NCBI GenBank assembly: GCA_903866275.1
Contig: CAIPMU010000014.1
Span: 186,001 to 250,000 of the forward strand
DNA: 64,000 nucleotides
Source of the DNA: Vampirovibrio chlorellavorus
GTDB lineage: Bacteria; Cyanobacteriota; Vampirovibrionia; Vampirovibrionales; Vampirovibrionaceae
Direction: 5' to 3'
Shown here one piece after another: positions 1 through 64,000 of this stretch. How positions within the stretch are numbered: position 1 is the first letter of the stretch; each line of letters starts with the position of its first letter. The translations under genes were made by a program, and so were the position numbers. The notes under the pieces were generated by a model. The model was not told where the DNA came from and made no database searches. It was given only the letters and a program-made list of their open reading frames with translations.

Positions 1-575
1 TTGTGGTTGGCGAGCCAGCAGGCCCAGCCGGTATTGTGAGCAACCAGCAGCAGGGTTAAAACACTGGCACCCCCTGCTCCGGCCAGAAGCCGCATTGGCC
101 AGAGCGTGCTTTGGGTAAAGGCCAGTTGGGCCCAGGGCAGCGCGAGCGGGGTCAGGTTGAGTAAGCCAAAACAGAGCAGCCAGATAAAAGGCAGGAGGCT
201 GATACGCAGCCACTTTGTCTGGATAGTGCCATTGAGAAACATGCTCAACCCTACGACGACTGCTGTTTCAAGTGTGAGCAAGAGCCATCCTGCCAGTGTG
301 ACCAGCCGACTCTCGATGTTGCCAAAGCCCAGCCAACTCAAGGGGTGTAGATCAAAAAACCACAGGTAATACAGGCCGCCAAATCCAGCCCCCATGCAGC
401 AACCCAGTCGGAACCGTTCCGCGTTGCTCTGGGCTTGCCAAATGACCATCAGTGCCGGGATCATCGCCACCCATGCGAATATCCAGAGTCCGTAGCCCGG
501 CGCGCTCAACCCCAAAAGCAGGCCACATCCGACCGCCCGGAGTTTGGGTGATAAGAAACGGTTCCATGAGTGCAC
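1..575 (-). CDS. lnt: Apolipoprotein N-acyltransferase, N-terminal part (cut by window start)
   Basis: Open reading frame read on the minus strand from a GTG at 575, running off the window edge after about 191 codons. The start is chosen because AGGAG lies 7 bases upstream. The translation is rich in hydrophobic stretches and carries Lnt-like N-terminal blocks: FAWVAMIPALMVIW, then LHPLSWLGF, then LALPWAQLAF, in the family order. Lnt is an inner-membrane enzyme that adds the third acyl chain to the N-terminal cysteine of lipoproteins. The catalytic nitrilase-like domain (Glu-Lys-Cys) lies beyond the window, so activity cannot be judged. The gene is divergent from ruvC with 91 bases between the starts. 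Confidence 0.72.
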   Translation of the reverse strand, partial: MHSWNRFLSPKLRAVGCGLLLGLSAPGYGLWIFAWVAMIPALMVIWQAQSNAERFRLGCCMGAGFGGLYYLWFFDLHPLSWLGFGNIESRLVTLAGWLLLTLETAVVVGLSMFLNGTIQTKWLRISLLPFIWLLCFGLLNLTPLALPWAQLAFTQSTLWPMRLLAGAGGASVLTLLLVAHNTGWACWLANH

Positions 576-640
576 GGGAAAACTCCTGGGCTTGGGGTTG
601 CGGACTCAGTGAGAGGGCGGGGCTTGTGGACTTCTTGCCT

Positions 641-668
641 CTGACTTGCAGCGGAAGGCTGCTATAAT
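641..668 (+). promoter_or_regulatory. Candidate ruvC promoter, possibly leaderless
   Basis: CTGACT (641-646), a 16-base spacer and a perfect TATAAT (663-668). The box overlaps the upstream ATG at 667. Transcription 7-8 bases downstream would begin at or near the second in-frame ATG (676), giving a leaderless mRNA. A ribosome-binding-like GGAAGG at 653-658 would only be used by a transcript starting further upstream. Confidence 0.45.
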
Positions 669-1209
669 GCCAGTTATGAGAATTTTAGGCATTGATCCGG
701 GTTTGGGCAAAGTGGGCTTTGGTCTGCTGGAAATCGTAACCTCTCCTGAAGGGGTGACGGGGCAGTATGGCCCGTCTGAGTGGGGCATTATCGCCACTTC
801 CAAAGATAAGTCGGACGGAGAGCGGCTTCAAGAGATTCACGATGACCTGACGGAGCTTTTAACCCAGCTGCGTCCCGATGTGGTGTCGGTGGAGCGTTTA
901 TTTTATTTTCGGAATACCACCACACTGGTACCCGTGGCGCAAGCTCGTGGGGTGATTTTGATGCTGATTCATCGTTTTGGCTTGCCCATGTATGAGTATA
1001 CCCCCATGCAGGTGAAGCAGGCCATTACTGGCTATGGGAAGTCGGAAAAAGCGGAAGTGCAAAACGCCCTGATTGATATGTTGAGTTTGAGTAAAAAACC
1101 CACGCCGGATGATGCTGCCGATGGGCTGGCCCTGGCGGTGTGTCATTTTAATCATGTGGGGAGGCTTCAGCTCATGCAGGGTCAGGTCACGGGCTCCATT
1201 TCATTTTGA
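667..1209 (+). CDS. ruvC: Crossover junction endodeoxyribonuclease RuvC
   Basis: Holliday-junction resolvase that cuts four-way junctions with the RuvAB motor during recombinational repair. The product is 180 aa from this start (family about 170-190). All four acidic metal-binding positions are visible: D10 in LGIDPG, E76 in VSVERLFYF, and D149 and D152 in PDDAADGLA. The start at 667 has GGAAGG 8 bases upstream. An internal ATG at 676 gives MRILGIDPG, closer to typical RuvC N termini, and would be the start if the mRNA is leaderless from the TATAAT at 663-668. Divergent from lnt; ruvA and ruvB are not in the window. Confidence 0.95.
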   Translation: MPVMRILGIDPGLGKVGFGLLEIVTSPEGVTGQYGPSEWGIIATSKDKSDGERLQEIHDDLTELLTQLRPDVVSVERLFYFRNTTTLVPVAQARGVILMLIHRFGLPMYEYTPMQVKQAITGYGKSEKAEVQNALIDMLSLSKKPTPDDAADGLALAVCHFNHVGRLQLMQGQVTGSISF

Positions 1210-1308
1210 GTGAGGTCTTTGCTGCAACTGAAGTGCCATTGGTTGTCTAAGCTTGACCTTTTGGTTACAGTGTTCGCAAGTGCATCATGAAGAGATGAGG
1301 ATTTTGGT

Positions 1309-2328
1309 ATGCAAAAAGCAGTTCGTTTAGCGGTATTTGGGTTTGGCGGCTTGGGCCGTGGTATGGCTCGTTTGGCACCACAGCGCCCTGATTTTAAACT
1401 GGTGGCTGTCGCCGATAGTCAAGGTTTTGCCTACAATGCCAATGGATTGGCACTGACGGAAGAATTTCAGCTGCAACAGCCCTTGACCAACGATTCCGAT
1501 TCCATCATCAGTCTGCTGAAGTTGCATGGACACGAAATTGATGCGGTATTTATGGCCCTCCCGAATCTTCCGGTTGAGTTTTTCGCGGAAACCGTCAAGC
1601 GTATTGCTGAAGAAACCGGATTTCAGGGCGTTTTTGTCGATGCCCTCAAGCGTACCGAGGCGGTGGAGCGTCTCTTTGCCCTCAGCGATGAACTGCGGAC
1701 GCACAATATTCTTTATATTACTGGCGCAGGAGCAACACCCGGCTTCTTAACCACCATTGCCGCCGTTGCTGCTCATTCCTTCGTGGAAGTGCTGGATGTG
1801 AACATTCACTTTGGCGTGGGCATTGCCAACTGGGAAGCCTATAAATCCACCGTGCGTGAGGATTTCATCCACCTGGAAGGCTTTGATGCCAAGCGCGTCT
1901 CCTGCATGAGTGATGAAGAGATTGGCCAGGAGCTGGACGTGCGCAACGGCCTGCTGAAACTGGTGGACATGGAACACGCTGACGATGTCATTCTGGAATT
2001 GGCCGGTGTTTGCCCTCGTGACCGTGTTCGGGTGGGTGGTCTGGTCGATACCCGTAATGCCAAAAAACCGGTCAGCACCAGTGTCACGGTGACTGGTCGT
2101 ACCGCCAGCGGTGCGGTGGGCTCTCATCAGTTTGTGGTCAGTGATGAAGCGACTATGGTGGATAACGTCTGCGGTCCGGCCCTGGGCTTTATGCTTCGCG
2201 GGATTGAGCTGCATCAGCGTGGTTTTACCGGCTTGATCACCTCGGCGGATATTATGCCTCGCTTCTCGACTCGCGTGTTTGGCGCGGATGAATCGATGCA
2301 GCAGCGAGAGGCTGTCGCGCTGGTTTAA
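1309..2328 (+). CDS. Saccharopine dehydrogenase-like NAD(P)-binding oxidoreductase
   Basis: A 339-aa protein with an N-terminal Rossmann fold: VFGFGGLGRGMARL at residues 9-22 matches GxGxxG dinucleotide binding. The rest resembles the saccharopine dehydrogenase-like proteins found widely in cyanobacteria, with a GAGATPGFL block near residue 146 and a long C-terminal substrate domain. True lysine-pathway saccharopine dehydrogenase activity is not implied, and the substrate is unknown. The start ATG has a GAGATGAGG purine tract about 10 bases upstream. It stands alone between ruvC and bioD with roughly 100-base gaps, so a separate transcript is likely. The fold is clear; the reaction is not. 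Confidence 0.7.
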   Translation: MQKAVRLAVFGFGGLGRGMARLAPQRPDFKLVAVADSQGFAYNANGLALTEEFQLQQPLTNDSDSIISLLKLHGHEIDAVFMALPNLPVEFFAETVKRIAEETGFQGVFVDALKRTEAVERLFALSDELRTHNILYITGAGATPGFLTTIAAVAAHSFVEVLDVNIHFGVGIANWEAYKSTVREDFIHLEGFDAKRVSCMSDEEIGQELDVRNGLLKLVDMEHADDVILELAGVCPRDRVRVGGLVDTRNAKKPVSTSVTVTGRTASGAVGSHQFVVSDEATMVDNVCGPALGFMLRGIELHQRGFTGLITSADIMPRFSTRVFGADESMQQREAVALV

Positions 2329-2447
2329 GCGCTACATTTCATCAGTACGGGCTTTTGGATGACGCTGGCCTTTTGAACAGCGCATTGAAAAGCGGCCTTA
2401 GCTTGAGGGTTCACATCCGGTGAATCTCTTGGACTGGAGTGATTGCA

Positions 2448-3122
2448 ATGTCTTTGTTCATTACTGGAACCGGAACGGGTGTTGGCAAAACGGTGGTCAC
2501 TGCCGTGATTGCTGCATGGTTTCAAAGCCAGGGTAAATCGGTTTGTGTGTACAAGCCCATTCAAACTGGCTCTCCGGATGCGTCAAAACCAGAAGACCCT
2601 GCCAGCATTCAATCCTGGTTGGGGCAGGCTGTGGCAACGTATTGTTCCTATTGCTTTGCCGATCCGGTGGCGCCCTATGCGGCCGATCCTGAGCGCACTA
2701 TTCAGACCGGTAAAATGCTGCAAGATTTTAAAAACCTGCAAAAGCAATACGATATTGTGCTGGTGGAAGGTGCTGGCGGGGTCAGAGTGCCAGTTGCTCC
2801 CTATCTGGAGATGATTGATCTGATACGCATGTTTCAGCTGCCCGTCGTGGTGGTGGCTCATCCACAACTGGGCACCATTAATCACACCTTGCTGACGGTG
2901 GATGCACTATTGGCCCAGCGACTTGAGGTGAAAGGGGTCGTGATTTCTGATTATCCGGGCACGGCAGAGGTCCAGCGAGATCCGGCGATTCAGAGCTTGT
3001 TTTCAACCTTGGAGCCGTTTTTGCCCGTGCCGGTGTTGGGGACATTGCCTCACATTGAGCTGACATTGGAAGGCTTTCAGGAGGCCTCGGCGCAGCTCAG
3101 TCACTGGAAACTGCTGGAGTAG
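2448..3122 (+). CDS. bioD: Dethiobiotin synthetase
   Basis: ATP-dependent carboxylase that closes the ureido ring of dethiobiotin from 7,8-diaminopelargonate, the penultimate step of biotin synthesis. The product is 224 aa, the normal length. The P-loop TGTGTGVGKT is at residues 6-15, followed by YKPIQTGS and the VEGAGGVRVP block, both typical of BioD. The start at 2448 is preferred over an in-frame GTG at 2439 because GGAG lies 8 bases before the ATG and the protein then begins MSLFITGTG as in the family. No other bio genes are in the window, so the pathway genes appear scattered. Confidence 0.93.
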   Translation: MSLFITGTGTGVGKTVVTAVIAAWFQSQGKSVCVYKPIQTGSPDASKPEDPASIQSWLGQAVATYCSYCFADPVAPYAADPERTIQTGKMLQDFKNLQKQYDIVLVEGAGGVRVPVAPYLEMIDLIRMFQLPVVVVAHPQLGTINHTLLTVDALLAQRLEVKGVVISDYPGTAEVQRDPAIQSLFSTLEPFLPVPVLGTLPHIELTLEGFQEASAQLSHWKLLE

Positions 3123-3205
3123 TGTGGGTTTTTTAAAAGACGACGAGGCCTTTTGAGGTGCCATGATTTTAAATCATCGGAGGATGCGCAATTACCTCAG
3201 GCTTA

Positions 3206-3233
3206 TTGTTTTTATTTTATTAAGTGATTTAAT
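3206..3233 (+). promoter_or_regulatory. Candidate promoter of the 78-aa orphan gene
   Basis: AT-rich stretch with TTGTTT (3206-3211), a 16-base spacer and TTTAAT (3228-3233). The start would fall about 13 bases before the ATG at 3253, just in front of GAGGT (3240-3244). The match to consensus is moderate. Confidence 0.35.
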
Positions 3234-3252
3234 TGATGCGAGGTCGTATTGG

Positions 3253-3489
3253 ATGTCATCTATCGGTAGCGGTCTTGGATTTTCGAGTAGCCTGTTTCAG
3301 AGTGCCGCGTCGGCGAGTTCAGCTGCGGCTGATTCGACTGGGCAGGCTCAAATTGCCGCTAAGGCGAAACAGGCTTTAGCCAAAGGCGTTCAGGATGGTG
3401 GACAGGTCGACGATTACAAGCCCAAGAGCGATTTAACTGGTGCTTCTGGTGACAATGATTATTGGTCGGCTCTGGGCTATGACGCCTAA
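3253..3489 (+). CDS. Small Ser/Ala-rich hypothetical protein
   Basis: A 78-aa protein starting MSSIGSGLGFSSSLFQSAAS. The frame is open further upstream to 3163, but the ATG at 3253 is favoured because GAGGT sits 8 bases before it and the upstream residues look like translated leader. The middle is Ala/Gln/Lys-rich and probably helical; the C-terminal part is acidic and ends YWSALGYDA. There is no signal peptide or membrane segment. It is not recognised as a known family. It may be a small structural or regulatory protein specific to the lineage, comparable in style to the other small orphans at 13484 and 21576. It converges on gcvPB. Confidence 0.5.
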   Translation: MSSIGSGLGFSSSLFQSAASASSAAADSTGQAQIAAKAKQALAKGVQDGGQVDDYKPKSDLTGASGDNDYWSALGYDA

Positions 3490-3515
3490 TCCATCCTAGG
3501 GGCAATCTGACTCCC

Positions 3516-4985
3516 TTAAGGGCGGAAGTAGTTTAAGTCCGGATTTCGGGCAGCAGCCACTTCGTCTACCTTGCTGACCGGTGTGGTATAGGGAGCACCC
3601 AGTACCAGATCCGGTTGTGTTCTGCATTCTTCCGCAATGGCTTTCATCGCGGCCACAAACTGATCCAGCGTTTGCTTGGACTCGGTCTCGGTGGGCTCAA
3701 ACATCATGGCTTCTGGCACGATTAGCGGGAAGTATACGGTGGGCGGATGGTATCCGTAATCCATCAGACGCTTGACGATGGCCATCGTGTTTAAATGCGA
3801 ATCATACTGCTTCTGCTTGGCGTTGGTCAGGATGAACTCGTGCTTGCACACCTGATCAAAAGCGACCTGATAGTCGTCTTTCAGGCAGGCTTTGAGATAG
3901 TTGGCGTTCAGTACGGCATCCCGGCTCACCTGGGCCAGACCCTCGCCGCCGTAGGCCAGAATGTAGGTCAGCGCACGGGCGATCATCTCGAAGTTGCCGT
4001 AAAAGGCCTTCACCTTGCCAATGGATAGCGGGCGATTCTCGTTCAGGTGGTAGTTTTTTCCGTCAAACTCGACCAATGGGGCTGGCAGATAAGGCAGCAA
4101 GGTTTGATTGACCGCGACTGGGCCACAACCGGGACCACCACCGCCGTGCGGTGTGGCAAAGGTCTTGTGGGTGTTGATGTGCATTACATCAAAGCCCATG
4201 AGGGCCGGTTTGGCCTGCCCCAGAACCGCATTCAGGTTGGCCCCATCGTAGTACATTAATCCACCGGCTTCATGCACCAGCCGGGTGATTTCCAGGATGT
4301 CGCGCTCAAACAGGCCAACGGTGCTGGGGTTGGTCAGCATGACAGCTGCGGTTTTGTCGGAAAGCGCCGCTTTGAGCTGGGCTAAATCGATCAGGCCACC
4401 ACTGGTGGATTTGATTTCTACCACTTTGAAGCCGCACATGGCCGCAGAAGCCGGGTTGGTCCCATGTGCCGAATCCGGCACAATGACTTCCGTGCGTTGC
4501 GGCTGGTTGATGTGGGCAAAGTGGGCCTTGATCATCATGATGCCTACCAGTTCGCCTTGCGCCCCGGCAGCTGGCTGGAGGCTAACCGCATCAAAGCCGG
4601 TAATATCGGCCAGATACTGTTGCAGGGTGTAGATGATTTTTAATGCGCCCTGACTGAGGTGCGACGGGGTCATGGGGTGCAGTCGGGTCAAGCCGTCCAG
4701 CATCCCGTAGTAGTCGCAGACCTTGGGATTGTACTTCATGGTGCAGGAGCCCAAGGGGTAAAACTCTTTATCAATACAGTGGTTCAGTTGCGAGAGCCTC
4801 AGAAAGTGGCGCATTGCTTCCAGTTGCGAGAGTTCGGGCAGGCGAGGGGCTTCTGCTCGCAACATTTCTGGGGGAATGAGCGACTCCAGCGGGCGTTCTT
4901 CCACCCCGACTGCGGGCAGCGACAGGCCACTGGCCCCCGGCCGGGACATTTCAAAGATGGAGGGTTCTAACACTTGAGCGTTCAT
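3516..4985 (-). CDS. gcvPB: Glycine dehydrogenase (decarboxylating), subunit 2
   Basis: C-terminal half of the P-protein of the glycine cleavage system, which decarboxylates glycine and passes aminomethyl to lipoyl-GcvH. Length is 489 aa, normal for the split form. The PLP-binding lysine is K274 in NTHKTF, followed by the glycine-rich PHGGGGPGCGPV. The start overlaps the gcvPA stop by one base (TAATG), so the two subunits are translationally coupled, which fits their obligate heteromeric assembly. Last gene of the gcvT-gcvH-gcvPA-gcvPB cluster; it converges on the small orphan ending at 3489. Confidence 0.95.
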   Translation of the reverse strand: MNAQVLEPSIFEMSRPGASGLSLPAVGVEERPLESLIPPEMLRAEAPRLPELSQLEAMRHFLRLSQLNHCIDKEFYPLGSCTMKYNPKVCDYYGMLDGLTRLHPMTPSHLSQGALKIIYTLQQYLADITGFDAVSLQPAAGAQGELVGIMMIKAHFAHINQPQRTEVIVPDSAHGTNPASAAMCGFKVVEIKSTSGGLIDLAQLKAALSDKTAAVMLTNPSTVGLFERDILEITRLVHEAGGLMYYDGANLNAVLGQAKPALMGFDVMHINTHKTFATPHGGGGPGCGPVAVNQTLLPYLPAPLVEFDGKNYHLNENRPLSIGKVKAFYGNFEMIARALTYILAYGGEGLAQVSRDAVLNANYLKACLKDDYQVAFDQVCKHEFILTNAKQKQYDSHLNTMAIVKRLMDYGYHPPTVYFPLIVPEAMMFEPTETESKQTLDQFVAAMKAIAEECRTQPDLVLGAPYTTPVSKVDEVAAARNPDLNYFRP

Positions 4986-6403
4986 TAGCAGGTGGCCTCC
5001 AATGCTTCCATGCCGCCAGCGGGCTGGCTAAACAACTGTGGACAGGTGGTACGCAAATACTGGTTCACGGTGCTGACATAGCGGTCAATGTCTTGCGGTG
5101 AGGTGGTTTCGGTACACGTGATCAGCAGGGTGTTCTTAAGGTCGGGATAGTGCTGCTCCAGCACAATGCCACCCAGAATGTTCTGCTGTTCCAGCAGGTT
5201 TAAGAGGGGCTTCACTGGCGCGGGAAAGCGCAGGGCAAACTCAAACAGGAAGGGCTGGCCGGGGATGGCCTGAGTAACTCCCGGGAATTTTTTGAGTCGA
5301 CTGGCCAAGTGGTGCGCTCGCTGCACTGAAAGCGTTGCCAATTGCTGGAGTCCCACCGGGCCAATCAGCGCCAGATACACGGTGGCTTTCAGGACATTCA
5401 GGGCCTGGTTGGTGCAGATGTTGCTGGTCGCTTTTTCCCGGCGGATATGTTGTTCTCGGGTTTGTAGGGTGAGCGTGTAGCACTGCTTGCCCGTTTTATC
5501 CACCGTGCGGCCTACCAAACGTCCCGGCAGTTGCCGGGTGTACTTGTTGAGGGTCGCAATATATCCGCCATACGGTCCCCCAAAGGAAAGATTGTTTCCC
5601 AGCGGCTGGATGTCGCCTACGACAATATCGGCGCCATAGCTGCCGGGTGCCTTGATTAGTCCCAGTGATACCGGATCGGCGGACACGATAAACAGTGCCC
5701 CCGTTTTTTCGCAGAAACTACGTACGGGTTCGGTGGCCTCCAGTCCGCCCAGATAGTTAGGAACCTGAAGGATCACGCAGGCTGTTTTAGCGGCTGCCGG
5801 ATCAGCGTCCGGGTTTAGCAGGTTGACAGGGGCTTCCGGGTTGAACTCCACCAGTTCAACATCGCCCAGCCCATAGAAGTATGTTTTCAGTACCCGTCGA
5901 TAATCCGGATGAACGGTGTTGGCTACCAGCACGCGGGTGCGCCTGGTAGCTCGCAGGGCCATCAGGGCGGCTTCTGTCACGGCAGATGCTCCGTCATAGA
6001 CTGAGGCGTTGGCCACGTCCATCCCGGTCAGCTCACAAATCATGGTCTGGAATTCGTAGGTTACCTGTAAGGTGCCTTGAGCGATTTCCGGTTGGTAGGG
6101 CGTGTAGGCGGTGTAAAATTCGCTGCGGCTGGCAATGGTGTTGACTGCCATCGGGATAAAGCGGCTGTATGCACCGCCCCCCAGAAAGCAGGTCATGCCC
6201 TGCCCCTGATTCAAGTTGGCCCAGGTGGCCAGTTCGGTTTGTAATTCCGCTTCGCTCAGCCCTTGGGCCGGAAGGACCCGATAGTGGATGTTTTCACGCA
6301 GGCTGGCGGGAATATCACTAAAAAGTTCATCCAGACTGTTAACGCCAATGGTTGTTAGCATCGCCTGGCGGTCTGCGTCCGTGTGGGGAAGAAAATTATG
6401 CAT
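4985..6403 (-). CDS. gcvPA: Glycine dehydrogenase (decarboxylating), subunit 1
   Basis: N-terminal half of split P-protein, partner of GcvPB. From the ATG at 6403 the protein has 472 aa and begins MHNFLPHTDADRQAML, matching GcvPA starts. The frame extends upstream to 6529, but that part shows no family similarity. An AGAAAGG tract lies just upstream of the chosen ATG. Blocks such as GGGAYSRFIP, YQPEIAQGTLQ and GLDVANASVYDG-like MDVANASVYDG are typical. There is a 169-base gap to gcvH with a TATAAT on the minus strand at 6499-6494, so this pair may have an extra promoter in addition to read-through from gcvT-gcvH. Confidence 0.93.
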   Translation of the reverse strand: MHNFLPHTDADRQAMLTTIGVNSLDELFSDIPASLRENIHYRVLPAQGLSEAELQTELATWANLNQGQGMTCFLGGGAYSRFIPMAVNTIASRSEFYTAYTPYQPEIAQGTLQVTYEFQTMICELTGMDVANASVYDGASAVTEAALMALRATRRTRVLVANTVHPDYRRVLKTYFYGLGDVELVEFNPEAPVNLLNPDADPAAAKTACVILQVPNYLGGLEATEPVRSFCEKTGALFIVSADPVSLGLIKAPGSYGADIVVGDIQPLGNNLSFGGPYGGYIATLNKYTRQLPGRLVGRTVDKTGKQCYTLTLQTREQHIRREKATSNICTNQALNVLKATVYLALIGPVGLQQLATLSVQRAHHLASRLKKFPGVTQAIPGQPFLFEFALRFPAPVKPLLNLLEQQNILGGIVLEQHYPDLKNTLLITCTETTSPQDIDRYVSTVNQYLRTTCPQLFSQPAGGMEALEATC

Positions 6404-6572
6404 AACCACGCCTTTCTGTACCATGACTGGAGCAGTGTACCTGATGTATACCACTTGTTTGGGGAAATTAACTAATGGTCTGCCATTGCGCTCATTATAA
6501 TATGGGCCCCTCAAAGCACGCCAGTTCATCTATGGCAAAGGCTTCAGGGGTCAAAAAAGCCAGCGCTAAATT

Positions 6573-6974
6573 CTAGACGGACTCTTCAATGGATTTCAGA
6601 TACGCCTTGGGTTCCATCAGTTTTTTGAGCTCTTCTGGCTTGGAAACCAGAATCTCCAGCATCCAGCCACCATTGTAAGGGTCATCATTGACCATTTCAG
6701 GCTCTTCGCTGAGCTGGGTGTTCACGGCGATGACTTCGCCCGCTACGGGGAGATAAAGGTCAGATTGTGCTTTCACTGATTCGATGGAGCCGAAAGACTC
6801 ACCCTGATCAAAGCTTTGGCCCACGTCTGGCAGCTCGACAAACACAATATCCCCCAGCTGGGAAGCGGCAAACTCGGTGATGCCGATTCTTACACGGTCA
6901 TCATCCATCATACGGACGTATTCATGGGTTTCTGCCAGTAAAACGTCATCTGGTATTGTGAATTCTGTTGCCAT
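6573..6974 (-). CDS. gcvH: Glycine cleavage system H protein
   Basis: Lipoyl carrier that shuttles the aminomethyl intermediate between GcvP, GcvT and the lipoamide dehydrogenase (not in this window). 133 aa, normal length. The lipoylation site is K68 in GSIESVKAQSDLY; the family usually has Ala or Val where this protein has Gln next to the lysine motif, a mild variation. It lies 20 bases downstream of gcvT in the same orientation. No lipoate ligase or synthase gene is nearby. Confidence 0.95.
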   Translation of the reverse strand: MATEFTIPDDVLLAETHEYVRMMDDDRVRIGITEFAASQLGDIVFVELPDVGQSFDQGESFGSIESVKAQSDLYLPVAGEVIAVNTQLSEEPEMVNDDPYNGGWMLEILVSKPEELKKLMEPKAYLKSIEESV

Positions 6975-6994
6975 TCAGCTTTTCTCCTTGCCTC

Positions 6995-8167
6995 TTAGTG
7001 TTGATAAAAAGGTCTTTCTACAATTTCTGCATCCACATCCGTACCCCGAACCCGGATCTGAATGGTATCGCCCGGTCCTAGCACCGAGCCAGAGCGAATA
7101 TAACCCATCCCGATTGGCACATTGAACAACGGCGAAATTGAGCCGCTGGTCACCTCGCCCACGGGCAGGCCATTTTTGAGAATGATGTCGTGTTGTCGGG
7201 CAATGGTCCGCTTGTTCAGCGTAAAGCAGAAAAATTCCTTGTCCAGTCCTTGCTCACGCTGCTGTATCAAGGCTGCCTTCCCGATAAATTGACCTGGCTT
7301 TTCCAGTTTGACCGACCAACCGAGTCCCGCTTCCAACGGCGTATCTTGCTCACTGATGTCACGCCCATGCAGGGGGTAAGCCGCTTCAAGCCGCAAGGTG
7401 TCTCTGGCCCCTAGTCCAATGGGTTGTAGCGCCAGTGGTCGTCCCAGGTCTAACAGCAAATCCCAGAGTGCCGGTGCATTTTCGTTGGGCACAATAATTT
7501 CCACACCATCTTCTCCGGTATAGCCGGTGCGAGAGATTAAAACGGGTGTGCCCTGAATTTGCGCTTCGCTAATCCAGAAGCGCTTGGGCAGATCGTCCGT
7601 ATCAAAGCCGGTGCGGGCCAGTATATGCGCGAAATCCGGGCCTTGTAGGGCAAACAGGCCATACTGACTATGCCAGCTGACTTTTAAACTGGAAAACTTC
7701 AGGGCCTCGGCGTGCTGTTCAATCCAGGCGATGTCTTTTTCCGTATTGGCCGCGTTACAGATGATCAGAAACTCCTGAAAGTCTTTCAGGTCATGGAGTT
7801 CTGGCAGTTGATAAACAATGATGTCATCGATAATGCCACCGGCTTCGGTTAAAAACTGGGTGTAAACGGCTTTGCCGGGTTGCAGTCTGGTTAAATTTTG
7901 CGGCACCAGATACTCCAGAAAGGCACGGGTGGCTTCCAAATCGCCACTGTGAACCGTGATCAGCCCCATGTGGGAAATATCGAACAGGCCTGCCACTTCG
8001 CGCACGGCATGGTGTTCTTCCATGACCTTGCCATATTGCAGGGGCATTTGCCAGCCCGCAAAATCCACCATTTTGGCCCCGCGGGCGACATGGTTATCAT
8101 ACAAGGCTGTTTTTTTGGTTACATCCTGATGTTCAGGGGGTAAATGCTCAGAGGGCGTTTTAATCAT
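6995..8167 (-). CDS. gcvT: Glycine cleavage system T protein (aminomethyltransferase)
   Basis: Transfers the methylene group from lipoyl-GcvH to tetrahydrofolate and releases ammonia. 390 aa. The folate-binding N-terminal domain shows VDFAGWQMPLQYG and LFDISHMG, then the TGYTGEDGVEI block and GLGARDTLRLEA, all hallmarks of GcvT. It is the first gene of the minus-strand gcv cluster. The first about 15 residues before the conserved core are a short extension. I looked upstream (8168-8320) for a glycine riboswitch and saw none, so regulation of the cluster by glycine, if it exists, is by another route. Confidence 0.95.
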   Translation of the reverse strand: MIKTPSEHLPPEHQDVTKKTALYDNHVARGAKMVDFAGWQMPLQYGKVMEEHHAVREVAGLFDISHMGLITVHSGDLEATRAFLEYLVPQNLTRLQPGKAVYTQFLTEAGGIIDDIIVYQLPELHDLKDFQEFLIICNAANTEKDIAWIEQHAEALKFSSLKVSWHSQYGLFALQGPDFAHILARTGFDTDDLPKRFWISEAQIQGTPVLISRTGYTGEDGVEIIVPNENAPALWDLLLDLGRPLALQPIGLGARDTLRLEAAYPLHGRDISEQDTPLEAGLGWSVKLEKPGQFIGKAALIQQREQGLDKEFFCFTLNKRTIARQHDIILKNGLPVGEVTSGSISPLFNVPIGMGYIRSGSVLGPGDTIQIRVRGTDVDAEIVERPFYQH

Positions 8168-8320
8168 ACTGAGATTTTTGACCAGGAACTGCGCCTTGTC
8201 AATTTGAAAATACGCAGCGGCTTGGCTTGAACGTCCCCATGAACGGAAGACGCTGGCCTTTATGACAAGCCATACGATCGTGTGAAAGCTTACTCTGAGA
8301 ATGCGAATGGGTGTAGCAGG

Positions 8321-8473
8321 TTAATGCGACAGCACCTGCAGGATGCTATAGGCCAGCACCAGCAGGCTCGTTTGCCAGAGCAGATCCAGAGCGGGTCTGG
8401 TTTGGGTTGCCGCCAGAGCGATCACTTTGGGTTCTGATGAATGTGGGTGGTGTCCGTTCCGATTAGGTATCAT
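8321..8473 (-). CDS. Small putative membrane-anchored protein
   Basis: A 50-aa frame starting MIPNRNGHH with GGAG 8 bases before the ATG. The N-terminal half is His/Pro-rich and polar. The C-terminal half, LLWQTSLLVLAYSILQVL, is a plausible single transmembrane helix, giving a tail-anchored layout. No family is recognised. It lies between gcvT and tlyA on the same strand and could be expressed with either. The evidence is the ribosome binding site and the hydrophobic pattern only, so it may be spurious. Confidence 0.4.
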   Translation of the reverse strand: MIPNRNGHHPHSSEPKVIALAATQTRPALDLLWQTSLLVLAYSILQVLSH

Positions 8474-8569
8474 CAAAAAAACTCCATGAGGCGGGTTGGT
8501 GCATGCTGGGAAGTTCATGATTAATGTCGGCAGGGGGGAGGAAAACTTTAGGGTGTTTGACCCAAAAAT

Positions 8570-9415
8570 TTATTTTTCGTAATGTTCCGCATAACTGTGT
8601 TGAATGAGTGCGGTAATGCGCTCGTTTAATCCGGTCAGGGCAGGCTGACTTTGGTTATCAGTGCCCCGAGTGTAGTGCAGGAGAAACTCAATATTCCCTT
8701 TGGGGCCCGTAATGGGCGAAAAGTTCAGACCTGCCAGTTGCCAGTCGGGCATTAAAGTGGCCAAATCCAATAAAACCCCAGTGACAATCGTTTGGTGACT
8801 CTCTGCGCCACGCACCACACCTTTAAACCCGGCGGGATCCAGATAATCCCGATGTTCAAACTGGGGTTTCAACAGGGCGATGATCTCGGCATCCGCTTGC
8901 AAGAGGCTGGCCAGGGGCGGTAATACTTTTTTGAGGGAAATAAACGAAGTATCCACCACACCCAGTGAGGGAGACTGACTCAGTTGGTCAGGTTGCAAGT
9001 CTCGGATGTTGGTTTTCTCCAGCACCTGAACCCGCTCATCCTGCCTCAGTTTCCAGTCCAGCTGGCCGTAACCGACATCCACCGAAATAACCTGCGCCGC
9101 GCCGTTTTGCAGGAGGCAATCCGTAAATCCTCCGGTGGACGCCCCGACATCCATACAGATTCGACCTGCGGGGTTGACGGCAAAGGTGGCCAGGGCTTTT
9201 TCCAGCTTGAGGCCACCCCGGCTGACATAGGGTTGCAAGCCTACCACATCCAGTTCGGTTTCGCTGATGGCAACGGGTGTGCCGGGCTTGGTGACTACCG
9301 TGCCAGCCACTTTTACCTTGCCATCCATAATCAATGCTTGCGCCTGGGCCCTGCTCTGGCACAGGCCGCGGTCTACCAGTAGTTTATCCAATCGTTCTTT
9401 GGGAGTGGGTGCCAT
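8570..9415 (-). CDS. tlyA: TlyA-family rRNA (cytidine-2'-O)-methyltransferase
   Basis: S4 RNA-binding domain (about residues 4-65, ERLDKLLVDRGLCQSRAQA) fused to an FtsJ-like SAM methyltransferase domain (MDVGASTGGFTDCLLQ, VDVGYGQLDWKLR, DTSFISLKKVLP, LLKPQFE). This is the classic TlyA/hemolysin A architecture; characterised members methylate 16S and 23S rRNA. The protein has 281 aa from the ATG at 9415. The frame is open to 9466, and GGAGG lies 17 bases before the chosen ATG, which is far, so the start is uncertain. The divergent neighbour is pth. Confidence 0.9.
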   Translation of the reverse strand: MAPTPKERLDKLLVDRGLCQSRAQAQALIMDGKVKVAGTVVTKPGTPVAISETELDVVGLQPYVSRGGLKLEKALATFAVNPAGRICMDVGASTGGFTDCLLQNGAAQVISVDVGYGQLDWKLRQDERVQVLEKTNIRDLQPDQLSQSPSLGVVDTSFISLKKVLPPLASLLQADAEIIALLKPQFEHRDYLDPAGFKGVVRGAESHQTIVTGVLLDLATLMPDWQLAGLNFSPITGPKGNIEFLLHYTRGTDNQSQPALTGLNERITALIQHSYAEHYEK

Positions 9416-9500
9416 TTGAATCTCATGTTGTGCCTCCCTTATACTGAACAAACCGGACTGAAGCAAGCACCAGCCTGAAGTCAGTAAACGTGGAGATATG

Positions 9501-10115
9501 ATGGCGGATCAGTTTTTAATCGTCGGCTTGGGCAATCCAGGCAAGCAGTATGAGTCGACACGGCACAACATTGGTTTTGCCGTGGTGGAGGCGCTGGCCC
9601 AAAAAGCGGGTATTACGGCCAAAACCGAGAGTAAGTTCAACGCGCTGGTGGGCTCAGGGCGGTATGCGGGGCATAAACTGATTCTGGCCCAACCGCTTAC
9701 GTTTATGAACCTCTCCGGCGAGGCGGTCTCCAGGCTGTTGCGCTACTACGGGCTTTCCCCGGAGCAGCTGTTGGTGGTTTATGATGATGTCGCATTGCCC
9801 TTTGGCAAGATTCGTATTCGGCCCGGCGGGAGCGATGCCGGGCAAAAGGGCATGAAGTCGATTATTAGTTGCCTGGGGGGCGATCAACAGTTTCCTCGTC
9901 TGCGGGTGGGCGTGGGAGCGCCACCGGCCAAAATGGCCTTGCCCGATTATGTGCTGGGAAAGTTTGTGCCAGCCGAGCGGCAAGATCTGCCCAAAATTCT
10001 CGATGCATCCATTGAGGCCATTGAAGTCTGGCTGGATCAGGGGGTAGAGCCTGCCATGACCCGTTTTAATGGCCTGAGCATTCTCGGCGAGGAGCCTGTC
10101 ATTCAAGCCGATTAA
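9501..10115 (+). CDS. pth: Peptidyl-tRNA hydrolase
   Basis: Releases peptides from peptidyl-tRNA that drops off ribosomes. 204 aa. The catalytic His is H22 in STRHNIGF, with N70 in FMNLSG and the acidic D95-D96 in VVYDDVALPFGK. Two adjacent ATGs (9498, 9501) follow GGAG; the second has the better 5-base spacing. The substrate-binding loop that usually reads GHNGLKS or GHNGMKS is GQKGMKS here (residues 114-120), so the family Asn and His are replaced by Lys and Gln. The rest of the fold is intact, so an active enzyme is still likely. It converges on the uridine kinase-like gene with 8 bases between the ends. Confidence 0.93.
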   Translation: MADQFLIVGLGNPGKQYESTRHNIGFAVVEALAQKAGITAKTESKFNALVGSGRYAGHKLILAQPLTFMNLSGEAVSRLLRYYGLSPEQLLVVYDDVALPFGKIRIRPGGSDAGQKGMKSIISCLGGDQQFPRLRVGVGAPPAKMALPDYVLGKFVPAERQDLPKILDASIEAIEVWLDQGVEPAMTRFNGLSILGEEPVIQAD

Positions 10116-10123
10116 CGGGGTGC

Positions 10124-10942
10124 TTAAGCGATCTCTTTACGACTGGCTTGCAAGGGGCTGGCCAGTGCGGTCACGATTTCTTGCAGGAATGCAGTGACTT
10201 GCGCTTGCGGGGCAGCGTTGTTCAAGACCAGATCCGCCACCGTGCGGGTGGGCAGAATGTGCTGATGCAGACAGGTGACGGTGGTGTTCCACATGTTGTC
10301 GGTGACGCCCCGGTTTTCCAGCTGATTGCGCGCCAGCCAGCGGCTGCGACGCGTTGCTTCATCCACATCGACATAAATTTTAAGATCGTAGAGGGGGAGA
10401 ATGTTTTTGTCGTAAAAGGCATGAATGCCTTCGGTCACCACAAAGGGACTAACCGGCAGGGCGATGGCTTGTTCTTCAATGGTGGGTTTGCGGGTGGGGG
10501 TACCAAAACACAGCCTAGGCAGCTTGACGGTGGTGCCCAGCGCCTGACGTTTGAACTGTTGTAAATCCTGCTGCAACTGCCGAAAGCGGATGTGCGCCGG
10601 ATCGTCAAAGTCAATCTCGTCATAAAAATGTGCCAGCGGCAGATGGGTAAAATCCGCCTCAAAGTCCCGGTAGTAGTTATCCTGCGTAAACGCGGACACG
10701 CTGGATACCGCATTAAGTTGCTCTACCAGGCTTTCCCGGATAAAAGACTTGCCGCAGCCCGATGGGCCACACAGGGCAATGGTAAAGGGTTCTGGAACCA
10801 GGGCGATTTGTCTCACCCAGCGGCTCAGGTTTTCCCAAAAGAACAGGGAAACCGACTGTACCACCGGGGTTTCTTGCAGACTATCCTGGCGCAAGAGCTC
10901 TTGAATGTGGTTGTGAATGGCCTGCTGAATGACCAGTTCCAT
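10124..10942 (-). CDS. Uridine kinase-like P-loop kinase
   Basis: A 272-aa protein with Walker [11 protein letters not shown] at about residues 65-74 (counted from 10942) and uridine kinase/phosphoribulokinase features: DNYYRDF, the acidic YDEIDFDDPAH block, VVTEGIHAFYD and RRSRWLARNQ. It probably phosphorylates uridine/cytidine, but the long N-terminal extension of about 60 residues is unusual and another substrate is possible. The ATG at 10942 is preferred because AGGA lies 9 bases upstream; an in-frame TTG at 10963 is the alternative. Located back-to-back with the WYL regulators across a 416-base gap. Confidence 0.72.
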   Translation of the reverse strand: MELVIQQAIHNHIQELLRQDSLQETPVVQSVSLFFWENLSRWVRQIALVPEPFTIALCGPSGCGKSFIRESLVEQLNAVSSVSAFTQDNYYRDFEADFTHLPLAHFYDEIDFDDPAHIRFRQLQQDLQQFKRQALGTTVKLPRLCFGTPTRKPTIEEQAIALPVSPFVVTEGIHAFYDKNILPLYDLKIYVDVDEATRRSRWLARNQLENRGVTDNMWNTTVTCLHQHILPTRTVADLVLNNAAPQAQVTAFLQEIVTALASPLQASRKEIA

Positions 10943-11358
10943 TGGGCGATGTCCTGTGTTCAAGTGGTGTGCCGGGATTGGCTGCTTATGACGTTGGTTA
11001 CGACCGGGAAAGGCTATCTTGACGGTTTTGCCCGTCGAAATGGCATGCCTGAGGATTATCCCATCATACCCCCGTTAGGCTTGTCACTCAAGCTTCTCCC
11101 CTATTCAGGCCGCTTTTGCGATTGTAGCGGAGGGCTGCCGGGTCAGGCAATTCAATATGAATTTTTTGGAACAAATGATTTTGGAAAACCGAACATTTAT
11201 CCCTTTACCCAATTTTTAGCTTGCGTCACTATAAAGAGGCTGAGTTTGCTCTAAAAATGATGTGGCTTTGCGTTGAGTCAATTGGGGCTGGATTGAATAA
11301 TCAGCAAGATGTCGTGAACCGAATCCATACACACAGCGAGAAATGTTTTGAGGCCGCG
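10943..11358. other. 416-base intergenic region between the kinase and the WYL pair
   Basis: No convincing gene. The left half has ordinary GC and a weak GACGG/CCGTC hairpin near 11020-11037. The right part (about 11150-11250) is clearly more AT-rich and includes TATAAA at 11230-11235 without a good -35 partner. It presumably holds the divergent promoters of the kinase and the WYL operon. The WYL frame itself stays open to 11221, so part of this stretch could be coding if an upstream start is used. Confidence 0.4.
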
Positions 11359-12513
11359 ATGAATCATTTTCAGGATTTGAATATCACGAAAGCTCAGGAT
11401 GCCGGTGTGACGGCTATGATTGAGCAGGACTGGCCATCGGTTACCGTGGAGCTCAGCGAGTTGTTGAGTGAGCGGCAGGCTGGAGATGTTAAAACGCCTG
11501 CCAAGCGTGCGTTGAATAGCACGGCGTATCGTATTTTCAAGTTGCTGCAATGGCTCATTCAGTCTCCGTTGAGTGTAGAGGCCATGAATCAGAAGTTTTG
11601 TGCGGAACCGCGCATTGGCAAGCCGGTGTCAACTGATTCCATCTGGTTGTACATCAACACCCTCAAGGCGTTGGGATGCAATATTCGTCGGCCCAGCCCG
11701 CGTAATAACTTTCAGTATGTCATGCAAAGTCACCCGTTTGGGCTGAGTTTGAGTGAGCATCAGCTGGAAGCGCTTTCGCAGGCCAAGGCCTTTGCCCAGC
11801 AGCGATTCAGTCGAAAAGAAATGCAGGCCCTGGACGGCCTGTTGAAAAAAATTGTTGGCTATTCGGTCTGTGATAATCCGCAGGCCCTGATTGAACAGCT
11901 TTTTGCCCGGAGTCGCAGTTTTGATTATGGCGAGCTGAATCCTCATGTTGAGACGCTGGAAAGCGCGATTGATCAGCAGGTGTTGGTGCAGTTGTCCTAT
12001 TTGTCTCCCAAATACGGCGAGGAGCAGTTCCAGTTTTTGCCCGTGGCCCTGTTTTATGATCAGGGGGTGGTTTACCTGCGCGGTGAGCGTCCCGAGTTTG
12101 AACACCCCAGCACCTTGCGGGTGGATCGGCTGGTGCGGGTCAGTCCGGTTGCCGATCCCGTGGTTCGGGATCATTTACTGGGGCGGCAAGCGCTGAAGAC
12201 GGAGGTGCACTTACATATTCTGGCACCGTCGCCCGGTGCGTTTGATGGGTTTGGCCTGAGTGAAAACCAGGGTGTTTATCAGGAGCAGTTGCGGTGGGTC
12301 GAGCCGTCAACCGAGGATGCAGGGGAGGCACCCTATTATGAAGTCCGGCTGCAGGTGCGTGAGTTTTTCTTTGTGAAACAGCGCCTGTTGTTGTGTGGTT
12401 TGCCGTTCCGGGTTCTGGGACCGGAGCGCTTGCGGGACGAGTTGCGTCAGACTCTGGAATCCATGCGTCAGTTTTATCAAACCCCGACCGGAGAGGATCA
12501 GAATTATGGCTAG
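11359..12513 (+). CDS. WYL-domain transcriptional regulator, first of a tandem pair
   Basis: A 384-aa protein with an N-terminal winged-HTH region (about residues 53-105, with AYRIFKLLQWL and a YINTLKALGCNIRR recognition-helix-like segment), then a WYL-type Sm-like domain (about 200-280: VLVQLSYLSPKYGE, LPVALFYDQGVVYLRGE) and a C-terminal extension (WCX-like). WYL proteins are ligand-responsive DNA-binding regulators. The start at 11359 is chosen for GAGG five bases upstream; the frame is open to 11221 with other Met codons at 11257 and 11260 but no ribosome binding site. It overlaps the second WYL gene by 8 bases, so the two are co-translated. The paralogy is discussed as a finding. Confidence 0.8.
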   Translation: MNHFQDLNITKAQDAGVTAMIEQDWPSVTVELSELLSERQAGDVKTPAKRALNSTAYRIFKLLQWLIQSPLSVEAMNQKFCAEPRIGKPVSTDSIWLYINTLKALGCNIRRPSPRNNFQYVMQSHPFGLSLSEHQLEALSQAKAFAQQRFSRKEMQALDGLLKKIVGYSVCDNPQALIEQLFARSRSFDYGELNPHVETLESAIDQQVLVQLSYLSPKYGEEQFQFLPVALFYDQGVVYLRGERPEFEHPSTLRVDRLVRVSPVADPVVRDHLLGRQALKTEVHLHILAPSPGAFDGFGLSENQGVYQEQLRWVEPSTEDAGEAPYYEVRLQVREFFFVKQRLLLCGLPFRVLGPERLRDELRQTLESMRQFYQTPTGEDQNYG

Positions 12514-13447
12514 TTTACCTTGTGATGCACCCCTGAATATCAATGTTTCCGCCTATCGGGTGCTGTTTATTCTGCTGATGCTGGTGCGCTACCGGTGTCT
12601 GAACATGATGGAGCTGAACCGGCTGTTGTACGAAAATCCCCTGATTGGTCGCGTTTACAACTGCGAGACCCTCACCAAGTACATCAATACCTTGCGCGAG
12701 GTGGGTTGCGAGATCCCGCGTTCCTCCAGTCGAAACGATTATAGTTATGAGTTGAACAAAACGCCTTTTCCACTCGTGCTTGAACCGAAAGAGATGGCCG
12801 TGGCGGAGAAGCTGTTGAAACAACTGGAGAAACAGCCCAATGAGGAACTGTTCAAGGACTATCGCGATTTTCTGGATCAGCTCTCCTGGGCCGTGAAAGT
12901 GCCCCAGCAACCGACTGTGGAAACGTCTGAACCGGTTGGGGTGTTTCCGGTGTTGGAAATGCGTCGGGAGCAGATTCGGACGTATCGCCGGTATTGTCTG
13001 GATGCGTTTATGCTGGAAATTCAGTACCAGCAGACTGGTGGACTGAAGACCATTTTTCTGGAGCCGCATGAGGTGATTGAGCGTGAAAATCGTTTGTTGC
13101 TGCTGGGTTACGATCAGCAAACACAGCAACAGGTGAGTCTGGACATTGGCCGGATTGGCAAGCTAAAGCAACTGCCCTCCAAAAATCGTCGACTGGTGGC
13201 CCGAACGGTGGTGCTGTTTGCGTTGTATGGCCGGTTGGCGGCCAGTTACCGCCTGTATCCAGGCGAGAAGGTGGTCTATCGATCCACGCAGGAATTGCAT
13301 GTGAAAACGCTGGTTTCCGAGACCTCGGGCTTGATGGGGCGTTTGCTCAAGTACGGCGACGCCTGTCAGGTGCTTTCCCCGGAGAGCTTGCGAGAAACGA
13401 TGCGAGCGCATATTGATCAGCTGCTGGCCACGCTTCAGGAGGCCTAG
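12506..13447 (+). CDS. WYL-domain transcriptional regulator, second of a tandem pair
   Basis: A 313-aa protein beginning MASLPCDAP, start fixed by GGAGAGG about 9 bases upstream and by the 8-base overlap with the preceding gene. The N-terminal HTH (AYRVLFILLMLV, YINTLREVGCEIPR) aligns closely with that of its neighbour: both share the pattern YINTL-x-x-x-GC-x-I and a following RN-x-x-Y. A WYL-like domain follows (MLEIQYQQTGGLKTIFLEPHEVIERENRLLLLGYD) and then a C-terminal WCX-like tail. The two proteins probably form a heterodimer, by analogy with PafB/PafC. Targets are unknown. Confidence 0.78.
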   Translation: MASLPCDAPLNINVSAYRVLFILLMLVRYRCLNMMELNRLLYENPLIGRVYNCETLTKYINTLREVGCEIPRSSSRNDYSYELNKTPFPLVLEPKEMAVAEKLLKQLEKQPNEELFKDYRDFLDQLSWAVKVPQQPTVETSEPVGVFPVLEMRREQIRTYRRYCLDAFMLEIQYQQTGGLKTIFLEPHEVIERENRLLLLGYDQQTQQQVSLDIGRIGKLKQLPSKNRRLVARTVVLFALYGRLAASYRLYPGEKVVYRSTQELHVKTLVSETSGLMGRLLKYGDACQVLSPESLRETMRAHIDQLLATLQEA

Positions 13448-13483
13448 GAAGCGGTAGCCTGACTTTGAGCTGGAAGGGTCGCT

Positions 13484-13765
13484 TTAGTAAAGTATAAACA
13501 GACGATTGCCACCGTAAATGGGTTTGTTATCGTGGTATCCCAGAAACATGGGCTTTTCCAGGGGCTTGTTGACCCCATAAATATCCTTGAAGTCTTGTGT
13601 TTCAGCATTCAGCGCGGTCATAAATGGGTTATAGCGTTTCGGAGTCGTCGCTGGTTTAGCTGAAATGGCTGTGGTCGCCAACGAAGGGAGCGCCGCCTTG
13701 ATCGGCTGGGCAAAGGGATTCTGCGCTTTCATGCTCAGCGTAAAGGGTGAGGTGGGCTGACTCAT
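13484..13765 (-). CDS. Small hypothetical protein
   Basis: A 93-aa basic protein from an ATG at 13765 (MSQPTSPFTLSMKAQNPFA), with AGGAGG 12 bases upstream. The frame extends to a GTG at 13864, but that part has no support. It is Pro/Ala/Thr-rich in the middle and ends with a more ordered, aromatic segment (MFLGYHDNKPIYGGNRLFILY). No signal peptide or membrane helix and no recognised family. It converges on the WYL operon with a 36-base gap. The good ribosome binding site and the folded-looking C terminus argue that it is real. Confidence 0.5.
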   Translation of the reverse strand: MSQPTSPFTLSMKAQNPFAQPIKAALPSLATTAISAKPATTPKRYNPFMTALNAETQDFKDIYGVNKPLEKPMFLGYHDNKPIYGGNRLFILY

Positions 13766-13964
13766 GGGGGTGGGCTTCCTCCTGTGGATAGGCTCGTTCC
13801 GGGCTTCCCAAAGTTGTGGGGTGTGCTTGTCGCACCGAAAATCGGTGGGAAATTCAATGCTCACTATGAAGGTATTCTAGTTTCTGGCCCTGTCAACCGC
13901 TTCCCGTGTTTGGTGGACTTTGGGCGCTGGTGTCCGGGAAAAGTGAGCGATTCGGTAATTTGGC

Positions 13965-13994
13965 TTGAGTGATGCCCTGAGACTTCGCTACAAT
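13965..13994 (+). promoter_or_regulatory. Candidate prfB promoter
   Basis: TTGAGT (13965-13970), an 18-base spacer and TACAAT (13989-13994), giving a leader of about 30 bases before the GTG start at 14029. It is a good match in both boxes. Confidence 0.55.
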
Positions 13995-14028
13995 AGATGT
14001 ATCAACGATGACTAATTGAGGCTTTGCC

Positions 14029-15163
14029 GTGGATTTTTCTGATATTAAACGCCGTTTGGAGGCTTTAACGCCCCGTTTGCAAGCGGCAAGGGGGTTTCTT
14101 TGACACCCCGGCCATTCGGGAACAAATTGCCAGTCTGGAGCACCAGAGTGCCCAGTCCGATTTCTGGAATGACGCGGATTTAGCCCAGCAAACCATGCAG
14201 ACGCTCAACGATCAGAAGGAGTCTGTGGCGCGGATGCAAGCCTGGGCGCAAGCGCACAGCGATTCGCAGGTCTTGCTGGAGCTGGCTCAGGAGGCTCAGG
14301 ATGAGACGGTTCTGGCGGAGTTGAATGCGGATCTCGATCGGCTGGAAGCGGAAATCGATTCGTGGGAGCTGCAAAATTTGCTCAGTGATGAGTACGATAA
14401 ATCCGATGTGATTATCACCATCACTGCCGGGGCAGGTGGCACTGATGCCCAGGACTGGGCGCAGATGCTGATGCGCATGTATCTGCGCTGGGCCGAGCAA
14501 AAAGGCTTTAAGCGGGATGTGCTGGACATGAACGAAGGCGAAGAGGCGGGGTTGAAAAGTGCTTCGATTCGGCTCACGGGCCGTTATGCCTATGGTTACG
14601 CCAAGGCGGAGCGCGGTGTGCATCGGCTGGTTCGAATTTCCCCGTTTAACGCTTCGGGCAAGCGGCAAACCAGCTTTGCTTCGCTGGAAGTCAGCCCGGT
14701 GGTCACCGGGGTGTCCGCTGCGGATATTGAAATCCGGCCGGAAGACATTGAACTGGATACCAGTCGTAGTGGCGGCGCGGGCGGGCAAAACGTAAACAAG
14801 GTGGAAACCGCGGTCCGCATTGTTCACAAACCCACGGGCATTGTGGTGCGCAGTCAGCAGGAGCGCAGCCAGCTCCAGAACCGGGAAATTTGTATGGATA
14901 TGCTGCGATCCAAGTTGCTCGCGCGCCGGATTGCTGAGCATGAGGCCAAGCTGGCCGCCTCTCGCGGCGAGGTGATGGATGTCAATTTCGGCAGCCAGAT
15001 TCGCTCGTATGTCTTTCATCCTTACAGCATGGTGAAAGATCACCGCACCAATGTGGAAACCGCTGATGTGACCGGCGTGATGGACGGCGATCTGGATCGC
15101 TTTATTGAAGCGGTTCTGCGCCAGCGACAGGCGCAAACGCTCGCGGCAGAGGCTGCTTCCTGA
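14029..15163 (+). CDS. prfB: Peptide chain release factor 2, with programmed +1 frameshift
   Basis: RF2 releases the chain at UGA and UAA codons. The gene is read in two frames: 24 codons from the GTG at 14029 to CTT (14098-14100), an in-frame TGA at 14101-14103, then a +1 shift continuing at GAC (14102) to the stop at 15163, about 377 aa in all. The GTG has TGAGG 8 bases upstream. The shifted part carries the RF2-specific SPF tripeptide ([13 protein letters not shown]) and the catalytic GGQ in [16 protein letters not shown]. The first 24 codons encode the expected RF2 N terminus ([13 protein letters not shown]), so this is not a broken gene. Autoregulation by RF2 level is the known logic. 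Confidence 0.95.
14089..14104 (+). promoter_or_regulatory. prfB: prfB recoding site (SD-like stimulator plus slippery CUU-UGA-C)
   Basis: The 16-base site reads AGGGGGTTTCTTTGAC. It has an internal Shine-Dalgarno-like AGGGGG, a 3-base spacer, the slippery CTT, the TGA stop and a following C that weakens termination. This is the canonical bacterial RF2 arrangement: low RF2 leaves UGA unread long enough for the tRNA-Leu to slip +1. Confidence 0.95.
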
Positions 15164-15171
15164 ACATGAAT

Positions 15172-15206
15172 CGGCAGGGTCAAGGCGCTTGTCCCGCCGG
15201 ATTTTT
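15172..15206 (+). terminator. Intrinsic terminator after prfB
   Basis: Hairpin 15172-15199 with three short paired blocks (CGGC/GCCG, GGG/CCC, CAAG/CTTG), a bulge and a mismatch and a 3-base loop, followed by a run of five T (15202-15206). It begins 9 bases after the prfB stop. Confidence 0.65.
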
Positions 15207-15268
15207 AGAAATTAAGATATGATGAGACAAAGCGCCCTCTCAAGCATTGTGGAAGGATGGGTTGAACC

Positions 15269-15730
15269 ATGACGTCGAGCAGTTTCACGCAAGCCCCGAT
15301 TCTGGTGGTGAATGGCCCGAATCTCAACCTGTTGGGGGAGCGGGAGCCGCACATTTACGGCGCTCAAACGCTCGCGGAGATTGAGCAGGCGCTGAGTACT
15401 CAGGCGACGCAGGCGGGCTATTCGCTGCTCTGCTTTCAGTCCAATCATGAGGGGGCCTTGATTGATTTCGTGCAGCAAAAGCGCCACGAGAGCGTGGGTC
15501 TGATTATCAATCCCGGCGGCTATGCCCATACCAGTGTCGCCTTGCGCGATGCCGTGTCGGCTTATCCCCATCCCGTGATTGAAGTGCACTTGTCCAACAT
15601 TTATAAACGTGAAGGTTTTCGGCACCATTCTTATTTAAGCGCTGTGGTGAGTGGTTTAATCTGTGGCCTCGGCGCGGATGGTTATCGTTTGGCTTTGGAT
15701 GCCCTGTTGCGACAACTGAGCCAGGTGTGA
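15269..15730 (+). CDS. aroQ: 3-Dehydroquinate dehydratase, type II
   Basis: Third step of the shikimate pathway: 3-dehydroquinate to 3-dehydroshikimate. 153 aa, the usual length for the dodecameric type II enzyme. Diagnostic blocks are in order: [19 protein letters not shown] (with the catalytic Tyr in IYG), [27 protein letters not shown] and [19 protein letters not shown] with the catalytic His in EVHLSN. Start ATG is followed by a short polar extension. It has its own promoter region because of the terminator behind prfB. It converges on mnmG across 161 bases with no clear terminator. Confidence 0.96.
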
Positions 15731-15891
15731 GCCTCTTTTTCCGGTGTCTGGATTTTTAGGTGCTTACCAGTCAAGCCTCTGATGACATTGCGGCATCTCT
15801 GGCGTCAGAGTAGGCGTGCGAAAACAGACCTGAGGGAAGCACAAGGCAATAGCAGGATAGCGCTGGATTTGCGCTGACTTTCGAAAGCGCT

Positions 15892-17820
15892 CTAGGCGGT
15901 GATCTCGGAGGTTAGTTCGCGCTTGCTTTTGCTCTGAGTGGCGGTGCTGACCATTTTTTGACGGGCCATGATAATTTGCAGCACTGAAATATCAGCGGGC
16001 GTGAGGCCGGGAATACGGGCTGCCTGCCCTAAATCGGCGGGTTTGATGCGGGTCAGTTTCTCTTTCGCTTCATTAGAAAGCTGCTTGATCTGGGTGTAAT
16101 CCAAATCCTGTGGCAGTTCTACCTTGTGTGCTTCCGAGAGATGCTGGATGCTGCGTGTTTGACGATCCAGATAACCGGCATACTTAATCTCTGTTTCCAC
16201 AAACTCGGCCACATCAAAGGCGACTTGCTCGCAGCCTGGCTCAATGCGCTTGAGAATCTCGTAAGTAATGGGCGGACGGCGCAAGAGCTGGAACAGGGTG
16301 GTTTTTTCCCGGACGGTTTCACCACAGGCGGCTTGTAGCACCTGATTGATCGCCTCGCTGGGTTCAATGCGAGTGGCTTTCAGGCGCTCTTGCTCAATGG
16401 CGATGGCCTCGTTCTTTTTCTGGAAGACGTCCCAGCGTTCGCTTGTCACTAGGCCTATTTTTTGACCAATCGGTGTCAGGCGCTGATCGGCGTTGTCCTG
16501 ACGGAGCAACAGGCGGTATTCACTGCGGGAGGTGAGCATCCGATAGGGCTCATTGATCTCCTTGGTCACCAGATCATCAATCAGGGTACCGATATATGAG
16601 GATTCACGGGGCAGAATCAATGGCTCCTGCGTACCACAGAAGCGGGCGGCGTTGATGCCAGCCACCAGCCCTTGGGCCCCGGCTTCTTCATAGCCGCTGG
16701 TGCCGTTGATTTGCCCGGCCAGAAAAATCCCCGGAGCCACTTTGGCCATGAGCGAGGGCATTAACTGGTAGGCGGGGAAGTAATCGTACTCCACGGCGCA
16801 GGCGGGCCGAAGTACTTCCGCTTTTTCCAGACCGGGCAGGGTGTGTACCATGTCAATCTGGATTTCGTAGGGCAGGCAGGTGGAAAAGCCCTGCAGGTAG
16901 ACTTCATAGGTGTCCCGACCTTCGGGTTCGATGAACAGGTGGTGGCTGTCCTTGTCCTGAAAACGACGGACCTTGTCCTCAATGGACGGGCAGTAGCGTG
17001 GCCCGGCCCCTTGCAGCATCCCGCTGTACATGGGAGAGCGGTGAATGTTGTCGTTGATCAGCTTGTGCGTTTCGGCGTTGGTGCGGGTCAGGTGGCAGGG
17101 CATCTGCTCACGCACGGGGCGATCTGGCAAAAAGGAGAAGTGCCGCAGCTCGGCATCACCGGGATGCACTTCCAGTCCGGTAAAATCGATGGTGCGTCCA
17201 TCAATGCGGGGTGGGGTGCCTGTTTTCAGGCGGCCCGTTTTAAAGCCCAGATCGGTCAGGCAGCCGGTAATCCCGTAGGAGCCGGTTTCGCCGGGGCGAC
17301 CGCCGCCCATGCTTTTTTCGCCGACCCACAGCTTGCCATTTAAAAAGGTGCCGGTGGTAATGACCAGGGCTTTGGCGCGGTAAATCACGCCCAGATTGTC
17401 TTCCACGCCGCTGAAGCTGTTGTCAGTGTTGACGTGGATTTTGGTAATCATGGTCTGGCGCAACTTCACGTTGGGCTCGGATTCTACCAGTTTACGGGCA
17501 AAGGCGCGGTATTCCGCCTTGTCCGATTGCGCGCGCAAGGCGCGAACCGCGGGCCCCTTGCTGGCATTCAGCGTTTTCATTTGCAGATAGGTGGCATCGG
17601 CACAAATGCCCATTACCCCGCCCAAGGCGTCAATTTCACGCACCAGTTGGCTTTTGGCGGGCCCCCCAATAGCGGGGTTGCAGCTCATCTGGCCGATGGT
17701 GTCCAGGTTCATGGTCATCAAGAGGGTTTTGCAGCCCAGTTTACCGGCGGCCATAGCCGCCTCTATGCCAGCGTGACCGGCTCCGATGACAATAACATCC
17801 ACATTTTCTATGACGCTCAT
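15892..17820 (-). CDS. mnmG: tRNA uridine-5-carboxymethylaminomethyl modification enzyme MnmG
   Basis: FAD-dependent subunit that with MnmE modifies U34 of certain tRNAs. 642 aa, normal. The FAD fold begins at once: VIVIGAGHAGIEAAMAAG (residues 10-27), followed by the signature SCNPAIGGPAKSQLVREIDALGG and GTFLNGKLWVGE; the C-terminal helical domain that contacts tRNA and MnmE is intact. There is no purine-rich ribosome binding site before the ATG; instead a promoter -10 box lies 6 bases upstream, suggesting a leaderless mRNA. yifB lies upstream on the same strand 86 bases away. Confidence 0.96.
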   Translation of the reverse strand: MSVIENVDVIVIGAGHAGIEAAMAAGKLGCKTLLMTMNLDTIGQMSCNPAIGGPAKSQLVREIDALGGVMGICADATYLQMKTLNASKGPAVRALRAQSDKAEYRAFARKLVESEPNVKLRQTMITKIHVNTDNSFSGVEDNLGVIYRAKALVITTGTFLNGKLWVGEKSMGGGRPGETGSYGITGCLTDLGFKTGRLKTGTPPRIDGRTIDFTGLEVHPGDAELRHFSFLPDRPVREQMPCHLTRTNAETHKLINDNIHRSPMYSGMLQGAGPRYCPSIEDKVRRFQDKDSHHLFIEPEGRDTYEVYLQGFSTCLPYEIQIDMVHTLPGLEKAEVLRPACAVEYDYFPAYQLMPSLMAKVAPGIFLAGQINGTSGYEEAGAQGLVAGINAARFCGTQEPLILPRESSYIGTLIDDLVTKEINEPYRMLTSRSEYRLLLRQDNADQRLTPIGQKIGLVTSERWDVFQKKNEAIAIEQERLKATRIEPSEAINQVLQAACGETVREKTTLFQLLRRPPITYEILKRIEPGCEQVAFDVAEFVETEIKYAGYLDRQTRSIQHLSEAHKVELPQDLDYTQIKQLSNEAKEKLTRIKPADLGQAARIPGLTPADISVLQIIMARQKMVSTATQSKSKRELTSEITA

Positions 17821-17826
17821 AGTTTT

Positions 17827-17856
17827 ATTGTAGGGGAAAACCCGGAAAGCTTACAA
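17827..17856 (-). promoter_or_regulatory. Candidate leaderless promoter of mnmG
   Basis: On the minus strand TTGTAA (17856-17851), an 18-base spacer and TACAAT (17832-17827), followed by AAAACT and the ATG at 17820. With normal start-site spacing the transcript would begin at or one base before the A of the ATG. Confidence 0.55.
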
Positions 17857-17906
17857 GGTTTCCCCAAGTTTGTCTTAATAACTGGTTGCAATGTTGAGGG
17901 AATGGT

Positions 17907-19499
17907 TTACCCTGCCAGCGCCTGCTGCCCCTGCTTCATCCGGTAGAGCTTGTCGATGCTCCGATATTGCAGGGCCTCGGCAATATGGCTGGCTTGCACG
18001 TTTTCGGAACCGGCTAAATCTGCAATGGTGCGACTCATGCGGAGCATGCGGTCAAAGGTGCGTGCGCTGAGGTGCATTTTCTGGATGGCCTTTTGCATGA
18101 GTGCCTGTCCGCCGTCATCCAATTGGCAGAACTGCTTGATTTGCTGAGGGTTCATCTCGGCGTTGCAATGAATTCTCATGCCTTCAAAACGCTGCGCCTG
18201 GATCTGGCGGGCCTGCGTGACGCGTTCGCGAATTTCCGCAGAGGTACTGGCGTTGGTGGGGCTGTGGATCTCCAGCAGTTCGCTGTCTTTCAGGCGAGGG
18301 ATTTCCAGATGGATGTCAATTCGGTCGAGGAGCGGGCCGGAGAGTCGCTGCAGGTATCGGGCGATTTGTAGCTCTCCGCAGCTGCACTGCTTTTGGGCGT
18401 CTCCCGCATAGCCGCAAGGGCAGGGGTTGAGTGCCGCCAGTAGCATAAATTTGGCGGGAAACGTCACACTCTGCTGGGCCCGACTGATCGTGACGACGCC
18501 GTCTTCCAGTGGTTGGCGCATGACTTCCAGCACATTGCGGGGAAACTCCACAAATTCATCCAGAAACAACACCCCGCGATGGGCTAGTGTAATTTCGCCG
18601 GGTTTGGGATGTGAGCCTCCGCCGGTGAGTCCGGCGCGGGTGGCCGAATGATGGGGCGAGCGAAAGGGACGATGCCGAATCAGGCTTTGCTGGCCTTGTC
18701 CTTTTTCGGTTTGTAGCAGCCCGGCGACGCTGTAAATGCGACTGACTTCCAGTACTTCCTGAAACGACAGCGGGGGCAAAATGCCCGCAAATGCCTTGGC
18801 CAGCATCGACTTCCCGCTGCCGGGTGGCCCTAGCATGAGCATGTTGTGCCCGCCCGCTGCGGCAATTTCCAGGGCGCGTTTGGCCACTTCCTGGCCTTTA
18901 ATATGCGAAAAATCGATGGGGCTGTGGTGAGGTTGCGTGGCTGCCGCCATTAGGGCTTCCCGATCCACGGGCTTTAAAAAGCTGGGCGGATGCATGAACA
19001 GCACCGGCAGCTCGTTCAAATGTTTCAGGCCATACACTTCAATGCCGTCAATCAGTGAGGCTTCCAGAACGTTTTCTTCCGGGACGACCAGCGCGGTAAA
19101 GCCTTCATGTTTGGCCATCATGGCCATTGAGAGCGCCCCATTAATGCGGCGCAGGGAACCTTCCAGCGAGACTTCCCCGATAAAGCAGGCTTTCTCCAGA
19201 AAGGGCGTAGGGGCCAGGCATTCGGAGGCCAACAGGATGGCCACGGACAGGGGGAGGTCAAAGCCGGTGCCCTCTTTTCGGAGATCGGCTGGGGCGAGAT
19301 TGATCACGACTTTTTTGAGTGGAAAGGCAAACCCACTATTTTTGATAGCCGCCTTAATCCGCTCTTTCGATTCAGTGACCCCGGTATCGGGCAGGCCAAC
19401 AATGGTCAGGCCTGGCAGGCCAGTGCTGATGTCCACCTCGACGACCACTTTGTGTGCATCCAGTCCATTCAGGGAGCCAGTGTAAACGGTTGAAATCAT
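17907..19499 (-). CDS. YifB/ComM-family magnesium chelatase-like AAA+ ATPase
   Basis: A 530-aa protein with the ComM layout: an N-terminal Lon-like (ChlI) domain (LNGLDAHKVVVEVDIS, GLPGLTIVGLPDTGVTESKERIKAAIKNSG region), an AAA+ module with Walker A MLGPPGSGKSMLAKA and Walker B LFLDEFVEF, and a C-terminal Mg-chelatase domain containing the CPCGYAG zinc-like cysteine motif. ComM homologues act as branch-migration helicases during natural transformation in characterised species. AAAGGG precedes the ATG by about 8 bases. Function in DNA uptake here is inference; other competence genes are not seen apart from the Tad pilus. Confidence 0.88.
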   Translation of the reverse strand: MISTVYTGSLNGLDAHKVVVEVDISTGLPGLTIVGLPDTGVTESKERIKAAIKNSGFAFPLKKVVINLAPADLRKEGTGFDLPLSVAILLASECLAPTPFLEKACFIGEVSLEGSLRRINGALSMAMMAKHEGFTALVVPEENVLEASLIDGIEVYGLKHLNELPVLFMHPPSFLKPVDREALMAAATQPHHSPIDFSHIKGQEVAKRALEIAAAGGHNMLMLGPPGSGKSMLAKAFAGILPPLSFQEVLEVSRIYSVAGLLQTEKGQGQQSLIRHRPFRSPHHSATRAGLTGGGSHPKPGEITLAHRGVLFLDEFVEFPRNVLEVMRQPLEDGVVTISRAQQSVTFPAKFMLLAALNPCPCGYAGDAQKQCSCGELQIARYLQRLSGPLLDRIDIHLEIPRLKDSELLEIHSPTNASTSAEIRERVTQARQIQAQRFEGMRIHCNAEMNPQQIKQFCQLDDGGQALMQKAIQKMHLSARTFDRMLRMSRTIADLAGSENVQASHIAEALQYRSIDKLYRMKQGQQALAG

Positions 19500-19752
19500 G
19501 GGTATTCCCTTTAATCATTCACGATTGCCTTGAGAAGTTTCTATTGTGGCGAAGAATGAGGCACCCAAAAAGGTATAAATATTCGGTTTTCGGAGTTGGT
19601 GCAATTTGAAGTCTGGTTTTGGGGGCGGATTGGGGTAGGCCTTTTTAGGTTCGGTTGATGTCTGCGGATGGCAAAGTAGGCTACAATAAGGAACAGGATG
19701 GAGCGCCTGCGGATTCAAACTGCAAGGCAGATAGGTTTAGGAGAGCGAGATT

Positions 19753-20814
19753 TTGAGCACTCAGATGAGTTCCCGCAAATTGGCGTTGGGGATTATGACT
19801 TTTTCGTTGCTGGCCCTGCTAGTGGGTATTTTTAATGCGGCCCGTCTGGGACAGGAAGTGGCCAAACAACAAAAGTCGGAGGGCCACGGCTCCGGGGTTT
19901 CGTCCTTTCTGAACAAACGAGATCACCTGGCCCTGATTGAGTTATCGGGCATGATTACCATGGATGCGGGCAATGATAACGGGCTTTTCCACAGTGAATC
20001 CAATGCCATGCAGGCGCGAAAATCGTTGGATGAGGCTGCCAAAGATGACAGCATCAAAGGGGTGCTACTTCGTATTAACTCTCCCGGCGGTACGGTCGGG
20101 ATGAGCCAGGAGTTGAACGCGGCGGTGCAACGGGTCAGCAAGAAAAAGCCGGTTGTTGTGAGTATGGGGGATTTAACCGCCAGCGGTGGCTATTACACGG
20201 CGTGCGCGGCGGATAAAATTCTGGCCAATCCAGGCACATTGACTGCCTCCATTGGGGTGATTATCAGTACACTGGATTTCACAGACCTCATGCAGCAGAA
20301 GTTGGGCGTTCATCCGCTCACCGTCAAAAGCGGTAAGTTTAAGGATGTGCTATCACCCTATCGCCACGCCACCCCTGAGGAAGTGGCCCTGATACAGCGC
20401 CTCATCAATGAAAGTTATCAGGACTTTCTGGGGGCTGTGATTAAGGGGCGTACCCGTTTTATGACCAATGAGGTGGAGAAACAGGCTCGAATCGCCAAGA
20501 TTAAGGCTGTTGCCGATGGTCGTGTGGTAACCGGAAATCAGGGGGTAGAGGCTGGTCTGGTCGATGAAATTGGCGATCAGGAGCGTGCCTATACGGTGTT
20601 GGATCTGATGGCCAAAGAGCGCGCAAACCTGAAAGGCAAGGAACGCCTGCCTCTGGAAAGTGAAGAGAATCGTTTCAGCCTCACAGACTTCCTGGGGCTG
20701 CCCAGTGAGAGTATGGTTCCTGCCATTCCGGGCGCGGCTTCGGCGGTGCAGGCTGCCAAGATGCTGCCATTGAGCATGCGTTATCCCAATCAGCCGCTTT
20801 GGGTGCTGGAGTAA
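19753..20814 (+). CDS. sppA: Signal peptide peptidase SppA, short form
   Basis: Membrane-anchored serine protease that degrades cleaved signal peptides. 353 aa with a TTG start supported by AGGAG 9 bases upstream; an ATG four codons later (19765) is possible. One N-terminal transmembrane helix (about 10-27) precedes the S49 peptidase domain. The nucleophile is S144 in LTASGGYYTA and the base lysine lies in SGKFKD (about 193-198), giving the Ser-Lys dyad. RINSPGGTV marks the crotonase-like fold. Three bases separate its stop from the next gene, so they are co-transcribed. A TACAAT at 19682-19687 is a possible -10 box. Confidence 0.93.
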   Translation: MSTQMSSRKLALGIMTFSLLALLVGIFNAARLGQEVAKQQKSEGHGSGVSSFLNKRDHLALIELSGMITMDAGNDNGLFHSESNAMQARKSLDEAAKDDSIKGVLLRINSPGGTVGMSQELNAAVQRVSKKKPVVVSMGDLTASGGYYTACAADKILANPGTLTASIGVIISTLDFTDLMQQKLGVHPLTVKSGKFKDVLSPYRHATPEEVALIQRLINESYQDFLGAVIKGRTRFMTNEVEKQARIAKIKAVADGRVVTGNQGVEAGLVDEIGDQERAYTVLDLMAKERANLKGKERLPLESEENRFSLTDFLGLPSESMVPAIPGAASAVQAAKMLPLSMRYPNQPLWVLE

Positions 20815-20817
20815 GCC

Positions 20818-21468
20818 ATGTCTGAGTTGATTGCGGCTGAGCAGCCGGTGCCTGATGATTTTAATCCCCAAGCTATTCAGGGGAGCTATCTGGAGTTATT
20901 CTACGCGACACTTTTTCACCCGGTGCGGACATTTGCGTTGATTGCCGCTGAAACGTCAGCCCCTTTGGGTAATCGGCAGTTGTTTTTTGCCAGTTTGTCC
21001 GTGGTGGGTATCTCTGCCCTGGCGCCCTTGTTGCAGTTAGCCAACCAGGGTGGAGAGACTGTGAGCCTGTTCTGGCAAATTCCGCTGAGTGCCGTCGCTG
21101 GTGTGATACTTTGGGGGCTGATGGGCTTGTTTATCAGTCTGTTTGCTTATGCGTTCACTGCTCAGGCCCGAGCCAAGACGTTTTTGGCCTTGTCTGGTTT
21201 GGCAACCCTGCCCTGGATTTTGATGGGGCCGGTCAGTTTGCTGAAAATAGGATTGGGACCCGTTGGGGTGATCGCCTTTGTGTTGCTGGCCCTGCTGGTC
21301 TGGCTATGGTCGGTTTTATTGTTTGCCCTAGCGCTCGCCGAGACTTATAAGATGTCTCCTGAGCGGGTCCTGATTATTCTGGCGGCTCCGTTTGCCTTGT
21401 CTGGCGTGCTGCTGGCCTGGGTGGCCGGGTTTATCGACAACATCAGTCAACTTGCATTTCACGGCTGA
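20818..21468 (+). CDS. YIP1-family integral membrane protein
   Basis: A 216-aa protein with a polar N terminus containing the LFYATLFHPVRTF motif common to YIP1-type proteins (short helix before the first membrane segment) and about five transmembrane helices (near residues 50-70, 82-112, 122-140, 146-172 and 180-205). Bacterial members are uncharacterised. Its ATG lies 3 bases after the sppA stop, so the two are translationally linked; a role near the membrane together with SppA is inference. No terminator seen behind it. Confidence 0.65.
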   Translation: MSELIAAEQPVPDDFNPQAIQGSYLELFYATLFHPVRTFALIAAETSAPLGNRQLFFASLSVVGISALAPLLQLANQGGETVSLFWQIPLSAVAGVILWGLMGLFISLFAYAFTAQARAKTFLALSGLATLPWILMGPVSLLKIGLGPVGVIAFVLLALLVWLWSVLLFALALAETYKMSPERVLIILAAPFALSGVLLAWVAGFIDNISQLAFHG

Positions 21469-21575
21469 TAAACGCTTATACAACTGAAAAGTGTTGCTCT
21501 CACTGTCGTGCTTTGGGCCCCTTTTGTGACCTTCTCTCCCAATTCCACTTGAGTCGTTGCTGACGAGGTGGCTTG

Positions 21576-21782
21576 TTACGCCAGAATCCCTTTTTGCATA
21601 TTCTGTGTTTTGTTTTGCGCCTGGGTGGTTTCAGCTTGCTTGAGTACCAGCGTGTCAACGCGTTCGCGCTCTTTTTTCTCGCTGGATTCCTCGCTTTGAA
21701 GTTCCTGCCCTTTGAAGCGTGTGGCGATTTGGGCAGCCAGCAACGTATTAGAGGTCAGTGGTGTAAAGCTGTTTGGAAGCAT
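21576..21782 (-). CDS. Small charged hypothetical protein
   Basis: A 68-aa protein (MLPNSFTPLTSNTLLAAQIA) with AGGG 8 bases before the ATG. The N-terminal third is hydrophobic/Thr-rich and helical, then a strongly charged stretch (EESSEKKERERVD) and a Gln/Thr/Asn-rich tail. No recognised family. It is preceded by an unusually AT-rich, repeat-bearing upstream region (21783-21962) that looks like a regulated promoter, which is the main reason to believe the gene is real. Confidence 0.45.
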   Translation of the reverse strand: MLPNSFTPLTSNTLLAAQIATRFKGQELQSEESSEKKERERVDTLVLKQAETTQAQNKTQNMQKGILA

Positions 21783-21840
21783 TGCGAATTCCCTTTTGCT
21801 TTATTTCGTTTGTTGGAGATATAGGTTGTCTATCGATGAC

Positions 21841-21928
21841 GTTACATTTGTATAAAAAATGTTACAAGGTAACAACTGCTAGCAAAGTCCAGAATAGAGG
21901 CAAAAACAGTGAAAATTGTTACATTTGT
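21841..21928 (-). promoter_or_regulatory. AT-rich operator-like region with GTTACA repeats
   Basis: The motif GTTACATTTGT occurs twice on the plus strand (21841-21851 and 21918-21928). Between them is a perfect inverted repeat TGTTAC-AAG-GTAACA (21860-21874). Read on the minus strand, TTGTTA (21875-21870) and TATACA (21854-21849) with a 15-base spacer could form the promoter of the 68-aa gene, with the inverted repeat overlapping the -35 box and spacer, as in a repressor operator. Confidence 0.5.
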
Positions 21929-21962
21929 TTACCAGACTGGCTCTTTTGTCTTCGTTTGAGCA

Positions 21963-22808
21963 CTATTCCAAGTAGTGAGTGTAGGCCAGAATACTATAAG
22001 ACGTTTGTAGCATTTGGTAAATAGTCTGGAAGCGATCCGCTTTAAATTGTAGCGTTCGTCCATCCAGCCGGGTGAGTCCTGGGATGGTGTTGGCGGCGTC
22101 GGCTGCCAAGGTGTCGATGAACGTGACTTTGAGGTCGTAGGGCCCGTTTAAGTTCAGCAAATGCTCAGACCATTGGGCCTGACGCTCCAGAACCTGCCGT
22201 GTTTTAGCGGCATAGTCTTCCAGCACGTTTTCCAGCGGGTGATTTAATGCGGATGTCTGGGTCAGTCCCACTTTGGTTTCTACAGTGGGTAAGTCTGGGG
22301 ACAGTTGGTGAATTTCCTCAATAAAAGCCCGATCGCCACTGGCCAGAATCAGGGGGACCCCAAACTCCAGGCTGGCGTATAGGGCGTTAATGCCCCCTTC
22401 CCCATAGGATACGCCGTTCACCGAGACATCAAAGAGCTTGCTGTGGAAGGTGTGGCTTAAAACACCCTGGTGCGTTCCTGCTTTGGCGTGATAGCCAATA
22501 TAGATGGCCCCATCAAAGCCGGCATCCAGTCCAGCCGACATGGCACAGCGCTTGGGCTTTCCCGAGAGCAGCGAGACCCGTGGGTCTACACGCTCCACGG
22601 TCAGGTTGGTCATGGTGCAATGGGAATCGTTGATGACGATTTCGGAGGCCCCGTGATCCAGCGCTGTTTCCACCACGGCGGCTACTTCCATTTCCAATTG
22701 ACTGACCGCCCAGTCATAGGCCTCACGGTCGGGGGTGGTGGCGCAATGGTGCGGAGAAACAACACCGCAAGCGCCTTCCAGATCTGCGGAGATATAGAGT
22801 TTGGTCAA
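21963..22808 (-). CDS. D-aminopeptidase, M55 (DppA) family
   Basis: A 281-aa zinc peptidase. The N terminus KLYISADLEGACGV supplies the Asp-x-Glu zinc ligands, followed by INDSHCTM, IGYHAKAG and a downstream SYGEGGINALYA block, all in the order seen in B. subtilis DppA. Family members cleave D-Ala-containing di- and oligopeptides, probably for peptidoglycan peptide recycling or use as nutrients. Last gene of the minus-strand unit running from 27314; the gap to the YtxH gene upstream is 15 bases. There is no neighbouring dipeptide transporter, unlike the B. subtilis dpp operon. Confidence 0.85.
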   Translation of the reverse strand: MTKLYISADLEGACGVVSPHHCATTPDREAYDWAVSQLEMEVAAVVETALDHGASEIVINDSHCTMTNLTVERVDPRVSLLSGKPKRCAMSAGLDAGFDGAIYIGYHAKAGTHQGVLSHTFHSKLFDVSVNGVSYGEGGINALYASLEFGVPLILASGDRAFIEEIHQLSPDLPTVETKVGLTQTSALNHPLENVLEDYAAKTRQVLERQAQWSEHLLNLNGPYDLKVTFIDTLAADAANTIPGLTRLDGRTLQFKADRFQTIYQMLQTSYSILAYTHYLE

Positions 22809-22823
22809 AATGTCGTCTCCCCG

Positions 22824-23135
22824 TTAAACGCTGGGTTCAGACGAGGGCTTTTTGACCGCTTCGGTGAGGCGACTCACGGTTTTGCGGCCCGTCTCTTCCA
22901 GTTCGGCGGACAGGTCCGTGATTTTCTCCCGAAACGCCGAGGCTTTTTCTTTCAGCACATCTGATTTTTCGCGCAAGGTATCGGTCGATTCCCGATAACG
23001 GCTCTCAAATTCTTCCCGAATGAGTTCGCGGGTTTCCGAGCCGCTGCGTGGGGCCAGCAACATCCCGATGACCGCGCCCACGGCGCCGCCTACCAGTGCA
23101 CCCGCTACAAATTTTCCAAACGATGAGTTACTCAT
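22824..23135 (-). CDS. YtxH-like membrane-associated protein
   Basis: A 103-aa protein with a single glycine-rich transmembrane segment (FVAGALVGGAVGAVIGMLLAP, about residues 9-29) ending in the LLAPRSGSETRE motif typical of YtxH proteins, followed by a long charged helix that probably forms a coiled coil. YtxH family proteins are stress-associated in Firmicutes but without a known biochemical role. A second YtxH-like gene lies at 23564, with a DUF948-like gene between them, a combination also common in Firmicutes. Confidence 0.75.
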   Translation of the reverse strand: MSNSSFGKFVAGALVGGAVGAVIGMLLAPRSGSETRELIREEFESRYRESTDTLREKSDVLKEKASAFREKITDLSAELEETGRKTVSRLTEAVKKPSSEPSV

Positions 23136-23147
23136 GGGGCTACCCTC

Positions 23148-23504
23148 CTAAAACCGTTTGCGGCTAAATGACTGCTTTAAACCGCTCCAAAATGATTCCA
23201 GACTCAACGCGACTTCTCTTCCGGCTGAACGAATGGCAGGTACCGTTGCATTGACCCCGTTTTGTACGTTTTGAACCCCTTGCACCGCTTTGGTACTTAG
23301 CACCTCCACATTTTCTGCGGTGATACGTATGTCTTTCAGGGCCGGTGCCAGTTCATAGCGGGCCAGGGTCAGGAACTCAACGAGGCCATGCAGCAACATG
23401 ACCAGCTTATAAAGCACCATGCAAAGCAACACGCCACCCGGTACCAGGACAATCCAGGCAACCCGGATAAGATTGGCCATTTCCTGCTCTGAAAGCTGTT
23501 CCAT
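23148..23504 (-). CDS. DUF948-like single-pass membrane protein
   Basis: A 118-aa protein from the ATG at 23504 (MEQLSEQEMANLIRV), supported by GGGAGG 9 bases upstream; the frame extends six codons further. One transmembrane helix (about 16-40) is followed by a long amphipathic region in which hydrophobic positions recur (ENVEVLSTKAVQGVQNVQNGVNATVPAI), as in DUF948 proteins. Function unknown. Twelve bases separate it from the downstream YtxH gene, so they are co-transcribed. Confidence 0.6.
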   Translation of the reverse strand: MEQLSEQEMANLIRVAWIVLVPGGVLLCMVLYKLVMLLHGLVEFLTLARYELAPALKDIRITAENVEVLSTKAVQGVQNVQNGVNATVPAIRSAGREVALSLESFWSGLKQSFSRKRF

Positions 23505-23563
23505 TCGTGGAATCCTCCCCAAGGGCGACGAGATCGTCGCACGTGCTGCCTGATTGCGGGACG

Positions 23564-23887
23564 CTAGTTGTAGTCGTATCCGGTGGCCATTTCTTCGGCT
23601 TGTTTGGCCTTGGCCATGCGATCCGCATCGCGGTCTTTTTTGACTTTGCCAACCTGATTTTCAATGCTATATCGGGTTTTGTCGATAAACTCGCGAGTTT
23701 TGGCGTTGGGGTTTTTCAGCTCATCGTTTACACGGCCGGGTAGGCTGCGCATAAAGGCGTTGGCATCTGCTCTTAGCTCATCGCCAGACTTGGGGGCCAA
23801 CAGGACACCCAAAAGCCCACCCCCGATGGCTCCCAGAGCCATCCCGGCCAGGAAGGTTAAAATACTGTCATCAGCTTCTCTGGACAC
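23564..23887 (-). CDS. Second YtxH-like membrane protein
   Basis: A 107-aa protein with a Gly-rich membrane segment (FLAGMALGAIGGGLLGVLLAP) ending in LLAPKSGDELR, the YtxH signature, then a charged helical region and a C terminus ending TGYDYN. I prefer the GTG at 23887 because GAGG lies 8 bases upstream; an earlier GTG at 23908 has no ribosome binding site. It is paralogous in layout to the gene at 22824. Confidence 0.7.
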   Translation of the reverse strand: MSREADDSILTFLAGMALGAIGGGLLGVLLAPKSGDELRADANAFMRSLPGRVNDELKNPNAKTREFIDKTRYSIENQVGKVKKDRDADRMAKAKQAEEMATGYDYN

Positions 23888-23952
23888 CGTTCTTACCTCG
23901 TCTGTCACAACAAAACCAATTTATTCCAGTGTACGCGCGTCTGTAGTCAGCG

Positions 23953-24282
23953 TCAAGAACGCGCTCGCGGCGCGGCTGACAAGGCGGCGAGAATCCATCC
24001 GGCCACCCGCCATTTTTGGCGCAAAGACCGTGGCAATGGGAGACTGGGACCACCCTGAGCCTGCATTCGTTCCAGCATACGGCGGAGGCTTCTTAGTTGG
24101 CGGGCCTGTTTCTGAATCTGGCGGAGCCATTGGGCCTGCCCATAGTGTAGGGCGCTTTCCAGTTGAATCAGTTGAACCAGCAGCCAGCCCAGCATCATCA
24201 AGGTAAAGAACCCGAACAGTTCCAGCAGGACGATGTAGGCTCGCGGAAAGGTGTCAACGCTCAAGACGCTAAAGGTTTCCAT
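23953..24282 (-). CDS. Small membrane protein of unknown function
   Basis: A 110-aa protein from the ATG at 24282 (METFSVLSVDTFPRAY), supported by GGAG 6-7 bases upstream. One strong transmembrane helix (about 14-38, IVLLELFGFFTLMMLGWLLVQLI), then a basic, Arg/Gln-rich helical segment and a second hydrophobic patch near the end (WRVAGWILAALSA). It overlaps the stop of the upstream gene by 14 bases, so it is translationally coupled to it. Not recognised as a known family. Confidence 0.55.
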   Translation of the reverse strand: METFSVLSVDTFPRAYIVLLELFGFFTLMMLGWLLVQLIQLESALHYGQAQWLRQIQKQARQLRSLRRMLERMQAQGGPSLPLPRSLRQKWRVAGWILAALSAAPRARS

Positions 24283-24727
24283 TGGGCACTCCGGGCTTTG
24301 GGGCTCCCGGATTGAGCTTGGGAAGACTGGGAGCCTGTTCGATGTCCACATGTTTCAGGTAGACATGTTCCTGATCCATTACCTTATAGCGGCACTTTTG
24401 ATGTTTGCTGATCAGCCACATGCGTTGCGGCCCATAAAACGGGCGGATGAAAAATGGTTTCTGGCTGAGCGCCGCGGCTTTTGCCCGGTAAGGTTCACAG
24501 TAGCGGGTCATTGCATCGGCCGCCGGGGCTTGAAAGGTCTGCACTTTTTCAACGGCCTCTTCTGCGGCGGTTTTTTGATGATGAAACAGTCTGGCGTGTA
24601 CAGGACTGACCACAGTAACCCAGGCAAGAACGAGCAAAATCAACCCCGCAGCATAATTCAGGCGCAATAGGGGCTGAACACGCTGGGATGCCAGTGTTCT
24701 TCGGGAACTGTTTTTTAGACTTTTCAT
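24269..24727 (-). CDS. Putative secreted or membrane-anchored protein
   Basis: A 152-aa protein from the ATG at 24727, GAGG 10 bases upstream; a Met seven codons earlier (24748) is the alternative. Residues 1-22 are basic, then a signal-like hydrophobic stretch (AAGLILLVLAWVTVVSPVHA) with a plausible cleavage site after VHA. The mature part contains a Cys-x-Pro-Tyr element and a YGPQRMWLISKHQKCRYKVMD segment that looks folded, ending in a Pro-rich tail. No family recognised. It lies 34 bases downstream of the alpha-mannosidase and may be an accessory extracytoplasmic protein. Confidence 0.5.
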   Translation of the reverse strand: MKSLKNSSRRTLASQRVQPLLRLNYAAGLILLVLAWVTVVSPVHARLFHHQKTAAEEAVEKVQTFQAPAADAMTRYCEPYRAKAAALSQKPFFIRPFYGPQRMWLISKHQKCRYKVMDQEHVYLKHVDIEQAPSLPKLNPGAPKPGVPNGNL

Positions 24728-24761
24728 GATCTTCACGCCTCTCATTTTGACGCTTCCCGGT

Positions 24762-27314
24762 CTACAATGCAAACAGAATGGTTTTGACACCATACGGTTC
24801 AATCTCCAATGAGATGTCAGGGATTGCCGCTGTTGCCGGTTCAGTGCCCCAGAGGATTTTTTGAGGCGTTTCGAGGAAGTTGATTTCTTGCACCGACTGG
24901 CAGACAAAGTTGGGCGTGCACCGTGTGTTGGCTGGTTGGTCCGTGGGGTTTAGCAGGCGCAGGATCAGTCCTTGCCCTGGCACCCAGTAGCAGGCAGAGC
25001 GCACGATCGTTGATGGTTGAAGCTGCACCAGCGCAATCATTGCCGGGTGGTTTGGCGGGTTGGGTGTTTCTGTGCGCTGCCCGGATTGTGCCCAGAGGTT
25101 GCCATAAAACCGGGCGGCCTCAACGTATAGGGCTTGTGGTGTTTTGGGGGTGGGCCGCCACGCATAGTGGCACTGCAATTCCCGATTCATGCATTGTCCT
25201 TCCGGGGTCTCAAAGGGCGGGCCTGCCTGAGCACCCCTCACGCCGGTATCTCCCTTTGACAGGGCGCCAAAGGCACGCAGCAGGGTGATGGCCATTGTCT
25301 CGCAATGCACTTCGTATTCGGCCAGCCCCTGAGTGATCCAGCTCTGCCCGTTGGCGCTGAAGAAGCGTTGCACGGGGCCCGTGTTGGTTTTGAGTTCCTT
25401 CATCCGATCCACGGGCATCTGATCGACCTCCCGGTAGTCGGGATCATAGTGCCGGGTGACCAATCCCAAGTGGTTTTCTGCGACCACGGTGGTAATCCGC
25501 TCGCTGGTGGCAAAGCCCACTTGCAGCTTGTAGTTCGGGGTCTGGTTGGTAAACCGGGTTTCAAAACGCAGCAAGGGGCTGTCCGCGTGAAGCCGAACCT
25601 CGGTGGTCAGCGTCATATTCAGTGCAGTGATGCTATGAGTGAGGCTGAGGCTGCCCACAAGCGGGCCATTGTGCTGGATTTTGTACCCCTGAAACGTGAT
25701 GCCGTAAGGCTCACTGCCTGGCACCGGCGCGCTGTTGTAAGAATCCCCCTGATCCGGTTGGGCCATGAACTTTAACAGGTGCGGGTAAGTGTTTCCCGTT
25801 TTTAAATCCGTTACGGTCAGGGTGCCGTTGGCCTCCACTTGTACAGAGAGCAGGCCGTTTAGGAGGCGATTTGGGCTGATCTGCACGGGTTGAATTTCAG
25901 CAGGAATGGCAACCCTTGCGTTGGGCAGCACTTGATAACCGGGTCCGGGAACCTTATCGGCCCAAAGCCAACCCGTTCGGCGGGTTTTGGTCAGGTGCGA
26001 CAGGGGAATGCGGTGGCCGTCATGCAGGTATTCATCCTGTAGCACGGTTTGCTCGGAGTCGATTTGCAGGAGATGGCTTGGTTGTTCGGGAGTTTCGGTA
26101 TCCTCCCAGGCGGCGATGACCCCGGTGTATGGGCTTTCTCCCGTGTTGAAGATGAGCCAGTCTTGCGGGCTGGCCAATTGCGCAGCGAGGGTGGCTTGAG
26201 TCCGGTTGAGCAGGGCCTCTGTCAGTTGGGCCACTTGATCAAAGCGCACCTCGTTTTCCCGGTGCACGGCATCCACGCTACAGCCGCAGATGCTGTCGTG
26301 GGGGTGGTTTAGAATCAGCGTCTTCCAGGCTAGATCCAGCTCATGGGTGGGGTAGCGCAAAGGCTGGGGCAAGTTCAGGCATTGAGCCAGGGCCAGCAAG
26401 GGTTCCAGCTTGTGGGTCAACAGGTGCTCCAGTTGGCGATTTAGCTGCTTCAGGTACATTCGGGCAGAATAAACACCCGGCAGTAAAAAGCTGCCGCTGT
26501 TGTCGATCAATTCACCATGGAAAGTTTCCAGGGGTTGTTCAGGGAGTGTGTTGAGGTATTGTTCTGGCGTGGTTTCCTGGAGCTGGGGATACTCGACTTT
26601 CAGTAGGGCGTGGCCTTCTGCGCTCACCGGCGCCAGATGATCCCCACCGATGGGTAGGAGGGCTGGCATATCTGGTGGACAGGCGGCTTGCAGCTTTTGC
26701 GTCAGGGCTCGCAAGGCTTTGGTTTTTTGAGCGGTGGTGGCCGTCCAGTCGTGGAACATCATCTGGAAGTAGCCATCGGTGAGGTGTAAGGCTTTTACCC
26801 TGTCGCCACTTGGGCTTTGCCACTGGAAAACAGATTGTTTGGGGTTGACCCCGCGCCACACCACCGCTGAATTCAGCCCGCAATGGTGCAACAGGGTGGG
26901 AATATCCGCAGAATGACCAAATGTATCCGGCAGGTAGCCTGTAAACTGATGGCAACCCCAGGCTTTAGCGTCCCGGATGCCTCGCATCAGGTTGCGAATC
27001 AGGCTTTCCCCGCTCACCAGAAATTCATCCGGCATCACAAACCAGGGACCAATGCGTAAGCGCCCGGCCTCAATCAGGGCTTTGAGTCGAGGGCGGTTTT
27101 CGGGGCGCAGCTCCAGATAGTCTTCCAGCACCACGGTTTGGCCGTCCAGCATAAAGCAGGGCAGAATGTGCTGCTCCAGTCGCTCTAAAATCTCATCCAC
27201 CACGGTGGCCAGACGCACCTGATAGGCACGAAAGGGCAGATACCACTCGCGGTCCCAGTGGGTGTGGTAATACGCGGCAATGGGTGTTGCTGGGTTACTG
27301 GTTTCTGATTGCAT
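24762..27314 (-). CDS. Glycoside hydrolase family 38 alpha-mannosidase
   Basis: An 850-aa retaining alpha-mannosidase. The GH38 N-terminal catalytic domain is clear: YYHTHWDREWYLPF (zinc ligands H19 and D21), PWFVMPDEFLVSGESLIRN, and GYLPDTFGHSADIPTLL with the probable catalytic nucleophile D130. A HPHDSICGCSVD block near residue 340 supplies another zinc-site His. The middle three-helix bundle and the beta-rich C-terminal domains of GH38 complete the length. There is no signal peptide, so it probably acts in the cytoplasm on imported mannosides. First gene of the minus-strand unit; a strong terminator separates it from the flagellar genes upstream. Confidence 0.92.
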   Translation of the reverse strand: MQSETSNPATPIAAYYHTHWDREWYLPFRAYQVRLATVVDEILERLEQHILPCFMLDGQTVVLEDYLELRPENRPRLKALIEAGRLRIGPWFVMPDEFLVSGESLIRNLMRGIRDAKAWGCHQFTGYLPDTFGHSADIPTLLHHCGLNSAVVWRGVNPKQSVFQWQSPSGDRVKALHLTDGYFQMMFHDWTATTAQKTKALRALTQKLQAACPPDMPALLPIGGDHLAPVSAEGHALLKVEYPQLQETTPEQYLNTLPEQPLETFHGELIDNSGSFLLPGVYSARMYLKQLNRQLEHLLTHKLEPLLALAQCLNLPQPLRYPTHELDLAWKTLILNHPHDSICGCSVDAVHRENEVRFDQVAQLTEALLNRTQATLAAQLASPQDWLIFNTGESPYTGVIAAWEDTETPEQPSHLLQIDSEQTVLQDEYLHDGHRIPLSHLTKTRRTGWLWADKVPGPGYQVLPNARVAIPAEIQPVQISPNRLLNGLLSVQVEANGTLTVTDLKTGNTYPHLLKFMAQPDQGDSYNSAPVPGSEPYGITFQGYKIQHNGPLVGSLSLTHSITALNMTLTTEVRLHADSPLLRFETRFTNQTPNYKLQVGFATSERITTVVAENHLGLVTRHYDPDYREVDQMPVDRMKELKTNTGPVQRFFSANGQSWITQGLAEYEVHCETMAITLLRAFGALSKGDTGVRGAQAGPPFETPEGQCMNRELQCHYAWRPTPKTPQALYVEAARFYGNLWAQSGQRTETPNPPNHPAMIALVQLQPSTIVRSACYWVPGQGLILRLLNPTDQPANTRCTPNFVCQSVQEINFLETPQKILWGTEPATAAIPDISLEIEPYGVKTILFAL

Positions 27315-27400
27315 GACGGGATGCCTATTTCTTCGGTCAACAGGGGTTCAACAGCATGGTGCAGGCACGTTCTGGGTAGTCATTGGAATTTAAATTTTAA

Positions 27401-27447
27401 AACCCCAAAACGGGCCTGCTTTAAGTCTAGCAGGCCCGTTGGGGTTT
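27401..27447 (-). terminator. Strong intrinsic terminator after the flagellar genes
   Basis: Ten-base perfect stem CGGGCCTGCT / AGCAGGCCCG (27411-27420 and 27429-27438) with an 8-base loop, extended by CCCC/GGGG (27403-27406 and 27441-27444). Read on the minus strand it ends in a T-rich tract. It would stop transcripts coming from the flagellar unit before the alpha-mannosidase gene. Confidence 0.85.
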
Positions 27448-27490
27448 GAGGTGATGAAAATGGAAGGATGATTTTGAACAGGCGATGGCC

Positions 27491-28327
27491 TTACTGAATC
27501 AGCTTGAGTGCCTCTTCCAGCAGGGTTTTGTTGGTGGAAATCAGCTTGGAGGTGACATCCATTTGTAGCTTGGCCTGAATCAGCATGTTCACGTTATCGC
27601 GCATCCCGGTATTAGAGCTTTCCAGCAAGCCCACCCGGAGCTCCCCGGAGCCTTCTACGGGCTCACCTGATAGGGCGGTGGGTTCAAACATCTGATCTTC
27701 CGGCATGGCCAGAGCGCCCGGGTTGATAAAGTTGACCAGCGCAATCTTGTACAGGGGGGTTGTGATTTTGCCCTTGTCGGCCACACCCACCACGGTGCCA
27801 TCGGCTTTCACCTTGTATTCGTCGTATTTGCCAAAGAACTTCCCGTTGCTGGGATCGATCCAGAGGTTGATTTCGGTGGTGGGGATGTGGCCTGGCCCGC
27901 CTGCGCTGTGGTTGGGGTTGTTGGCGGCGGGAGAGCCATTGCTGCTGCCGGTGTTGACCACTTGTCCATCTTCACCCAGCAGATACCCCTGAACAGAGTA
28001 CCCCAGGTTGTTGACCATTGTGCCTTCCCCGTTGACATCGAAATCGCCCAGTCTGGTGAAGACCAGTCTGCCATCGGGTTTTCGCATGGTGAAGTAGCCC
28101 TTGCCCTCAATCATCAGGTTGCTGGGGCTGCGGCCCGGCATGGATTTACCCTGATACGAGTTGCGGGGCAGTTCCATCAGTTGCGCCCCGTTCACGAAGT
28201 CGGAGAAGTTGACCTTGGTTTCGCGAAAGCCGGGGGTGTACATGTTGCTCATGTTTTCGCTCAGGGCCTGCATCCAGCCTAAAGCGGCCTTTTGGGTGTT
28301 TAGTGCTGTAATATACGGATCTTGCAT
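27491..28327 (-). CDS. Flagellar hook/basal-body protein (FlgE/FlgF/FlgG type)
   Basis: A 278-aa axial flagellar protein. N terminus: TALNTQKAALGWMQALSENMSNMYTPGF, the hallmark flg_bb_rod helix with the N-x-x-N-x-x-T-x-G-(F/Y) motif. It is followed by the FlgEFG middle signature (MIEGKGYFTM-KPDGRLVFTRLGDF-VNGEGTMVNNLGYSVQGYLL) and a C-terminal helix ending in QAKLQMDVTSKLISTNKTLLEEALKLI. The length lies between FlgF/FlgG and FlgE, so the exact rod or hook role is open. Last gene of the flagellar unit, 33 bases after the FliK-like gene. Confidence 0.87.
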   Translation of the reverse strand: MQDPYITALNTQKAALGWMQALSENMSNMYTPGFRETKVNFSDFVNGAQLMELPRNSYQGKSMPGRSPSNLMIEGKGYFTMRKPDGRLVFTRLGDFDVNGEGTMVNNLGYSVQGYLLGEDGQVVNTGSSNGSPAANNPNHSAGGPGHIPTTEINLWIDPSNGKFFGKYDEYKVKADGTVVGVADKGKITTPLYKIALVNFINPGALAMPEDQMFEPTALSGEPVEGSGELRVGLLESSNTGMRDNVNMLIQAKLQMDVTSKLISTNKTLLEEALKLIQ

Positions 28328-28360
28328 GGCGTTAAAGTCCTCAACTCAAAGGGATGCTCA

Positions 28361-29137
28361 TTATTCCGACGGGGCGGAGTCCTGTGCGTTTTCCTGTTTT
28401 TGTGGTTCGTCCTGCGAGTGTTGATGGGGGTTACGGTATTGATACTCCAGCTGGCCCACGGGCAAGTTGCGGGCTAACATGCGGTTCCGCAAGTCATCCA
28501 GACCCTGTTGCATCACGGCGGCTGCGTTTTTATCGGCCGAGACAAATTGTGCAGAGACTTGTCCGTTGTTGATCTTCAGCACCACCGACGAGTTGGCATC
28601 CAGTTCCACCCGGATGGGGCGTCCACTGCGATAGCCTTTTTCAATCAATTCGGTTAGCTTGGGGGAAACGTCAAAGCCGCGATAGCTGAACTCGCCGTCT
28701 TCACCCGTAGGGAAAACAGTGCTGGCGGGCACAGTGCCCATTAAAATAGGTAGGCCGGGAATTACCGCCTGCTTCAGGTATTGCACATCCGATGGGGTCA
28801 GGGCATCCTTGAGTAGTACCATGTCCTGATCAACAGGCTCAATGGTGTTGTCTTCCTTGCGGGTGGGGCTTTTGGCGACAATGCTAAGCTTGACCGGGGT
28901 GGTGTTTCCCTGGTTGCCGCTGCTGGTCACCGTTGCTTTTTCCTTGGTTTTGGCGGGAGCTTGTGTAGAGATCGTCTCGGGGGTGGTGAGGGATTCACTC
29001 ACGATGCTGCTGAGCAAGTCCATGAACGATAAGTCCAGATCTTCTAGTGCGGGGTCGTTCGCCGCCAGCGGACGACGGAGTTTATCCACGGGAGAGGAGG
29101 CGCCACTGGGTTGCAGGGGAGAGTTCTCAATTCGCAT
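28361..29137 (-). CDS. FliK-like hook-length control protein
   Basis: A 258-aa protein. The N-terminal half is low complexity (Ser/Thr/Pro-rich), as in FliK rulers. The C-terminal part (about residues 170-245) resembles the Flg_hook domain: a basic beta-rich stretch (RPIRVELDANSSVVLKINNG, VSAQFVSADKNAAAVMQQGLDDLRNRML) with the spaced hydrophobic pattern and the LDDLRxxL helix of that domain. It is short compared with the usual 375-600 aa. AAAGGA lies 10 bases before the ATG. The neighbouring fliJ and hook gene support the call; no single motif is decisive. Confidence 0.65.
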   Translation of the reverse strand: MRIENSPLQPSGASSPVDKLRRPLAANDPALEDLDLSFMDLLSSIVSESLTTPETISTQAPAKTKEKATVTSSGNQGNTTPVKLSIVAKSPTRKEDNTIEPVDQDMVLLKDALTPSDVQYLKQAVIPGLPILMGTVPASTVFPTGEDGEFSYRGFDVSPKLTELIEKGYRSGRPIRVELDANSSVVLKINNGQVSAQFVSADKNAAAVMQQGLDDLRNRMLARNLPVGQLEYQYRNPHQHSQDEPQKQENAQDSAPSE

Positions 29138-29277
29138 CAGGAGGGCTTCCTTTTGTCTTGCGTTTAATCGTTGGGGGAGGTGATCAACAAATGGATCGGG
29201 ATGGAGTGGGCTGGGATTCAGGTTGGATCGAGCGGTCGGGCGTGGATTGGAGGGCTGAGGCTGAAGGCGTGTGACTA

Positions 29278-29769
29278 TTACTCTTCGGCGCCGTCAGCCT
29301 GGGCCAGGGCGAGATCTTCCGCCAAATCCAGTTCGTCTTGCAGTTTGGCCCGGAAATACCGTTGTCCTGCGATTTCATCCAGCATTTTCATTTCACGGCG
29401 TTTTTCATCTTCCAGCCACTCTTCGCGCGCCTTGTCCTGGTGTTTGATCAGGGCTTCCAAATCAGCCTGGGCCTTAATCAGGAGCTGACGTTCTGCCTCT
29501 AAAATTTCTTTGGCGCGGGCCAAGTCCTGGTGGAGCACCTCCAGTTGTTCGTTGAGGTGGTGGATGAATTCATCGTGAGCGGCCATGAGGGTGTGCGGTG
29601 AAGCCAGCATGTTCTGGTGCACCATGCGGATTTCGTTGCGTTTTTCCTCGATAGCCAGTTCAACTTCCCGAACCCGCTTTTGAGCGTCCACCACGCGCTG
29701 CTCGTGTTCTTTTTTCTTGCGTTCCCGCAATTCAAACACTTTTTGCAAGCGGTAAACAAAACGGGCCAT
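29278..29769 (-). CDS. fliJ: Flagellar export chaperone FliJ
   Basis: A 163-aa, almost entirely helical coiled-coil protein of the flagellar type III export ATPase complex. The N terminus FVYRLQKVFELRERKKKEHEQ is a typical FliJ start, and the long charged heptad-like region follows throughout. GAGG lies 6 bases before the ATG. Neighbours are the FliK-like gene 140 bases downstream and an unrelated gene upstream; fliI and fliH are not in the window, so the flagellar genes are dispersed. Confidence 0.8.
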   Translation of the reverse strand: MARFVYRLQKVFELRERKKKEHEQRVVDAQKRVREVELAIEEKRNEIRMVHQNMLASPHTLMAAHDEFIHHLNEQLEVLHQDLARAKEILEAERQLLIKAQADLEALIKHQDKAREEWLEDEKRREMKMLDEIAGQRYFRAKLQDELDLAEDLALAQADGAEE

Positions 29770-29999
29770 GATTGACCTCTTGAGATTAAACGGGTAGTAA
29801 CAATAAACAGGTTTGGGGCTGATTCCAGGGCGGCCATGGCATAATCGCTCTCGGTCGGTATTGGAAGCCTATTGAGTTCTCGGACAAAAGCAACAAAATC
29901 TGAAGGGGAAGCGTAAAAAATCACGTATCTGGTGGAGCTCACCCTTTGGCGAGTGAAATACCAGACCCGCAAGGGCTCAACCACTTTCGGTGTGGGAGG

Positions 30000-31478
30000 T
30001 CAGTATGATTCAACCTGACAGGGGGCTAATACGGCATCTTTCATTCCGTGAATCAGCTTTTTATCAGAAGGGCAGGCCGTGGCCAGGACCCCGGCCAGCG
30101 TGACCATCCCGTTCTGGATGAGATAATACGGACACAAGCGAGTGCGCGCCTTGAAGGGGGTTACTTCACCCGTGTTTAAATTCAGGCGTTCCACGGTTTG
30201 GGTTCCTGCCGGGATAAATTCCTGCAGGATATAAGGGGTTTTGCCAAAGCTGGCCAAGGCTGCATCAATGCGTTCACTCCAGCTTTCCGCGGAATGATCA
30301 TGCCCGATGGTCACGCCGCGGCTGCCCCAGCCCAACTCTGAAAAGCCGGAGGGCTTGAGCACAAGCTCGCGCTCTTTTTGGCTGAGGGTTTTCAGCTGCT
30401 GAAAATCCTGAATCGGTTTGCCGCCGGGGGATAAATTGGCTATGACGGCTTGGGGGGGTAAGGGGGCAGGGTCCACAATCCAGCCTGCGGGCACCCACTG
30501 TTTGAGCTGGGCAAAAGATGTCGCACCCAGCTCCTTTTGCCAGAAGTCAGCCAGAATGGGATGGTGTAGCAGGGCCAGAGAGAGCTTCTCCTCCACCTGA
30601 GGCTTAAAAGGCGGGGTACATTTGACCAGCCCTTTTTTGACGGCGTACTGGATGAGTTCGATTTTGGGAACGTTGGGCAGGTCGAACAGTTCAAAAAAGC
30701 GGTAAATGAGATCAATGGGCCGCTCTTCGCCGCTTGTCGGGTCGGTGAAAACCAGGCGGTCGCGCACAAGGTCCACGTTTTTGGGATGGAGGATCACCAT
30801 ATTCGGGTATGGGGCCACCAAATCAGAGCCCTGGCGGATGGTATCCACCAGCCAGCCCATTTCAGCCAGGTAATCGCCCGCTTCATCCGATAGAACAATA
30901 GCAATCGTGGGGTTTTCCACTTCGGGAACAAAGGCTTTCAGCATGTCCAGGAAGGCCCCCGGTAGTCCGTCGGTGGGTGCTTCGATCACCGGGAAACCAC
31001 TCTGGCGGTAGAGTCGGTTCAAGGCAGCCGTAAATCCTAATCCGCCCGGTACCGCATCAATCTCGCACAGCGTCCAGCCGTCCTCACGCAGGAGTAAATC
31101 CGGGCGGAGCACTAACGGAAGATGTGATTTCATGCGTTTCATGGCGGCAAACTGCAGGAGCGTATCCGGCTTGCCCTGATCGTATAGTTCCGCAACCCAG
31201 GTGGGCACGGGGAGATTTGGATTTTTGCTGGCCCGGTACAGGGTATCTATGGCTTGTACAAACCGGTTCAGCATCTCGCCCAAGTCCAGTAATGCCTGAT
31301 ATTGATGTTTAGACAGCCTGAAGGGTTCCGGGGACAGTTGCCAGCCCAGTCCGGTGGGACCAACTTCTGACGGGCCTGAGGCCATGGGGGTAGTTTGTCC
31401 GTAAAGAGGCTGCGCGGGAAGATAGGACAGATCCAGTCGGGGCGGACAGTTTGGCTGTGTTGGGTTTTGCGTGGACAT
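30000..31478 (-). CDS. ATP-grasp-like protein of unknown substrate
   Basis: A 492-aa protein, ATG supported by AAGGAAG 5 bases upstream. The central part has RPDLLLREDGWTLCEIDAVPGGLG and DLIYRFFELFDLPN; the C-terminal part has ATP-grasp-like features: ELVLKPSGFSELGWGSRGVTIG, WSERIDAAL, YILQEFIPAG and then a domain with RLNLNTGEVTPFKARTRLCPYYL. This layout recalls circularly permuted or glutathionylspermidine-synthase-like ATP-grasp enzymes, which join an acid to an amine. I cannot name the substrates. No obvious partner genes surround it; it is upstream of fliJ on the same strand, 230 bases away, so probably a separate transcript. Confidence 0.5.
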   Translation of the reverse strand: MSTQNPTQPNCPPRLDLSYLPAQPLYGQTTPMASGPSEVGPTGLGWQLSPEPFRLSKHQYQALLDLGEMLNRFVQAIDTLYRASKNPNLPVPTWVAELYDQGKPDTLLQFAAMKRMKSHLPLVLRPDLLLREDGWTLCEIDAVPGGLGFTAALNRLYRQSGFPVIEAPTDGLPGAFLDMLKAFVPEVENPTIAIVLSDEAGDYLAEMGWLVDTIRQGSDLVAPYPNMVILHPKNVDLVRDRLVFTDPTSGEERPIDLIYRFFELFDLPNVPKIELIQYAVKKGLVKCTPPFKPQVEEKLSLALLHHPILADFWQKELGATSFAQLKQWVPAGWIVDPAPLPPQAVIANLSPGGKPIQDFQQLKTLSQKERELVLKPSGFSELGWGSRGVTIGHDHSAESWSERIDAALASFGKTPYILQEFIPAGTQTVERLNLNTGEVTPFKARTRLCPYYLIQNGMVTLAGVLATACPSDKKLIHGMKDAVLAPCQVESY

Positions 31479-31762
31479 GGAGGCTTCCTTGTTGATTGCT
31501 TGGGCTGGAAGTGAAAAACGCCTGAGGGGTAGTTTGCACTTAGGTTGAGATTGTCACTGATCAATCGGCAATACTTCCCGGGTGGATGGGGCTGATTGCG
31601 AAACGGCTTCCTTGCGGAATAGGCCTCAAACTGGGTGCAATGGAAATATTATGGGTCAATCTCGCTGAATTCGTGAGGAAACGACGGATTTTCTTTATAA
31701 TAGAAACAGGTGGACTGTGAAGGAGTCGCCAAAATGATTGAGTTGAGGATAGCGGAGACCCG

Positions 31763-34700
31763 ATGTTTTTTAAGAAGAACAAGCCAGCCCCGCTCCCTGA
31801 GGCAGAATCTCAGGCTTCTGCCAGGTCATCTGTAGTTCCCGAGGGGCAAAGCGTCTTTGCTCCCCGTTTGAACGTGCCTCCGGCGAAGATTGACTTTGGT
31901 TTTAACCAGGTATATGCCGGGGACGACAGTCCGCCTGCTGCATCCGCGCCAACACCTTCCTGGGAGCCGGAAGCCTGGAGAGCGCTGCCGGACCAGTCTG
32001 ACTCCGAAATGTCTATGCCTTCCGTCATTCCCGTCGTGGATTCTGCCGTTGCCATTGAAGTATCAACATCTCACATTGAATACGCTGAGCCGCTGCCAGC
32101 GGGATCTGCGAACGCCTGGGACCCTTTGGCGGTTTTACCCTCGGAGACTTCTTCGTTGGATATGAGTCCAGAAGAGGTCTGGTCCATGATGGAACCTTCC
32201 CCGGCTATTGGTACGGCCTCTGAGATAGAGGAGATGGCATCGATGCCCTCGACTTTCGAATTGAGCGCTTCGCCGTCTTTCTCGGAAGCGTCTCAGGATG
32301 CACTGTCATCTGAATCTGATGAAGTACCGGCCTCAGCCCCGATGGGTTCTGCGTCACAGGAAGAGGCTTGGGCCTCAGCCTTTGGGGAAGATATTCCGGA
32401 AACCGCCATACCGCTGATGACTCCAACAACTGAAATGGTTGCCCCACCGGTTGATTTGGCGATGGACTGGCAGTCACCGGCGGAGGGTCCCATTGACTGG
32501 GGTGCCGAAGCGAATAATTTCGTCGTGCCGTATCATGAGGATGTGGCGGATAAGCCAGCCCAGCCTGATGAACCATTGCCCGAAGTGGCTTCCGTGCCTC
32601 TGCCGGAGTCTGATGTTCCAGCTGCTGTTGTGGCTCCGCAAGAAGCGAGTGTCTCATCGCCGCCCAGCCTGATGTCTTCTGAGCCGGTGTCTGAATTTTT
32701 GGCTCAGGCGTCCACAGACGCCATGTGGGATGCCCCTGTTTCTGGTGATTTTGATACTGCGGTTTGGGAAGTTCCCAGTCTGGACGCTGTGGACTCGGAT
32801 CCATTGATGGGAATGGATGTTACAGCCTTTGTGATTAAACCCATCGTGCCAGAGGAAAGCCCGGTGAGCAGTGCTTCGGTGGGTGGTGACACAGCGATTG
32901 ACGACAGCACGGTTGTTTCGACTGAACGGATAGAGACGGAGGCATTTGCGCTCGATGAATCGTCTCTGGATGCCTGGCCAGCGTCGTCTGAGATGCCTGC
33001 TGAGCCACTGGCAGTGCAAGAACTGGGTGTGGCCCCCATTGTCGTTGAAGAGCCTGTGCCCATTGTGTCTGGTACGCCTGTGACCCTGAATCCTATTGTG
33101 CCTTTGCCGCCGGATTTATGGGGTGAGGAGGGGGTCGGTATAGAGGGATCTTTCGGCGTTGCTGAACCAGTGTCATCGATGGATAGTACCTTTGGACAAG
33201 CCCTGTGGGAGGAAACTCCGGCTGCTCAGATCGAGCTGGAACAGGCCCCGGCATTGGAATGGATGTCTGGTGAATCACTGAGCGATGAGACATCGACGTT
33301 TGATCCGATTAGCGCTTCTCAGGAATTATCAGCGGGCTGGGCCGCACTGGAAACTCAGTCCGAATCGGGTGCGCTGGGTTTTGATCTGGTCGATGATTTT
33401 TCCGGGCAATCCACGGAGCTTCAGTGGGCAGCGGAAACTCCGCCTGTTCAGGCGTCCCAGCAAGCGTTGGCTCAGGAATGGGCGAATATGCCTTTGGATG
33501 ACGATCCGGTTTATATGTACCCGGTTTCCACCACGCCCCAGACCGAAGCGGCATTGTGGAATAATCTCAACGCCCCCGATAGTGTTGTCCCCGGTGATCA
33601 GGTGCCCTTGGCATCGGGTGCCTATATGGACACCATTAATGAGCAGTTGTACCCCGCGGATCCCTTTTCGGGCCTGAATGATGAGTTTTCTGCCGGGGAA
33701 CAGGCCTTTGCCGAGGCCGCACAATACTTGTTCCCGGAGACGATGACCGCGCCGCTGGAGTGGTCGGAGGAGTCCTATGGCGCGCAGGAAGTCCCTACCC
33801 TGAATGACGATGATTATCCGGTTCTGGAGCTGGGACCCAGTTACGTGCCTCAGGCTCAAGGCTCTCGAACCGTTGTTCCGCAGAAATCGACACCGGGCTT
33901 GTCCGATTACGCCGGGGCAGTATTTTACGCCGAGCCTGTTGCGCCCCATGCTGAAGCGTTTGTGGGCGATCGGCAAACGCTGGAGGCTTTGCCCGGCGCT
34001 TCGTCTTCGATGCCTTTTGTCGCCTTGCAGGCATCCGAAGCGCCACCGGAGACTGCTGCGAGCAGTAGAGCGGCCTGGGGGCCCTCCGCTGTGGCGGATA
34101 ATTATTCCCAGTCTCAGGCTGCATTTCTTGATATGGGGCCATCGATGCCTGTCTATGAGCCCCTGTATTCACTGCCAGAGCCGGATGCAGTTATACCTGA
34201 CGGCGCTTTGGCGCAGCCTTCGGTTGTCGCTGCCGAAGAGCAGGACTTTTATGCCACGGCGTTTACGCTGAATGACACTGGTGAGTTGGTGCCGTTACAT
34301 GAAGAGGAGCTGTTGATTGAACTGCCACCGCTCCCTCAGCCAAAAGTAGAACCGGATACTGTCGCCTTCGAGCCCGAATTGACTGCGGATGCGGTTGCCC
34401 ATTGGGGGGAGGATCTTCAGCAGGCGTTCACTGAACTGGCTGATCCGGCGGGTGCTGTGCATTATGCTCAGCCAGCACAGCCTCAGGCGGCGTCTATGGA
34501 TGCATCAGCCTGGTCTGGTTCCGTTATCAGCTTAGAGCCATCTGAGGGCTGGGTAGAGCCAGTCGTGACTCCTCCTTTCCCGGCATCGTTTGCCTCTACG
34601 GAGGATCAGGTGTCCATCCGGCCGACAGCACCTGCGCCCTCTCTGGACTGGCAGGATTTAATTGCGCCCTATGTGGCCAATCCAGTCAATGCACCCAGCT

Positions 34701-35416
34701 CGGCACCCAGGACGAGCGTGAAGCCCACCAGTGTTCCGAACGCCGTTCAAACCGCCGCTGAGCGGGTGTCTGTGCCACCCACACCGGAAGGAGAGCTTCC
34801 GCCGGAGAAGCGGATCATTCATCCCAAGCCGTTAAACCGTAAGATGCCTGATAAAATGCCTGATTTAAAGCAACAGGTCTCAGTCTCTCCATCGGTAGTG
34901 CCTGTGGTGTCGGTGGCCAACTCCGCCTTTGCACCCTCCATCCCTGCTCTTTCCGAAAATCAGCCGCAGGTTCAGGGGATGGCCTTCCCTGCTGAACCTG
35001 CAACCGAAGCAGTGGAGGTCGCTCCCATTCAGAATAGCTGGTATGAGTCGAACGAATCGGTGGATTCAGGGGTGGCAACGCCCGTGGTGTTGCCGGCGTT
35101 GTCGCAAGCTCACCAAAAGCTGGCCGTGGGTAATCTGGAAGTGAGGGGCCTCTGCCAGTTATCCCCTGATAAGCGGCTGATGGTGGTGCACAGTGACGGC
35201 GTTTATGCGCTGATGGCACAAAGTGGTCCCGGACAATCCGATGTGACGGTGTTGAAGGTCTTTGAGCAGAATCCGCTGGCCTATCAAAATACCTTTACTG
35301 CCGTAGAAGAGGTCAAAGCATCCGGGCAGGGCATGTTTGTTACTCAGGTCGGAACTTGGCGCGCCATTATTTCCACCTTTCAGGATAAAATTACCTTGCA
35401 CACCGAATTGGGGTAG
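31763..35416 (+). CDS. Giant acidic low-complexity protein with a conserved-looking C-terminal domain
   Basis: A 1217-aa protein. It starts MFFKKNKPAPLPEAES, without signal peptide or membrane helix. Roughly residues 20-1000 are disordered-looking, very rich in Ala, Ser, Pro, Glu and Asp, with almost no Lys. Short hydrophobic islands with Trp recur at least 20 times, for example AWDPLAVLP, VWSMMEPSP, ALWEETPAA, GWAALETQ and SLDWQDLIAPY. From about 1000-1065 it becomes basic and Pro-rich. The last about 95 residues (from LAVGNLEVRGLCQLSPDKRL) look like a folded alpha/beta domain. No known family. The next gene, 53 bases downstream, encodes an HTH protein. GGAG lies 5 bases before the ATG. A TATAAT at 31696-31701 may be the -10 box. 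Confidence 0.75.
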   Translation: MFFKKNKPAPLPEAESQASARSSVVPEGQSVFAPRLNVPPAKIDFGFNQVYAGDDSPPAASAPTPSWEPEAWRALPDQSDSEMSMPSVIPVVDSAVAIEVSTSHIEYAEPLPAGSANAWDPLAVLPSETSSLDMSPEEVWSMMEPSPAIGTASEIEEMASMPSTFELSASPSFSEASQDALSSESDEVPASAPMGSASQEEAWASAFGEDIPETAIPLMTPTTEMVAPPVDLAMDWQSPAEGPIDWGAEANNFVVPYHEDVADKPAQPDEPLPEVASVPLPESDVPAAVVAPQEASVSSPPSLMSSEPVSEFLAQASTDAMWDAPVSGDFDTAVWEVPSLDAVDSDPLMGMDVTAFVIKPIVPEESPVSSASVGGDTAIDDSTVVSTERIETEAFALDESSLDAWPASSEMPAEPLAVQELGVAPIVVEEPVPIVSGTPVTLNPIVPLPPDLWGEEGVGIEGSFGVAEPVSSMDSTFGQALWEETPAAQIELEQAPALEWMSGESLSDETSTFDPISASQELSAGWAALETQSESGALGFDLVDDFSGQSTELQWAAETPPVQASQQALAQEWANMPLDDDPVYMYPVSTTPQTEAALWNNLNAPDSVVPGDQVPLASGAYMDTINEQLYPADPFSGLNDEFSAGEQAFAEAAQYLFPETMTAPLEWSEESYGAQEVPTLNDDDYPVLELGPSYVPQAQGSRTVVPQKSTPGLSDYAGAVFYAEPVAPHAEAFVGDRQTLEALPGASSSMPFVALQASEAPPETAASSRAAWGPSAVADNYSQSQAAFLDMGPSMPVYEPLYSLPEPDAVIPDGALAQPSVVAAEEQDFYATAFTLNDTGELVPLHEEELLIELPPLPQPKVEPDTVAFEPELTADAVAHWGEDLQQAFTELADPAGAVHYAQPAQPQAASMDASAWSGSVISLEPSEGWVEPVVTPPFPASFASTEDQVSIRPTAPAPSLDWQDLIAPYVANPVNAPSSAPRTSVKPTSVPNAVQTAAERVSVPPTPEGELPPEKRIIHPKPLNRKMPDKMPDLKQQVSVSPSVVPVVSVANSAFAPSIPALSENQPQVQGMAFPAEPATEAVEVAPIQNSWYESNESVDSGVATPVVLPALSQAHQKLAVGNLEVRGLCQLSPDKRLMVVHSDGVYALMAQSGPGQSDVTVLKVFEQNPLAYQNTFTAVEEVKASGQGMFVTQVGTWRAIISTFQDKITLHTELG

Positions 35417-35469
35417 TTGTTTATACGGACCCTGTGCATGTTCCCGTTACCATGAATTTATAGGCCTGA

Positions 35470-35925
35470 ATGACGATGTCCCGGAACCTCTCCTCCTCAC
35501 TGCCTGCCACGCTGGCTGAGCGCATTCGCTTTTTGCGTGAGAAACGCTATATGACCCCGGAATTACTGGCCATGAAAGCGATGGTGCCACTGAGTACCAT
35601 TGAGGATCTGGAAGCGGGCATTGAAATGTTTTTAGCGCCGGCTGTCCGGCAGCGTCTGGCACGGGTCTTGCATGTGCGTCCCTCCCAGATTCAGGAAGTG
35701 GAAAAAACGCCTGAATTTGATGAGCGTGAGGCCCTGAATCTGCAGCGACAAAGCATTGCCTTGCGAGAGGCAATTTTGCGTGATCCGGAAGGGGCGCACC
35801 TTTGCCTCAGTTGTGGATCTTTGCTGGCGGTGCGTTTGTTTGAACGTCGCGATCTCCAGGACAATCCCTTGACGGTTTTAAAGGCCAATTGCACGCGCTG
35901 CCTGTTCCGTCTGACGGATGATTAA
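35470..35925 (+). CDS. HTH (XRE-like) protein with a zinc-ribbon C terminus
   Basis: A 151-aa protein. Residues about 12-65 resemble a Cro/CI-type HTH: AERIRFLREKRYMTPELLAMKAMVPLSTIEDLEAG, with the second helix-turn-helix VPLSTIEDLE in place. A connecting helix follows. The C-terminal 45 residues carry CLSCG and CTRC, a four-cysteine zinc ribbon. Two Met codons (35470 and 35476) start the frame and neither has a good ribosome binding site; translational coupling to the acidic gene is possible. The DNA target is unknown. It converges on ubiE/menG with a 20-base gap. Confidence 0.65.
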   Translation: MTMSRNLSSSLPATLAERIRFLREKRYMTPELLAMKAMVPLSTIEDLEAGIEMFLAPAVRQRLARVLHVRPSQIQEVEKTPEFDEREALNLQRQSIALREAILRDPEGAHLCLSCGSLLAVRLFERRDLQDNPLTVLKANCTRCLFRLTDD

Positions 35926-35945
35926 ACCGGAGATGCGAAGTGGAT

Positions 35946-36686
35946 CTATAGAGGCTTTTGTCCAACTTGCAGGGAGACAGAGCCCAGCATCAGGGTTTGC
36001 GATTCCACCTGAACGCAACCGGCCTGTTCAAAGGCAGCCTTCAGTTCAGACGGTGTGAGAAAGTGCAGGGTCGATTCGGATAAATACCGATACGCCTGCG
36101 GATCTTGGGCGAATAATCCGCCAATGATGGGCATGATTTTGGAGAAGTAAAAGGCCATTCCGGGGAGCTTGGGCGTGGGGCAGGTATCCAGATTGACCAT
36201 ACGGCCGCCGGGCTTGATCACGCGTTGCATTTCGGCCAGCGCCTGGGGAATGCTGGTCACGTTGCGGAGCCCAAAGCTGATAATGGCCCCGTCAAAGGTA
36301 TTATCCGGGTAGGGTAAGGCCAGCGCGTCGCCTTGTACCAGCGTCACGTTGGGATGCCTGGCCAGGCGGTGTCGAGCGACCGCCAGCATTTTTTCGGAGA
36401 AATCCAGTCCTTCCACCTGCCCGGTCGGACCCACCAGTGGCAGCAGCAGATCGATCAGGTCACCCGTGCCTGTGCAAATGTCCAGCACAGCCCCCCCTGC
36501 AGGGAGTTGTAGCTTCTGGCAGGCCAATTTCTTCCATTGCTTGTGGAAGCCCATGGAAATGCAGGTATTCAGGCTGTCATAAGTGCCTGCAATGCGGTTG
36601 AACATGTCCTGAACCTGGGCTGCCTTGTTGGCTTCGCCCTGTTCGGGGTTGGGTAGCACAGAAGAAAGGGGGCGGTTGCTCATCAT
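35946..36686 (-). CDS. ubiE: Ubiquinone/menaquinone biosynthesis C-methyltransferase
   Basis: A 246-aa SAM-dependent methyltransferase of the UbiE/MenG family, which methylates demethylmenaquinone or the ubiquinone precursor. The signature YDSLNTCISMGFHKQWKK and DICTGTGDLIDLLLPL (motif I) and DGAIISFGLRNVTSIPQAL (the conserved GLRN block) are all present, as is MVNLDTCPTPKLPG near residue 172. In a respiring relative of cyanobacteria lacking photosystems, menaquinone is the likelier product, so menG would also fit. No other quinone genes are adjacent. Confidence 0.92.
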   Translation of the reverse strand: MMSNRPLSSVLPNPEQGEANKAAQVQDMFNRIAGTYDSLNTCISMGFHKQWKKLACQKLQLPAGGAVLDICTGTGDLIDLLLPLVGPTGQVEGLDFSEKMLAVARHRLARHPNVTLVQGDALALPYPDNTFDGAIISFGLRNVTSIPQALAEMQRVIKPGGRMVNLDTCPTPKLPGMAFYFSKIMPIIGGLFAQDPQAYRYLSESTLHFLTPSELKAAFEQAGCVQVESQTLMLGSVSLQVGQKPL

Positions 36687-36815
36687 ACGCCTATTTTGAC
36701 ATGAACATACAGATTCACGCGGAATGGTTCGGTTGAGGTGACGGCTAATCGCTTTTCAGGTGAAATCGTTATGGGGTCGATCCGTTCGGGCACTCGGGAG
36801 AATTTTGCGGGTGTT

Positions 36816-37955
36816 TCAGGCATGAAACGGGGGATAACTCACCTTGGGGGCGGGTAGAATACCGTAAACCACCTGGTTTTTCCCCTGCTTTTTGGCCTGA
36901 TAGAGGGCGGCATCCGCTTTTTCAATCAGTTCGTAGCTTTGGGCATGATCCAGATTAAGCTGGGCCACGCCGACACTGATGGTGATGGTCATGGGGTTGT
37001 CGGGCAGACAGAACACGGTGCGTTCAATCATGGCCCGCAAGCGCTCCAGTAGCTCATAGGCGTCAATTTGTCCGGTTTCCGGCAGGATGAGCGCAAACTC
37101 TTCGCCGCCGTAGCGCGCGGAAATATCGGATTCCCGGACGTTGGCGCTGATCAGTTGCCCCAGTTCCTGCAAGATCCGGTCGCCGGTGGGGTGTCCGTAA
37201 AAGTCGTTGACCTTCTTGAAGTCGTCAATATCGAAGAGCGCCAGTGATAAGGGGCTGCGGTAGCGCTTGGCGCGCGCAATTTCAGCATCCAGTTGCAAAT
37301 TGAACTGACGACGGTTGACCAGTCCGGTGAGAACATCGGTGGCGGCCAGCGATTGCAGTTTAGTGACCCGATTGGAGGTGTTTTGTACCACTGCGGCGAC
37401 AATGCGCCCGAAGTGCGCCAGCGCCCAGATGAGTGGCAGGAGCATCAGTATTATTTGCAGGCTGACGGGCATGACTTTGACGGGCAGTGGGGTGAAGCCC
37501 ATCAGGAGTGGGTAGCCCAGTGGAAAGCCCAGCAGATACAGGCCAATAAAAACGCCCAGTAAAATGCGGGAGATACTGCTATGCCCAAACAGCTGTGATT
37601 GCAACAAAATGACGGTTGAAAACAGTAATACGCCCAACTGACCCGTCAGCAAATAGCAAACCGCCACGAGGCCGCTTCCCAGGATGGGGACGAGCAGGGT
37701 GAGTTTTTCCAGGGTGGTTTTGTCCATGCGAGGGTGGCGCTTGACCTTGCGTAAGCAGATCTCGTTGACTCCCAGAAAGGCGGCAACCACAATCGTTGTC
37801 GCCCCGAGTCGAAGCCAGGGCCAAATAGAGATTTGTGCCATGCCTGTGGCCTTGGGGGTGATCAGCGAGCCCAGTAAAATGACCCCGTATGCCAAAAATG
37901 CAAAGCCGATGGTTCGGTTTAGCCGCAATCCTTGTTTGAGATGGTTGTGGAGCAT
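36816..37955 (-). CDS. Membrane-bound diguanylate cyclase
   Basis: A 379-aa protein with about six transmembrane helices (residues 15-190) and a C-terminal GGDEF domain (about 205-360). The active site reads YGGEEFALILPE and the preceding RESD (five residues before GGEEF) is an inhibitory I-site, so it should make cyclic di-GMP and be product-inhibited. The membrane part resembles sensor domains without a recognised ligand. GGAG lies 9 bases before the ATG. It is the last gene of a unit with the TPR protein (65-base gap) and the symporter upstream. Cyclic di-GMP may act on the flagellum and Tad pilus encoded in this window (inference). Confidence 0.9.
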   Translation of the reverse strand: MLHNHLKQGLRLNRTIGFAFLAYGVILLGSLITPKATGMAQISIWPWLRLGATTIVVAAFLGVNEICLRKVKRHPRMDKTTLEKLTLLVPILGSGLVAVCYLLTGQLGVLLFSTVILLQSQLFGHSSISRILLGVFIGLYLLGFPLGYPLLMGFTPLPVKVMPVSLQIILMLLPLIWALAHFGRIVAAVVQNTSNRVTKLQSLAATDVLTGLVNRRQFNLQLDAEIARAKRYRSPLSLALFDIDDFKKVNDFYGHPTGDRILQELGQLISANVRESDISARYGGEEFALILPETGQIDAYELLERLRAMIERTVFCLPDNPMTITISVGVAQLNLDHAQSYELIEKADAALYQAKKQGKNQVVYGILPAPKVSYPPFHA

Positions 37956-38020
37956 GGGCTCAGTCTCCTCACATGGCAGTGGTGGTTGACGGTGAGTGCG
38001 CTGCGTTACTGCAGTGTGGG

Positions 38021-38884
38021 TTATTTTTTGGACGCAGGCGTTTTGGTGTTGTTCTTCAGGGCCGCATCAATCGCTTCGATTCGTTGAATGGCCTCCAGAC
38101 CAATGGTGTTACCGATTTCTACCCCTTTGGCCCGAGTGTAGAATGCGCGGGCCTCGGTGAATTTCCCCTCATTTTCGTACAGGGTGCCCAGGTTAAACAA
38201 GGTGCGCTGATCCGTGGGTTGCAGTTTGAGGGCCTGTTCATAGGCCAGTTGGGCGTCAGTTACGCGGCCCGCACGTTGGAGTACGCTCCCCTTGTTGAAA
38301 AAATACTGCGCGTTCCCCGGATCCAGCGTGGTCAGCTGATTAAATGTTTTGATGGCTTCGTCAATTTTTCCATCAAACGCGTAAGCCGTTGATAAACCAT
38401 TCAGGGTGTTGAGGTGCCTGGGGTTAATGACCAGCGCTTTCTGGAAGGCCTCAATGGCTTTGTGGTATTGCCGCATGGTTAACCAGGCAAAACCAATGTT
38501 GCTTTGGGCTTCCACCAGTTTTGGGTTTTGCTTCAGCGCCGCCTCAAAGTGGGTAATGGATTCTTTCAGCAGTTGCTTTTGTCCGCTGAGATTCCCTTTT
38601 TCACTCTGGACTTGTGCAATTTGAAAGAGTTCTACCCCTTTGTTGTATTCCACAGAGCCAACGGGTAAGCCGTCTGGGTTGATCGTTGCATCCGGGGAGG
38701 GCTTATTGGCGGTTGATTGGGGTTCCGGGGCGTTGGGACCCTGTGTTTCGGCCATTGCCACGTTGGGCGTTTGCACGTTCAGGGCAACCGTCAGGCCAAC
38801 GAGGAGGCCGAATCCGGCAAGCATCCGCCATCGCCAAAAGTCGCCTCGGGCTGGGCTGCTAGGCTGCAAAGGAAGCTGCGACAT
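38021..38884 (-). CDS. Exported TPR protein
   Basis: A 287-aa protein with an N-terminal signal-anchor-like segment (MLAGFGLLVGLTVALNVQTPNVAMA, about residues 21-45) and then about five tetratricopeptide repeats from residue 80 to 265; typical units are AIEAFQKALVINPRH, AIKTFNQLTTLDPGN and AQLAYEQALKLQPTD. TPR arrays mediate protein-protein contact. The ATG lies 3 bases after the symporter stop, with GGAGG 11 bases upstream. Partner unknown; the larger TPR protein at 57613 is a distinct family member. Confidence 0.82.
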   Translation of the reverse strand: MSQLPLQPSSPARGDFWRWRMLAGFGLLVGLTVALNVQTPNVAMAETQGPNAPEPQSTANKPSPDATINPDGLPVGSVEYNKGVELFQIAQVQSEKGNLSGQKQLLKESITHFEAALKQNPKLVEAQSNIGFAWLTMRQYHKAIEAFQKALVINPRHLNTLNGLSTAYAFDGKIDEAIKTFNQLTTLDPGNAQYFFNKGSVLQRAGRVTDAQLAYEQALKLQPTDQRTLFNLGTLYENEGKFTEARAFYTRAKGVEIGNTIGLEAIQRIEAIDAALKNNTKTPASKK

Positions 38885-38887
38885 GCG

Positions 38888-40237
38888 CTAGACAACCTCC
38901 GTCCACTTGTCATCGTTGTTCAGGATGTCGCGGTTTAATTCGCCTTCGCTGGAAGCCACCAGTGCGGCAACCGTGCAGCTGCTCATCACGTTGACAACAG
39001 TACGGCACATATCCAGGACCCGATCAATCGACCACAGGAGGGCAATACCGCCTGCCACATAATCCAGATTGACTTTGCCAATGCTGCTCAGCACGATGGA
39101 TATGGTAATGAGTCCTGCGCTGGGAACCCCTGCCGCACCGATAGAAGCAATGATGGAGAACAGGATGATCATGCCCAAGCGATAAGGATCCATGGGGATA
39201 TGGTAGGCCTGCATCAGGAAAATGACGGCAATCACTTCAAACATGGTGGTGCCGGTTTTGTTGATGGTCGCACCGGTGGGCAGCACAAAACTGGCAATGC
39301 GGTTGGAGACCCCGGCGCGACGCTCCATGCAGGCAATGGTGATGGGCAGGGTGGCCGAACTGCTGGCTGTGCCAAAGGCCACCATGATGGCTTCCGAAAT
39401 GGCGCGATAGACATTCATGAAGTTGATTTTGGCGAGTACCTGCAACATGAGGGGGAAGATGACAAACATCTGAATCAGCAGGCCGCCCAGAATGGCGACA
39501 CCGTAAAGCCACAGTTCACTGAAGACGCCCACGCCGGATTTGGCCACGGTAATAAAGGCCAGCGAAAACACGCCGGGAACGGCAAAAATCATCACCCAAT
39601 CGGTCAGCTTCATGGTGGCGGTAAAGAGGGCTTCAAAAAAGCTGATCACCGGTCGTCCCGCTTCCCCAATGCTGGCCACGGCAGCGCCAAATAATAAAGT
39701 GAAAATGATCACCGGGACCAATTCTGCTTTGGCCAGCGATTCTACGGGGTTGCGAGGAATCATATTGAAAAAGAGGGTTTGCAGATCCTGAGGTGGCCCT
39801 TGTTGCAGTTGTTGCAGGATGCCGGATACGTTGGCCTGGGATAAAAAGCCTTGCTGCAACTGGTTACCGGGTTCCAGAATCAGGGCAAGACCGGCGCCCA
39901 GAACGGCACTAATGCCCATGAGCAACAGGAAGTAAGAGAGCACTTTTACGCCCATGCGGCCCAATTGGCGTGCATCACCCAGTGAGGCCACACCCACAAT
40001 CAGGGAGCTGACCACCAAAGGCACCACAATCATGGTGATTAGCCTGATAAAGAGCTGGCCGACGACGTCAAAAAACTGATGGATAAAGCTATAGCTATCC
40101 ACATCGTTGGCGAGCGCCGGATAGGGAAGGTAAATACCCAACACCACGCCCAACAGAATTGCTACCAGAATATGCCAGTGTCTCTTCGTTCCCAGCCCCA
40201 ATGCCACCAGGATCAGCCAGAAGGCTTTCGCTCTCAT
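38888..40237 (-). CDS. Dicarboxylate/amino acid:cation symporter (DAACS/SDF family)
   Basis: A 449-aa symporter for glutamate/aspartate or C4-dicarboxylates. Diagnostic motifs are the serine-rich hairpin FGTASSSATLPITIACMER, the NKTGTTMFEV substrate/cation site (after LPTGATI), and ASIGAAGVPSAGLITISIVLSS, in order. Eight transmembrane segments are expected. ATG with AAGGA upstream. It is the first gene of the unit with the TPR protein and the diguanylate cyclase, which suggests nutrient uptake coupled to signalling (inference). Confidence 0.9.
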   Translation of the reverse strand: MRAKAFWLILVALGLGTKRHWHILVAILLGVVLGIYLPYPALANDVDSYSFIHQFFDVVGQLFIRLITMIVVPLVVSSLIVGVASLGDARQLGRMGVKVLSYFLLLMGISAVLGAGLALILEPGNQLQQGFLSQANVSGILQQLQQGPPQDLQTLFFNMIPRNPVESLAKAELVPVIIFTLLFGAAVASIGEAGRPVISFFEALFTATMKLTDWVMIFAVPGVFSLAFITVAKSGVGVFSELWLYGVAILGGLLIQMFVIFPLMLQVLAKINFMNVYRAISEAIMVAFGTASSSATLPITIACMERRAGVSNRIASFVLPTGATINKTGTTMFEVIAVIFLMQAYHIPMDPYRLGMIILFSIIASIGAAGVPSAGLITISIVLSSIGKVNLDYVAGGIALLWSIDRVLDMCRTVVNVMSSCTVAALVASSEGELNRDILNNDDKWTEVV

Positions 40238-40351
40238 TCAAAGGTCCTTCATCAATCAATCAAATAGGATAAAGATTAGTCCTTATTATACGCCAAGATG
40301 GCCCCGCGACGTGAGGACTTCCCGAGAGGACGTCCCAAATCAATTTGCCCT

Positions 40352-40858
40352 TCAGCGTCTTTTGCCTTTGGTTGGCCAGGCCGAACTGAGCGCATCCAGC
40401 ATAATATGCAGCAGACAGCCCACCCAAATGCCTACACCCAGCCACAGCAAAGTCGGCAGATTGGCGCTTAAAAATGCCAGCACATCCTGTCCGGGGGAAT
40501 GTGCCTTGATATGGCTCCACTGGGCCAGCACCAGATAGGTGATGCAATAAATCAGCGTAAGCACCGCCGAGAGATACAGCAGGCGCAACCACGAGGCCAG
40601 CAAAATGCCGTGCGATAAACCGGAGCGATGCTTGGCCACCCACTGATAAGGTCGCCAAATGAAGCGAAACATGCCCCAGCGATAGAACGGACGACTGCGC
40701 GTGTCCAAATCCGGGCTTAGTAGCAGGCCCCCGATTAAATGCCCCAGCGTAATGATGCCGCCAGTAGCCAGCGGCAGGTGAAAGCCCCACGTGCTGATCA
40801 GCCAGACCACCGGGGTCAGCGCCCATGTGACTTGATCGTGTGTTTTTCCCGAACTCAT
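40352..40858 (-). CDS. DUF2227-like metal-binding membrane protein
   Basis: A 168-aa integral membrane protein. It begins SSGKTHDQVTW, has LSPDLDTRSRPFYRW and RSGLSHGILLASWLRLLYL, the three polar motifs of the DUF2227 (YdjM/YfhO-like) putative metal-dependent hydrolase family, embedded in about four membrane helices, including a GVGIWVGCLLHIMLDALSSAWPT C-terminal block. Function unknown. The ATG at 40858 is the tenth codon of the open frame; no strong ribosome binding site is visible. The aldehyde dehydrogenase is divergent, 125 bases away. Confidence 0.72.
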   Translation of the reverse strand: MSSGKTHDQVTWALTPVVWLISTWGFHLPLATGGIITLGHLIGGLLLSPDLDTRSRPFYRWGMFRFIWRPYQWVAKHRSGLSHGILLASWLRLLYLSAVLTLIYCITYLVLAQWSHIKAHSPGQDVLAFLSANLPTLLWLGVGIWVGCLLHIMLDALSSAWPTKGKRR

Positions 40859-40924
40859 GCTGTAACTGTAGCATAGCTGCAGCAATCAGAAGGAAGCTCC
40901 GGGGCGAGGTTGGAATAGGCTCTG

Positions 40925-40951
40925 TTGAGCCGCCTGGCTTTGCGTTATAAT
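40925..40951 (+). promoter_or_regulatory. Candidate promoter of the aldehyde dehydrogenase gene
   Basis: TTGAGC (40925-40930) and TATAAT (40946-40951) with a 15-base spacer, or TGTTGA (40923-40928) with 17 bases. Leader of about 25 bases before the ATG at 40984, with AGGAGG 9 bases ahead of it. Confidence 0.45.
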
Positions 40952-40983
40952 GGGCGCCTAAGCAGTTGAGGAGGAATTTATTG

Positions 40984-42522
40984 ATGGCGGCCACACAAGC
41001 CAATCCCCAGGCTCCGTTTGAGATTAAGCCCAGCACGTTCAGTGGGCAAACCCAGTTTTTAAACTATATTGGCGGTCAGTGGGTGCCCGCCAAGTCTGGT
41101 AAAACCTTTCAAAGCCTCAATCCCGCCGATCCGTCGGATGTGATTGGGGTGTTTCCCGCCGCAGGGCCCGATGATGTGAATGCCGCCGTGGCCGCCGCCA
41201 AGACGGCTTACGAAACATGGCGACTTACCCCCGCCCCGGTGCGCGGTGAGATTCTGTTTCGCGCAGGGCAAATTCTGATTGAGCGCAAAGAGGAACTGGC
41301 CCGCGAAATGACCCGTGAAATGGGCAAAGTGCTGGCTGAAGCCCGCGGTGATGTTCAGGAAGTCATTGATATGACCTTTTATGCCGCCGGTGAAGGCCGT
41401 CGCCTGTTTGGCCAAACTGTTCCGTCCGAGTTGCAGAACAAGTTTGCCATGTCGGTACGTGCGCCCTTGGGCGTGGTGGGGCTAATCACCCCCTGGAACT
41501 TCCCCATGGCCATTCCTAGCTGGAAGTTAATGCCTGCCCTGATTTGCGGCAATACCTGCGTTTTAAAACCCGCCAGCGACACCCCCTTATTGTCCCATCG
41601 TCTGGTGGAAATTCTGGAAGAAGCCGGTATTCCCAAAGGCGTGGTCAATCTGGTTTACGGTTCCGGGCGCGAAGTGGGTGAGCCGCTGATGGCCCACAAG
41701 GACGTGACCCTGATCTCCTTTACCGGCTCCACCGATGTCGGCCGTCGGGTGAATGAGGCCTGCGCCCCGACGTTCAAGCGCGTTTCTCTGGAGATGGGCG
41801 GCAAGAACGCCATCCTGATCATGGATGACGCCAACCTCGATCTGGCTGTGGATGGTGTTCTGTGGGGCGCTTTTGGCACCTCTGGGCAGCGCTGTACTGC
41901 GGCCAGCCGCGTGATTGTCCACAAGGCCGTTCATGCCCAGGTGCGCGACAAGTTAGTTAAGCGCATTGGGGAGCTGAAGCTCGGCTATGGCTTGAATCCG
42001 GATGTGAAAGTGGGCCCGGTGATCAATGAAGCCTCCCTGAAGAAAATTCTGGAGTACATTGAAATCGGCAAAGCTGAAGGCGCGACCTTGCTGGCGGGTG
42101 GCCAACGGGATACTCAGGCGGGCCCCGGCTGGTTTGTGCAACCCACCCTGTTCGATAACGTGAAGTCGACCATGCGCGTTGCCCAGGAGGAAATCTTTGG
42201 GCCTGTGACGGCCCTGATTCCGGTGAATGACTTTAAAGAGGCGATTGAAGTGGCCAATAACATTCAATTTGGCCTCTCGACTGCCATTTATACCAAGAAC
42301 GTCAATCAGGCCTTCACCGCCCTGCGGGATCTGGAGTCCGGCTTGTGCTATGTGAACGCGCCTACCATTGGGGCGGAAGTGCATCTGCCCTTCGGTGGCA
42401 TGAAAGACACCGGCAACGGCCACCGCGACGCGGGTTCGACCTCGCTGGATGTGTTCTCTGAATGGAAGAGCTTGTACGTGGATTACAGCGACAAGCTGCA
42501 ACGCGCCCAGATTGACCATTAA
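40984..42522 (+). CDS. NAD(P)-dependent aldehyde dehydrogenase
   Basis: A 512-aa aldehyde dehydrogenase. The active-site cysteine is in [13 protein letters not shown] and the general base Glu in VSLEMGGKN; the Rossmann glycine motif [11 protein letters not shown] and the [10 protein letters not shown] and EEIFGP blocks are complete. It most resembles the ALDH7/semialdehyde dehydrogenase type ([26 protein letters not shown]), but the substrate cannot be assigned from sequence; candidates are succinate semialdehyde, aminoadipate semialdehyde or methylmalonate semialdehyde. AGGAGG lies 9 bases before the ATG. A strong terminator follows, so it is monocistronic. The class III aminotransferase at 62795 could be a metabolic partner, but it is 20 kb away. 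Confidence 0.9.
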
Positions 42523-42557
42523 GTCTCAGTAGTCTGCCGATTAAGCCTATATCGTGC

Positions 42558-42590
42558 AAAAGCCCTCTGACTAAAGGTCAGAGGGCTTTT
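42558..42590 (+). terminator. Strong bidirectional-looking intrinsic terminator
   Basis: Fourteen-base perfect stem (AAAAGCCCTCTGAC at 42558-42571 with its complement at 42577-42590), 5-base loop TAAAG, T run at the 3' side and A run at the 5' side. It terminates the aldehyde dehydrogenase transcript. Confidence 0.92.
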
Positions 42591-42690
42591 GCCGTGAGTC
42601 ATATGTTATTAGAGCGAGATCATTTCTAGTTCGGTTTTGTTTTAAGATAAGTAGCCAAGTACTGAACCCCCATGAGACGAAGGAAACATC

Positions 42691-43239
42691 ATGTCTGCCC
42701 TTGTCCCCTTGTCCCGTTTTACCCATTCCGAATATTCTGCGTTTAAGCCTTTTCAGGCTGGCAGTATCGATCTGGCTGAACGCGTTAACCCCCGTAAGCG
42801 GGCGTTGGAATCCGAACAGAGCCTATTGGCTGCGGATGCCTTGCTGGGGCTTTCGCGGGCACTGGAGAAAGATACTTTTGCCCAGAAGCCCAAAGTGTCA
42901 AAGCATGTTCCCGAAACTGTACCGCAGGCTAAATTTTTGCAGGAGTGCCTTGTCCAGTTTCAGAGGCAGGGAAAAACGAAAGAGCAGTTTGTGATCGCAC
43001 TGTTTCAACCCGCGCACGCACCGTTATCCATCCCGGATAAGGCATTGATCTACTCGTTGCTTAAGCGCAACCTTTCTCTATCCTTTCAGGCTTTACGACA
43101 AGGTGCAAACCCCCGATTAACGACGCCGTTGGTCAATGCCAAGACTGTTGGCTTACAAGGGCAGAGTTCCATATTGCAGTGGGCAATCGCGAGTGGCAAT
43201 GTTCCCTTGGAGGAATTGTTGATCAAGTATGGTGCCTGA
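42691..43239 (+). CDS. Hypothetical protein with a C-terminal ankyrin-like repeat
   Basis: A 182-aa protein with ATG and GAAGG-like ribosome binding site (GACGAAGGAAACATC) upstream. The N-terminal half is polar. The last about 60 residues resemble ankyrin repeats: LSLSFQALRQGANPR, then SSILQWAIASGNVPLEELLIKYGA, which fits the LxxAxxxGxxxxxxxLLxxGA consensus. So it is probably a small ankyrin-type binding protein; in host-associated or predatory bacteria such proteins are sometimes effectors, but there is no secretion signal here. The open frame and a strong terminator before it mark an independent gene. Confidence 0.6.
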   Translation: MSALVPLSRFTHSEYSAFKPFQAGSIDLAERVNPRKRALESEQSLLAADALLGLSRALEKDTFAQKPKVSKHVPETVPQAKFLQECLVQFQRQGKTKEQFVIALFQPAHAPLSIPDKALIYSLLKRNLSLSFQALRQGANPRLTTPLVNAKTVGLQGQSSILQWAIASGNVPLEELLIKYGA

Positions 43240-43387
43240 TCGAAAGTCCTTTGACGCAGGTGCTTTTCCTTGAACCATGCCCCTTAAGAAATGGAGTGCC
43301 TGATTGTGGGTGGCAGATTGCTCTGTCGAGGCAGAACCATCAGTTACGCTTAAAGGGGGCCAGGATTGTCTTGGGTTCGCCAGCAGG

Positions 43388-43407
43388 CTAAGATAGGCCT
43401 ATCTTAG
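43388..43407. repeat. Perfect 20-bp palindrome upstream of asnS
   Basis: CTAAGATAGG followed at once by its exact reverse complement. It ends 26 bases before the asnS ATG (43434) and just before the ribosome binding site. The size and symmetry fit an operator for a dimeric regulator; the same half-site was not found elsewhere in the window by eye. Confidence 0.7.
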
Positions 43408-43433
43408 TCACAGTCTGGGAGAGGATGCTGTCA

Positions 43434-44768
43434 ATGCCCACTACCGAAATGGGAACCCCGCTAAAGCGCATTTATATTGAAGATATTGCCGCCCACCAAG
43501 GGCAAACAGTCACTTTGCAAGGCTGGTTGTATAACAAGCGTTCCAGCGGCAAATTACACTTTTTGCAATTACGCGATGGCACGCACGTGATTCAATGCGT
43601 GGTGTTCAAGGGCGATGTCTCTCCGGAAGTGTTTGAGGCAGCCGATAAAGTGAGTCAGGAGTCCTGCATTCAGGTCACCGGGGTGGTGAAAGAGGATAAA
43701 CGCTCCCCGTTGGGTTTTGAGCTGGGCGTGACTGACTTTAAAGTATTAGGCGCTTCAGTGGACTACCCCATCTCTCCCAAGGAGCACGGCGTGGCCTTCC
43801 TGATGGATCATCGCCACCTGTGGCTGCGATCTTCCCGTCAGCATGCCATTATTCGCATTCGTGCCGAGATCATACGCGCGGTGCGGAATTACTTTGATGA
43901 GCAGGGGTTTACCCTGGTGGATGCTCCCATCTTCACGCCAAATGCCTGTGAAGGGACTTCGAATCTGTTTGAAACCGATTATTTCGAGGAAAAAGCCTAC
44001 CTCACCCAAAGCGGACAACTCTACATGGAAGCTGCCGCCGCTGCTTTTGGCAAAGTGTACTGCTTTGGTCCCACGTTTCGTGCGGAAAAATCCAAAACTC
44101 GTCGCCACCTCACTGAATTCTGGATGGTGGAACCGGAAGTGGCCTTTATGGATCTCTATGAGGATATGGATCTGGCTGAAGATTTTGTGTGTTACATCGT
44201 TCAGCAGGTGCTCAAAAATCGTCGGGCCGAGCTGGAAATCCTGGAGCGAGATATTAGTAAGCTGGAAGCCATTCAAAAGCCTTTCCCTCGCATAACCTAC
44301 GATGAAGCCATTGAGCTGATTCGCAAGCACGGCCCGGAAGAGGAACACAAGAACTTCCCCTGGGGCGAAGACTTTGGCGGCGATGAGGAAACGATTATCT
44401 CCCAACAGTTTGATCGGCCTGTGTTTATTCACCACTACCCCACCGAAATCAAGGCGTTCTATATGAAGCCGGACCCGGAGAATCCCAAGTACGCCCTGAA
44501 CGTGGATATGATCGCCCCGGAAGGATACGGCGAAGTGATTGGCGGCGGGCAACGCGAGGATGATTTGGACGTTCTGCTTTCCAAAATTGAAGCCCACGGC
44601 TTGCCCATGGAGGCCTTCAACTGGTATCTGGATGTCCGCAAGTATGGCAGCTTCCCCCATGCCGGTTTTGGTCTGGGCATTGAACGCACGGTTTCATGGC
44701 TGTGTGGCCTGCATCACGTGCGGGAAACCATCCCGTTCCCTCGTCTGATGGATCGGTTGCGCCCTTAA
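43434..44768 (+). CDS. asnS: Asparaginyl-tRNA synthetase
   Basis: Class IIb aminoacyl-tRNA synthetase charging tRNA-Asn. 444 aa from the ATG at 43434 ([11 protein letters not shown]), chosen because GAGG lies 9 bases upstream; an ATG at 43425 is three codons earlier. The N-terminal OB-fold ([24 protein letters not shown]) is followed by the catalytic core: [24 protein letters not shown] (motif 2 region) and the end motif [14 protein letters not shown] (motif 3). Presence of AsnRS suggests direct Asn-tRNA charging. Terminator behind it; palindromic operator before it. Confidence 0.96.
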
Positions 44769-44792
44769 TTACAATTATTTTTGGATTTGAGA

Positions 44793-44833
44793 GCCGTTTC
44801 AGTGTTGTCCTGACTAGACACTGAGGCGGTTTT
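44793..44833 (+). terminator. Intrinsic terminator after asnS
   Basis: Thirteen-base stem with GU pairs (GCCGTTTCAGTGT at 44793-44805 and ACACTGAGGCGGT at 44818-44830), 12-base loop, then TTT. Confidence 0.8.
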
Positions 44834-45155
44834 GGGTTGTTTTTGAATAGAGCAGTCTATCGTCAGTCGGAGCTGGCGCAAGCGGGAGCGTCATGTAATT
44901 CGGTCAATTGGGGGAGATTGAGTTTCGTTTGGATGGAGGATAAGGGCGGGGCCACCCAATTGTATGCTGATAGGGAGGAAGTCTTCAGTTGGATGATTTG
45001 CTGCCGATGACTTGCTTTTTAAATCCTGCCTCAGTCTCTCAGGTTCGTGTTCCGGTTCAATCAGTCGATAAACTGCAAATTGGTCGGTTTTGGACCTGAG
45101 GCTGCAAGCGAGATTGTTCTCTATCGATGGCCTGTTGAGGGTAGAAAGAAACATC
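44834..45155 (+). other. Intergenic leader region of the Tad operon
   Basis: 322 bases between the asnS terminator and cpaB. No convincing gene: the longest minus-strand frame (44891-45178) has no family-like features. It should contain the promoter of the cpaB-tadC unit; I saw no strong -35/-10 pair. Confidence 0.4.
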
Positions 45156-46157
45156 ATGGCTGTAACCCGTAAACCCAAAAAAGTATTGGTTCAATTTTTG
45201 ATCGCCTTCGTGGTGGCGTTGATCTTTGGGGTCGTTGCGGTTGGTTTGGGTTTTTCTTTTGTGAGCGGTGTGATGAATCAGGCTCAGGTGGCCAAGTCGG
45301 AGGCCGCCAAGCTGGCTGCGGAAGCAGAAGCTGAAAAGCGTCGCTTGAAGGCCGAGCAGGATGCACAGCATCAGGCTATAAAAACCTACAAGGTGGTGCA
45401 AGCACTCACCAATCTGGCGCCTGGTCAGGCAATTACCCAGGATATGGTGACGTTGGTGGCCAGTGAAGACAAACCACCTGCAGGAACCTTGGGTTTGATT
45501 TCCCAGGCCCTGGGTAAAGTGGTGAAAGCGCCGATTGTTCAGGGTGAACCGTTGGATAGCAGTAAGATTCTGGACACTGGGGGTTATATTATTGTCCGCG
45601 ATGGGATGCGGGCCATTACGTTTTCTGTGGATATGATTGGTGGCTTAAACGGGGCCATTGTGCCCGGCTCTCATGTGGATATTCTGACCTCGGTTGGGCA
45701 GGATGACAAAGTGGTGACGGAAACCCTATTGCAAAATGTTGAAGTGGCTGGTGTTGGTTCAGGGGCGGGCAGTGCACGTGCTGCTGCCAGTGCAGATGGC
45801 GGCTTACCCGTTACGGTAATTGTGACCCCCCAGCAGGCTCAAAAATTGACCTTGGCCAGTGGCCTGGGCAAGTTTCATCTGACCTTGCGGAATTTTAGCG
45901 ATCGTCGTCACTTGAAAATTCAATCGGAAGATTTGACGGGCTTGATGACCGGGCTTCAGTCTGTCGAGAAAATTGCTGCAAGTGCCAAGGCTGGTAAAAA
46001 AGCTTCTGGTTCTGCGTCTGACGGATTTCATAACGTCAATTACGCGCCAGAGTCATCCAATTTACCAAGCCCAGCCAGTAGCGAGTCTGCGAGGAGCAAA
46101 TATACCATGCAAATTTACCGGGGCACCGGTACGGAATCTGTGGATTTTCAGCAATGA
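45156..46157 (+). CDS. cpaB: Tad pilus assembly protein CpaB/RcpC
   Basis: Periplasmic/inner-membrane component of the Tad (tight adherence) pilus. 333 aa from the ATG at 45156. A transmembrane helix (about 14-40) is followed by a coiled-coil with many Ala/Glu and then the SAF/CpaB domain: LAPGQAITQDMVTLV, GKVVKAPIVQGEPLDSSKI, RAITFSVDMIGGLNGAIVPGSHVDIL, typical of the family. The C-terminal part is variable and Ser-rich. The frame is open 22 codons upstream, but those residues do not match. First gene of the Tad unit. Confidence 0.9.
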   Translation: MAVTRKPKKVLVQFLIAFVVALIFGVVAVGLGFSFVSGVMNQAQVAKSEAAKLAAEAEAEKRRLKAEQDAQHQAIKTYKVVQALTNLAPGQAITQDMVTLVASEDKPPAGTLGLISQALGKVVKAPIVQGEPLDSSKILDTGGYIIVRDGMRAITFSVDMIGGLNGAIVPGSHVDILTSVGQDDKVVTETLLQNVEVAGVGSGAGSARAAASADGGLPVTVIVTPQQAQKLTLASGLGKFHLTLRNFSDRRHLKIQSEDLTGLMTGLQSVEKIAASAKAGKKASGSASDGFHNVNYAPESSNLPSPASSESARSKYTMQIYRGTGTESVDFQQ

Positions 46158-46189
46158 TGCTTGCAGGATTGGAATAGAAGGATGATCTC

Positions 46190-47737
46190 ATGTTGATTGG
46201 AAAGCCGAAACAGCAGCTCGTTCCGTTGGTGCTGCTTATGTGCATAGGCATTCAGGTCACGCCCTATTCCGGATTGGGAAAATTTTGGATTAATCAGAGT
46301 CGCGCGGCAACGTTGGTGAACGCCTCATCACCGAAAGAGTCCGTTATGTTGCCACTGGTGACACCTTATCCACAGCGCTCTGATGGAAAGCAGATGGCCC
46401 CGGCATTTGCGCTTCAGCAATTGGATGATACGGATACTATTAAGGCGAAAAAAGCAGTTGCCACCGTTGGTGACCCTGAAGCCGTTGACACACCAGCCTT
46501 GCAAGGCACGGTAACGAGTATTCGGGTGACACGGGGGCGTTCTCAAATTGTTAAATTTGCCCAGCCTGTGATGCGTCTTTCTATTGCTGATCCAGTGGTT
46601 GCGGATATTATTCCCCTCGGCCCGGATCAAATCATGATTAATGGTAAGCAACGGGGCGTGACCAGCCTCATCGTCTGGGATGAGAACGGACAGGAAGGCA
46701 TCTTCGATTTATACATTCAAAACGATACCAGCGAGCTGCTGGATGCCGTACATGCGATTTCTCCCCACGAAAAAATTCAGGCCCGTGTCACAGATGATTC
46801 TTTTATTTTGAGTGGTCAGGTGAGTAACTCGGTGATTCTGGATGAAATTCGTAAAACGGCTGCCGCTTATGGGTATCGAGATGACAAGTTTGTGGATTTG
46901 ACAGACACTCCTGTGCCTCAGGTGGTGTTGGAAGTTCGTGTGGCTGAAGCTTCTCGCAGTATTGGCAGAGATCTGGGAACATCCTTTTCACAGCACAGTC
47001 AGGCGATGACTCTGAATCGAAATCTGGCGGCGCCTGATTCGACTGTGATTAGTAGTTTAAGTCGAACGACCCTTGGCTTAATTCCAGGAAGCAAGGGTTT
47101 GGCTCCTGGGAATTCCACGAAAGCACTGATGGCTCAGTCGGTGAATAATGTGGGTGGTTTGACGGGAACCCTGTTTCGTAATGAAGCGTTTGATTTTGCC
47201 TGGAATTTACTGGAAACTCATGGCAAAGTGAATACTTTGGCCAATCCGAGTCTGGTTTGCACCCATGGCCGAACGGCCAGCTTTCTGGCAGGTGGAGAGT
47301 TCCCCTATGTGGCTTCAGTCAGTCAGACCAACGTTCCTTCGATTCAGTTCAAAGAGTTTGGCGTCAAGTTGAATTTTACGCCCTGGGTTTCTCCAGTCTC
47401 TGGTCGTATTGAGTTATCGGTTACGCCGGAAGTCAGTAATATTGATTCGTCTACTTGCCAGAACAATAATGGGTTTCAGGTGTGTGGTATTGCAAAACGC
47501 TCGGCCAATACGACGGTTGATTTGCAGGATGGCGAGACCTTGATGATTTCCGGTATTTTGAGCAGGGAAGAGCAAAACAGTTTTACGAGTGTGCCATTTG
47601 TGAATTCCTTGCCGGTTATTGGTAATTTTTTTAAAAACGCTCACAACCAGAAACTGGATCGGGAATTGGTGGTGGTGATTACACCGCATATTATTAAACC
47701 GTCAGACTACGGCAAAGTGTTGGGTTCCATGCAATAA
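46190..47737 (+). CDS. cpaC: Tad pilus secretin CpaC/RcpA
   Basis: Outer-membrane secretin that lets the pilus leave the cell, 515 aa with an N-terminal signal-like segment. The order is: pilus-assembly N-terminal domain (VRVTRGRSQIVKFAQPVMRLSIADPVVADI, INGKQRGVTSLIVWDENG), a BON-like region (ERVTD-type SFILSGQVSNSVILDEIRKTA), then the secretin domain (VNTLANPSLVCTHGRTASFLAGGEFPY and the VDLQDGETLMISGIL end). Presence of a secretin implies a diderm cell envelope. 32 bases after cpaB. Confidence 0.92.
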   Translation: MLIGKPKQQLVPLVLLMCIGIQVTPYSGLGKFWINQSRAATLVNASSPKESVMLPLVTPYPQRSDGKQMAPAFALQQLDDTDTIKAKKAVATVGDPEAVDTPALQGTVTSIRVTRGRSQIVKFAQPVMRLSIADPVVADIIPLGPDQIMINGKQRGVTSLIVWDENGQEGIFDLYIQNDTSELLDAVHAISPHEKIQARVTDDSFILSGQVSNSVILDEIRKTAAAYGYRDDKFVDLTDTPVPQVVLEVRVAEASRSIGRDLGTSFSQHSQAMTLNRNLAAPDSTVISSLSRTTLGLIPGSKGLAPGNSTKALMAQSVNNVGGLTGTLFRNEAFDFAWNLLETHGKVNTLANPSLVCTHGRTASFLAGGEFPYVASVSQTNVPSIQFKEFGVKLNFTPWVSPVSGRIELSVTPEVSNIDSSTCQNNNGFQVCGIAKRSANTTVDLQDGETLMISGILSREEQNSFTSVPFVNSLPVIGNFFKNAHNQKLDRELVVVITPHIIKPSDYGKVLGSMQ

Positions 47738-47755
47738 GTTGATAGAAAGTGTGTC

Positions 47756-49012
47756 ATGGCTGAAAATTTAAGCGTTCTGATTATTGATGAGGATCCGGAA
47801 GTTCGGGCCTTGCTTCGGGGCGTCTTTGAAGGCATGAATGGCCTGGACATGCTGACGGATACGGATAGTGTGATCTATGGGTATGAGTTGATACGTCAAA
47901 ATAAACCCAAGCTGGTTTTTCTGGATTTAAGGCATAATCCTGAAAAGGCGCTGGAAATGGCCCAGCGGGTTTCGACCTACTTCAAGGAAGTTTTCATCGT
48001 GGTATCCGGGCATGCGATGACGCTGGATACCATCAAGGCTTGCATGGAGGCAGGTGTTCGGGATTTCCTAGAGCGACCCTTTCAGGCCGCAGATGTCCGT
48101 GCCCTGCTGGACAAACATCGTGGGGCATTGATGACCAATCATGCTGAGGGGGATCAGACCGGGCGGATTGTAACGGTGTTTAGTAATAAGGGTGGCTTGG
48201 GTAAAACGACGATCGCCGTGAATTTGGCCATGGCGTTATCCGAGACCATTGGTCGTCCTGTGGCTTTGGTGGATTTAAACTTGCAGCTGGGGGACATTAC
48301 TACATTTCTGGATGTGGAACCCAAGCAAACCATTGTGGATATTGCGCGTAATATAGGACGCGTGGATGCGGCCTATCTGGAAGGGTCATTAGCGCAGTAT
48401 ACCTGTAAGAATTCAAAAGTTTATGTCCTGGCTGACCCTTTGCATGTGGAAGATGCGGAAGAGGTCACTGCGGATCAGATTAATGCCGTGTTGACTGTTT
48501 TGCGATCCTCGTTTGCTTATGTGGTTATCGATACCACGACGTCGTTTGATACCAAAACTTTGGCGGCTCTGGATCTGGCGGACCAGATTCTATTGGTTTC
48601 GATGGTGAATTTGCCCAGTATTCGGAGTAGTCAACGATTGCTAAATCTGTTTCAACGCCTGGGGTATGACGAGCAAAAGATTAAGCTGATCGTGAATCGA
48701 CATATGCCGGGTGAGGAAATTACGATTGAGGACGTTGAAGAGACGTTGGAGCATCCTGTATTCTGGAAGATTCCAAACAGCTATAACGTTGTGATGACCT
48801 CTATTAACCGGGGTATTCCTATTGCATTGGTCGAGCATGGCAAGAATCTGGAGAAAAACTTTCTGGAACTGGCTCATAAAATCACTGGGGTATTGCCGAA
48901 AGGTATTAATATTCAACATGGTGGTGGGGCTCAGGCCGCCAATGCGAACGCGAAACCTGCAAAAAGTATTTTGGGTGGCTTGTTTAACAAGCCTTCCGGA
49001 AAGTCATTCTGA
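47756..49012 (+). CDS. cpaE: Tad pilus assembly ATPase-like protein CpaE/TadZ
   Basis: A 418-aa protein with an N-terminal receiver-like domain (LSVLIIDEDPEVR, with a candidate acceptor D57 in LVFLDLRHN) and a MinD/ParA-type ATPase domain: deviant Walker A SNKGGLGKTT (143-152) and DTTTSFDTKTLAALDLADQILLV. TadZ localises the pilus machine, often at a cell pole. The receiver domain would be worth testing for phosphorylation; a matching kinase is not in the window. 18 bases after cpaC. Confidence 0.92.
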   Translation: MAENLSVLIIDEDPEVRALLRGVFEGMNGLDMLTDTDSVIYGYELIRQNKPKLVFLDLRHNPEKALEMAQRVSTYFKEVFIVVSGHAMTLDTIKACMEAGVRDFLERPFQAADVRALLDKHRGALMTNHAEGDQTGRIVTVFSNKGGLGKTTIAVNLAMALSETIGRPVALVDLNLQLGDITTFLDVEPKQTIVDIARNIGRVDAAYLEGSLAQYTCKNSKVYVLADPLHVEDAEEVTADQINAVLTVLRSSFAYVVIDTTTSFDTKTLAALDLADQILLVSMVNLPSIRSSQRLLNLFQRLGYDEQKIKLIVNRHMPGEEITIEDVEETLEHPVFWKIPNSYNVVMTSINRGIPIALVEHGKNLEKNFLELAHKITGVLPKGINIQHGGGAQAANANAKPAKSILGGLFNKPSGKSF

Positions 49013-49031
49013 ATAGGATGGTAGATTCACT

Positions 49032-50537
49032 ATGTCCTTGAGAGATCGCTTAAAAAAGAATAATCTGGCTGGTGCTGCTAAAGCGTCAGAACCTAGTGCG
49101 ACACCTCATTCTCCTTTGTTTGCTCCTCCGGGCAGTCCGCCGCCAGGGCAGTCTGATTCGGGTCAGTCAGTCAAGGCTGGCTTGACTGCGCCCATCAATA
49201 CGGCATCGGGCATTCATAATCCTCAAGCTGGCCAGGCTAAAAAAGGTGATCGCTTTGAAGAGGTGAAAACCAAAGTCCACACCATGCTGGTTGAAAATTT
49301 GAACATTGTGGTCACAGAGCAAATCAGCAAAGAAGAAGTGGGCATCGCTGCCAATAATTTTCTGGAAAAAATACTGGCTGCTGAAAAAATTCCGATGAGT
49401 ACTGCCGAGCGAAGTATTCTGGTTATGGAGCTGGTCGAAGAAGTGGTGGGTCTGGGTCCGCTGGAGCCTTTGCTGCGGGATCCTACCATTTCAGAGATTA
49501 TGGTTAATGGTCCCAATAATGTCTATATCGAACGTCATGGTAAATTGCATCGAACCACTGTTGTCTTTAAAGACAACGCCCACTTGATGCACATCATTGA
49601 GCGGATTGTTTCAGCGGTGGGACGTCGGGTGGATGAAAAAACACCGATGGTGGATGCTCGTCTTAAAGATGGTTCCCGTTTTAATGCGATTATTCCGCCG
49701 TTAGCCCTGGATGGCCCTTCAGTCTCGATTCGTAAGTTCAAGGCGGATGCCGGGACATTGGAAAAATTGCTGGGCTGGGGTTCTATGACCACGGACATGG
49801 CCCGTGTGCTGGATGCGGCAGTGAGAAGTCATTTAAACATCATTATTTCAGGTGGAACCGGTTCTGGTAAAACCACCATGCTGAACGCTTTGTCGGCTTT
49901 GATTGCGCCGGATGAGCGTATTATTACCATTGAGGATTCAGCTGAATTGCAACTGAAGCAGGAGCATGTGGTCAGGCTGGAGACGCGCCCGCCGAACATT
50001 GAGGGTGAGGGTCAAATCAATGCGCGGCAACTGTTGATTAACTCCTTGCGGATGCGACCGGATCGCATTGTGGTTGGGGAATGTCGGGGTCCGGAAACGC
50101 TGGAAATGCTTCAGGCCATGAACACCGGTCACGATGGATCGTTGACCACCTTGCACGCCAATACTCCTCGTGATGCTGTGTCCCGGATTGTGACCATGTG
50201 TATGATGAATACGAACCCGTTGCCGGAAAAAACCATTCGGCAGCAGATCGCTTCGGCGGTGCATTTGGTGGTTCAGGTTAGTCGCTTGACAGACGGTCAG
50301 CGCAAGACGACAGCCATTTCTGAAATTACCGGCATGGAAGGTGATATTGTGACCATGCAGGAAATTTTTAAATTCGAGCAATACGGCCTGGATGAAAACG
50401 GAAAAGTCCTGGGCAAGCATGTTTGTACCGGAATTCGGCCTCGTTTTGCGGAGTATTGCATGGCCAAGGGTGTGGAATTGCCACTGGATATTTTTGATAA
50501 AAAAGAGGAGACTCCTGGCCCCTCATCGCGACATTAA
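49032..50537 (+). CDS. cpaF: Tad pilus assembly ATPase CpaF/TadA
   Basis: Secretion ATPase that powers pilus assembly and probably retraction. 501 aa. The N-terminal 80 residues are low complexity and unusual in being Pro/Ser-rich. The N-terminal motif [22 protein letters not shown] and the ATPase core follow, with Walker [11 protein letters not shown] (K280), an Asp box ([10 protein letters not shown]), Walker B-like [21 protein letters not shown] and the His box TTLHANTP. 19 bases after cpaE. Confidence 0.95.
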
Positions 50538-50569
50538 GCGGATTGATTTTATGAAGTGTGGTTTTTAAG

Positions 50570-51571
50570 ATGTCTCCATTTGTTTCTCTCATTTTAATGC
50601 TGTTATTGCTGGTGTTTATCGCGGTTGCTATTGGTATGGCGGTCTTTTTTTTTCAGCGCTATGCCAATCCGGAACCTTCGTTTTTGCAGCAGCGCTTGAC
50701 CCGCATCAAAGGGCATCAGAAAAAAGCCGAAGAAAGTTCTGGTGTTTCTGATGCAGTGATGCGAGTGTCCAGATTGTATAAGGGGTCAGTTTACAGTAAC
50801 GAAGTCCTGGGGAAATCGCTGGAACGGTATGGCCCGTTTCGGGTTGTTAAATTGCGGATGCATCAGGCGGGTATGTTGCACCCGGATCAGTATATTTTGA
50901 AGTTTATGCTGACGCCAATAGGATTGGGACTATTATTGATTTCGGTGATCGGAATTTTTGCGGTTGTGGTTGCTGTGGCGTTACCGGTGATTGCGTATTT
51001 CAACATTATGATTCGTCGTGGCAAACGATACGAAAAGTTCATTACACAGCTACCGGATGCGTTATCCATGATGACGAGTGCCCTGCGGGCCGGACATGCC
51101 TTTCAGTCGGCTATGGGTATGGTTTCGACTGAAATGGGGGAACCGATGTCGACCGAGTTTTCATCGGTTGTGAAGGATATTAATTTGGGCATTCCCGTGA
51201 AAGAAGCGCTCAGCCGCATGGTGGATCGGTTGGAAACTTTGCCGGATGTGCGGATGTTTTCTACTGCGGTGACCATTCAAAGAGAGGCCGGCGGTAATCT
51301 GGCAGAAGTGTTGGAAAAGCTGGGGCATACCATTCGGGAGCGTTTTAAGCTGAAACGGCAAATTGCTGCGCTTACCGGGCAGTCCAGAATGACCGGATAT
51401 GTTCTTGGGGCTGCACCTTTTGCGCTTTTGGCTTTTTTGTCGCTGTTTATGTATAACTACGTTAAAGCGCTTTACGAAACTCAATTGGGGCATTTTTTGC
51501 TGGTCATTATTTTGGTCATGCAGTGTATTGGGTTTTTTGTGATGAAAAAAATCATTGATATTCGGGTATAG
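50570..51571 (+). CDS. tadB: Tad pilus inner-membrane protein TadB
   Basis: A 333-aa GspF-like platform protein with N-terminal (about 3-25), two middle and C-terminal membrane segments. The conserved RRGKRYEKFITQLPDALSMMTSALRAGHAFQSAM block and LGIPVKEALSRMVDRLETLPDVRMFSTAVTIQREAGGNLAEVLEKLGHTIRER block are typical. The ATG at 50570 is preferred; a GTG at 50558 in the same frame is possible and neither has a good ribosome binding site. 32 bases after cpaF. Confidence 0.92.
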   Translation: MSPFVSLILMLLLLVFIAVAIGMAVFFFQRYANPEPSFLQQRLTRIKGHQKKAEESSGVSDAVMRVSRLYKGSVYSNEVLGKSLERYGPFRVVKLRMHQAGMLHPDQYILKFMLTPIGLGLLLISVIGIFAVVVAVALPVIAYFNIMIRRGKRYEKFITQLPDALSMMTSALRAGHAFQSAMGMVSTEMGEPMSTEFSSVVKDINLGIPVKEALSRMVDRLETLPDVRMFSTAVTIQREAGGNLAEVLEKLGHTIRERFKLKRQIAALTGQSRMTGYVLGAAPFALLAFLSLFMYNYVKALYETQLGHFLLVIILVMQCIGFFVMKKIIDIRV

Positions 51572-51574
51572 TGC

Positions 51575-52663
51575 ATGATGTTTGAATTTTTATGGCAGTG
51601 TGGATGGTGGCACAATACCCTGTTTCCGGATTTGGGGTTAGGGACTTGGCGTGTCTTGAGTCAAACGGCTTTTCACCGTCAGGCGGCGGGAGGTGTCAGG
51701 GTCATTGGTGATGTTCTGGGGAACATGAATCAGATGATCTTTTTGTTAATTGTGGGGTTATTGTTGGGTCTATCTGTTTTTGCGATTTTGGCTGTGATCA
51801 TATCATTGTTGAATTATGAGGAAAATCCTGTTCGGGATCGCTTAAATGCATTCAAGGAGAAGGGTCGATTTGAAACAACAGATCGTAAAGTGGGCGCATT
51901 CGACGATTTCAGTGAGAGTTTGATTGTATTATCCGGGCCATTGGGCCAACGGTTGTATGGAAGTAGTCAAAAACAGGTGCGACTGTTGTTAACTGAAGCC
52001 GGTTTGCCTGACTCGGATGAACAGGCCACTCGCTTTATTGCAAAACGGGCTGCTGTTGGGATTGTCTGTACGATGGTTGCTTTGATAGTGTCTACTATCG
52101 TCGCACCAAAATTTTTGGCGGTGTCGATGCTGGGAGGCTTTATCGTGGGTGGTATGCTTCCTCGATTTGCCTTGATCAATCAAGGTAAAAAGAGAAAGAA
52201 CGAGATTCGCTTTAGTATGCCCGATACACTGGATTTAATGGTGGTTTGTGTGGAGGCGGGTTTGGGTCTTGACGCCACCATTCAACGGGTGGCAGAGGAA
52301 AGTGAGCGGCTGGCCCCGGAAATATCCATGGAATTTAAGCGTCTCAATAAAGAGCTCAATGCCGGTATTTCCAGGCTGGAGGCGTTTCATAGTTTGGGTG
52401 TTCGGGCGGGGGTGGATGAGTTGCGGTCGTTGTGCGCGATGATTATTCAGGCGGATAAGATGGGCACCAGTGTGGCGGATACGTTGCGGGTGTTTTCCGA
52501 TGATTTGCGTACCCGTCGTCGTCAAAAGGCGGAAGAGCTAGCGGCTCAGGCGAGCATTAAAATGATTTTCCCTTTGGTATTGTTGATTTTTCCACCGCTG
52601 TTTATGGTGTTGCTGGGACCGATGCTGATTAACGTTTATAATCAGTTTTACGCGCATAAATAG
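51575..52663 (+). CDS. tadC: Tad pilus inner-membrane protein TadC
   Basis: A 362-aa GspF-like partner of TadB: membrane segments near residues 55-78, 155-190 and 335-355, with SMPDTLDLMVVCVEAGLGLDATIQRVAEESERLAPEISMEF and LGVRAGVDELRSLCAMIIQADKMGTSVADTLRVFSDDLRTRRRQKAEE. From the ATG at 51575 there is a Trp-rich 50-residue N-terminal stretch not expected in TadC; an internal ATG at 51725 gives a more typical 312-aa protein, so the true start is uncertain. It begins 3 bases after tadB. No pilin (Flp), prepilin peptidase or TadD-G genes follow. Confidence 0.9.
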   Translation: MMFEFLWQCGWWHNTLFPDLGLGTWRVLSQTAFHRQAAGGVRVIGDVLGNMNQMIFLLIVGLLLGLSVFAILAVIISLLNYEENPVRDRLNAFKEKGRFETTDRKVGAFDDFSESLIVLSGPLGQRLYGSSQKQVRLLLTEAGLPDSDEQATRFIAKRAAVGIVCTMVALIVSTIVAPKFLAVSMLGGFIVGGMLPRFALINQGKKRKNEIRFSMPDTLDLMVVCVEAGLGLDATIQRVAEESERLAPEISMEFKRLNKELNAGISRLEAFHSLGVRAGVDELRSLCAMIIQADKMGTSVADTLRVFSDDLRTRRRQKAEELAAQASIKMIFPLVLLIFPPLFMVLLGPMLINVYNQFYAHK

Positions 52664-52784
52664 GCGCCTGCTCTATTCAGAAATTGCTGTTTCCCAAGGC
52701 TAAATGAGTGACAGTGGGTTCGATTGGAGACGAGCGTTTTACTGATTCCGGCGCTTTGGTCAATCTTCGAGTAAAATACAACGC

Positions 52785-53588
52785 ATGCCTTTCCTGACTC
52801 ATAACGATTTGCGAATGACCCGACATTGCGTCAAGCTGCCTCGCTTGCCGGAACCGTTTGAAGGCTTTCGGCTGGTGCAGATTTCAGATCTGCACTTTTA
52901 CGAGTACTCGGACCCCGCCTATTACAGCCGGGTGATTGCCGAGGTGAATGCGCTGCAACCGGATGCGATTGCCCTCACCGGGGATGTGGTGCATTATGGG
53001 CCGGATTACATTGAGCTGGCAGCCTCGTTCTTACATCAATTGGATGCTGGCCCCACCAAGCTGGCTATTTTGGGGAACCATGATTACAACGATGGCACCT
53101 GGGGTGAGTCTATCAGCGCGATGTTGGGGGAGGTGGGCTTTCAGTTGTTGAAGAATACACACACGCATCTGGAGCGGGAGGGGCAGCGCCTCTGGGTAGC
53201 GGGACTGGATGACCTCTGGTACGGACAACCGGATCCGCAGGGCGTTTTAACCCGCTTTGACAGCCATTCGGAGGCTACCATCGTGTTGGCGCATAATCCC
53301 TTGTTGTTTGATCCGCTGGCTTTGGCCTTGCCGGGCCGGGTGGATCTGATGCTGGCTGGGCATACCCATGCCGGACATGTACACATCCCCATGCTGGGGC
53401 CTATTTATCGCCGGATTTTCAGGATGAAGTATCGGTACGGCTTGTATGAGAAGGCAGGCTGCCAGCTCTATGTCACCAGTGGTGTGGGTTCGGCGGCGTT
53501 TTATCTGAAGAAGCGCAAGATTGGCTTCCCCCGGTTCCGGTTTAATACCCACCCCGAAATCGTGGAGTTAACGCTCACACGGGGATAG
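52785..53588 (+). CDS. Calcineurin-like metallophosphoesterase (YaeI-like)
   Basis: A 267-aa metallophosphoesterase. All five metal-binding motifs are in order: QISDLHF (D, H), ALTGDVV (D), LGNHD (N, H), LAHNP (H) and AGHTHAGH (H, H). This is the YaeI/YkuE branch, which often lies near the membrane; no N-terminal helix is seen here. Possible substrates include lipid pyrophosphates or cyclic nucleotides; not resolved. The ATG follows a TAAAAT box by 7 bases and lacks a ribosome binding site, so it may be leaderless. Confidence 0.85.
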   Translation: MPFLTHNDLRMTRHCVKLPRLPEPFEGFRLVQISDLHFYEYSDPAYYSRVIAEVNALQPDAIALTGDVVHYGPDYIELAASFLHQLDAGPTKLAILGNHDYNDGTWGESISAMLGEVGFQLLKNTHTHLEREGQRLWVAGLDDLWYGQPDPQGVLTRFDSHSEATIVLAHNPLLFDPLALALPGRVDLMLAGHTHAGHVHIPMLGPIYRRIFRMKYRYGLYEKAGCQLYVTSGVGSAAFYLKKRKIGFPRFRFNTHPEIVELTLTRG

Positions 53589-53634
53589 TGATTTGATGTA
53601 GAAATAGCACTGCGCGACACTTTGAATGCGGGTG

Positions 53635-54390
53635 CTAGGGGCGTTTGCACTGCCAGAAGGTCTTCAGGGGGAAATCCTCAGGCAAGTCGTTCACAGGATT
53701 GAAAGCTTCGTAGCGCACGTCCACAAACCCAGCGGCCATGAGGTACTTTTCCACAGCGGTTTCGTTGAAGTACTGTTCATATACGGTTTCGCTGCGGGAG
53801 AGCAGCTCGCCCTCATCGTTGTACTCATCCACCATAAACTGGACGGAGGCCTTACTTTGAGCCTCCTCAAAGGTAGAAGTCGTTCTCAGGCGATAGTTGG
53901 GCCCTTCGTAGGTGTCTCGCCCGTTCCAGTAGGTCTGGTAATTTTCCAGCGTGTTTAAATCAAAGAGAAACAATCCACCGGGTTTCAGGGCTTGCGCCAC
54001 CTGAATGAACGTGCCCCGCAATTCGGTTTCGTTGGAGAGGTGGTTGAGGCTGTCGTAGTGACAAACGATGACTTCCACGGGATCATCTAGCAAAAAATAG
54101 CGCATATCGCCTTCGGCAAAGCAGGCGGGGATTTTAAACTCTGGATCTCGCTCGACTTGCTTGCGTTTGGCCTGAGTGATCATGCCCGTGGAAATATCCA
54201 GTCCGGTCGTTTTATAACCGGATTGAGCCAAGGCCAGCGCCAGGGTGCCGGTGCCGCAGGCCAAATCCACGATGCTGGCCGGTGGAGCAATGCCTTCGGC
54301 CTTGAAAACGGCTAAATCCCGCGCCAGAATGTTTTCAGTAAACTCCAGGGAGCCGGGCCAGTCGTAGAGGTGGGCGAGTTGTTCGTACAT
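53635..54390 (-). CDS. SAM-dependent methyltransferase (class I)
   Basis: A 251-aa protein from ATG 54390 (MYEQLAHLYDWPGSLEF). Motif I is IVDLACGTGTLALALAQ, motif II region TTGLDISTGMI, and FAEGDMRYFLL and VCHYDSLNHLSN follow, the pattern of small-molecule or protein methyltransferases of the UbiE/COQ5-like fold. The C terminus has a beta-strand insertion (YRLRTTSTFEEAQSKASVQFMVDEY) typical of this subgroup. Substrate unknown. The frame is open 22 codons upstream, but those residues look like leader. It is divergent from the ABC ATPase, 102 bases apart. Confidence 0.78.
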   Translation of the reverse strand: MYEQLAHLYDWPGSLEFTENILARDLAVFKAEGIAPPASIVDLACGTGTLALALAQSGYKTTGLDISTGMITQAKRKQVERDPEFKIPACFAEGDMRYFLLDDPVEVIVCHYDSLNHLSNETELRGTFIQVAQALKPGGLFLFDLNTLENYQTYWNGRDTYEGPNYRLRTTSTFEEAQSKASVQFMVDEYNDEGELLSRSETVYEQYFNETAVEKYLMAAGFVDVRYEAFNPVNDLPEDFPLKTFWQCKRP

Positions 54391-54456
54391 AAAGCTGTAA
54401 ACCCCCGTGAGGCTTGGGCGGGGTAGGGAGGTTCCCCGGTGACTCAAGATTCCCAT

Positions 54457-54485
54457 TTGTCACAATCTTAAGATACACGGATAAT
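54457..54485 (+). promoter_or_regulatory. Candidate leaderless promoter of the UgpC-type ATPase gene
   Basis: TTGTCA (54457-54462), a 17-base spacer and GATAAT (54480-54485), followed by AAAAACT and the ATG at 54493. Both boxes and the spacing are good, and no ribosome binding site precedes the ATG. Confidence 0.6.
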
Positions 54486-54492
54486 AAAAACT

Positions 54493-55569
54493 ATGGCTGA
54501 AGTGGTTTTGGAAAACGTATTCAAGTCCTACGACCAGACCTCGATTATTCGAGATGTCTCGTTGACCGTGCATGACCGTGAGTTTGTGGTCATGGTGGGG
54601 CCCAGTGGTTGCGGTAAATCCACGCTGCTGCGCATGATTGCCGGACTGGAATCCATCACAGACGGCACCATCGCCATTGAAGAACGCATCGTGAACGCGG
54701 TACCCCCCAAGGACCGCGATATTGCGATGGTCTTTCAGAACTACGCGCTCTACCCGCACATGAGCGTGTTTGAGAACATGGCCTTTGGCCTGAAAATGCG
54801 CAACGTGCCCAAGGCAGAGATTAAAACCAAGGTCGATGAGGCCGCCCGCATTCTGGATTTGGAGCACTTGCTGGATCGCAAGCCCAAGCAGTTGTCCGGC
54901 GGGCAGCGGCAACGGGTGGCCTTGGGTCGGGCCATTGTGCGCAACCCCAAAGTATTCCTGATGGACGAGCCACTGTCGAATCTGGATGCCAAGTTGCGCA
55001 TTCAGATGCGTACCGAAATTGCCGCGCTGCACAAGCGCCTGAACGCCACCACCATCTATGTCACCCACGATCAGGTGGAAGCCATGACCATGGGCGACCG
55101 CATTGTGATCTTGAATCAGGGCAAAATCCAGCAGATGGACACGCCCTTGCGGGTTTATCAGGATCCGGCCAACATGTTTGTGGCCGGTTTTGTGGGGCAG
55201 ATGAACTTTTTAACCGGCATTCTCGAAGCTGGCGGCCTGCGTTTGGGGGATGGCGTGTTGCTAACCTTGCCGGACGCGTTAAAGCCGCAGGGTGAACAAT
55301 TGAGCGGTCGGGCGGCCGTGTTGGGCGTTCGCCCGGAGCACTGGCTGCCGCAATCCGCCCCGGAATCCGGGCAAGACTTTGACGTGGTTCCTAATCGCGT
55401 GGAATTATTGGGCAGTGAGCAAATGTTGCACTTTGCCCTGGGCAAGCAGGCCATCACCGCCCGCTGGCCATCGGATCTGCCCGTCTCGGAAGATCAACCG
55501 CTTTCCATCAAGCTGGAAACCAACAAAGCCCTCCTCTTCGATGCCGCCTCCGAGGAGCGCATCGTTTAG
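54493..55569 (+). CDS. ABC transporter ATP-binding protein, UgpC/MalK type
   Basis: A 358-aa ATPase of carbohydrate-type importers. Walker [11 protein letters not shown]-loop [22 protein letters not shown] (a UgpC/MalK signature), ABC signature [15 protein letters not shown], Walker [15 protein letters not shown] and H-loop [15 protein letters not shown]. The C-terminal TOBE regulatory domain ([10 protein letters not shown]) is present. In many bacteria such an ATPase serves several sugar permeases; no permease or binding protein is nearby, so a multi-system ATPase is plausible. Possibly translated from a leaderless mRNA. Confidence 0.92.
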
Positions 55570-55625
55570 GCCATGGTAGAAACTGGTGGTTTTCGTGAGA
55601 AATCATTTGGGACAAAGCTATTACT

Positions 55626-56315
55626 GTGAATAATCTGATTGAGAACTATAATAGCAGTCCAGCATTTAAAGCCTTATTTCAGATTGCTTCTAATGCAACT
55701 CCAAATTTTGGTTTGTTGGGTGCTGTTGAACAAATTATAGTAACGGCTTATAACAATGCTCAGAAAAAGAGAGTAAAACTTTTTTTTGAGCAGCTGGGCA
55801 AGGGAGAGATTCAATTAAGTGAATCTGTCATTCAGGAAGAAGAGTTTTTATATTTTTTCACTTCTACCCTAAAAGCTGTTATTCGTTCTCGACGGGAAGA
55901 AAAAATTCAATTTTTATCGACATTGTTTTTGAGAACCTTGGAGACCTCATCATTTGAACAGTCCGATCTGTATGAGCATTATCTTTCAATAGTAGATGAG
56001 TTAACATTGACTGAGTTGATACTTTTGAAAATGCTTTATGAAGTATGTAAAAATGAGTCAGAAGATAAGATTGCTACTGAGGATTGGTGGATTGGTTTTG
56101 ATGATAGAGCTTTATTGGAATTGAAGAAATTTAATGTAGTGCTAAATCGTGATGAGTTAAGCTTTATTATTGCAGGGCTTGTTAAAACTGGTATGTTAAA
56201 GCCAATTTATGGCTGGTCTGCTAAATCAAGAGTAGAGATATCTGTAAGCTTGTTGGAAAAATTCATTCTAGCTGTTTCTCCTGATTCTGTATTTGCAAGT
56301 ACAGGTTATAAGTAG
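55626..56315 (+). CDS. AT-rich orphan protein, probably acquired
   Basis: A 229-aa protein starting with GTG at 55626 (MNNLIENYNSSPAFKALFQ), no good ribosome binding site seen. The gene is strikingly AT-rich (about 35% GC by eye) and uses A/T-ending codons, unlike its neighbours. The protein is helical, with a conserved-feeling middle: NNAQKKRVKLFFEQLGKGEIQLSE, VIRSRREEKIQFLSTLFLRTLE and SIVDELTLTELILLKMLYEVCKNESEDK. It recalls uncharacterised proteins of defence or mobile regions, but I cannot place it. It sits between the ABC ATPase and a convergent native gene, 2 bases from its end, with no integrase or repeats flanking it. Confidence 0.65.
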   Translation: MNNLIENYNSSPAFKALFQIASNATPNFGLLGAVEQIIVTAYNNAQKKRVKLFFEQLGKGEIQLSESVIQEEEFLYFFTSTLKAVIRSRREEKIQFLSTLFLRTLETSSFEQSDLYEHYLSIVDELTLTELILLKMLYEVCKNESEDKIATEDWWIGFDDRALLELKKFNVVLNRDELSFIIAGLVKTGMLKPIYGWSAKSRVEISVSLLEKFILAVSPDSVFASTGYK

Positions 56316-56317
56316 AG

Positions 56318-57316
56318 TTAAGCCGCCCCGCCCAGCATTTGCAGGATGTCCCCGTGTTGGGAGACCATGTAATCTTCCAGGCTTTTGTCATCGATTTGGG
56401 CGGCGGCCATCATCAGCATGGGGTTGGGTAATTGTTCCAGCATGCGCAGTAAAAATTCCGGGGGTAAAATGGCGCAGGCTTGAATTAAGTAGGGCTTGGG
56501 GATCTGGCTCATTTGCTTGTAGACAAAGCCTTCGCTCAGGAAAAACAGCAGGTGAGGCTCCTTCTTGATGTAATCCGTCACCAGCGGCTGCAAGGCTTTA
56601 AACGGCATAGTCTTCAGGCTTTCGGTAATGCGGCAGCGGTCCACGTTCATCAAGAGTTTAAAAATTTCCAGCGGTTTTAACTTGGTGAAATCCTGATTGG
56701 TGCCAAAAATGCGGGACATCAGCAGTTGTAAAAACTGCGGATCCATTTTGACAATGCCCTTGGCCAGCTTGCGGTTGTCCATGCTGGGCGAGCGCAAAAT
56801 ACGCATCAGTTGGCTGGTGGGCATGCGTTTCACCAGCTCTCTAATTTTAAACAAACTCAGCATGATTTTAAGCAAAAACTTGCGGGGTAAATGCATAATC
56901 ATGCGCAAGAGTTTCTCTTTGCTGAACAAGCGCAAGGCATTGACTAGCAAGTCTTGCGGCAACAAGCGTAAAATTTTCAGCCAGTCCCGACGGTGCAATA
57001 AATTGAGCACTTTTAATTTGTTCGCGCCCAGATTGATCAGCTTCACGATCTCGCGTAAATCCAGCGCCCGCCGTTTGACAGCGCCCGTGCCTCGCGGACT
57101 GCCGGTTTTACAGGGGGCATGGGCGCGTTGAACACCCTCGCCCGCCGCCGCCCGATGTGCCCGGTGCAGTGGAAATGTTCGCCCGGTTGCGCCCATATAA
57201 CCAGTCTGTTCCTCAGGCTCTTCTGAGCCGTCCTCCAGGGCTTGCGGTTTTCCCTCGATGAAGGCGACGGGTATAATGGCCGGGTTCGTATTCACGTCCA
57301 GCAGTTCAATCCGCAT
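56318..57316 (-). CDS. Leu/Met-rich helical-repeat protein, unknown function
   Basis: A 332-aa protein with ATG at 57316. The first about 80 residues are polar and variable. From about residue 90 it consists of tandem about 20-25-residue amphipathic helices rich in Leu, Met, Ile, Lys and Arg, with repeating L-x-x-x-P-x-x-x-L and K/R-x-L-L-x-x-I elements: LLRMIMHLPRKFLLKIMLSL, VKRMPTSQLMRILRSP, SQIPKPYLIQACAIL, LRMLEQLPNPMLMMAAAQ. The architecture resembles HEAT-, FliG- or MgtE-N-like helical solenoids, but no family is recognised. No signal peptide. Divergent to the TPR gene with 296 bases between starts. Confidence 0.6.
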   Translation of the reverse strand: MRIELLDVNTNPAIIPVAFIEGKPQALEDGSEEPEEQTGYMGATGRTFPLHRAHRAAAGEGVQRAHAPCKTGSPRGTGAVKRRALDLREIVKLINLGANKLKVLNLLHRRDWLKILRLLPQDLLVNALRLFSKEKLLRMIMHLPRKFLLKIMLSLFKIRELVKRMPTSQLMRILRSPSMDNRKLAKGIVKMDPQFLQLLMSRIFGTNQDFTKLKPLEIFKLLMNVDRCRITESLKTMPFKALQPLVTDYIKKEPHLLFFLSEGFVYKQMSQIPKPYLIQACAILPPEFLLRMLEQLPNPMLMMAAAQIDDKSLEDYMVSQHGDILQMLGGAA

Positions 57317-57519
57317 GGCATGATCCCCTTAACGCTGAATGTTCCTCACTGAGTGTGCTTTCGGCGGCTTCCGGAAAATCTTGAGCAAACTGTTACGCTT
57401 CTTCACAGGCGCTGTCGGGGCAAGCGTTTGGCACATCGGGGAATTCGGGAGAAGGGCAGGACGAAGCCTCGGCTGAGGTAGGGTCGAGTCTGTGCCAGAG
57501 TGTTGCGCTCCAGCGGAAT

Positions 57520-57548
57520 TTGGCGCGCGGGGTTGCGGTTGCTATAAT
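57520..57548 (+). promoter_or_regulatory. Candidate promoter of the TPR gene
   Basis: TTGGCG (57520-57525), a 17-base spacer and a perfect TATAAT (57543-57548). Leader about 58 bases before the ATG at 57613. The region 57317-57542 holds nothing else that I can support and includes the start region of the divergent gene. Confidence 0.55.
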
Positions 57549-57612
57549 AAAGCCACCCGAATGGAATGGTCGTTGCCGGACTCCGGTGAGCGCTGGAAAG
57601 AGGTATCCACAG

Positions 57613-60090
57613 ATGAAAGACATCGTTTTGCGTCGTTCGCGCCAATGGGTGAACAGGTTGCCATTGGCACTCACCCTGGCTCTCAGCTTGAGCCTCATGC
57701 CGCTTGTGACTCCGGTTTGGGCGATCACTCCCCAGTCACGGGAGGCCTATCAACAGGCGGTGCAGGCCGAGCGGCTGGGCCACTTGAGTGACGCGGAGCG
57801 CTTCTTGCGTCAGGCAATTTCGCTCGATCCCCAGGATTACCTTAACTATGTGAAACTGGCTTCCATCCTGAATCAGCAAGATAAACCCAACGAGGCGGCC
57901 AGTTACTATCAGCATGCCCTCAATCTGCAACCGGAAGATGGCATGATTCTCTACAGTCTGGGCGGCGTTTACGAACAACTGGGACAGTTCGCGAAAGCCG
58001 AAGAAGCCTATGCCCTCAGCTTGCAGAACAATCCCCGCTATCAATACGCGCTGCTCAATCTGGCCCGTGCCGAAATTCAACAGAAAAAATATACACCCGC
58101 GATTGCTCATTATCAGCAGTTTTTAAGCCAATACCCGGATCATTATGAGGCCCGTCGTCGACTGGCCAAGCTGTATCTGGTCACGGGGCAGGAAACTGCC
58201 TCGGTGAAAGAGTATGATGCGCTGAAGCAACGCTTTCCGAATCGCTTTGACGAGCATCTGGATATGGCTCGCGCCCTGAACGGGGCCAATGCACCGGCTC
58301 AGGCGCTGGAAGAATTGAAACTGGCCTACGCCAAAGAAGGCGGCAAGGCCGATATTGATGAAGAAATGGGCCGGGCGCATGTGGCTCTGGGTCAGGCAGA
58401 TCTGGCCATTTTGAACTACCAGAAGGCCTATGCGCTGGATCCCACGCGGGAGGAATTGCTCCTGAAAATGGCGGAGCTGTACCGCTTCCAGAAAAACCCG
58501 GATCAGGCCATTGGACAGTATCTGGCCTTCCTCAAGCTGCACCCGGAGCATCAGGATGTGCGGCGTCAGTTGGTGAATCTGTACTTTGAGAATCAGCGCT
58601 TTGAGCCCGCCTTGAACGAGCTGGGCGTGATGCTGGCTGCGGCGAGCGAGCCCAAAAGCGATTCGCCAGAGGCCGTGAAAAACAGCGCGCAACAGCAGTA
58701 CGAGATTCGCAAGGACATGGCCTATGCCACGCAAATGCTGGGTGATTTGCCCAAGGCCACCGAGCAATACGAAGCCTTGCTGCAATCACCGCTGGCCGCC
58801 AACGACTTGCAACTCAAGTCGAATCTGGCCATCGCCTACCACAAGAGCGGCGCTTTTGATAAAGCCATCCCCTTGTATAAGCAGATCTATTACGCTGAGC
58901 CGCAGTATAAGCAACAGTACCGGATTGATACGGTGGGGCTGGGCAACGATCTGGCTGTGGCCATCACGGCTGTGGGCGATTCCGCCTACAAGCGGGAAGA
59001 CTACAATGCCGCCCTCACCGCGTTTGGCGATGCTGCCCTGTATGCGGCCAGCACTAACTATTGGCCTCAACTGGGTTTAGCCAATACCTACTATGCCTTG
59101 AACATGCCGGAAAAAGCCTATGCAGCCTATGGCACAGTGCTGGAAAAAGATCCCGATAACGTGACGGCTCGTTTGTATCGCACCAAGTTGGCCATTGCCA
59201 AAGGGGCAAGCGATCAGGCCAAGTCCACGGCAGCGGCTGGTGCGGTACCGCCCGCCCAATTGGCGACTTTAGAAGCGCTGGCCAAAGAGAATCCCACCAA
59301 TCTGGAAGTGCTGGTTGCTCTGGCTGATGCCTATGCTCTCCAAGGGAACGCCACGGCGGCGGCTTCGGCGTATGAGAAAGCCCTCGCGGTAGCCCCGCAA
59401 AACGTGCCCTTGTTGCTCTCGCTGGGTACCCAATGGCAAAACCTGGGTAACTATGAGCAGGCCAAAGCCGTCTATCTGAGGGCCTTGGCGATTGATGACC
59501 ATTCGCCCATGCTTTATTACAACCTCGGTATTGTGTGTAACGAGCTGGGCCAGCTGGATCAGTCCGCGGAGGCTTACCAAAAGGCGCTGGCGCTCGACCC
59601 GCACTATGTTGATTCCCAATACGGGCTGGCGATCACGCTGGAGAAACAGCAAAAGTATCAGGACGCGTTGGAAACCTATCAGACCTACGCCCGCGATCCG
59701 CAAGCGCACTATGGTAAAGAGGCCCAAAGCCGGATTGAGATCCTCAAACAGGCTTTGAATCCGGCCCCGGTGATTTCTCCGGATGCCAGCACGGTGCCCG
59801 TGGTCCCTGCATCAACACCGCCGAAGCCTGCAGCGCACGGGACGCCTGTGACCACTGTAGCGCCTGTTGTACCCAAGGTCACGCCGAAACCCGTTTCGGT
59901 GGCTTCCCCCGTTTTGAAGCCTGCGGCTCCGGTTGCGCCGGTGGTTGTGGCTCCCAAAGCGATGGGTAAACCCTCCGGGCTGGCAACCATTAAGCCCGTG
60001 GTGCCTGCGATCAGTGCGAATAAACCGGTTAGTGCACCCAAGACCCCCACGTTGCCCAGTGTGAAAAATGGCCGAATCCCGATTCAGTAA
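57613..60090 (+). CDS. Large exported TPR protein
   Basis: An 825-aa protein. Start at 57613 (MKDIVLRRSRQ) supported by GAGG 9 bases upstream; upstream codons are non-conserved leader. Signal peptide about residues 1-37 with a likely cleavage after VWA. Then at least 15 tetratricopeptide repeats of about 34 residues, such as AIAHYQQFLSQYPDHYEARRR, AIGQYLAFLKLHPEHQDV and SAEAYQKALALDPHYVDSQY, up to about residue 710. The last about 110 residues are Pro/Ala/Val/Thr-rich and disordered, like a linker that crosses the cell wall. It is probably a periplasmic or surface scaffold. Convergent with yfiH. Confidence 0.85.
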   Translation: MKDIVLRRSRQWVNRLPLALTLALSLSLMPLVTPVWAITPQSREAYQQAVQAERLGHLSDAERFLRQAISLDPQDYLNYVKLASILNQQDKPNEAASYYQHALNLQPEDGMILYSLGGVYEQLGQFAKAEEAYALSLQNNPRYQYALLNLARAEIQQKKYTPAIAHYQQFLSQYPDHYEARRRLAKLYLVTGQETASVKEYDALKQRFPNRFDEHLDMARALNGANAPAQALEELKLAYAKEGGKADIDEEMGRAHVALGQADLAILNYQKAYALDPTREELLLKMAELYRFQKNPDQAIGQYLAFLKLHPEHQDVRRQLVNLYFENQRFEPALNELGVMLAAASEPKSDSPEAVKNSAQQQYEIRKDMAYATQMLGDLPKATEQYEALLQSPLAANDLQLKSNLAIAYHKSGAFDKAIPLYKQIYYAEPQYKQQYRIDTVGLGNDLAVAITAVGDSAYKREDYNAALTAFGDAALYAASTNYWPQLGLANTYYALNMPEKAYAAYGTVLEKDPDNVTARLYRTKLAIAKGASDQAKSTAAAGAVPPAQLATLEALAKENPTNLEVLVALADAYALQGNATAAASAYEKALAVAPQNVPLLLSLGTQWQNLGNYEQAKAVYLRALAIDDHSPMLYYNLGIVCNELGQLDQSAEAYQKALALDPHYVDSQYGLAITLEKQQKYQDALETYQTYARDPQAHYGKEAQSRIEILKQALNPAPVISPDASTVPVVPASTPPKPAAHGTPVTTVAPVVPKVTPKPVSVASPVLKPAAPVAPVVVAPKAMGKPSGLATIKPVVPAISANKPVSAPKTPTLPSVKNGRIPIQ

Positions 60091-60106
60091 CCAATTCCAG
60101 CGCGGA

Positions 60107-60868
60107 CTAAAGCGGCTGTAATTGCAGGAAGGCCACTTGCCGTCCGTTTTCGGTGCGGCGATACGACCATAAGTGCTCCGGCTGGCATTGGGTGCAGATG
60201 GCCAGACATTCAATGGCTTGCACCCCTAAACCATTGAGTTGGAGTTGATTGACCCGTTTAAGATCAACGCGGGGTTTGCCGTTGGCGTTGATGGTGTTAA
60301 ATTGCTCGGGGCTTTGGGCGGGAATGGTCTTCCCCACGGCATCGGCGACTTCCTGAGAAACTTCATAGCAACAGCCTCCAATTGAGGGGCCGATTACGGC
60401 AATGAGGGCTTCGGGGCTGGCCCCGTGGTCGTTGAACAAACGCTGGGCCACTTTGGCCGTGATAGATTGGGCGGTGCCCCGCCACCCGGCATGGACCACC
60501 GCGCCCACATGCTGTTGGGGCTCGTATAAAATAATGGGCACGCAATCGGCCACCTGCACCATGGCGGGGATACCCGGCTCGGTCAGGATGACCGCGTCCG
60601 CGTCATTCTCGCAGGGCAAGTCGTTCAGGCGGGCCTGATCGGTGTGGGTTTGGCGAGGCATGCTCAACCGGCTGCCGTTCATGCCCGTGTGCGCGCAGAG
60701 CGCCTGACGGCTGGCCTGAATTTCTTCGGCCGAAAATCCGGGGCCGCCCAGGGTAATGGGTTTGCCCGTAAACCCGTGGATCACCCGTTCAGCGTAGGCG
60801 CTCAGCCGCTCCGATTGATACAATACGAAGGGACTGGTAGTAACAGGCTGTGAGATGGTCGATGTCAT
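60107..60868 (-). CDS. YfiH/PgeF-family multicopper-like polyphenol oxidoreductase (laccase domain)
   Basis: A 253-aa protein from the ATG at 60868 (MTSTISQPVTTS). YfiH core motifs: VIHGFTGKP, RQTHTDQA (metal His), VQVADCVPIILYEP (Cys), VGAVVHAGWRGTAQSI (His), IGPSIGGCCYEV. Characterised members act on N-acetylmuramic acid L-Ala isomer or purine nucleosides rather than as true laccases. The ATG overlaps head-to-head with the start of the divergent gene. GGAGG lies about 15 bases upstream, a little far. A TATAAT on the minus strand at 60920-60915 could be its promoter. Confidence 0.88.
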   Translation of the reverse strand: MTSTISQPVTTSPFVLYQSERLSAYAERVIHGFTGKPITLGGPGFSAEEIQASRQALCAHTGMNGSRLSMPRQTHTDQARLNDLPCENDADAVILTEPGIPAMVQVADCVPIILYEPQQHVGAVVHAGWRGTAQSITAKVAQRLFNDHGASPEALIAVIGPSIGGCCYEVSQEVADAVGKTIPAQSPEQFNTINANGKPRVDLKRVNQLQLNGLGVQAIECLAICTQCQPEHLWSYRRTENGRQVAFLQLQPL

Positions 60869-61565
60869 GACGCGTGTGGGAAACCTCCAACTGGGCTGTG
60901 GGCTGATGCTGTTTATTATAGCGGCTTCTCCCCTGACATTGCGCGCGGCCCCTACCGCGACATCGGTCAGGTCCGCTACGCCGCCTGTGGTGCAAAAGTC
61001 TGCCAGTCCGGTTTTTCCTTCGGCGCAATTGGGTGGGAGTAAGCCTGCGATGCCTACTTCGGTAATGCCTGCTGTGGCAACAGCTGCTGTTGCTTCGAGT
61101 TCCGCTCCCAGTCCAGCTGTTGTCAGTAGTCCTTTGCAGTTGCGTCTGGAGCCCATGAAGTCCATTTTTTCCAGTCGGGAAGGTGTGGTGATGCAGTTTA
61201 TTTTTACAGCGCAGACCAAAACCAAGCTGTGCCTGGATAAGGATATTCTCAGCCAGATGTCGGTGTCCCTGTTTCGGGCTGGGCAGGGGAAGTTATCCCT
61301 TCAGCCCATTGTCATTCAGGATAACAGTCAGTTGTTTATGCAGCCCATGCGGGTGGTCTGGTTAGCGCCGGGTCAAAAAATGACGATTCGGGCCAATTTA
61401 AAGCGGTTCCAGCTTGATGGCGGTGCCACATGGCTGCCCGGTGAATACAGCGCAGACGCGACGTTTAATTTATGCGAGCAAACCCCGGTAGAGCCGGTCA
61501 CGGAGCCGGGGCGCGAAATTTCGGTGAAGGCCGTTCGGCCCGGCTGGTTTATGATTATGGAATGA
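60867..61565 (+). CDS. Exported protein with a beta-rich C-terminal domain
   Basis: A 232-aa protein (from the ATG at 60867; an earlier ATG at 60855 is also possible). A signal-peptide-like N terminus (GLMLFIIAASPLTLRAA) is followed by a Pro/Ala/Ser/Val-rich linker to about residue 90 and then a probable beta-sandwich of about 130 residues containing an LCLDKDIL segment and a FNLCEQTP segment (two cysteines, possibly disulphide-bonded) and WLPGEYSADATF. Resembles periplasmic inhibitor-like (BsuPI-type) domains only in general layout; function unknown. The stop overlaps the next ATG by 3 bases (ATGA). Confidence 0.6.
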   Translation: MTRVGNLQLGCGLMLFIIAASPLTLRAAPTATSVRSATPPVVQKSASPVFPSAQLGGSKPAMPTSVMPAVATAAVASSSAPSPAVVSSPLQLRLEPMKSIFSSREGVVMQFIFTAQTKTKLCLDKDILSQMSVSLFRAGQGKLSLQPIVIQDNSQLFMQPMRVVWLAPGQKMTIRANLKRFQLDGGATWLPGEYSADATFNLCEQTPVEPVTEPGREISVKAVRPGWFMIME

Positions 61566-62572
61566 GCAATGTGAGGGAAAACCCCGTGAAACAAGCCCCG
61601 GATGAAATCGCCATTGTGACCCAAAGCCCTGCCCGCGCCGAAGCGTTGCGGCAGGCCATCGTGTTGCGCGGCTTCGATGAGATTGTTTGTCTGGATGTGC
61701 GGACGGCAGCCCCCTTATTGCAGGCCAAGCCGCCGGTTCTGGTGATTATCGATCTGGAAAACGATCTCCCGCATACCATAAGGTTGCTAGAGGCCTTGCC
61801 CATTGGGGTGCGTAGTTTGGTGCTGGCCGATGCTTTTGATGAGAGCCTGTTTGTGGCCTGCCATGATCGCGGGGCGCGAGACTTCATGGTGCATCCCGTT
61901 CCGGATGCCATCCTGGTGTCGCGGGTGATTCGCAACTTGCAGGAACATCGACTGGAGCAGGTCGCCAGCCACAAGGATCAAATTCTGGTGGATATGAATG
62001 TCTTGTCGGCACAATCTGGGGTGTTTACCACTTCGTATCTGCTTAACTTGCTCCGCCAGACTACGGAAAGCTATCTGGCGCAGCCGGCGGGGGAGTCTTT
62101 CAGTTTGCTGCTTCTTCAACTGGGTGGCTATGATAGCCCCTTGCCCGCTGCCGTGCAAGCTCAGGTTCTGGCGAAGGTGGGCGGGATGATCAAGGACTGT
62201 GCCCGAGGTCTGGATGTGGTGGGTGAATATTTTCTGGATAAATTTGCGGTGATTATGCCCCAAACCGGTATTCGGGGGGCGAATGCGTTGGCCAGTCGAC
62301 TGGGCGAGCGCTTGCAGGGGCTGTCTTTTGAAGGCCTGACAGGCCCGTTCGGCCTGAGCGTTTGCACGGGTGTAGCGGAAGCTGCGGGTTGTCGGCATTA
62401 CGAAGATTTTTTGAACCGGGCGTTGTCCAGCTTGAAACCCTATGAGCGGGCAGAAACCGCAGCATCCTCATCTGCTGGCGAGCTGGCCTTGGTGCAAACC
62501 GCCCACTGGGAGCAGCCTCCGGTCATGGGTGCGAATCAGCCTGCCATGTCGCCGCCCAGCAATTTAATCTAG
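61562..62572 (+). CDS. Receiver-like protein with a degenerate GGDEF domain
   Basis: A 336-aa protein from the ATG at 61562, translationally coupled to the preceding gene. The N terminus (about 12-125) resembles a receiver domain: DEIAIVTQSPARAEALRQAI and VLVIIDLENDLPHTIRLLEALP, with the acidic D-x-E at the acceptor position and RDFMVHPVPDAILVSRV at the end. The C-terminal part resembles a GGDEF domain in fold (FLDKFAVIMPQTGIRGANALASRLGERL, GLSVCTGVAEA), but the active-site loop reads EYFLDKFA instead of GGDEFA, so it should not make cyclic di-GMP. Probably a regulatory or receptor pseudoenzyme. Confidence 0.65.
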   Translation: MSNVRENPVKQAPDEIAIVTQSPARAEALRQAIVLRGFDEIVCLDVRTAAPLLQAKPPVLVIIDLENDLPHTIRLLEALPIGVRSLVLADAFDESLFVACHDRGARDFMVHPVPDAILVSRVIRNLQEHRLEQVASHKDQILVDMNVLSAQSGVFTTSYLLNLLRQTTESYLAQPAGESFSLLLLQLGGYDSPLPAAVQAQVLAKVGGMIKDCARGLDVVGEYFLDKFAVIMPQTGIRGANALASRLGERLQGLSFEGLTGPFGLSVCTGVAEAAGCRHYEDFLNRALSSLKPYERAETAASSSAGELALVQTAHWEQPPVMGANQPAMSPPSNLI

Positions 62573-62794
62573 TCTGTTTTTCATTCATTACTCTTGTTTC
62601 GCTGTTTCCAGTTCCTGGTATGGGGGTGTAAGATTTGGCGGGCTCGCGGTATGATGAAAATACCAGAGGGTAAGCTCCAGGGGTTTATCTGAAAAAATCT
62701 GGTCAAGGGCTGACTTTACAGGAAGCCACAAGCTGGACGGGACGGTCCCCAAACGACAACGCGTTGGACAAGCGAATGAGAGGGAAACAATACA

Positions 62795-64000
62795 ATGGCT
62801 TCAGTGTGGGAAGGGGTAATGTACCCGCAAATCAAAACGGAGCTTCCGGGCCCTAAAACCAGGGCGCTTATTGAAAAAGATCATCGCTATCTCTCGCCGT
62901 CCTACACGCGGGGCTACCCATTGTCCATTCAGTCGGGCTATGGCGCGATGGTGGTGGATATGGATGACAATATCTTTCTGGATTATTGTGCAGGCATTGC
63001 CGTTTGCTCTACCGGGCACTCGCATCCCGAGGTTGTGAAAACCATTCGTGAGCAATCCGAGAAGTTTTTGCACATGTCCGGCACCGATTTTTATTACACC
63101 GTGATGGCGGATTTAGCCGAAAAACTGGCCATTTCCACCCCCGGCAGCCCGGATAAAAAAGTGTTCTTTGGCAATTCCGGCACCGAGGCCAATGAGGCCG
63201 CCCTGAAATTGGCGCGTTATCATACGGGGCGTAAAAATATTATTTCCTTTTACCGCAGTTTTCACGGACGTACTTTTGGTTCTATGTCGGTCAGCGCGAG
63301 TAAATCGGTGCAAAAAAGCAGATTTTCTCCGTTGATGCCGGGCGTGTTTAATGCCCACTACCCCTATTTTTACCGGGATATTTTCAAGAGCGAATCGCCG
63401 GATGCTTGTGCTGAAGCTTGCCTGAATTATATTGAAGATTACATCTTCAAAATGCTCACCCCGGCGGAAGAAGTGGCCGCCTTTATCGTCGAGCCCATTC
63501 AAGGGGAAGGCGGTTATGTGGTGCCGCCCGCGTCCTTTATTTTAGGCCTGCAAAAAATGGCCCACAAATATGGCATTTTAATCATTGCCGATGAAGTGCA
63601 AGCGGGCATGGGCCGCACCGGCAATATGTGGGCTTCTCAGTTGTTCCCCGGTTTTGAGCCGGATATTCTATCCAGCGCCAAAGGTTTGGCCTCCGGGATG
63701 CCCTTGGGCGCTTGCATCGCCAAAAGTTCAGTGATGAACTGGGAACCCGGCACACATGCCACCACTTTTGGGGGTAATCCCGTCAGTTGTGCCGCCGCGC
63801 TGAAAACTTTTGAACTGCTGGACAACGGCCTGCTGGATAATTCTCGCGTGCAAGGCGCTTATCTCAAAGGCAAGTTGCAAGAGCTGATGGCACGGCACGA
63901 TCGCATTGGGGAAGTGCGCGGCGAAGGTTTGATGTTGGGCATTGAGATCGTTGAATCGAAAGCGAGCAAGGCCAAAGCGCCCCATCTGCGCAACCAGATT
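62795..64000 (+). CDS. Class III PLP-dependent aminotransferase, cut by window end
   Basis: Open frame from the ATG at 62795, running past the window end (402 codons seen). The upstream sequence AGAGGGAAACAATACA provides the ribosome binding site. The protein shows class III (PF00202-like) motifs: CSTGHSHPEVV, GNSGTEANEAALKLAR, SFHGRTFGSMSVS, FIVEPIQGEGGY, LIIADEVQAGMGRTG and SSAKGLASGMPLGACI, where K in AKGLASG is the PLP lysine. Similar to 4-aminobutyrate and acetylornithine/N-succinyl-diaminopimelate aminotransferases; the substrate is not resolved. No gene symbol given for that reason. Confidence 0.9.
   Translation, partial: MASVWEGVMYPQIKTELPGPKTRALIEKDHRYLSPSYTRGYPLSIQSGYGAMVVDMDDNIFLDYCAGIAVCSTGHSHPEVVKTIREQSEKFLHMSGTDFYYTVMADLAEKLAISTPGSPDKKVFFGNSGTEANEAALKLARYHTGRKNIISFYRSFHGRTFGSMSVSASKSVQKSRFSPLMPGVFNAHYPYFYRDIFKSESPDACAEACLNYIEDYIFKMLTPAEEVAAFIVEPIQGEGGYVVPPASFILGLQKMAHKYGILIIADEVQAGMGRTGNMWASQLFPGFEPDILSSAKGLASGMPLGACIAKSSVMNWEPGTHATTFGGNPVSCAAALKTFELLDNGLLDNSRVQGAYLKGKLQELMARHDRIGEVRGEGLMLGIEIVESKASKAKAPHLRNQI

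Follow-up and report, generated by a model that had tools for sequence, protein, structure and literature searches.

A co-inherited pair of paralogous WYL regulators in Vampirovibrio and a predicted operator shared with DNA-processing genes

Can two neighboring WYL regulators encoded by overlapping genes act as a single, two-subunit switch? PafBC is, to our knowledge, the sole WYL heterodimer encoded by two genes. The question arises again from a locus in a Vampirovibrio species that, among named relatives, is closest to Vampirovibrio sp. and V. chlorellavorus NCIMB 11383 (58% identity in the second gene product). The original prediction placed here two adjacent genes that overlap by 8 bases, encode proteins with matching helix-turn-helix (HTH) domains and WYL regions, and have a PafBC-like layout. 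Within the window (the whole stretch of 64,000 nucleotides that was analyzed, to which all coordinates refer), the genes, at the same coordinates as in that prediction, are:

11359..12513, + strand: gene A, HTH-WYL-WCX regulator of 384 amino acids, with the WYL Tyr and Arg-x-x-Arg kept; start uncertain.
12506..13447, + strand: gene B, paralogous HTH-WYL-WCX regulator of 313 amino acids, with a degenerate WYL pocket.
12506..12513, + strand: 8-base overlap of A and B, from the window sequence and the start candidates of relatives.

The first ~45 residues of gene A lack conservation, so that its called start is insecure; in-frame ATGs are present at 11257, 11260 and 11359, and the conserved core begins at ~11500. 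An overlap of 8 bases, again judged from start candidates, is also present in relatives L061-L064, and it suggests that translation of the two genes may be coupled. As is typical of HTH-WYL-WCX regulators, the pair carries WYL and WCX domains. For gene A, the Pfam WYL match scores 32.2 bits (E 1.1e-7; cut-off 21.8), and the WCX match, at 21.3 bits, falls slightly below its cut-off of 23.9, while gene B exceeds the WCX cut-off (28 bits) and is below that for WYL (13.6 bits). Among relatives, WYL matches (E <= 0.01) are present in 10/15 A and 10/15 B proteins, and WCX matches in 6/15 and 12/15, respectively. The Pfam scan of A and B gave no HTH match; the structure models show helices and wing-like strands at the N-terminus, and their Foldseek matches span whole WYL regulators. 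The predicted likeness of the two HTH domains is seen by BLASTP (E 1e-13, 33% identity over 86 residues), and it increased rather than disappeared when profiles were aligned (HH-align probability 99.6%, E 5.6e-25). Alignment extends to the effector halves (probability 98.5%, E 2.9e-15). This similarity is well above chance, and A and B are ancient paralogues.

The two genes co-occur in relatives, as the original prediction supposed, and lie side by side in 16 of the 18 genomes of the order. Both prfB and comM, which are neighbors of the pair, are also missing from G015, one of the two genomes that lack it (the other is G006). Thus, its absence from G015 is most likely an assembly gap, and a true loss there was rejected. 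Across the class (382 genomes), the A profile has matches in 285 and the B profile in 296, counts that overlap because each profile also detects the other subunit. Most of these matches are in family f6, which we take to be Gastranaerophilaceae, with others in f1-f3 and f10-f13. Several f6 genomes have a B match and no detectable A; in genus g71 of that family, several genomes have a B match, a weak A match or none, and a LexA-like ORF of ~210 amino acids. When the A profile was run on 292 genomes of the phylum, a set that included the class itself, just 10 weak matches (best E 2.9e-12) fell outside the class. No A/B pair was found in viral contigs.

In 36 neighborhoods, chosen for having profile matches, A and B are always adjacent, on the same strand and with A first, although a contig end cuts B in L072 and A is split in L068 and L142. 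No other gene is common to all 36; conserved neighbors were consequently rejected as a clue to function, since only the pair itself is constant. The ORFs that flank it in the window, read by eye, look like glycine-cleavage, pth-like and kinase-like genes and prfB. The latter appears to have the usual programmed frameshift (AGGGGGTTTCTTTGAC, about 14085-14105) ahead of the ORF at 14195. When 34 A and 34 B proteins, taken from loci with two full ORFs and labeled by position, were placed in a tree, a single branch parted all A from all B (support 99/90; 100% of 200 bootstrap trees). This single split, together with the constant adjacency, indicates one old tandem duplication whose two copies have since been passed on together as a unit able to move. 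As placed in these genomes, the pair is a free-standing core locus.

The pockets of the two proteins have diverged. Residues R211 and R214 of PafB are essential for binding single-stranded (ss) DNA, and mutation of the arginine pair of PafC leaves ssDNA binding intact, according to extracts of PMC11804915. The corresponding positions were located in A by motif (L-R-x-D-R) and in B by the column of a profile alignment. Within the order, the first position of A is R in 15/15 and the second R/K in 15/15; outside the order R is retained in 11/19 and 15/19. Among B proteins, R is present in 1/15 and 5/15 within the order, and outside it in 0/21 and 3/21, counts in which one A row, L152, is included with B. 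As aligned, A keeps the Arg-x-x-Arg that corresponds to the ssDNA-binding pair of PafB, and B has lost it. The original prediction, which held that the typical pocket residues were incomplete in both copies, stands for B and fails for A in this respect. AlphaFold models built from 8-row alignments (pLDDT 78 and 75, pTM 0.49 and 0.41) match DriD and PafBC first in Foldseek: DriD is the top match of A (E 6e-10), with PafBC third, and PafBC is the top match of B (E 3e-11). The TM-scores are low (0.2-0.4), so the domain arrangement is not readable from these models. PafB and PafC also head the profile search with B; the profile matches of A and B to PafBC cover the WYL region only.

An upstream search for a shared operator, which the original prediction had suggested, found the core AAAACCGAANATTT both at A and at DNA-processing genes. 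The predicted promoter elements of the pair are:

11185..11206, + strand: operator upstream of A, AAAACCGAACATTT (11185-11198) plus a degenerate right arm; exact motif.
11227..11232, + strand: -10-like hexamer CACTAT, +42 from the operator start, from a four-genome alignment and promoter-group phasing.

The operator has the form AAAACCGAANATTT-N2-CGGTTT, a strong core with a weak inverted arm. Upstream of A, four Vampirovibrio genomes have TTTGGAAAAnCGAAnATTTATCnnTTTAC in common within a region that is otherwise barely alignable, and their -10-like hexamer is CAACAT/CAATAT in sister species. The core recurs upstream of A in f1 and f2, with variants in f12/f13; overall, the operator is present in most relatives in two families and in some in two more. 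When 350 bases upstream of A were scored with a leave-one-out position weight matrix (PWM) against 200 shuffles, no shuffle scored as high as the window operator, and 11 of 16 loci of the order exceeded all 200. One of four f12/f13 loci (L137, f12) did so as well. As many as 1/200 and 7/200 shuffles scored as high as L138 and L136, respectively, and the scores of L071, L072 and L139 were not significant in this test. No convincing operator was found upstream of A in f3 (3 loci) or in f6/f10/f11 (16 loci). Between A and a divergent AnmK-like gene, f6 loci L144-L148 and L155 have a strongly conserved stretch of intergenic sequence in which CTTAATGAA is repeated.

All of the significant sites face A in the same orientation. 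In 11 of 25 promoter groups (43 sites), TANNNT lies +41/42 from where the motif starts, whereas an offset pair has it in 1.4 groups on average; at +16 there is an enrichment of the inverted arm CGGTTT. The operator would then span about -54 to -33, just upstream of and overlapping the -35 position. A -10 box at a fixed distance suggests the role of an activator; operator position and phasing together point to activation. The A proteins of loci with the motif have W, C or G at one position of the recognition helix in every case. At loci lacking the motif, A usually has R, T or S there, although L141 and some others depart from this; the correlation is confounded by descent.

Most of the WYL regulators that have been studied are homodimers. 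A and B could likewise be separate homodimeric regulators of different ligands that merely remain neighbors, as their differing pockets and the homodimeric state of DriD (in extracts of PMC11804915) would allow. However, the genes are adjacent in 36/36 neighborhoods while other genes change, there is only one A/B split, and the operator is a single site that is asymmetric, one of its halves being strong and the other weak. Two independent homodimers consequently seem improbable to us.

If the pair acts as one activator, its targets may be sought at other copies of the operator. A count of the exact 14-mer over 18 genomes gave 53 sites, versus 10 for the reversed pattern; in the five Vampirovibrio genomes the numbers are 28 versus 0. 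The 53 sites comprise 7 pair promoters, 4 f3 matches and 42 that were examined (41 in L193-L232 and the comM site of the window). Six of the 42 lie inside long ORFs and were excluded from promoter counts, leaving 36. DNA genes are downstream of 11 of these: comM 3, dprA 2, SNase 3, and recA, a UvrD-type helicase and cas9d 1 each. A micro-ORF of 42-52 codons near rplI, found in five Vampirovibrio genomes, follows 6/36 sites. An M23 peptidase follows 3/36 (Pfam was run on one), an M48 peptidase 1/36 and a small lipoprotein-like ORF 1/36, and 14/36 have no clear target gene. Features of this predicted regulon include:

19577..19590, - strand: exact operator match, the second in the window, ahead of comM/yifB.
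17907..19499, - strand: comM/yifB, Mg-chelatase-like AAA ATPase and predicted target; Pfam and TIGR00368.
Near 2970-3250 of loci L195, L199, L202, L206 and L212: the micro-ORF.

ComM has a role in transformation. The window gene matches Pfam Mg_chelatase (6.3e-94) and TIGR00368 (628 bits, cut-off 362). The comM promoter was judged in 8/16 loci: the site is present in G000, G014, G016 (2 mismatches) and G010, a variant is present in G012, and no operator site was found at comM of G011, G009 or G013. In the metagenome-assembled genome G017, the operator lies ~80 bases upstream of a Cas9d gene (L215:3-2942, - strand; NF049971 802 bits, cut-off 375). The micro-ORF product has the pattern M-x-x-x-EF-x-x-GL-x-E, and its gene is accompanied by two operator copies, some of which are back to back. 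Rfam searches of 10 motif-bearing loci, near rplI and elsewhere, returned just three tRNAs. At recA, an exact site is present in only 1/15 loci (G010), with 8 of the 15 read in the correct promoter orientation and further recA promoters judged by eye; recA was thus rejected as a core target. A looser scan (<=3 mismatches, -10 included) gave 82 matches versus 46 in the control, which is near noise. Twenty of its places were fetched; new among them were recQ in G000, a further SNase, csm1 (two genomes) and additional sites of the M23 and lipoprotein-like kinds. These candidate sites are weaker when taken singly.

It could be proposed that the pair is the lineage's SOS substitute, in place of LexA: f6 genomes, in which the LexA DNA-binding domain mostly has a weak match or none, keep the pair, and the recA site of G010 has a variant in G012, which has no LexA match. 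However, LexA matches are strong in G000 and most f1/f2 genomes, and the operator is absent from the f6 pair promoters. In addition, lexA promoters and Vampirovibrio recA promoters have, by eye, a separate box of the ATAGAA-N-TTCGA type, and 11 lexA loci gave no match to the new operator with fewer than 2 mismatches. Since lexA and recA of the window genus carry this other box, the pair is not simply an SOS substitute; that role was rejected for the window genus and may apply in the LexA-poor f6 genomes, but for the lineage we consider it very improbable. The ATAGAA-N-TTCGA sequence is itself the likely LexA box of the lineage (L254-L264; recA loci L237 and L239-L242).

The operator might instead be the site of some other regulator, with the WYL pair merely one of its targets. 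In both f3 and f6 the pair is kept but A has no motif upstream, and many sites are without a DNA-related target. Nevertheless, no other promoter is marked as consistently as that of the pair, over two orders and in a single orientation, and the pair is the sole regulon member to encode a candidate DNA-binding activator that is present in most genomes. LexA is excluded as the other regulator by its own box and by its absence from G009, G012 and G013. Control by another regulator is a possibility that we take seriously and yet hold to be rather unlikely.

We favor, with confidence about evenly divided, an obligate two-subunit WYL activator. A and B, made from an overlapping operon, would join as a heterodimer and bind AAAACCGAANATTT-N2-CGGTTT at their own promoter, resulting in autoregulation. 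The activator would also turn on a small set of genes that serve recombination, defence and the uptake of DNA: comM, dprA, the SNase-type nuclease and the conserved micro-ORF, and, in some genomes, recA, the UvrD-type helicase, recQ, cas9d and csm1. A, with its PafB-like Arg-x-x-Arg, would be the sensing half, partnered by a B whose pocket is dead. The probable signal would be ssDNA, which could be derived from damage, transforming DNA or phage. Counting against this model are the families f3 and f6, which retain the pair while lacking the motif, the several f6 genomes with B and no detectable A, the single exact site among 15 recA loci, the near-noise level of the looser scan, the incomplete retention of the A arginines outside the order, and the 14 targetless sites together with the five that precede peptidases or the lipoprotein-like ORF. 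A broader claim, that this is an independent second heterodimeric WYL switch with one ssDNA-sensing subunit, serving predatory relatives of the cyanobacteria as a genome-wide foreign-DNA alarm that co-activates comM, dprA, the nuclease, recQ, cas9d and csm1 and is distinct from SOS, is offered only tentatively and is doubtful as a whole.

If the model is true, non-photosynthetic relatives of the cyanobacteria would have as part of their core a second two-gene WYL pair, and DNA uptake, recombination and CRISPR-Cas would be linked under one candidate signal. Because one ssDNA pocket would be live and the other dead, what asymmetry does in WYL regulators would be directly testable, and the predicted operator supplies ready binding and reporter tests.

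A literature search found no report of a Vampirovibrio WYL pair or of an operator for one; known systems, though, offer several comparisons. Like LexA, the pair is predicted to govern DNA-processing genes, but LexA has a separate gene and a separate box in the same genomes. CapW and BrxR, WYL regulators of defence islands, share the WYL fold and the link to defence genes. They are reported to adjoin the systems that they control (PMC9122588, PMC9122589), unlike the free-standing A/B pair. DriD of Caulobacter is an HTH-WYL-WCX activator gated by ssDNA, as is predicted for the pair, but it is a homodimer made from one gene (extracts of PMC11804915). The closest parallel is PafBC, present in mycobacteria and other actinobacteria, which is also formed by two adjacent HTH-WYL-WCX paralogues and has the RxxR pocket seen here in A. 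The RxxR is present in both PafB and PafC, according to those same extracts, and only in A here, so that A and B do not both have the arginine pair in their WYL domains. Nor, from ORFs read by eye, were Pup-proteasome genes, with which PafBC is associated, seen beside the window pair. The A/B operator overlaps -35, whereas PafBC promoters have a -26 element. The PafBC-like reading of the original prediction has gained from the asymmetric arginines, from PafBC and DriD as the nearest structures and from an operator shared with DNA-processing genes, and has lost in the placement of that operator. The pair probably works like PafBC, which does not imply membership of the PafBC family.

Follow-up and report, generated by a model that had tools for sequence, protein, structure and literature searches.

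The window, that is, the whole 64,000-nucleotide stretch of Vampirovibrio chlorellavorus DNA that was analysed, carries a gene for a 1217-residue protein (hereafter the giant protein), which is followed by an HTH/zinc-ribbon gene and preceded by a divergent gene of an unlabelled family (Table 1). The giant gene starts with an ATG that has a GGAG-like ribosome site, and an in-frame stop is found seven codons before this ATG (the open frame being 1224), so that no transmembrane (TM) helix can have been missed through the choice of start. Hydropathy gives no TM segment in the protein, in agreement with the earlier note on this DNA, which had claimed none. The layout consists of a basic N-terminus, an acidic low-complexity region, a basic Pro-rich segment and a FliO-like C-terminal domain (CTD), whose folded part comprises about 98 residues (aa 1120-1217); the acidic region, the basic Pro-rich stretch and the compact C-terminal domain had all been described previously and are borne out by the sequence.

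Table 1. Features of the giant gene and its surroundings (positions in the window; aa numbers refer to the giant protein).
Feature	Position	Strand	Evidence
Divergent 492-aa protein, unlabelled family, 284 bases upstream	30000..31478	-	Adjacent in nine other loci, families f1 and f2
Giant protein gene, 1217 aa	31763..35416	+	ORF; orthologues in 13 other genomes of the order
N-terminus MFFKKNK (hydrophobic and basic), candidate membrane-contact motif	31763..31783	+	Order-wide alignment; role proposed
Island A: GQSVFAPRLNVPPAKIDFGFNQ	31844..31909	+	phmmer vs genus-mates, E 5e-11 and 4e-8
Short island around DMSPEEVWSMMEP	32150..32200	+	phmmer vs L012, E 6e-4
Island B: ...SGAYMDTINEQLYPADPF...EQAFAEAAQYLFPETMTAPLEW, aa 612-671	33596..33775	+	phmmer vs L012, E 1e-20; L013, E 3e-19
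Island C: ...QDFYATAFTLNDTGELVP..., aa 802-846	34166..34300	+	phmmer vs L013, E 8e-11; L012, E 2e-8
Basic Pro-rich segment, aa ~979-1038	34697..34876	+	Sequence; alignment: mostly missing in two genus-mates
CTD, first FliO-like core, aa 1120-1171	35120..35275	+	hhalign vs 13 FliOs: probability 96.4, score 45.5, shuffled maximum 14.6
CTD, second FliO-like core, aa 1172-1217, with near-invariant VGxW motif	35276..35413	+	hhalign vs FliO: probability 94.5, score 36.9, shuffled maximum 16.0
HTH/zinc-ribbon protein, 151 aa	35470..35925	+	Co-oriented directly downstream in 11 other loci

From aa 41 to 1117, the giant protein is made up of 16% D+E and 1.9% K+R, with 12.5% P, 13.8% A, 11.4% S and 24 Trp. 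The charge-hydropathy rule gives a borderline result for its low-complexity region (H 0.481, boundary 0.464) and a clearly disordered one for most orthologues. Conservation does not extend to the basic Pro-rich segment. No tandem repeat was found in the DNA of the giant gene, and a promoter and terminator scan gave no excess over shuffles.

The CTD is very probably related to FliO and built as a tandem. An alignment of 32 CTDs was split into halves, with maxima taken from 150 column shuffles; both halves matched FliO (Table 1) and they also resemble each other, with a score of 19.3 against a shuffle maximum of 13.0. The profile of the CTD compared with 13 genuine FliOs of the same class reached a probability of 92. 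The Pfam FliO family (PF04347) was matched by 4 of 11 CTDs (best E 4.7e-4); the window protein obtained 13.2 bits, under the cut-off of 22, and the G190 protein was narrowly over it (22.1 vs 22 bits). A beta-rich control, the periplasmic domain described below, scored 15.5 against FliO and 9.2 against the CTD and did not match. An AF2 model of the CTD, built with three sequences, places four strands in the first half (pLDDT 65-85), which agrees with the prediction of four strands for the cytoplasmic domain of Salmonella FliO (PMC2947984); the second half is unreliable. A Foldseek comparison of the CTD model with the PDB gave no match at E <= 0.001, nothing significant came from searching PDB profiles with either the CTD or the periplasmic domain, and the CTD family is without a label in Pfam and NCBIfam. 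The relation to FliO is remote but specific. The earlier note had recognised no relative, which no longer holds given the Pfam matches and the hhalign results for both halves. It had also stated that a match of the whole protein to a known flagellar protein would speak against its reading: such a match exists for the CTD only, in the form of the remote FliO relation, and does not extend to the whole protein.

When the last 98 residues were used as a query, matches were found in 11 of 58 genomes, and a profile of the CTD matches was found in 14 of the 18 genomes of the order, Vampirovibrionales. Without exception, the matches in the order lie at the end of long acidic ORFs of low complexity; those ORFs that are complete measure 568-2463 aa. 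This bears out the suggestion that the CTD and a disordered N-terminal part would be found together in other Vampirovibrionia. A profile of more distant C-termini detected the family in 152 of 240 genomes of the class, nearly all of them from the window's order, from f10 and from f6, a family that is probably Gastranaerophilaceae-like and in which nearly every genome has the CTD protein in single copy. The CTD of the order and that of the f6/f10 type match as profiles over their full length (probability 98, E 5e-14). Among 339 genomes of the phylum, the combined profile found no member outside f6, f10 and the window's order, and none in the sampled photosynthetic cyanobacteria; plasmid and phage collections gave no match. 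The giant protein is the Vampirovibrionales form of a single-copy Vampirovibrionia family, limited to the class as far as sampled and defined by a CTD of ~95 aa with two FliO-like beta-cores in tandem.

In the other families, the relatives have the features of bitopic membrane proteins, with a signal peptide, a weakly AMIN-like periplasmic domain, a TM helix, a cytoplasmic linker and the CTD. In the 20 f6 loci that were read, the CTD proteins are 255-904 aa long and most combine a hydrophobic segment at the N-terminus with a TM helix further inside, two having only this internal helix and one neither; the linker that precedes the CTD varies in length and charge. The likeness of the f6/f10 periplasmic part to AMIN (PF11741) is weak, since one of 11 members matched with an E of 4e-4 and a full-length member with 0.03, below the cut-off. 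The protein of G190 (f10) is a bridge between the two forms, with a signal peptide, an AMIN-like domain, a TM helix, 423 residues with 42% D+E, and the CTD. TM helices, present in the f6/f10 relatives, usually together with a long linker, were found neither in the window protein nor in any other Vampirovibrionales member. In this order, the MFFKK start has taken the place of the membrane part, and the linker is enlarged to an acidic region of 0.4-2.3 kilo-residues.

The gene order in f6, where a solute-binding lipoprotein gene is located directly 3' of the CTD gene in 15 of the 20 loci, plus six others, would be compatible with an envelope sensor or transport accessory: the operon with the sugar-binding-type lipoprotein would then reflect the ancestral job, and the Vampirovibrionales protein would be a soluble derivative. 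This is very unlikely in our view, as the periplasmic domain is gone in the window's order and the lipoprotein orthologue is located elsewhere, beside ABC permeases. No split-off AMIN-TM partner was found beside the solute-binding gene in this order.

Within the order, the divergent 492-aa gene, the giant gene and the HTH gene make up a conserved block across families f1, to which the window belongs, and f2. All three are absent from G003, either by co-loss or because of an assembly gap. For the 492-aa protein, NCBIfam and the PDB gave no match and Pfam none above cut-off; its AF2 model, with a mean pLDDT of 40, is unusable. The HTH/zinc-ribbon gene is a probable operon partner of the giant gene; it begins 53 bases past the giant-gene stop, the distance given in the earlier note, and the gaps in the 12 loci, including the window, mostly range from a short overlap to about 50 bases. 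Homologues of the HTH/zinc-ribbon protein are found throughout the class, so that it is the pairing with the giant gene that is specific to the order. Direct adjacency in 12 loci, together with the absence of both genes from G003, is what would be expected if the acidic region mimicked DNA or sequestered the HTH/zinc-ribbon protein, thereby tuning its regulon. Such a role is nonetheless improbable, given that the homologues also occur where there is no giant protein or no adjacency, and that the f6 CTD proteins are membrane-anchored and adjoin the solute-binding lipoprotein gene instead.

The genes for FliJ, FliK and a hook-type protein are present upstream in the window; they are adjacent in some relatives and not in all, and therefore constitute weak evidence. 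Since the genome has two other FliO-type proteins and two FliP genes, the giant protein is not simply the missing FliO. It could be a third FliO paralogue, an accessory that stabilises the type III export gate (flagellar, or the second FliO-FliP-FliQ-FliR gate of the genome) and uses the acidic chain as a spacer. The FliO-likeness of both CTD halves, the two FliP genes and two further FliO-type proteins of the genome, the nearby flagellar genes of the window and the presence of FliP in nearly all genomes with the CTD family all agree with this possibility. We nevertheless regard it as unlikely: the giant gene is in no fliPQR operon at any locus read, separate FliO-type proteins already exist in the genome, and the adjacency of flagellar genes is not general among relatives. 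Families f5, f7 and f8, which have FliP without a CTD protein, and G123, which has a CTD protein without a FliP or FliO match, also speak against an obligatory role.

At the other end of the protein, MFFKK or a close variant (MFFKR, MFFNK, MFFWK, MFFFWK, MIFGK) starts most members in the order; one member is cut by a contig edge and two (L021 and L060) are without a clear MFFKK start. This start stands where the relatives of other families have their signal peptide or TM helix. The acidic region as a whole cannot be aligned across the order. Between the three genus members, aa 1-50, 130-146, ~607-680 and ~802-850 are conserved (E down to 1e-20), and the distances between these islands differ by hundreds of residues while the island sequences are kept. 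Island A is also found in L017 (E 7e-4) and, weakly, in L019; for islands B and C, no match was found beyond the genus.

The Trp motifs of the acidic region, which the earlier note had put forward as recurrent, flanked by acidic and hydrophobic residues and spaced in a non-random manner, fared less well. The window protein supports them weakly: it shows a modest enrichment of acidic residues within three positions of a Trp (on average 1.43 per Trp, against 1.00 in shuffles, P=0.018), and none of hydrophobic neighbours. The 23 Trp in aa 41-1010 are spaced a little more evenly than in shuffled sequence (gap CV 0.71, against 0.93) but do not differ clearly from it (P=0.08), leaving that claim half standing. 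Trp richness is limited to some members of f1 (the window protein has 24, the two genus-mates 15 and 13), Trp accounts for 0-0.5% of residues elsewhere in the order, and about two of the Trp of the window protein fall in segments conserved between genus members. A Trp motif was therefore rejected as a family signature, for lack of enrichment in most of the order and of conserved positions, and it does not define the protein as first thought; the motifs are a weak feature at the level of the genus. That they act as activation-domain-like elements or condensate stickers, and that this is the main function, is accordingly very improbable: the acidic flanking of the window protein and of L012 (P 0.009) and the even spacing in L012 (P 0.004) are in its favour, but neither the window protein nor L013 has significant spacing, most of the order has no enrichment and few Trp keep their position. 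For the aromatics taken together, an even spacing lacks significance in the window protein (P 0.51), with mixed results across the family. For I/L/M/V, the combined test of even spacing is significant (P 2.5e-9), a result that may reflect local composition and was hence not used.

The reading that we favour, with a probability of roughly 0.4 as judged from sequence, is that the giant protein acts in the cytoplasm close to the membrane, as a tether or hub. Its CTD would dock on an inner-membrane assembly, as proposed for the cytoplasmic domain of FliO, which in Salmonella is functional without its TM when over-expressed and has been proposed to be a bridging domain (PMC2947984). The MFFKK N-terminus would touch the membrane at a second point, the acidic chain, poor in Lys, would behave as a self-repelling spacer, and its few conserved islands may recruit client proteins, which would need to be lineage-specific since the islands are conserved at the genus level only. 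The downstream HTH protein is probably co-expressed with the giant protein, or is its regulator. We infer the membrane contact, the docking partner, the clients and the hub function alike, and the extended scaffold of the earlier note remains the best mechanism. A polar organiser would have clients in V. chlorellavorus, whose cells bear pili, an attachment pad and one polar flagellum (PMC4451040). In a more far-reaching and doubtful scenario, duplication of a FliO-type core would have been followed by its recruitment, away from the export gate, into a new kind of scaffold that organises the membrane or the pole in Vampirovibrionia; the predatory order would then have lost the anchor and gained a giant acidic tether for machinery such as the polar flagellum, the pili or the prey-attachment apparatus.

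Among known systems, the export-gate assembly factor FliO (PF04347, TIGR03500) has a cytoplasmic beta core in common with the CTD and a TM anchor in common with the f6-type relatives, which also have an AMIN-like periplasmic domain at the N-terminus, as do the AMIN-FliO proteins of Campylobacterota and others (PMC12403147). FliO has one core, whereas the CTD has two in tandem; the giant gene is not in a fliPQR operon and has the 492-aa and HTH genes as neighbours; and the proteins of the window's order lack the TM and periplasmic parts and have the giant acidic region in addition. According to recent work, FliO belongs to the flagellar core but has diversified, and some of its homologues are non-flagellar; homologues with AMIN or LysM domains have also been described (PMC12403147).

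The polar landmark proteins FimV/HubP consist of a periplasmic peptidoglycan-binding domain, a TM helix, an acidic cytoplasmic region and a small C-terminal domain (PMC12918733), a layout like that of the bridge form of G190. The window protein shares the extensive acidic region but not the periplasmic LysM-like domain or the TM helix, and its relatives have a TM helix and a weakly AMIN-like domain. A TIGR03504 match, indicative of the C-terminal TPR-type domain of FimV, was not found in the genome, and the CTD is predicted to be beta and FliO-like. PopZ, the polar organiser of Caulobacter, has an acidic, Pro-rich disordered spacer and a small folded C-terminal domain (PMC9512792), but its oligomerisation domain is helical and its spacer 78 aa long, whereas the giant protein has a predicted beta CTD and a spacer about 5-30 times longer. 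FimV/HubP (PMC12918733) and PopZ (PMC9512792) illustrate how a polar hub or condensate can work through an acidic chain that joins a contact with a membrane or client to a small folded domain. The likeness of the giant protein to either is best described as an analogous layout, not homology. FtsY-type proteins have a membrane-targeting hydrophobic-basic N-terminus followed by an acidic region, a layout that the giant protein may resemble, the latter being without the GTPase.

The FliO core, the acidic spacer and the AMIN-TM anchor are each known already, and the CTD family itself is unlabelled in the searched libraries. This family provides a concrete handle on envelope organisation in Vampirovibrionia, and its series from TM-anchored to soluble and from short to giant linker amounts to a natural experiment in disordered-scaffold evolution. 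With a tandem FliO-like domain on chains of up to 2.4 thousand residues, it extends the repurposing of FliO to much of the class.

The giant gene's divergent neighbour encodes a 492-aa protein that is strongly conserved, at 44-73% identity, in the order's families f1 and f2, and no known family was found for it. It carries motifs, KPSGFS.WGS and CPYY among them, that suggest an enzyme, possibly ATP-grasp-like. Downstream of the giant gene, the HTH/Zn-ribbon protein has relatives in 183 of the 194 genomes covered by a class-wide search, with f6 genomes often giving at least 10 matches each.

The longest member of the family sharing the FliO-like C-terminal domain (CTD) reaches 2463 aa in one uninterrupted frame. 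In f6 and f10, two other families of the class, a solute-binding lipoprotein gene lies directly 3' of the CTD gene, the two overlapping at some loci; its orthologue in the window's order is located with ABC permeases.

A 645-aa protein is a FliO of unusual size, with an N-terminal hydrophobic segment, an internal TM-like segment and a good FliO match, and after these a long low-complexity tail. The window's genome also encodes two FliP-type export gates, and a FliP type of ~216 aa is the only FliP in many f6 genomes.

Coordinates of the features discussed
Feature	Location	Strand	Remarks
Family 38 glycoside hydrolase, alpha-mannosidase type	window 24762-27314	-	adjoins flagellar genes
492-aa protein	window 30000-31478	-	
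HTH/Zn-ribbon protein	window 35470-35925	+	
Longest CTD-family member	L016:3354-10745		
Solute-binding lipoprotein	L057:8093-9301, L064:8416-9570, L066:8596-9681 and others		f6/f10 genomes
645-aa protein	L055:8551-10488	-	FliO match 2.2e-8
Gate with FliP of ~220 aa	L056 (G000:C10:8000-22000), about 6473-9077		FliP adjoins FliO; then FliQ- and FliR-like ORFs (read by eye)
Second FliP, 277 aa	G000:C7:15706		separate
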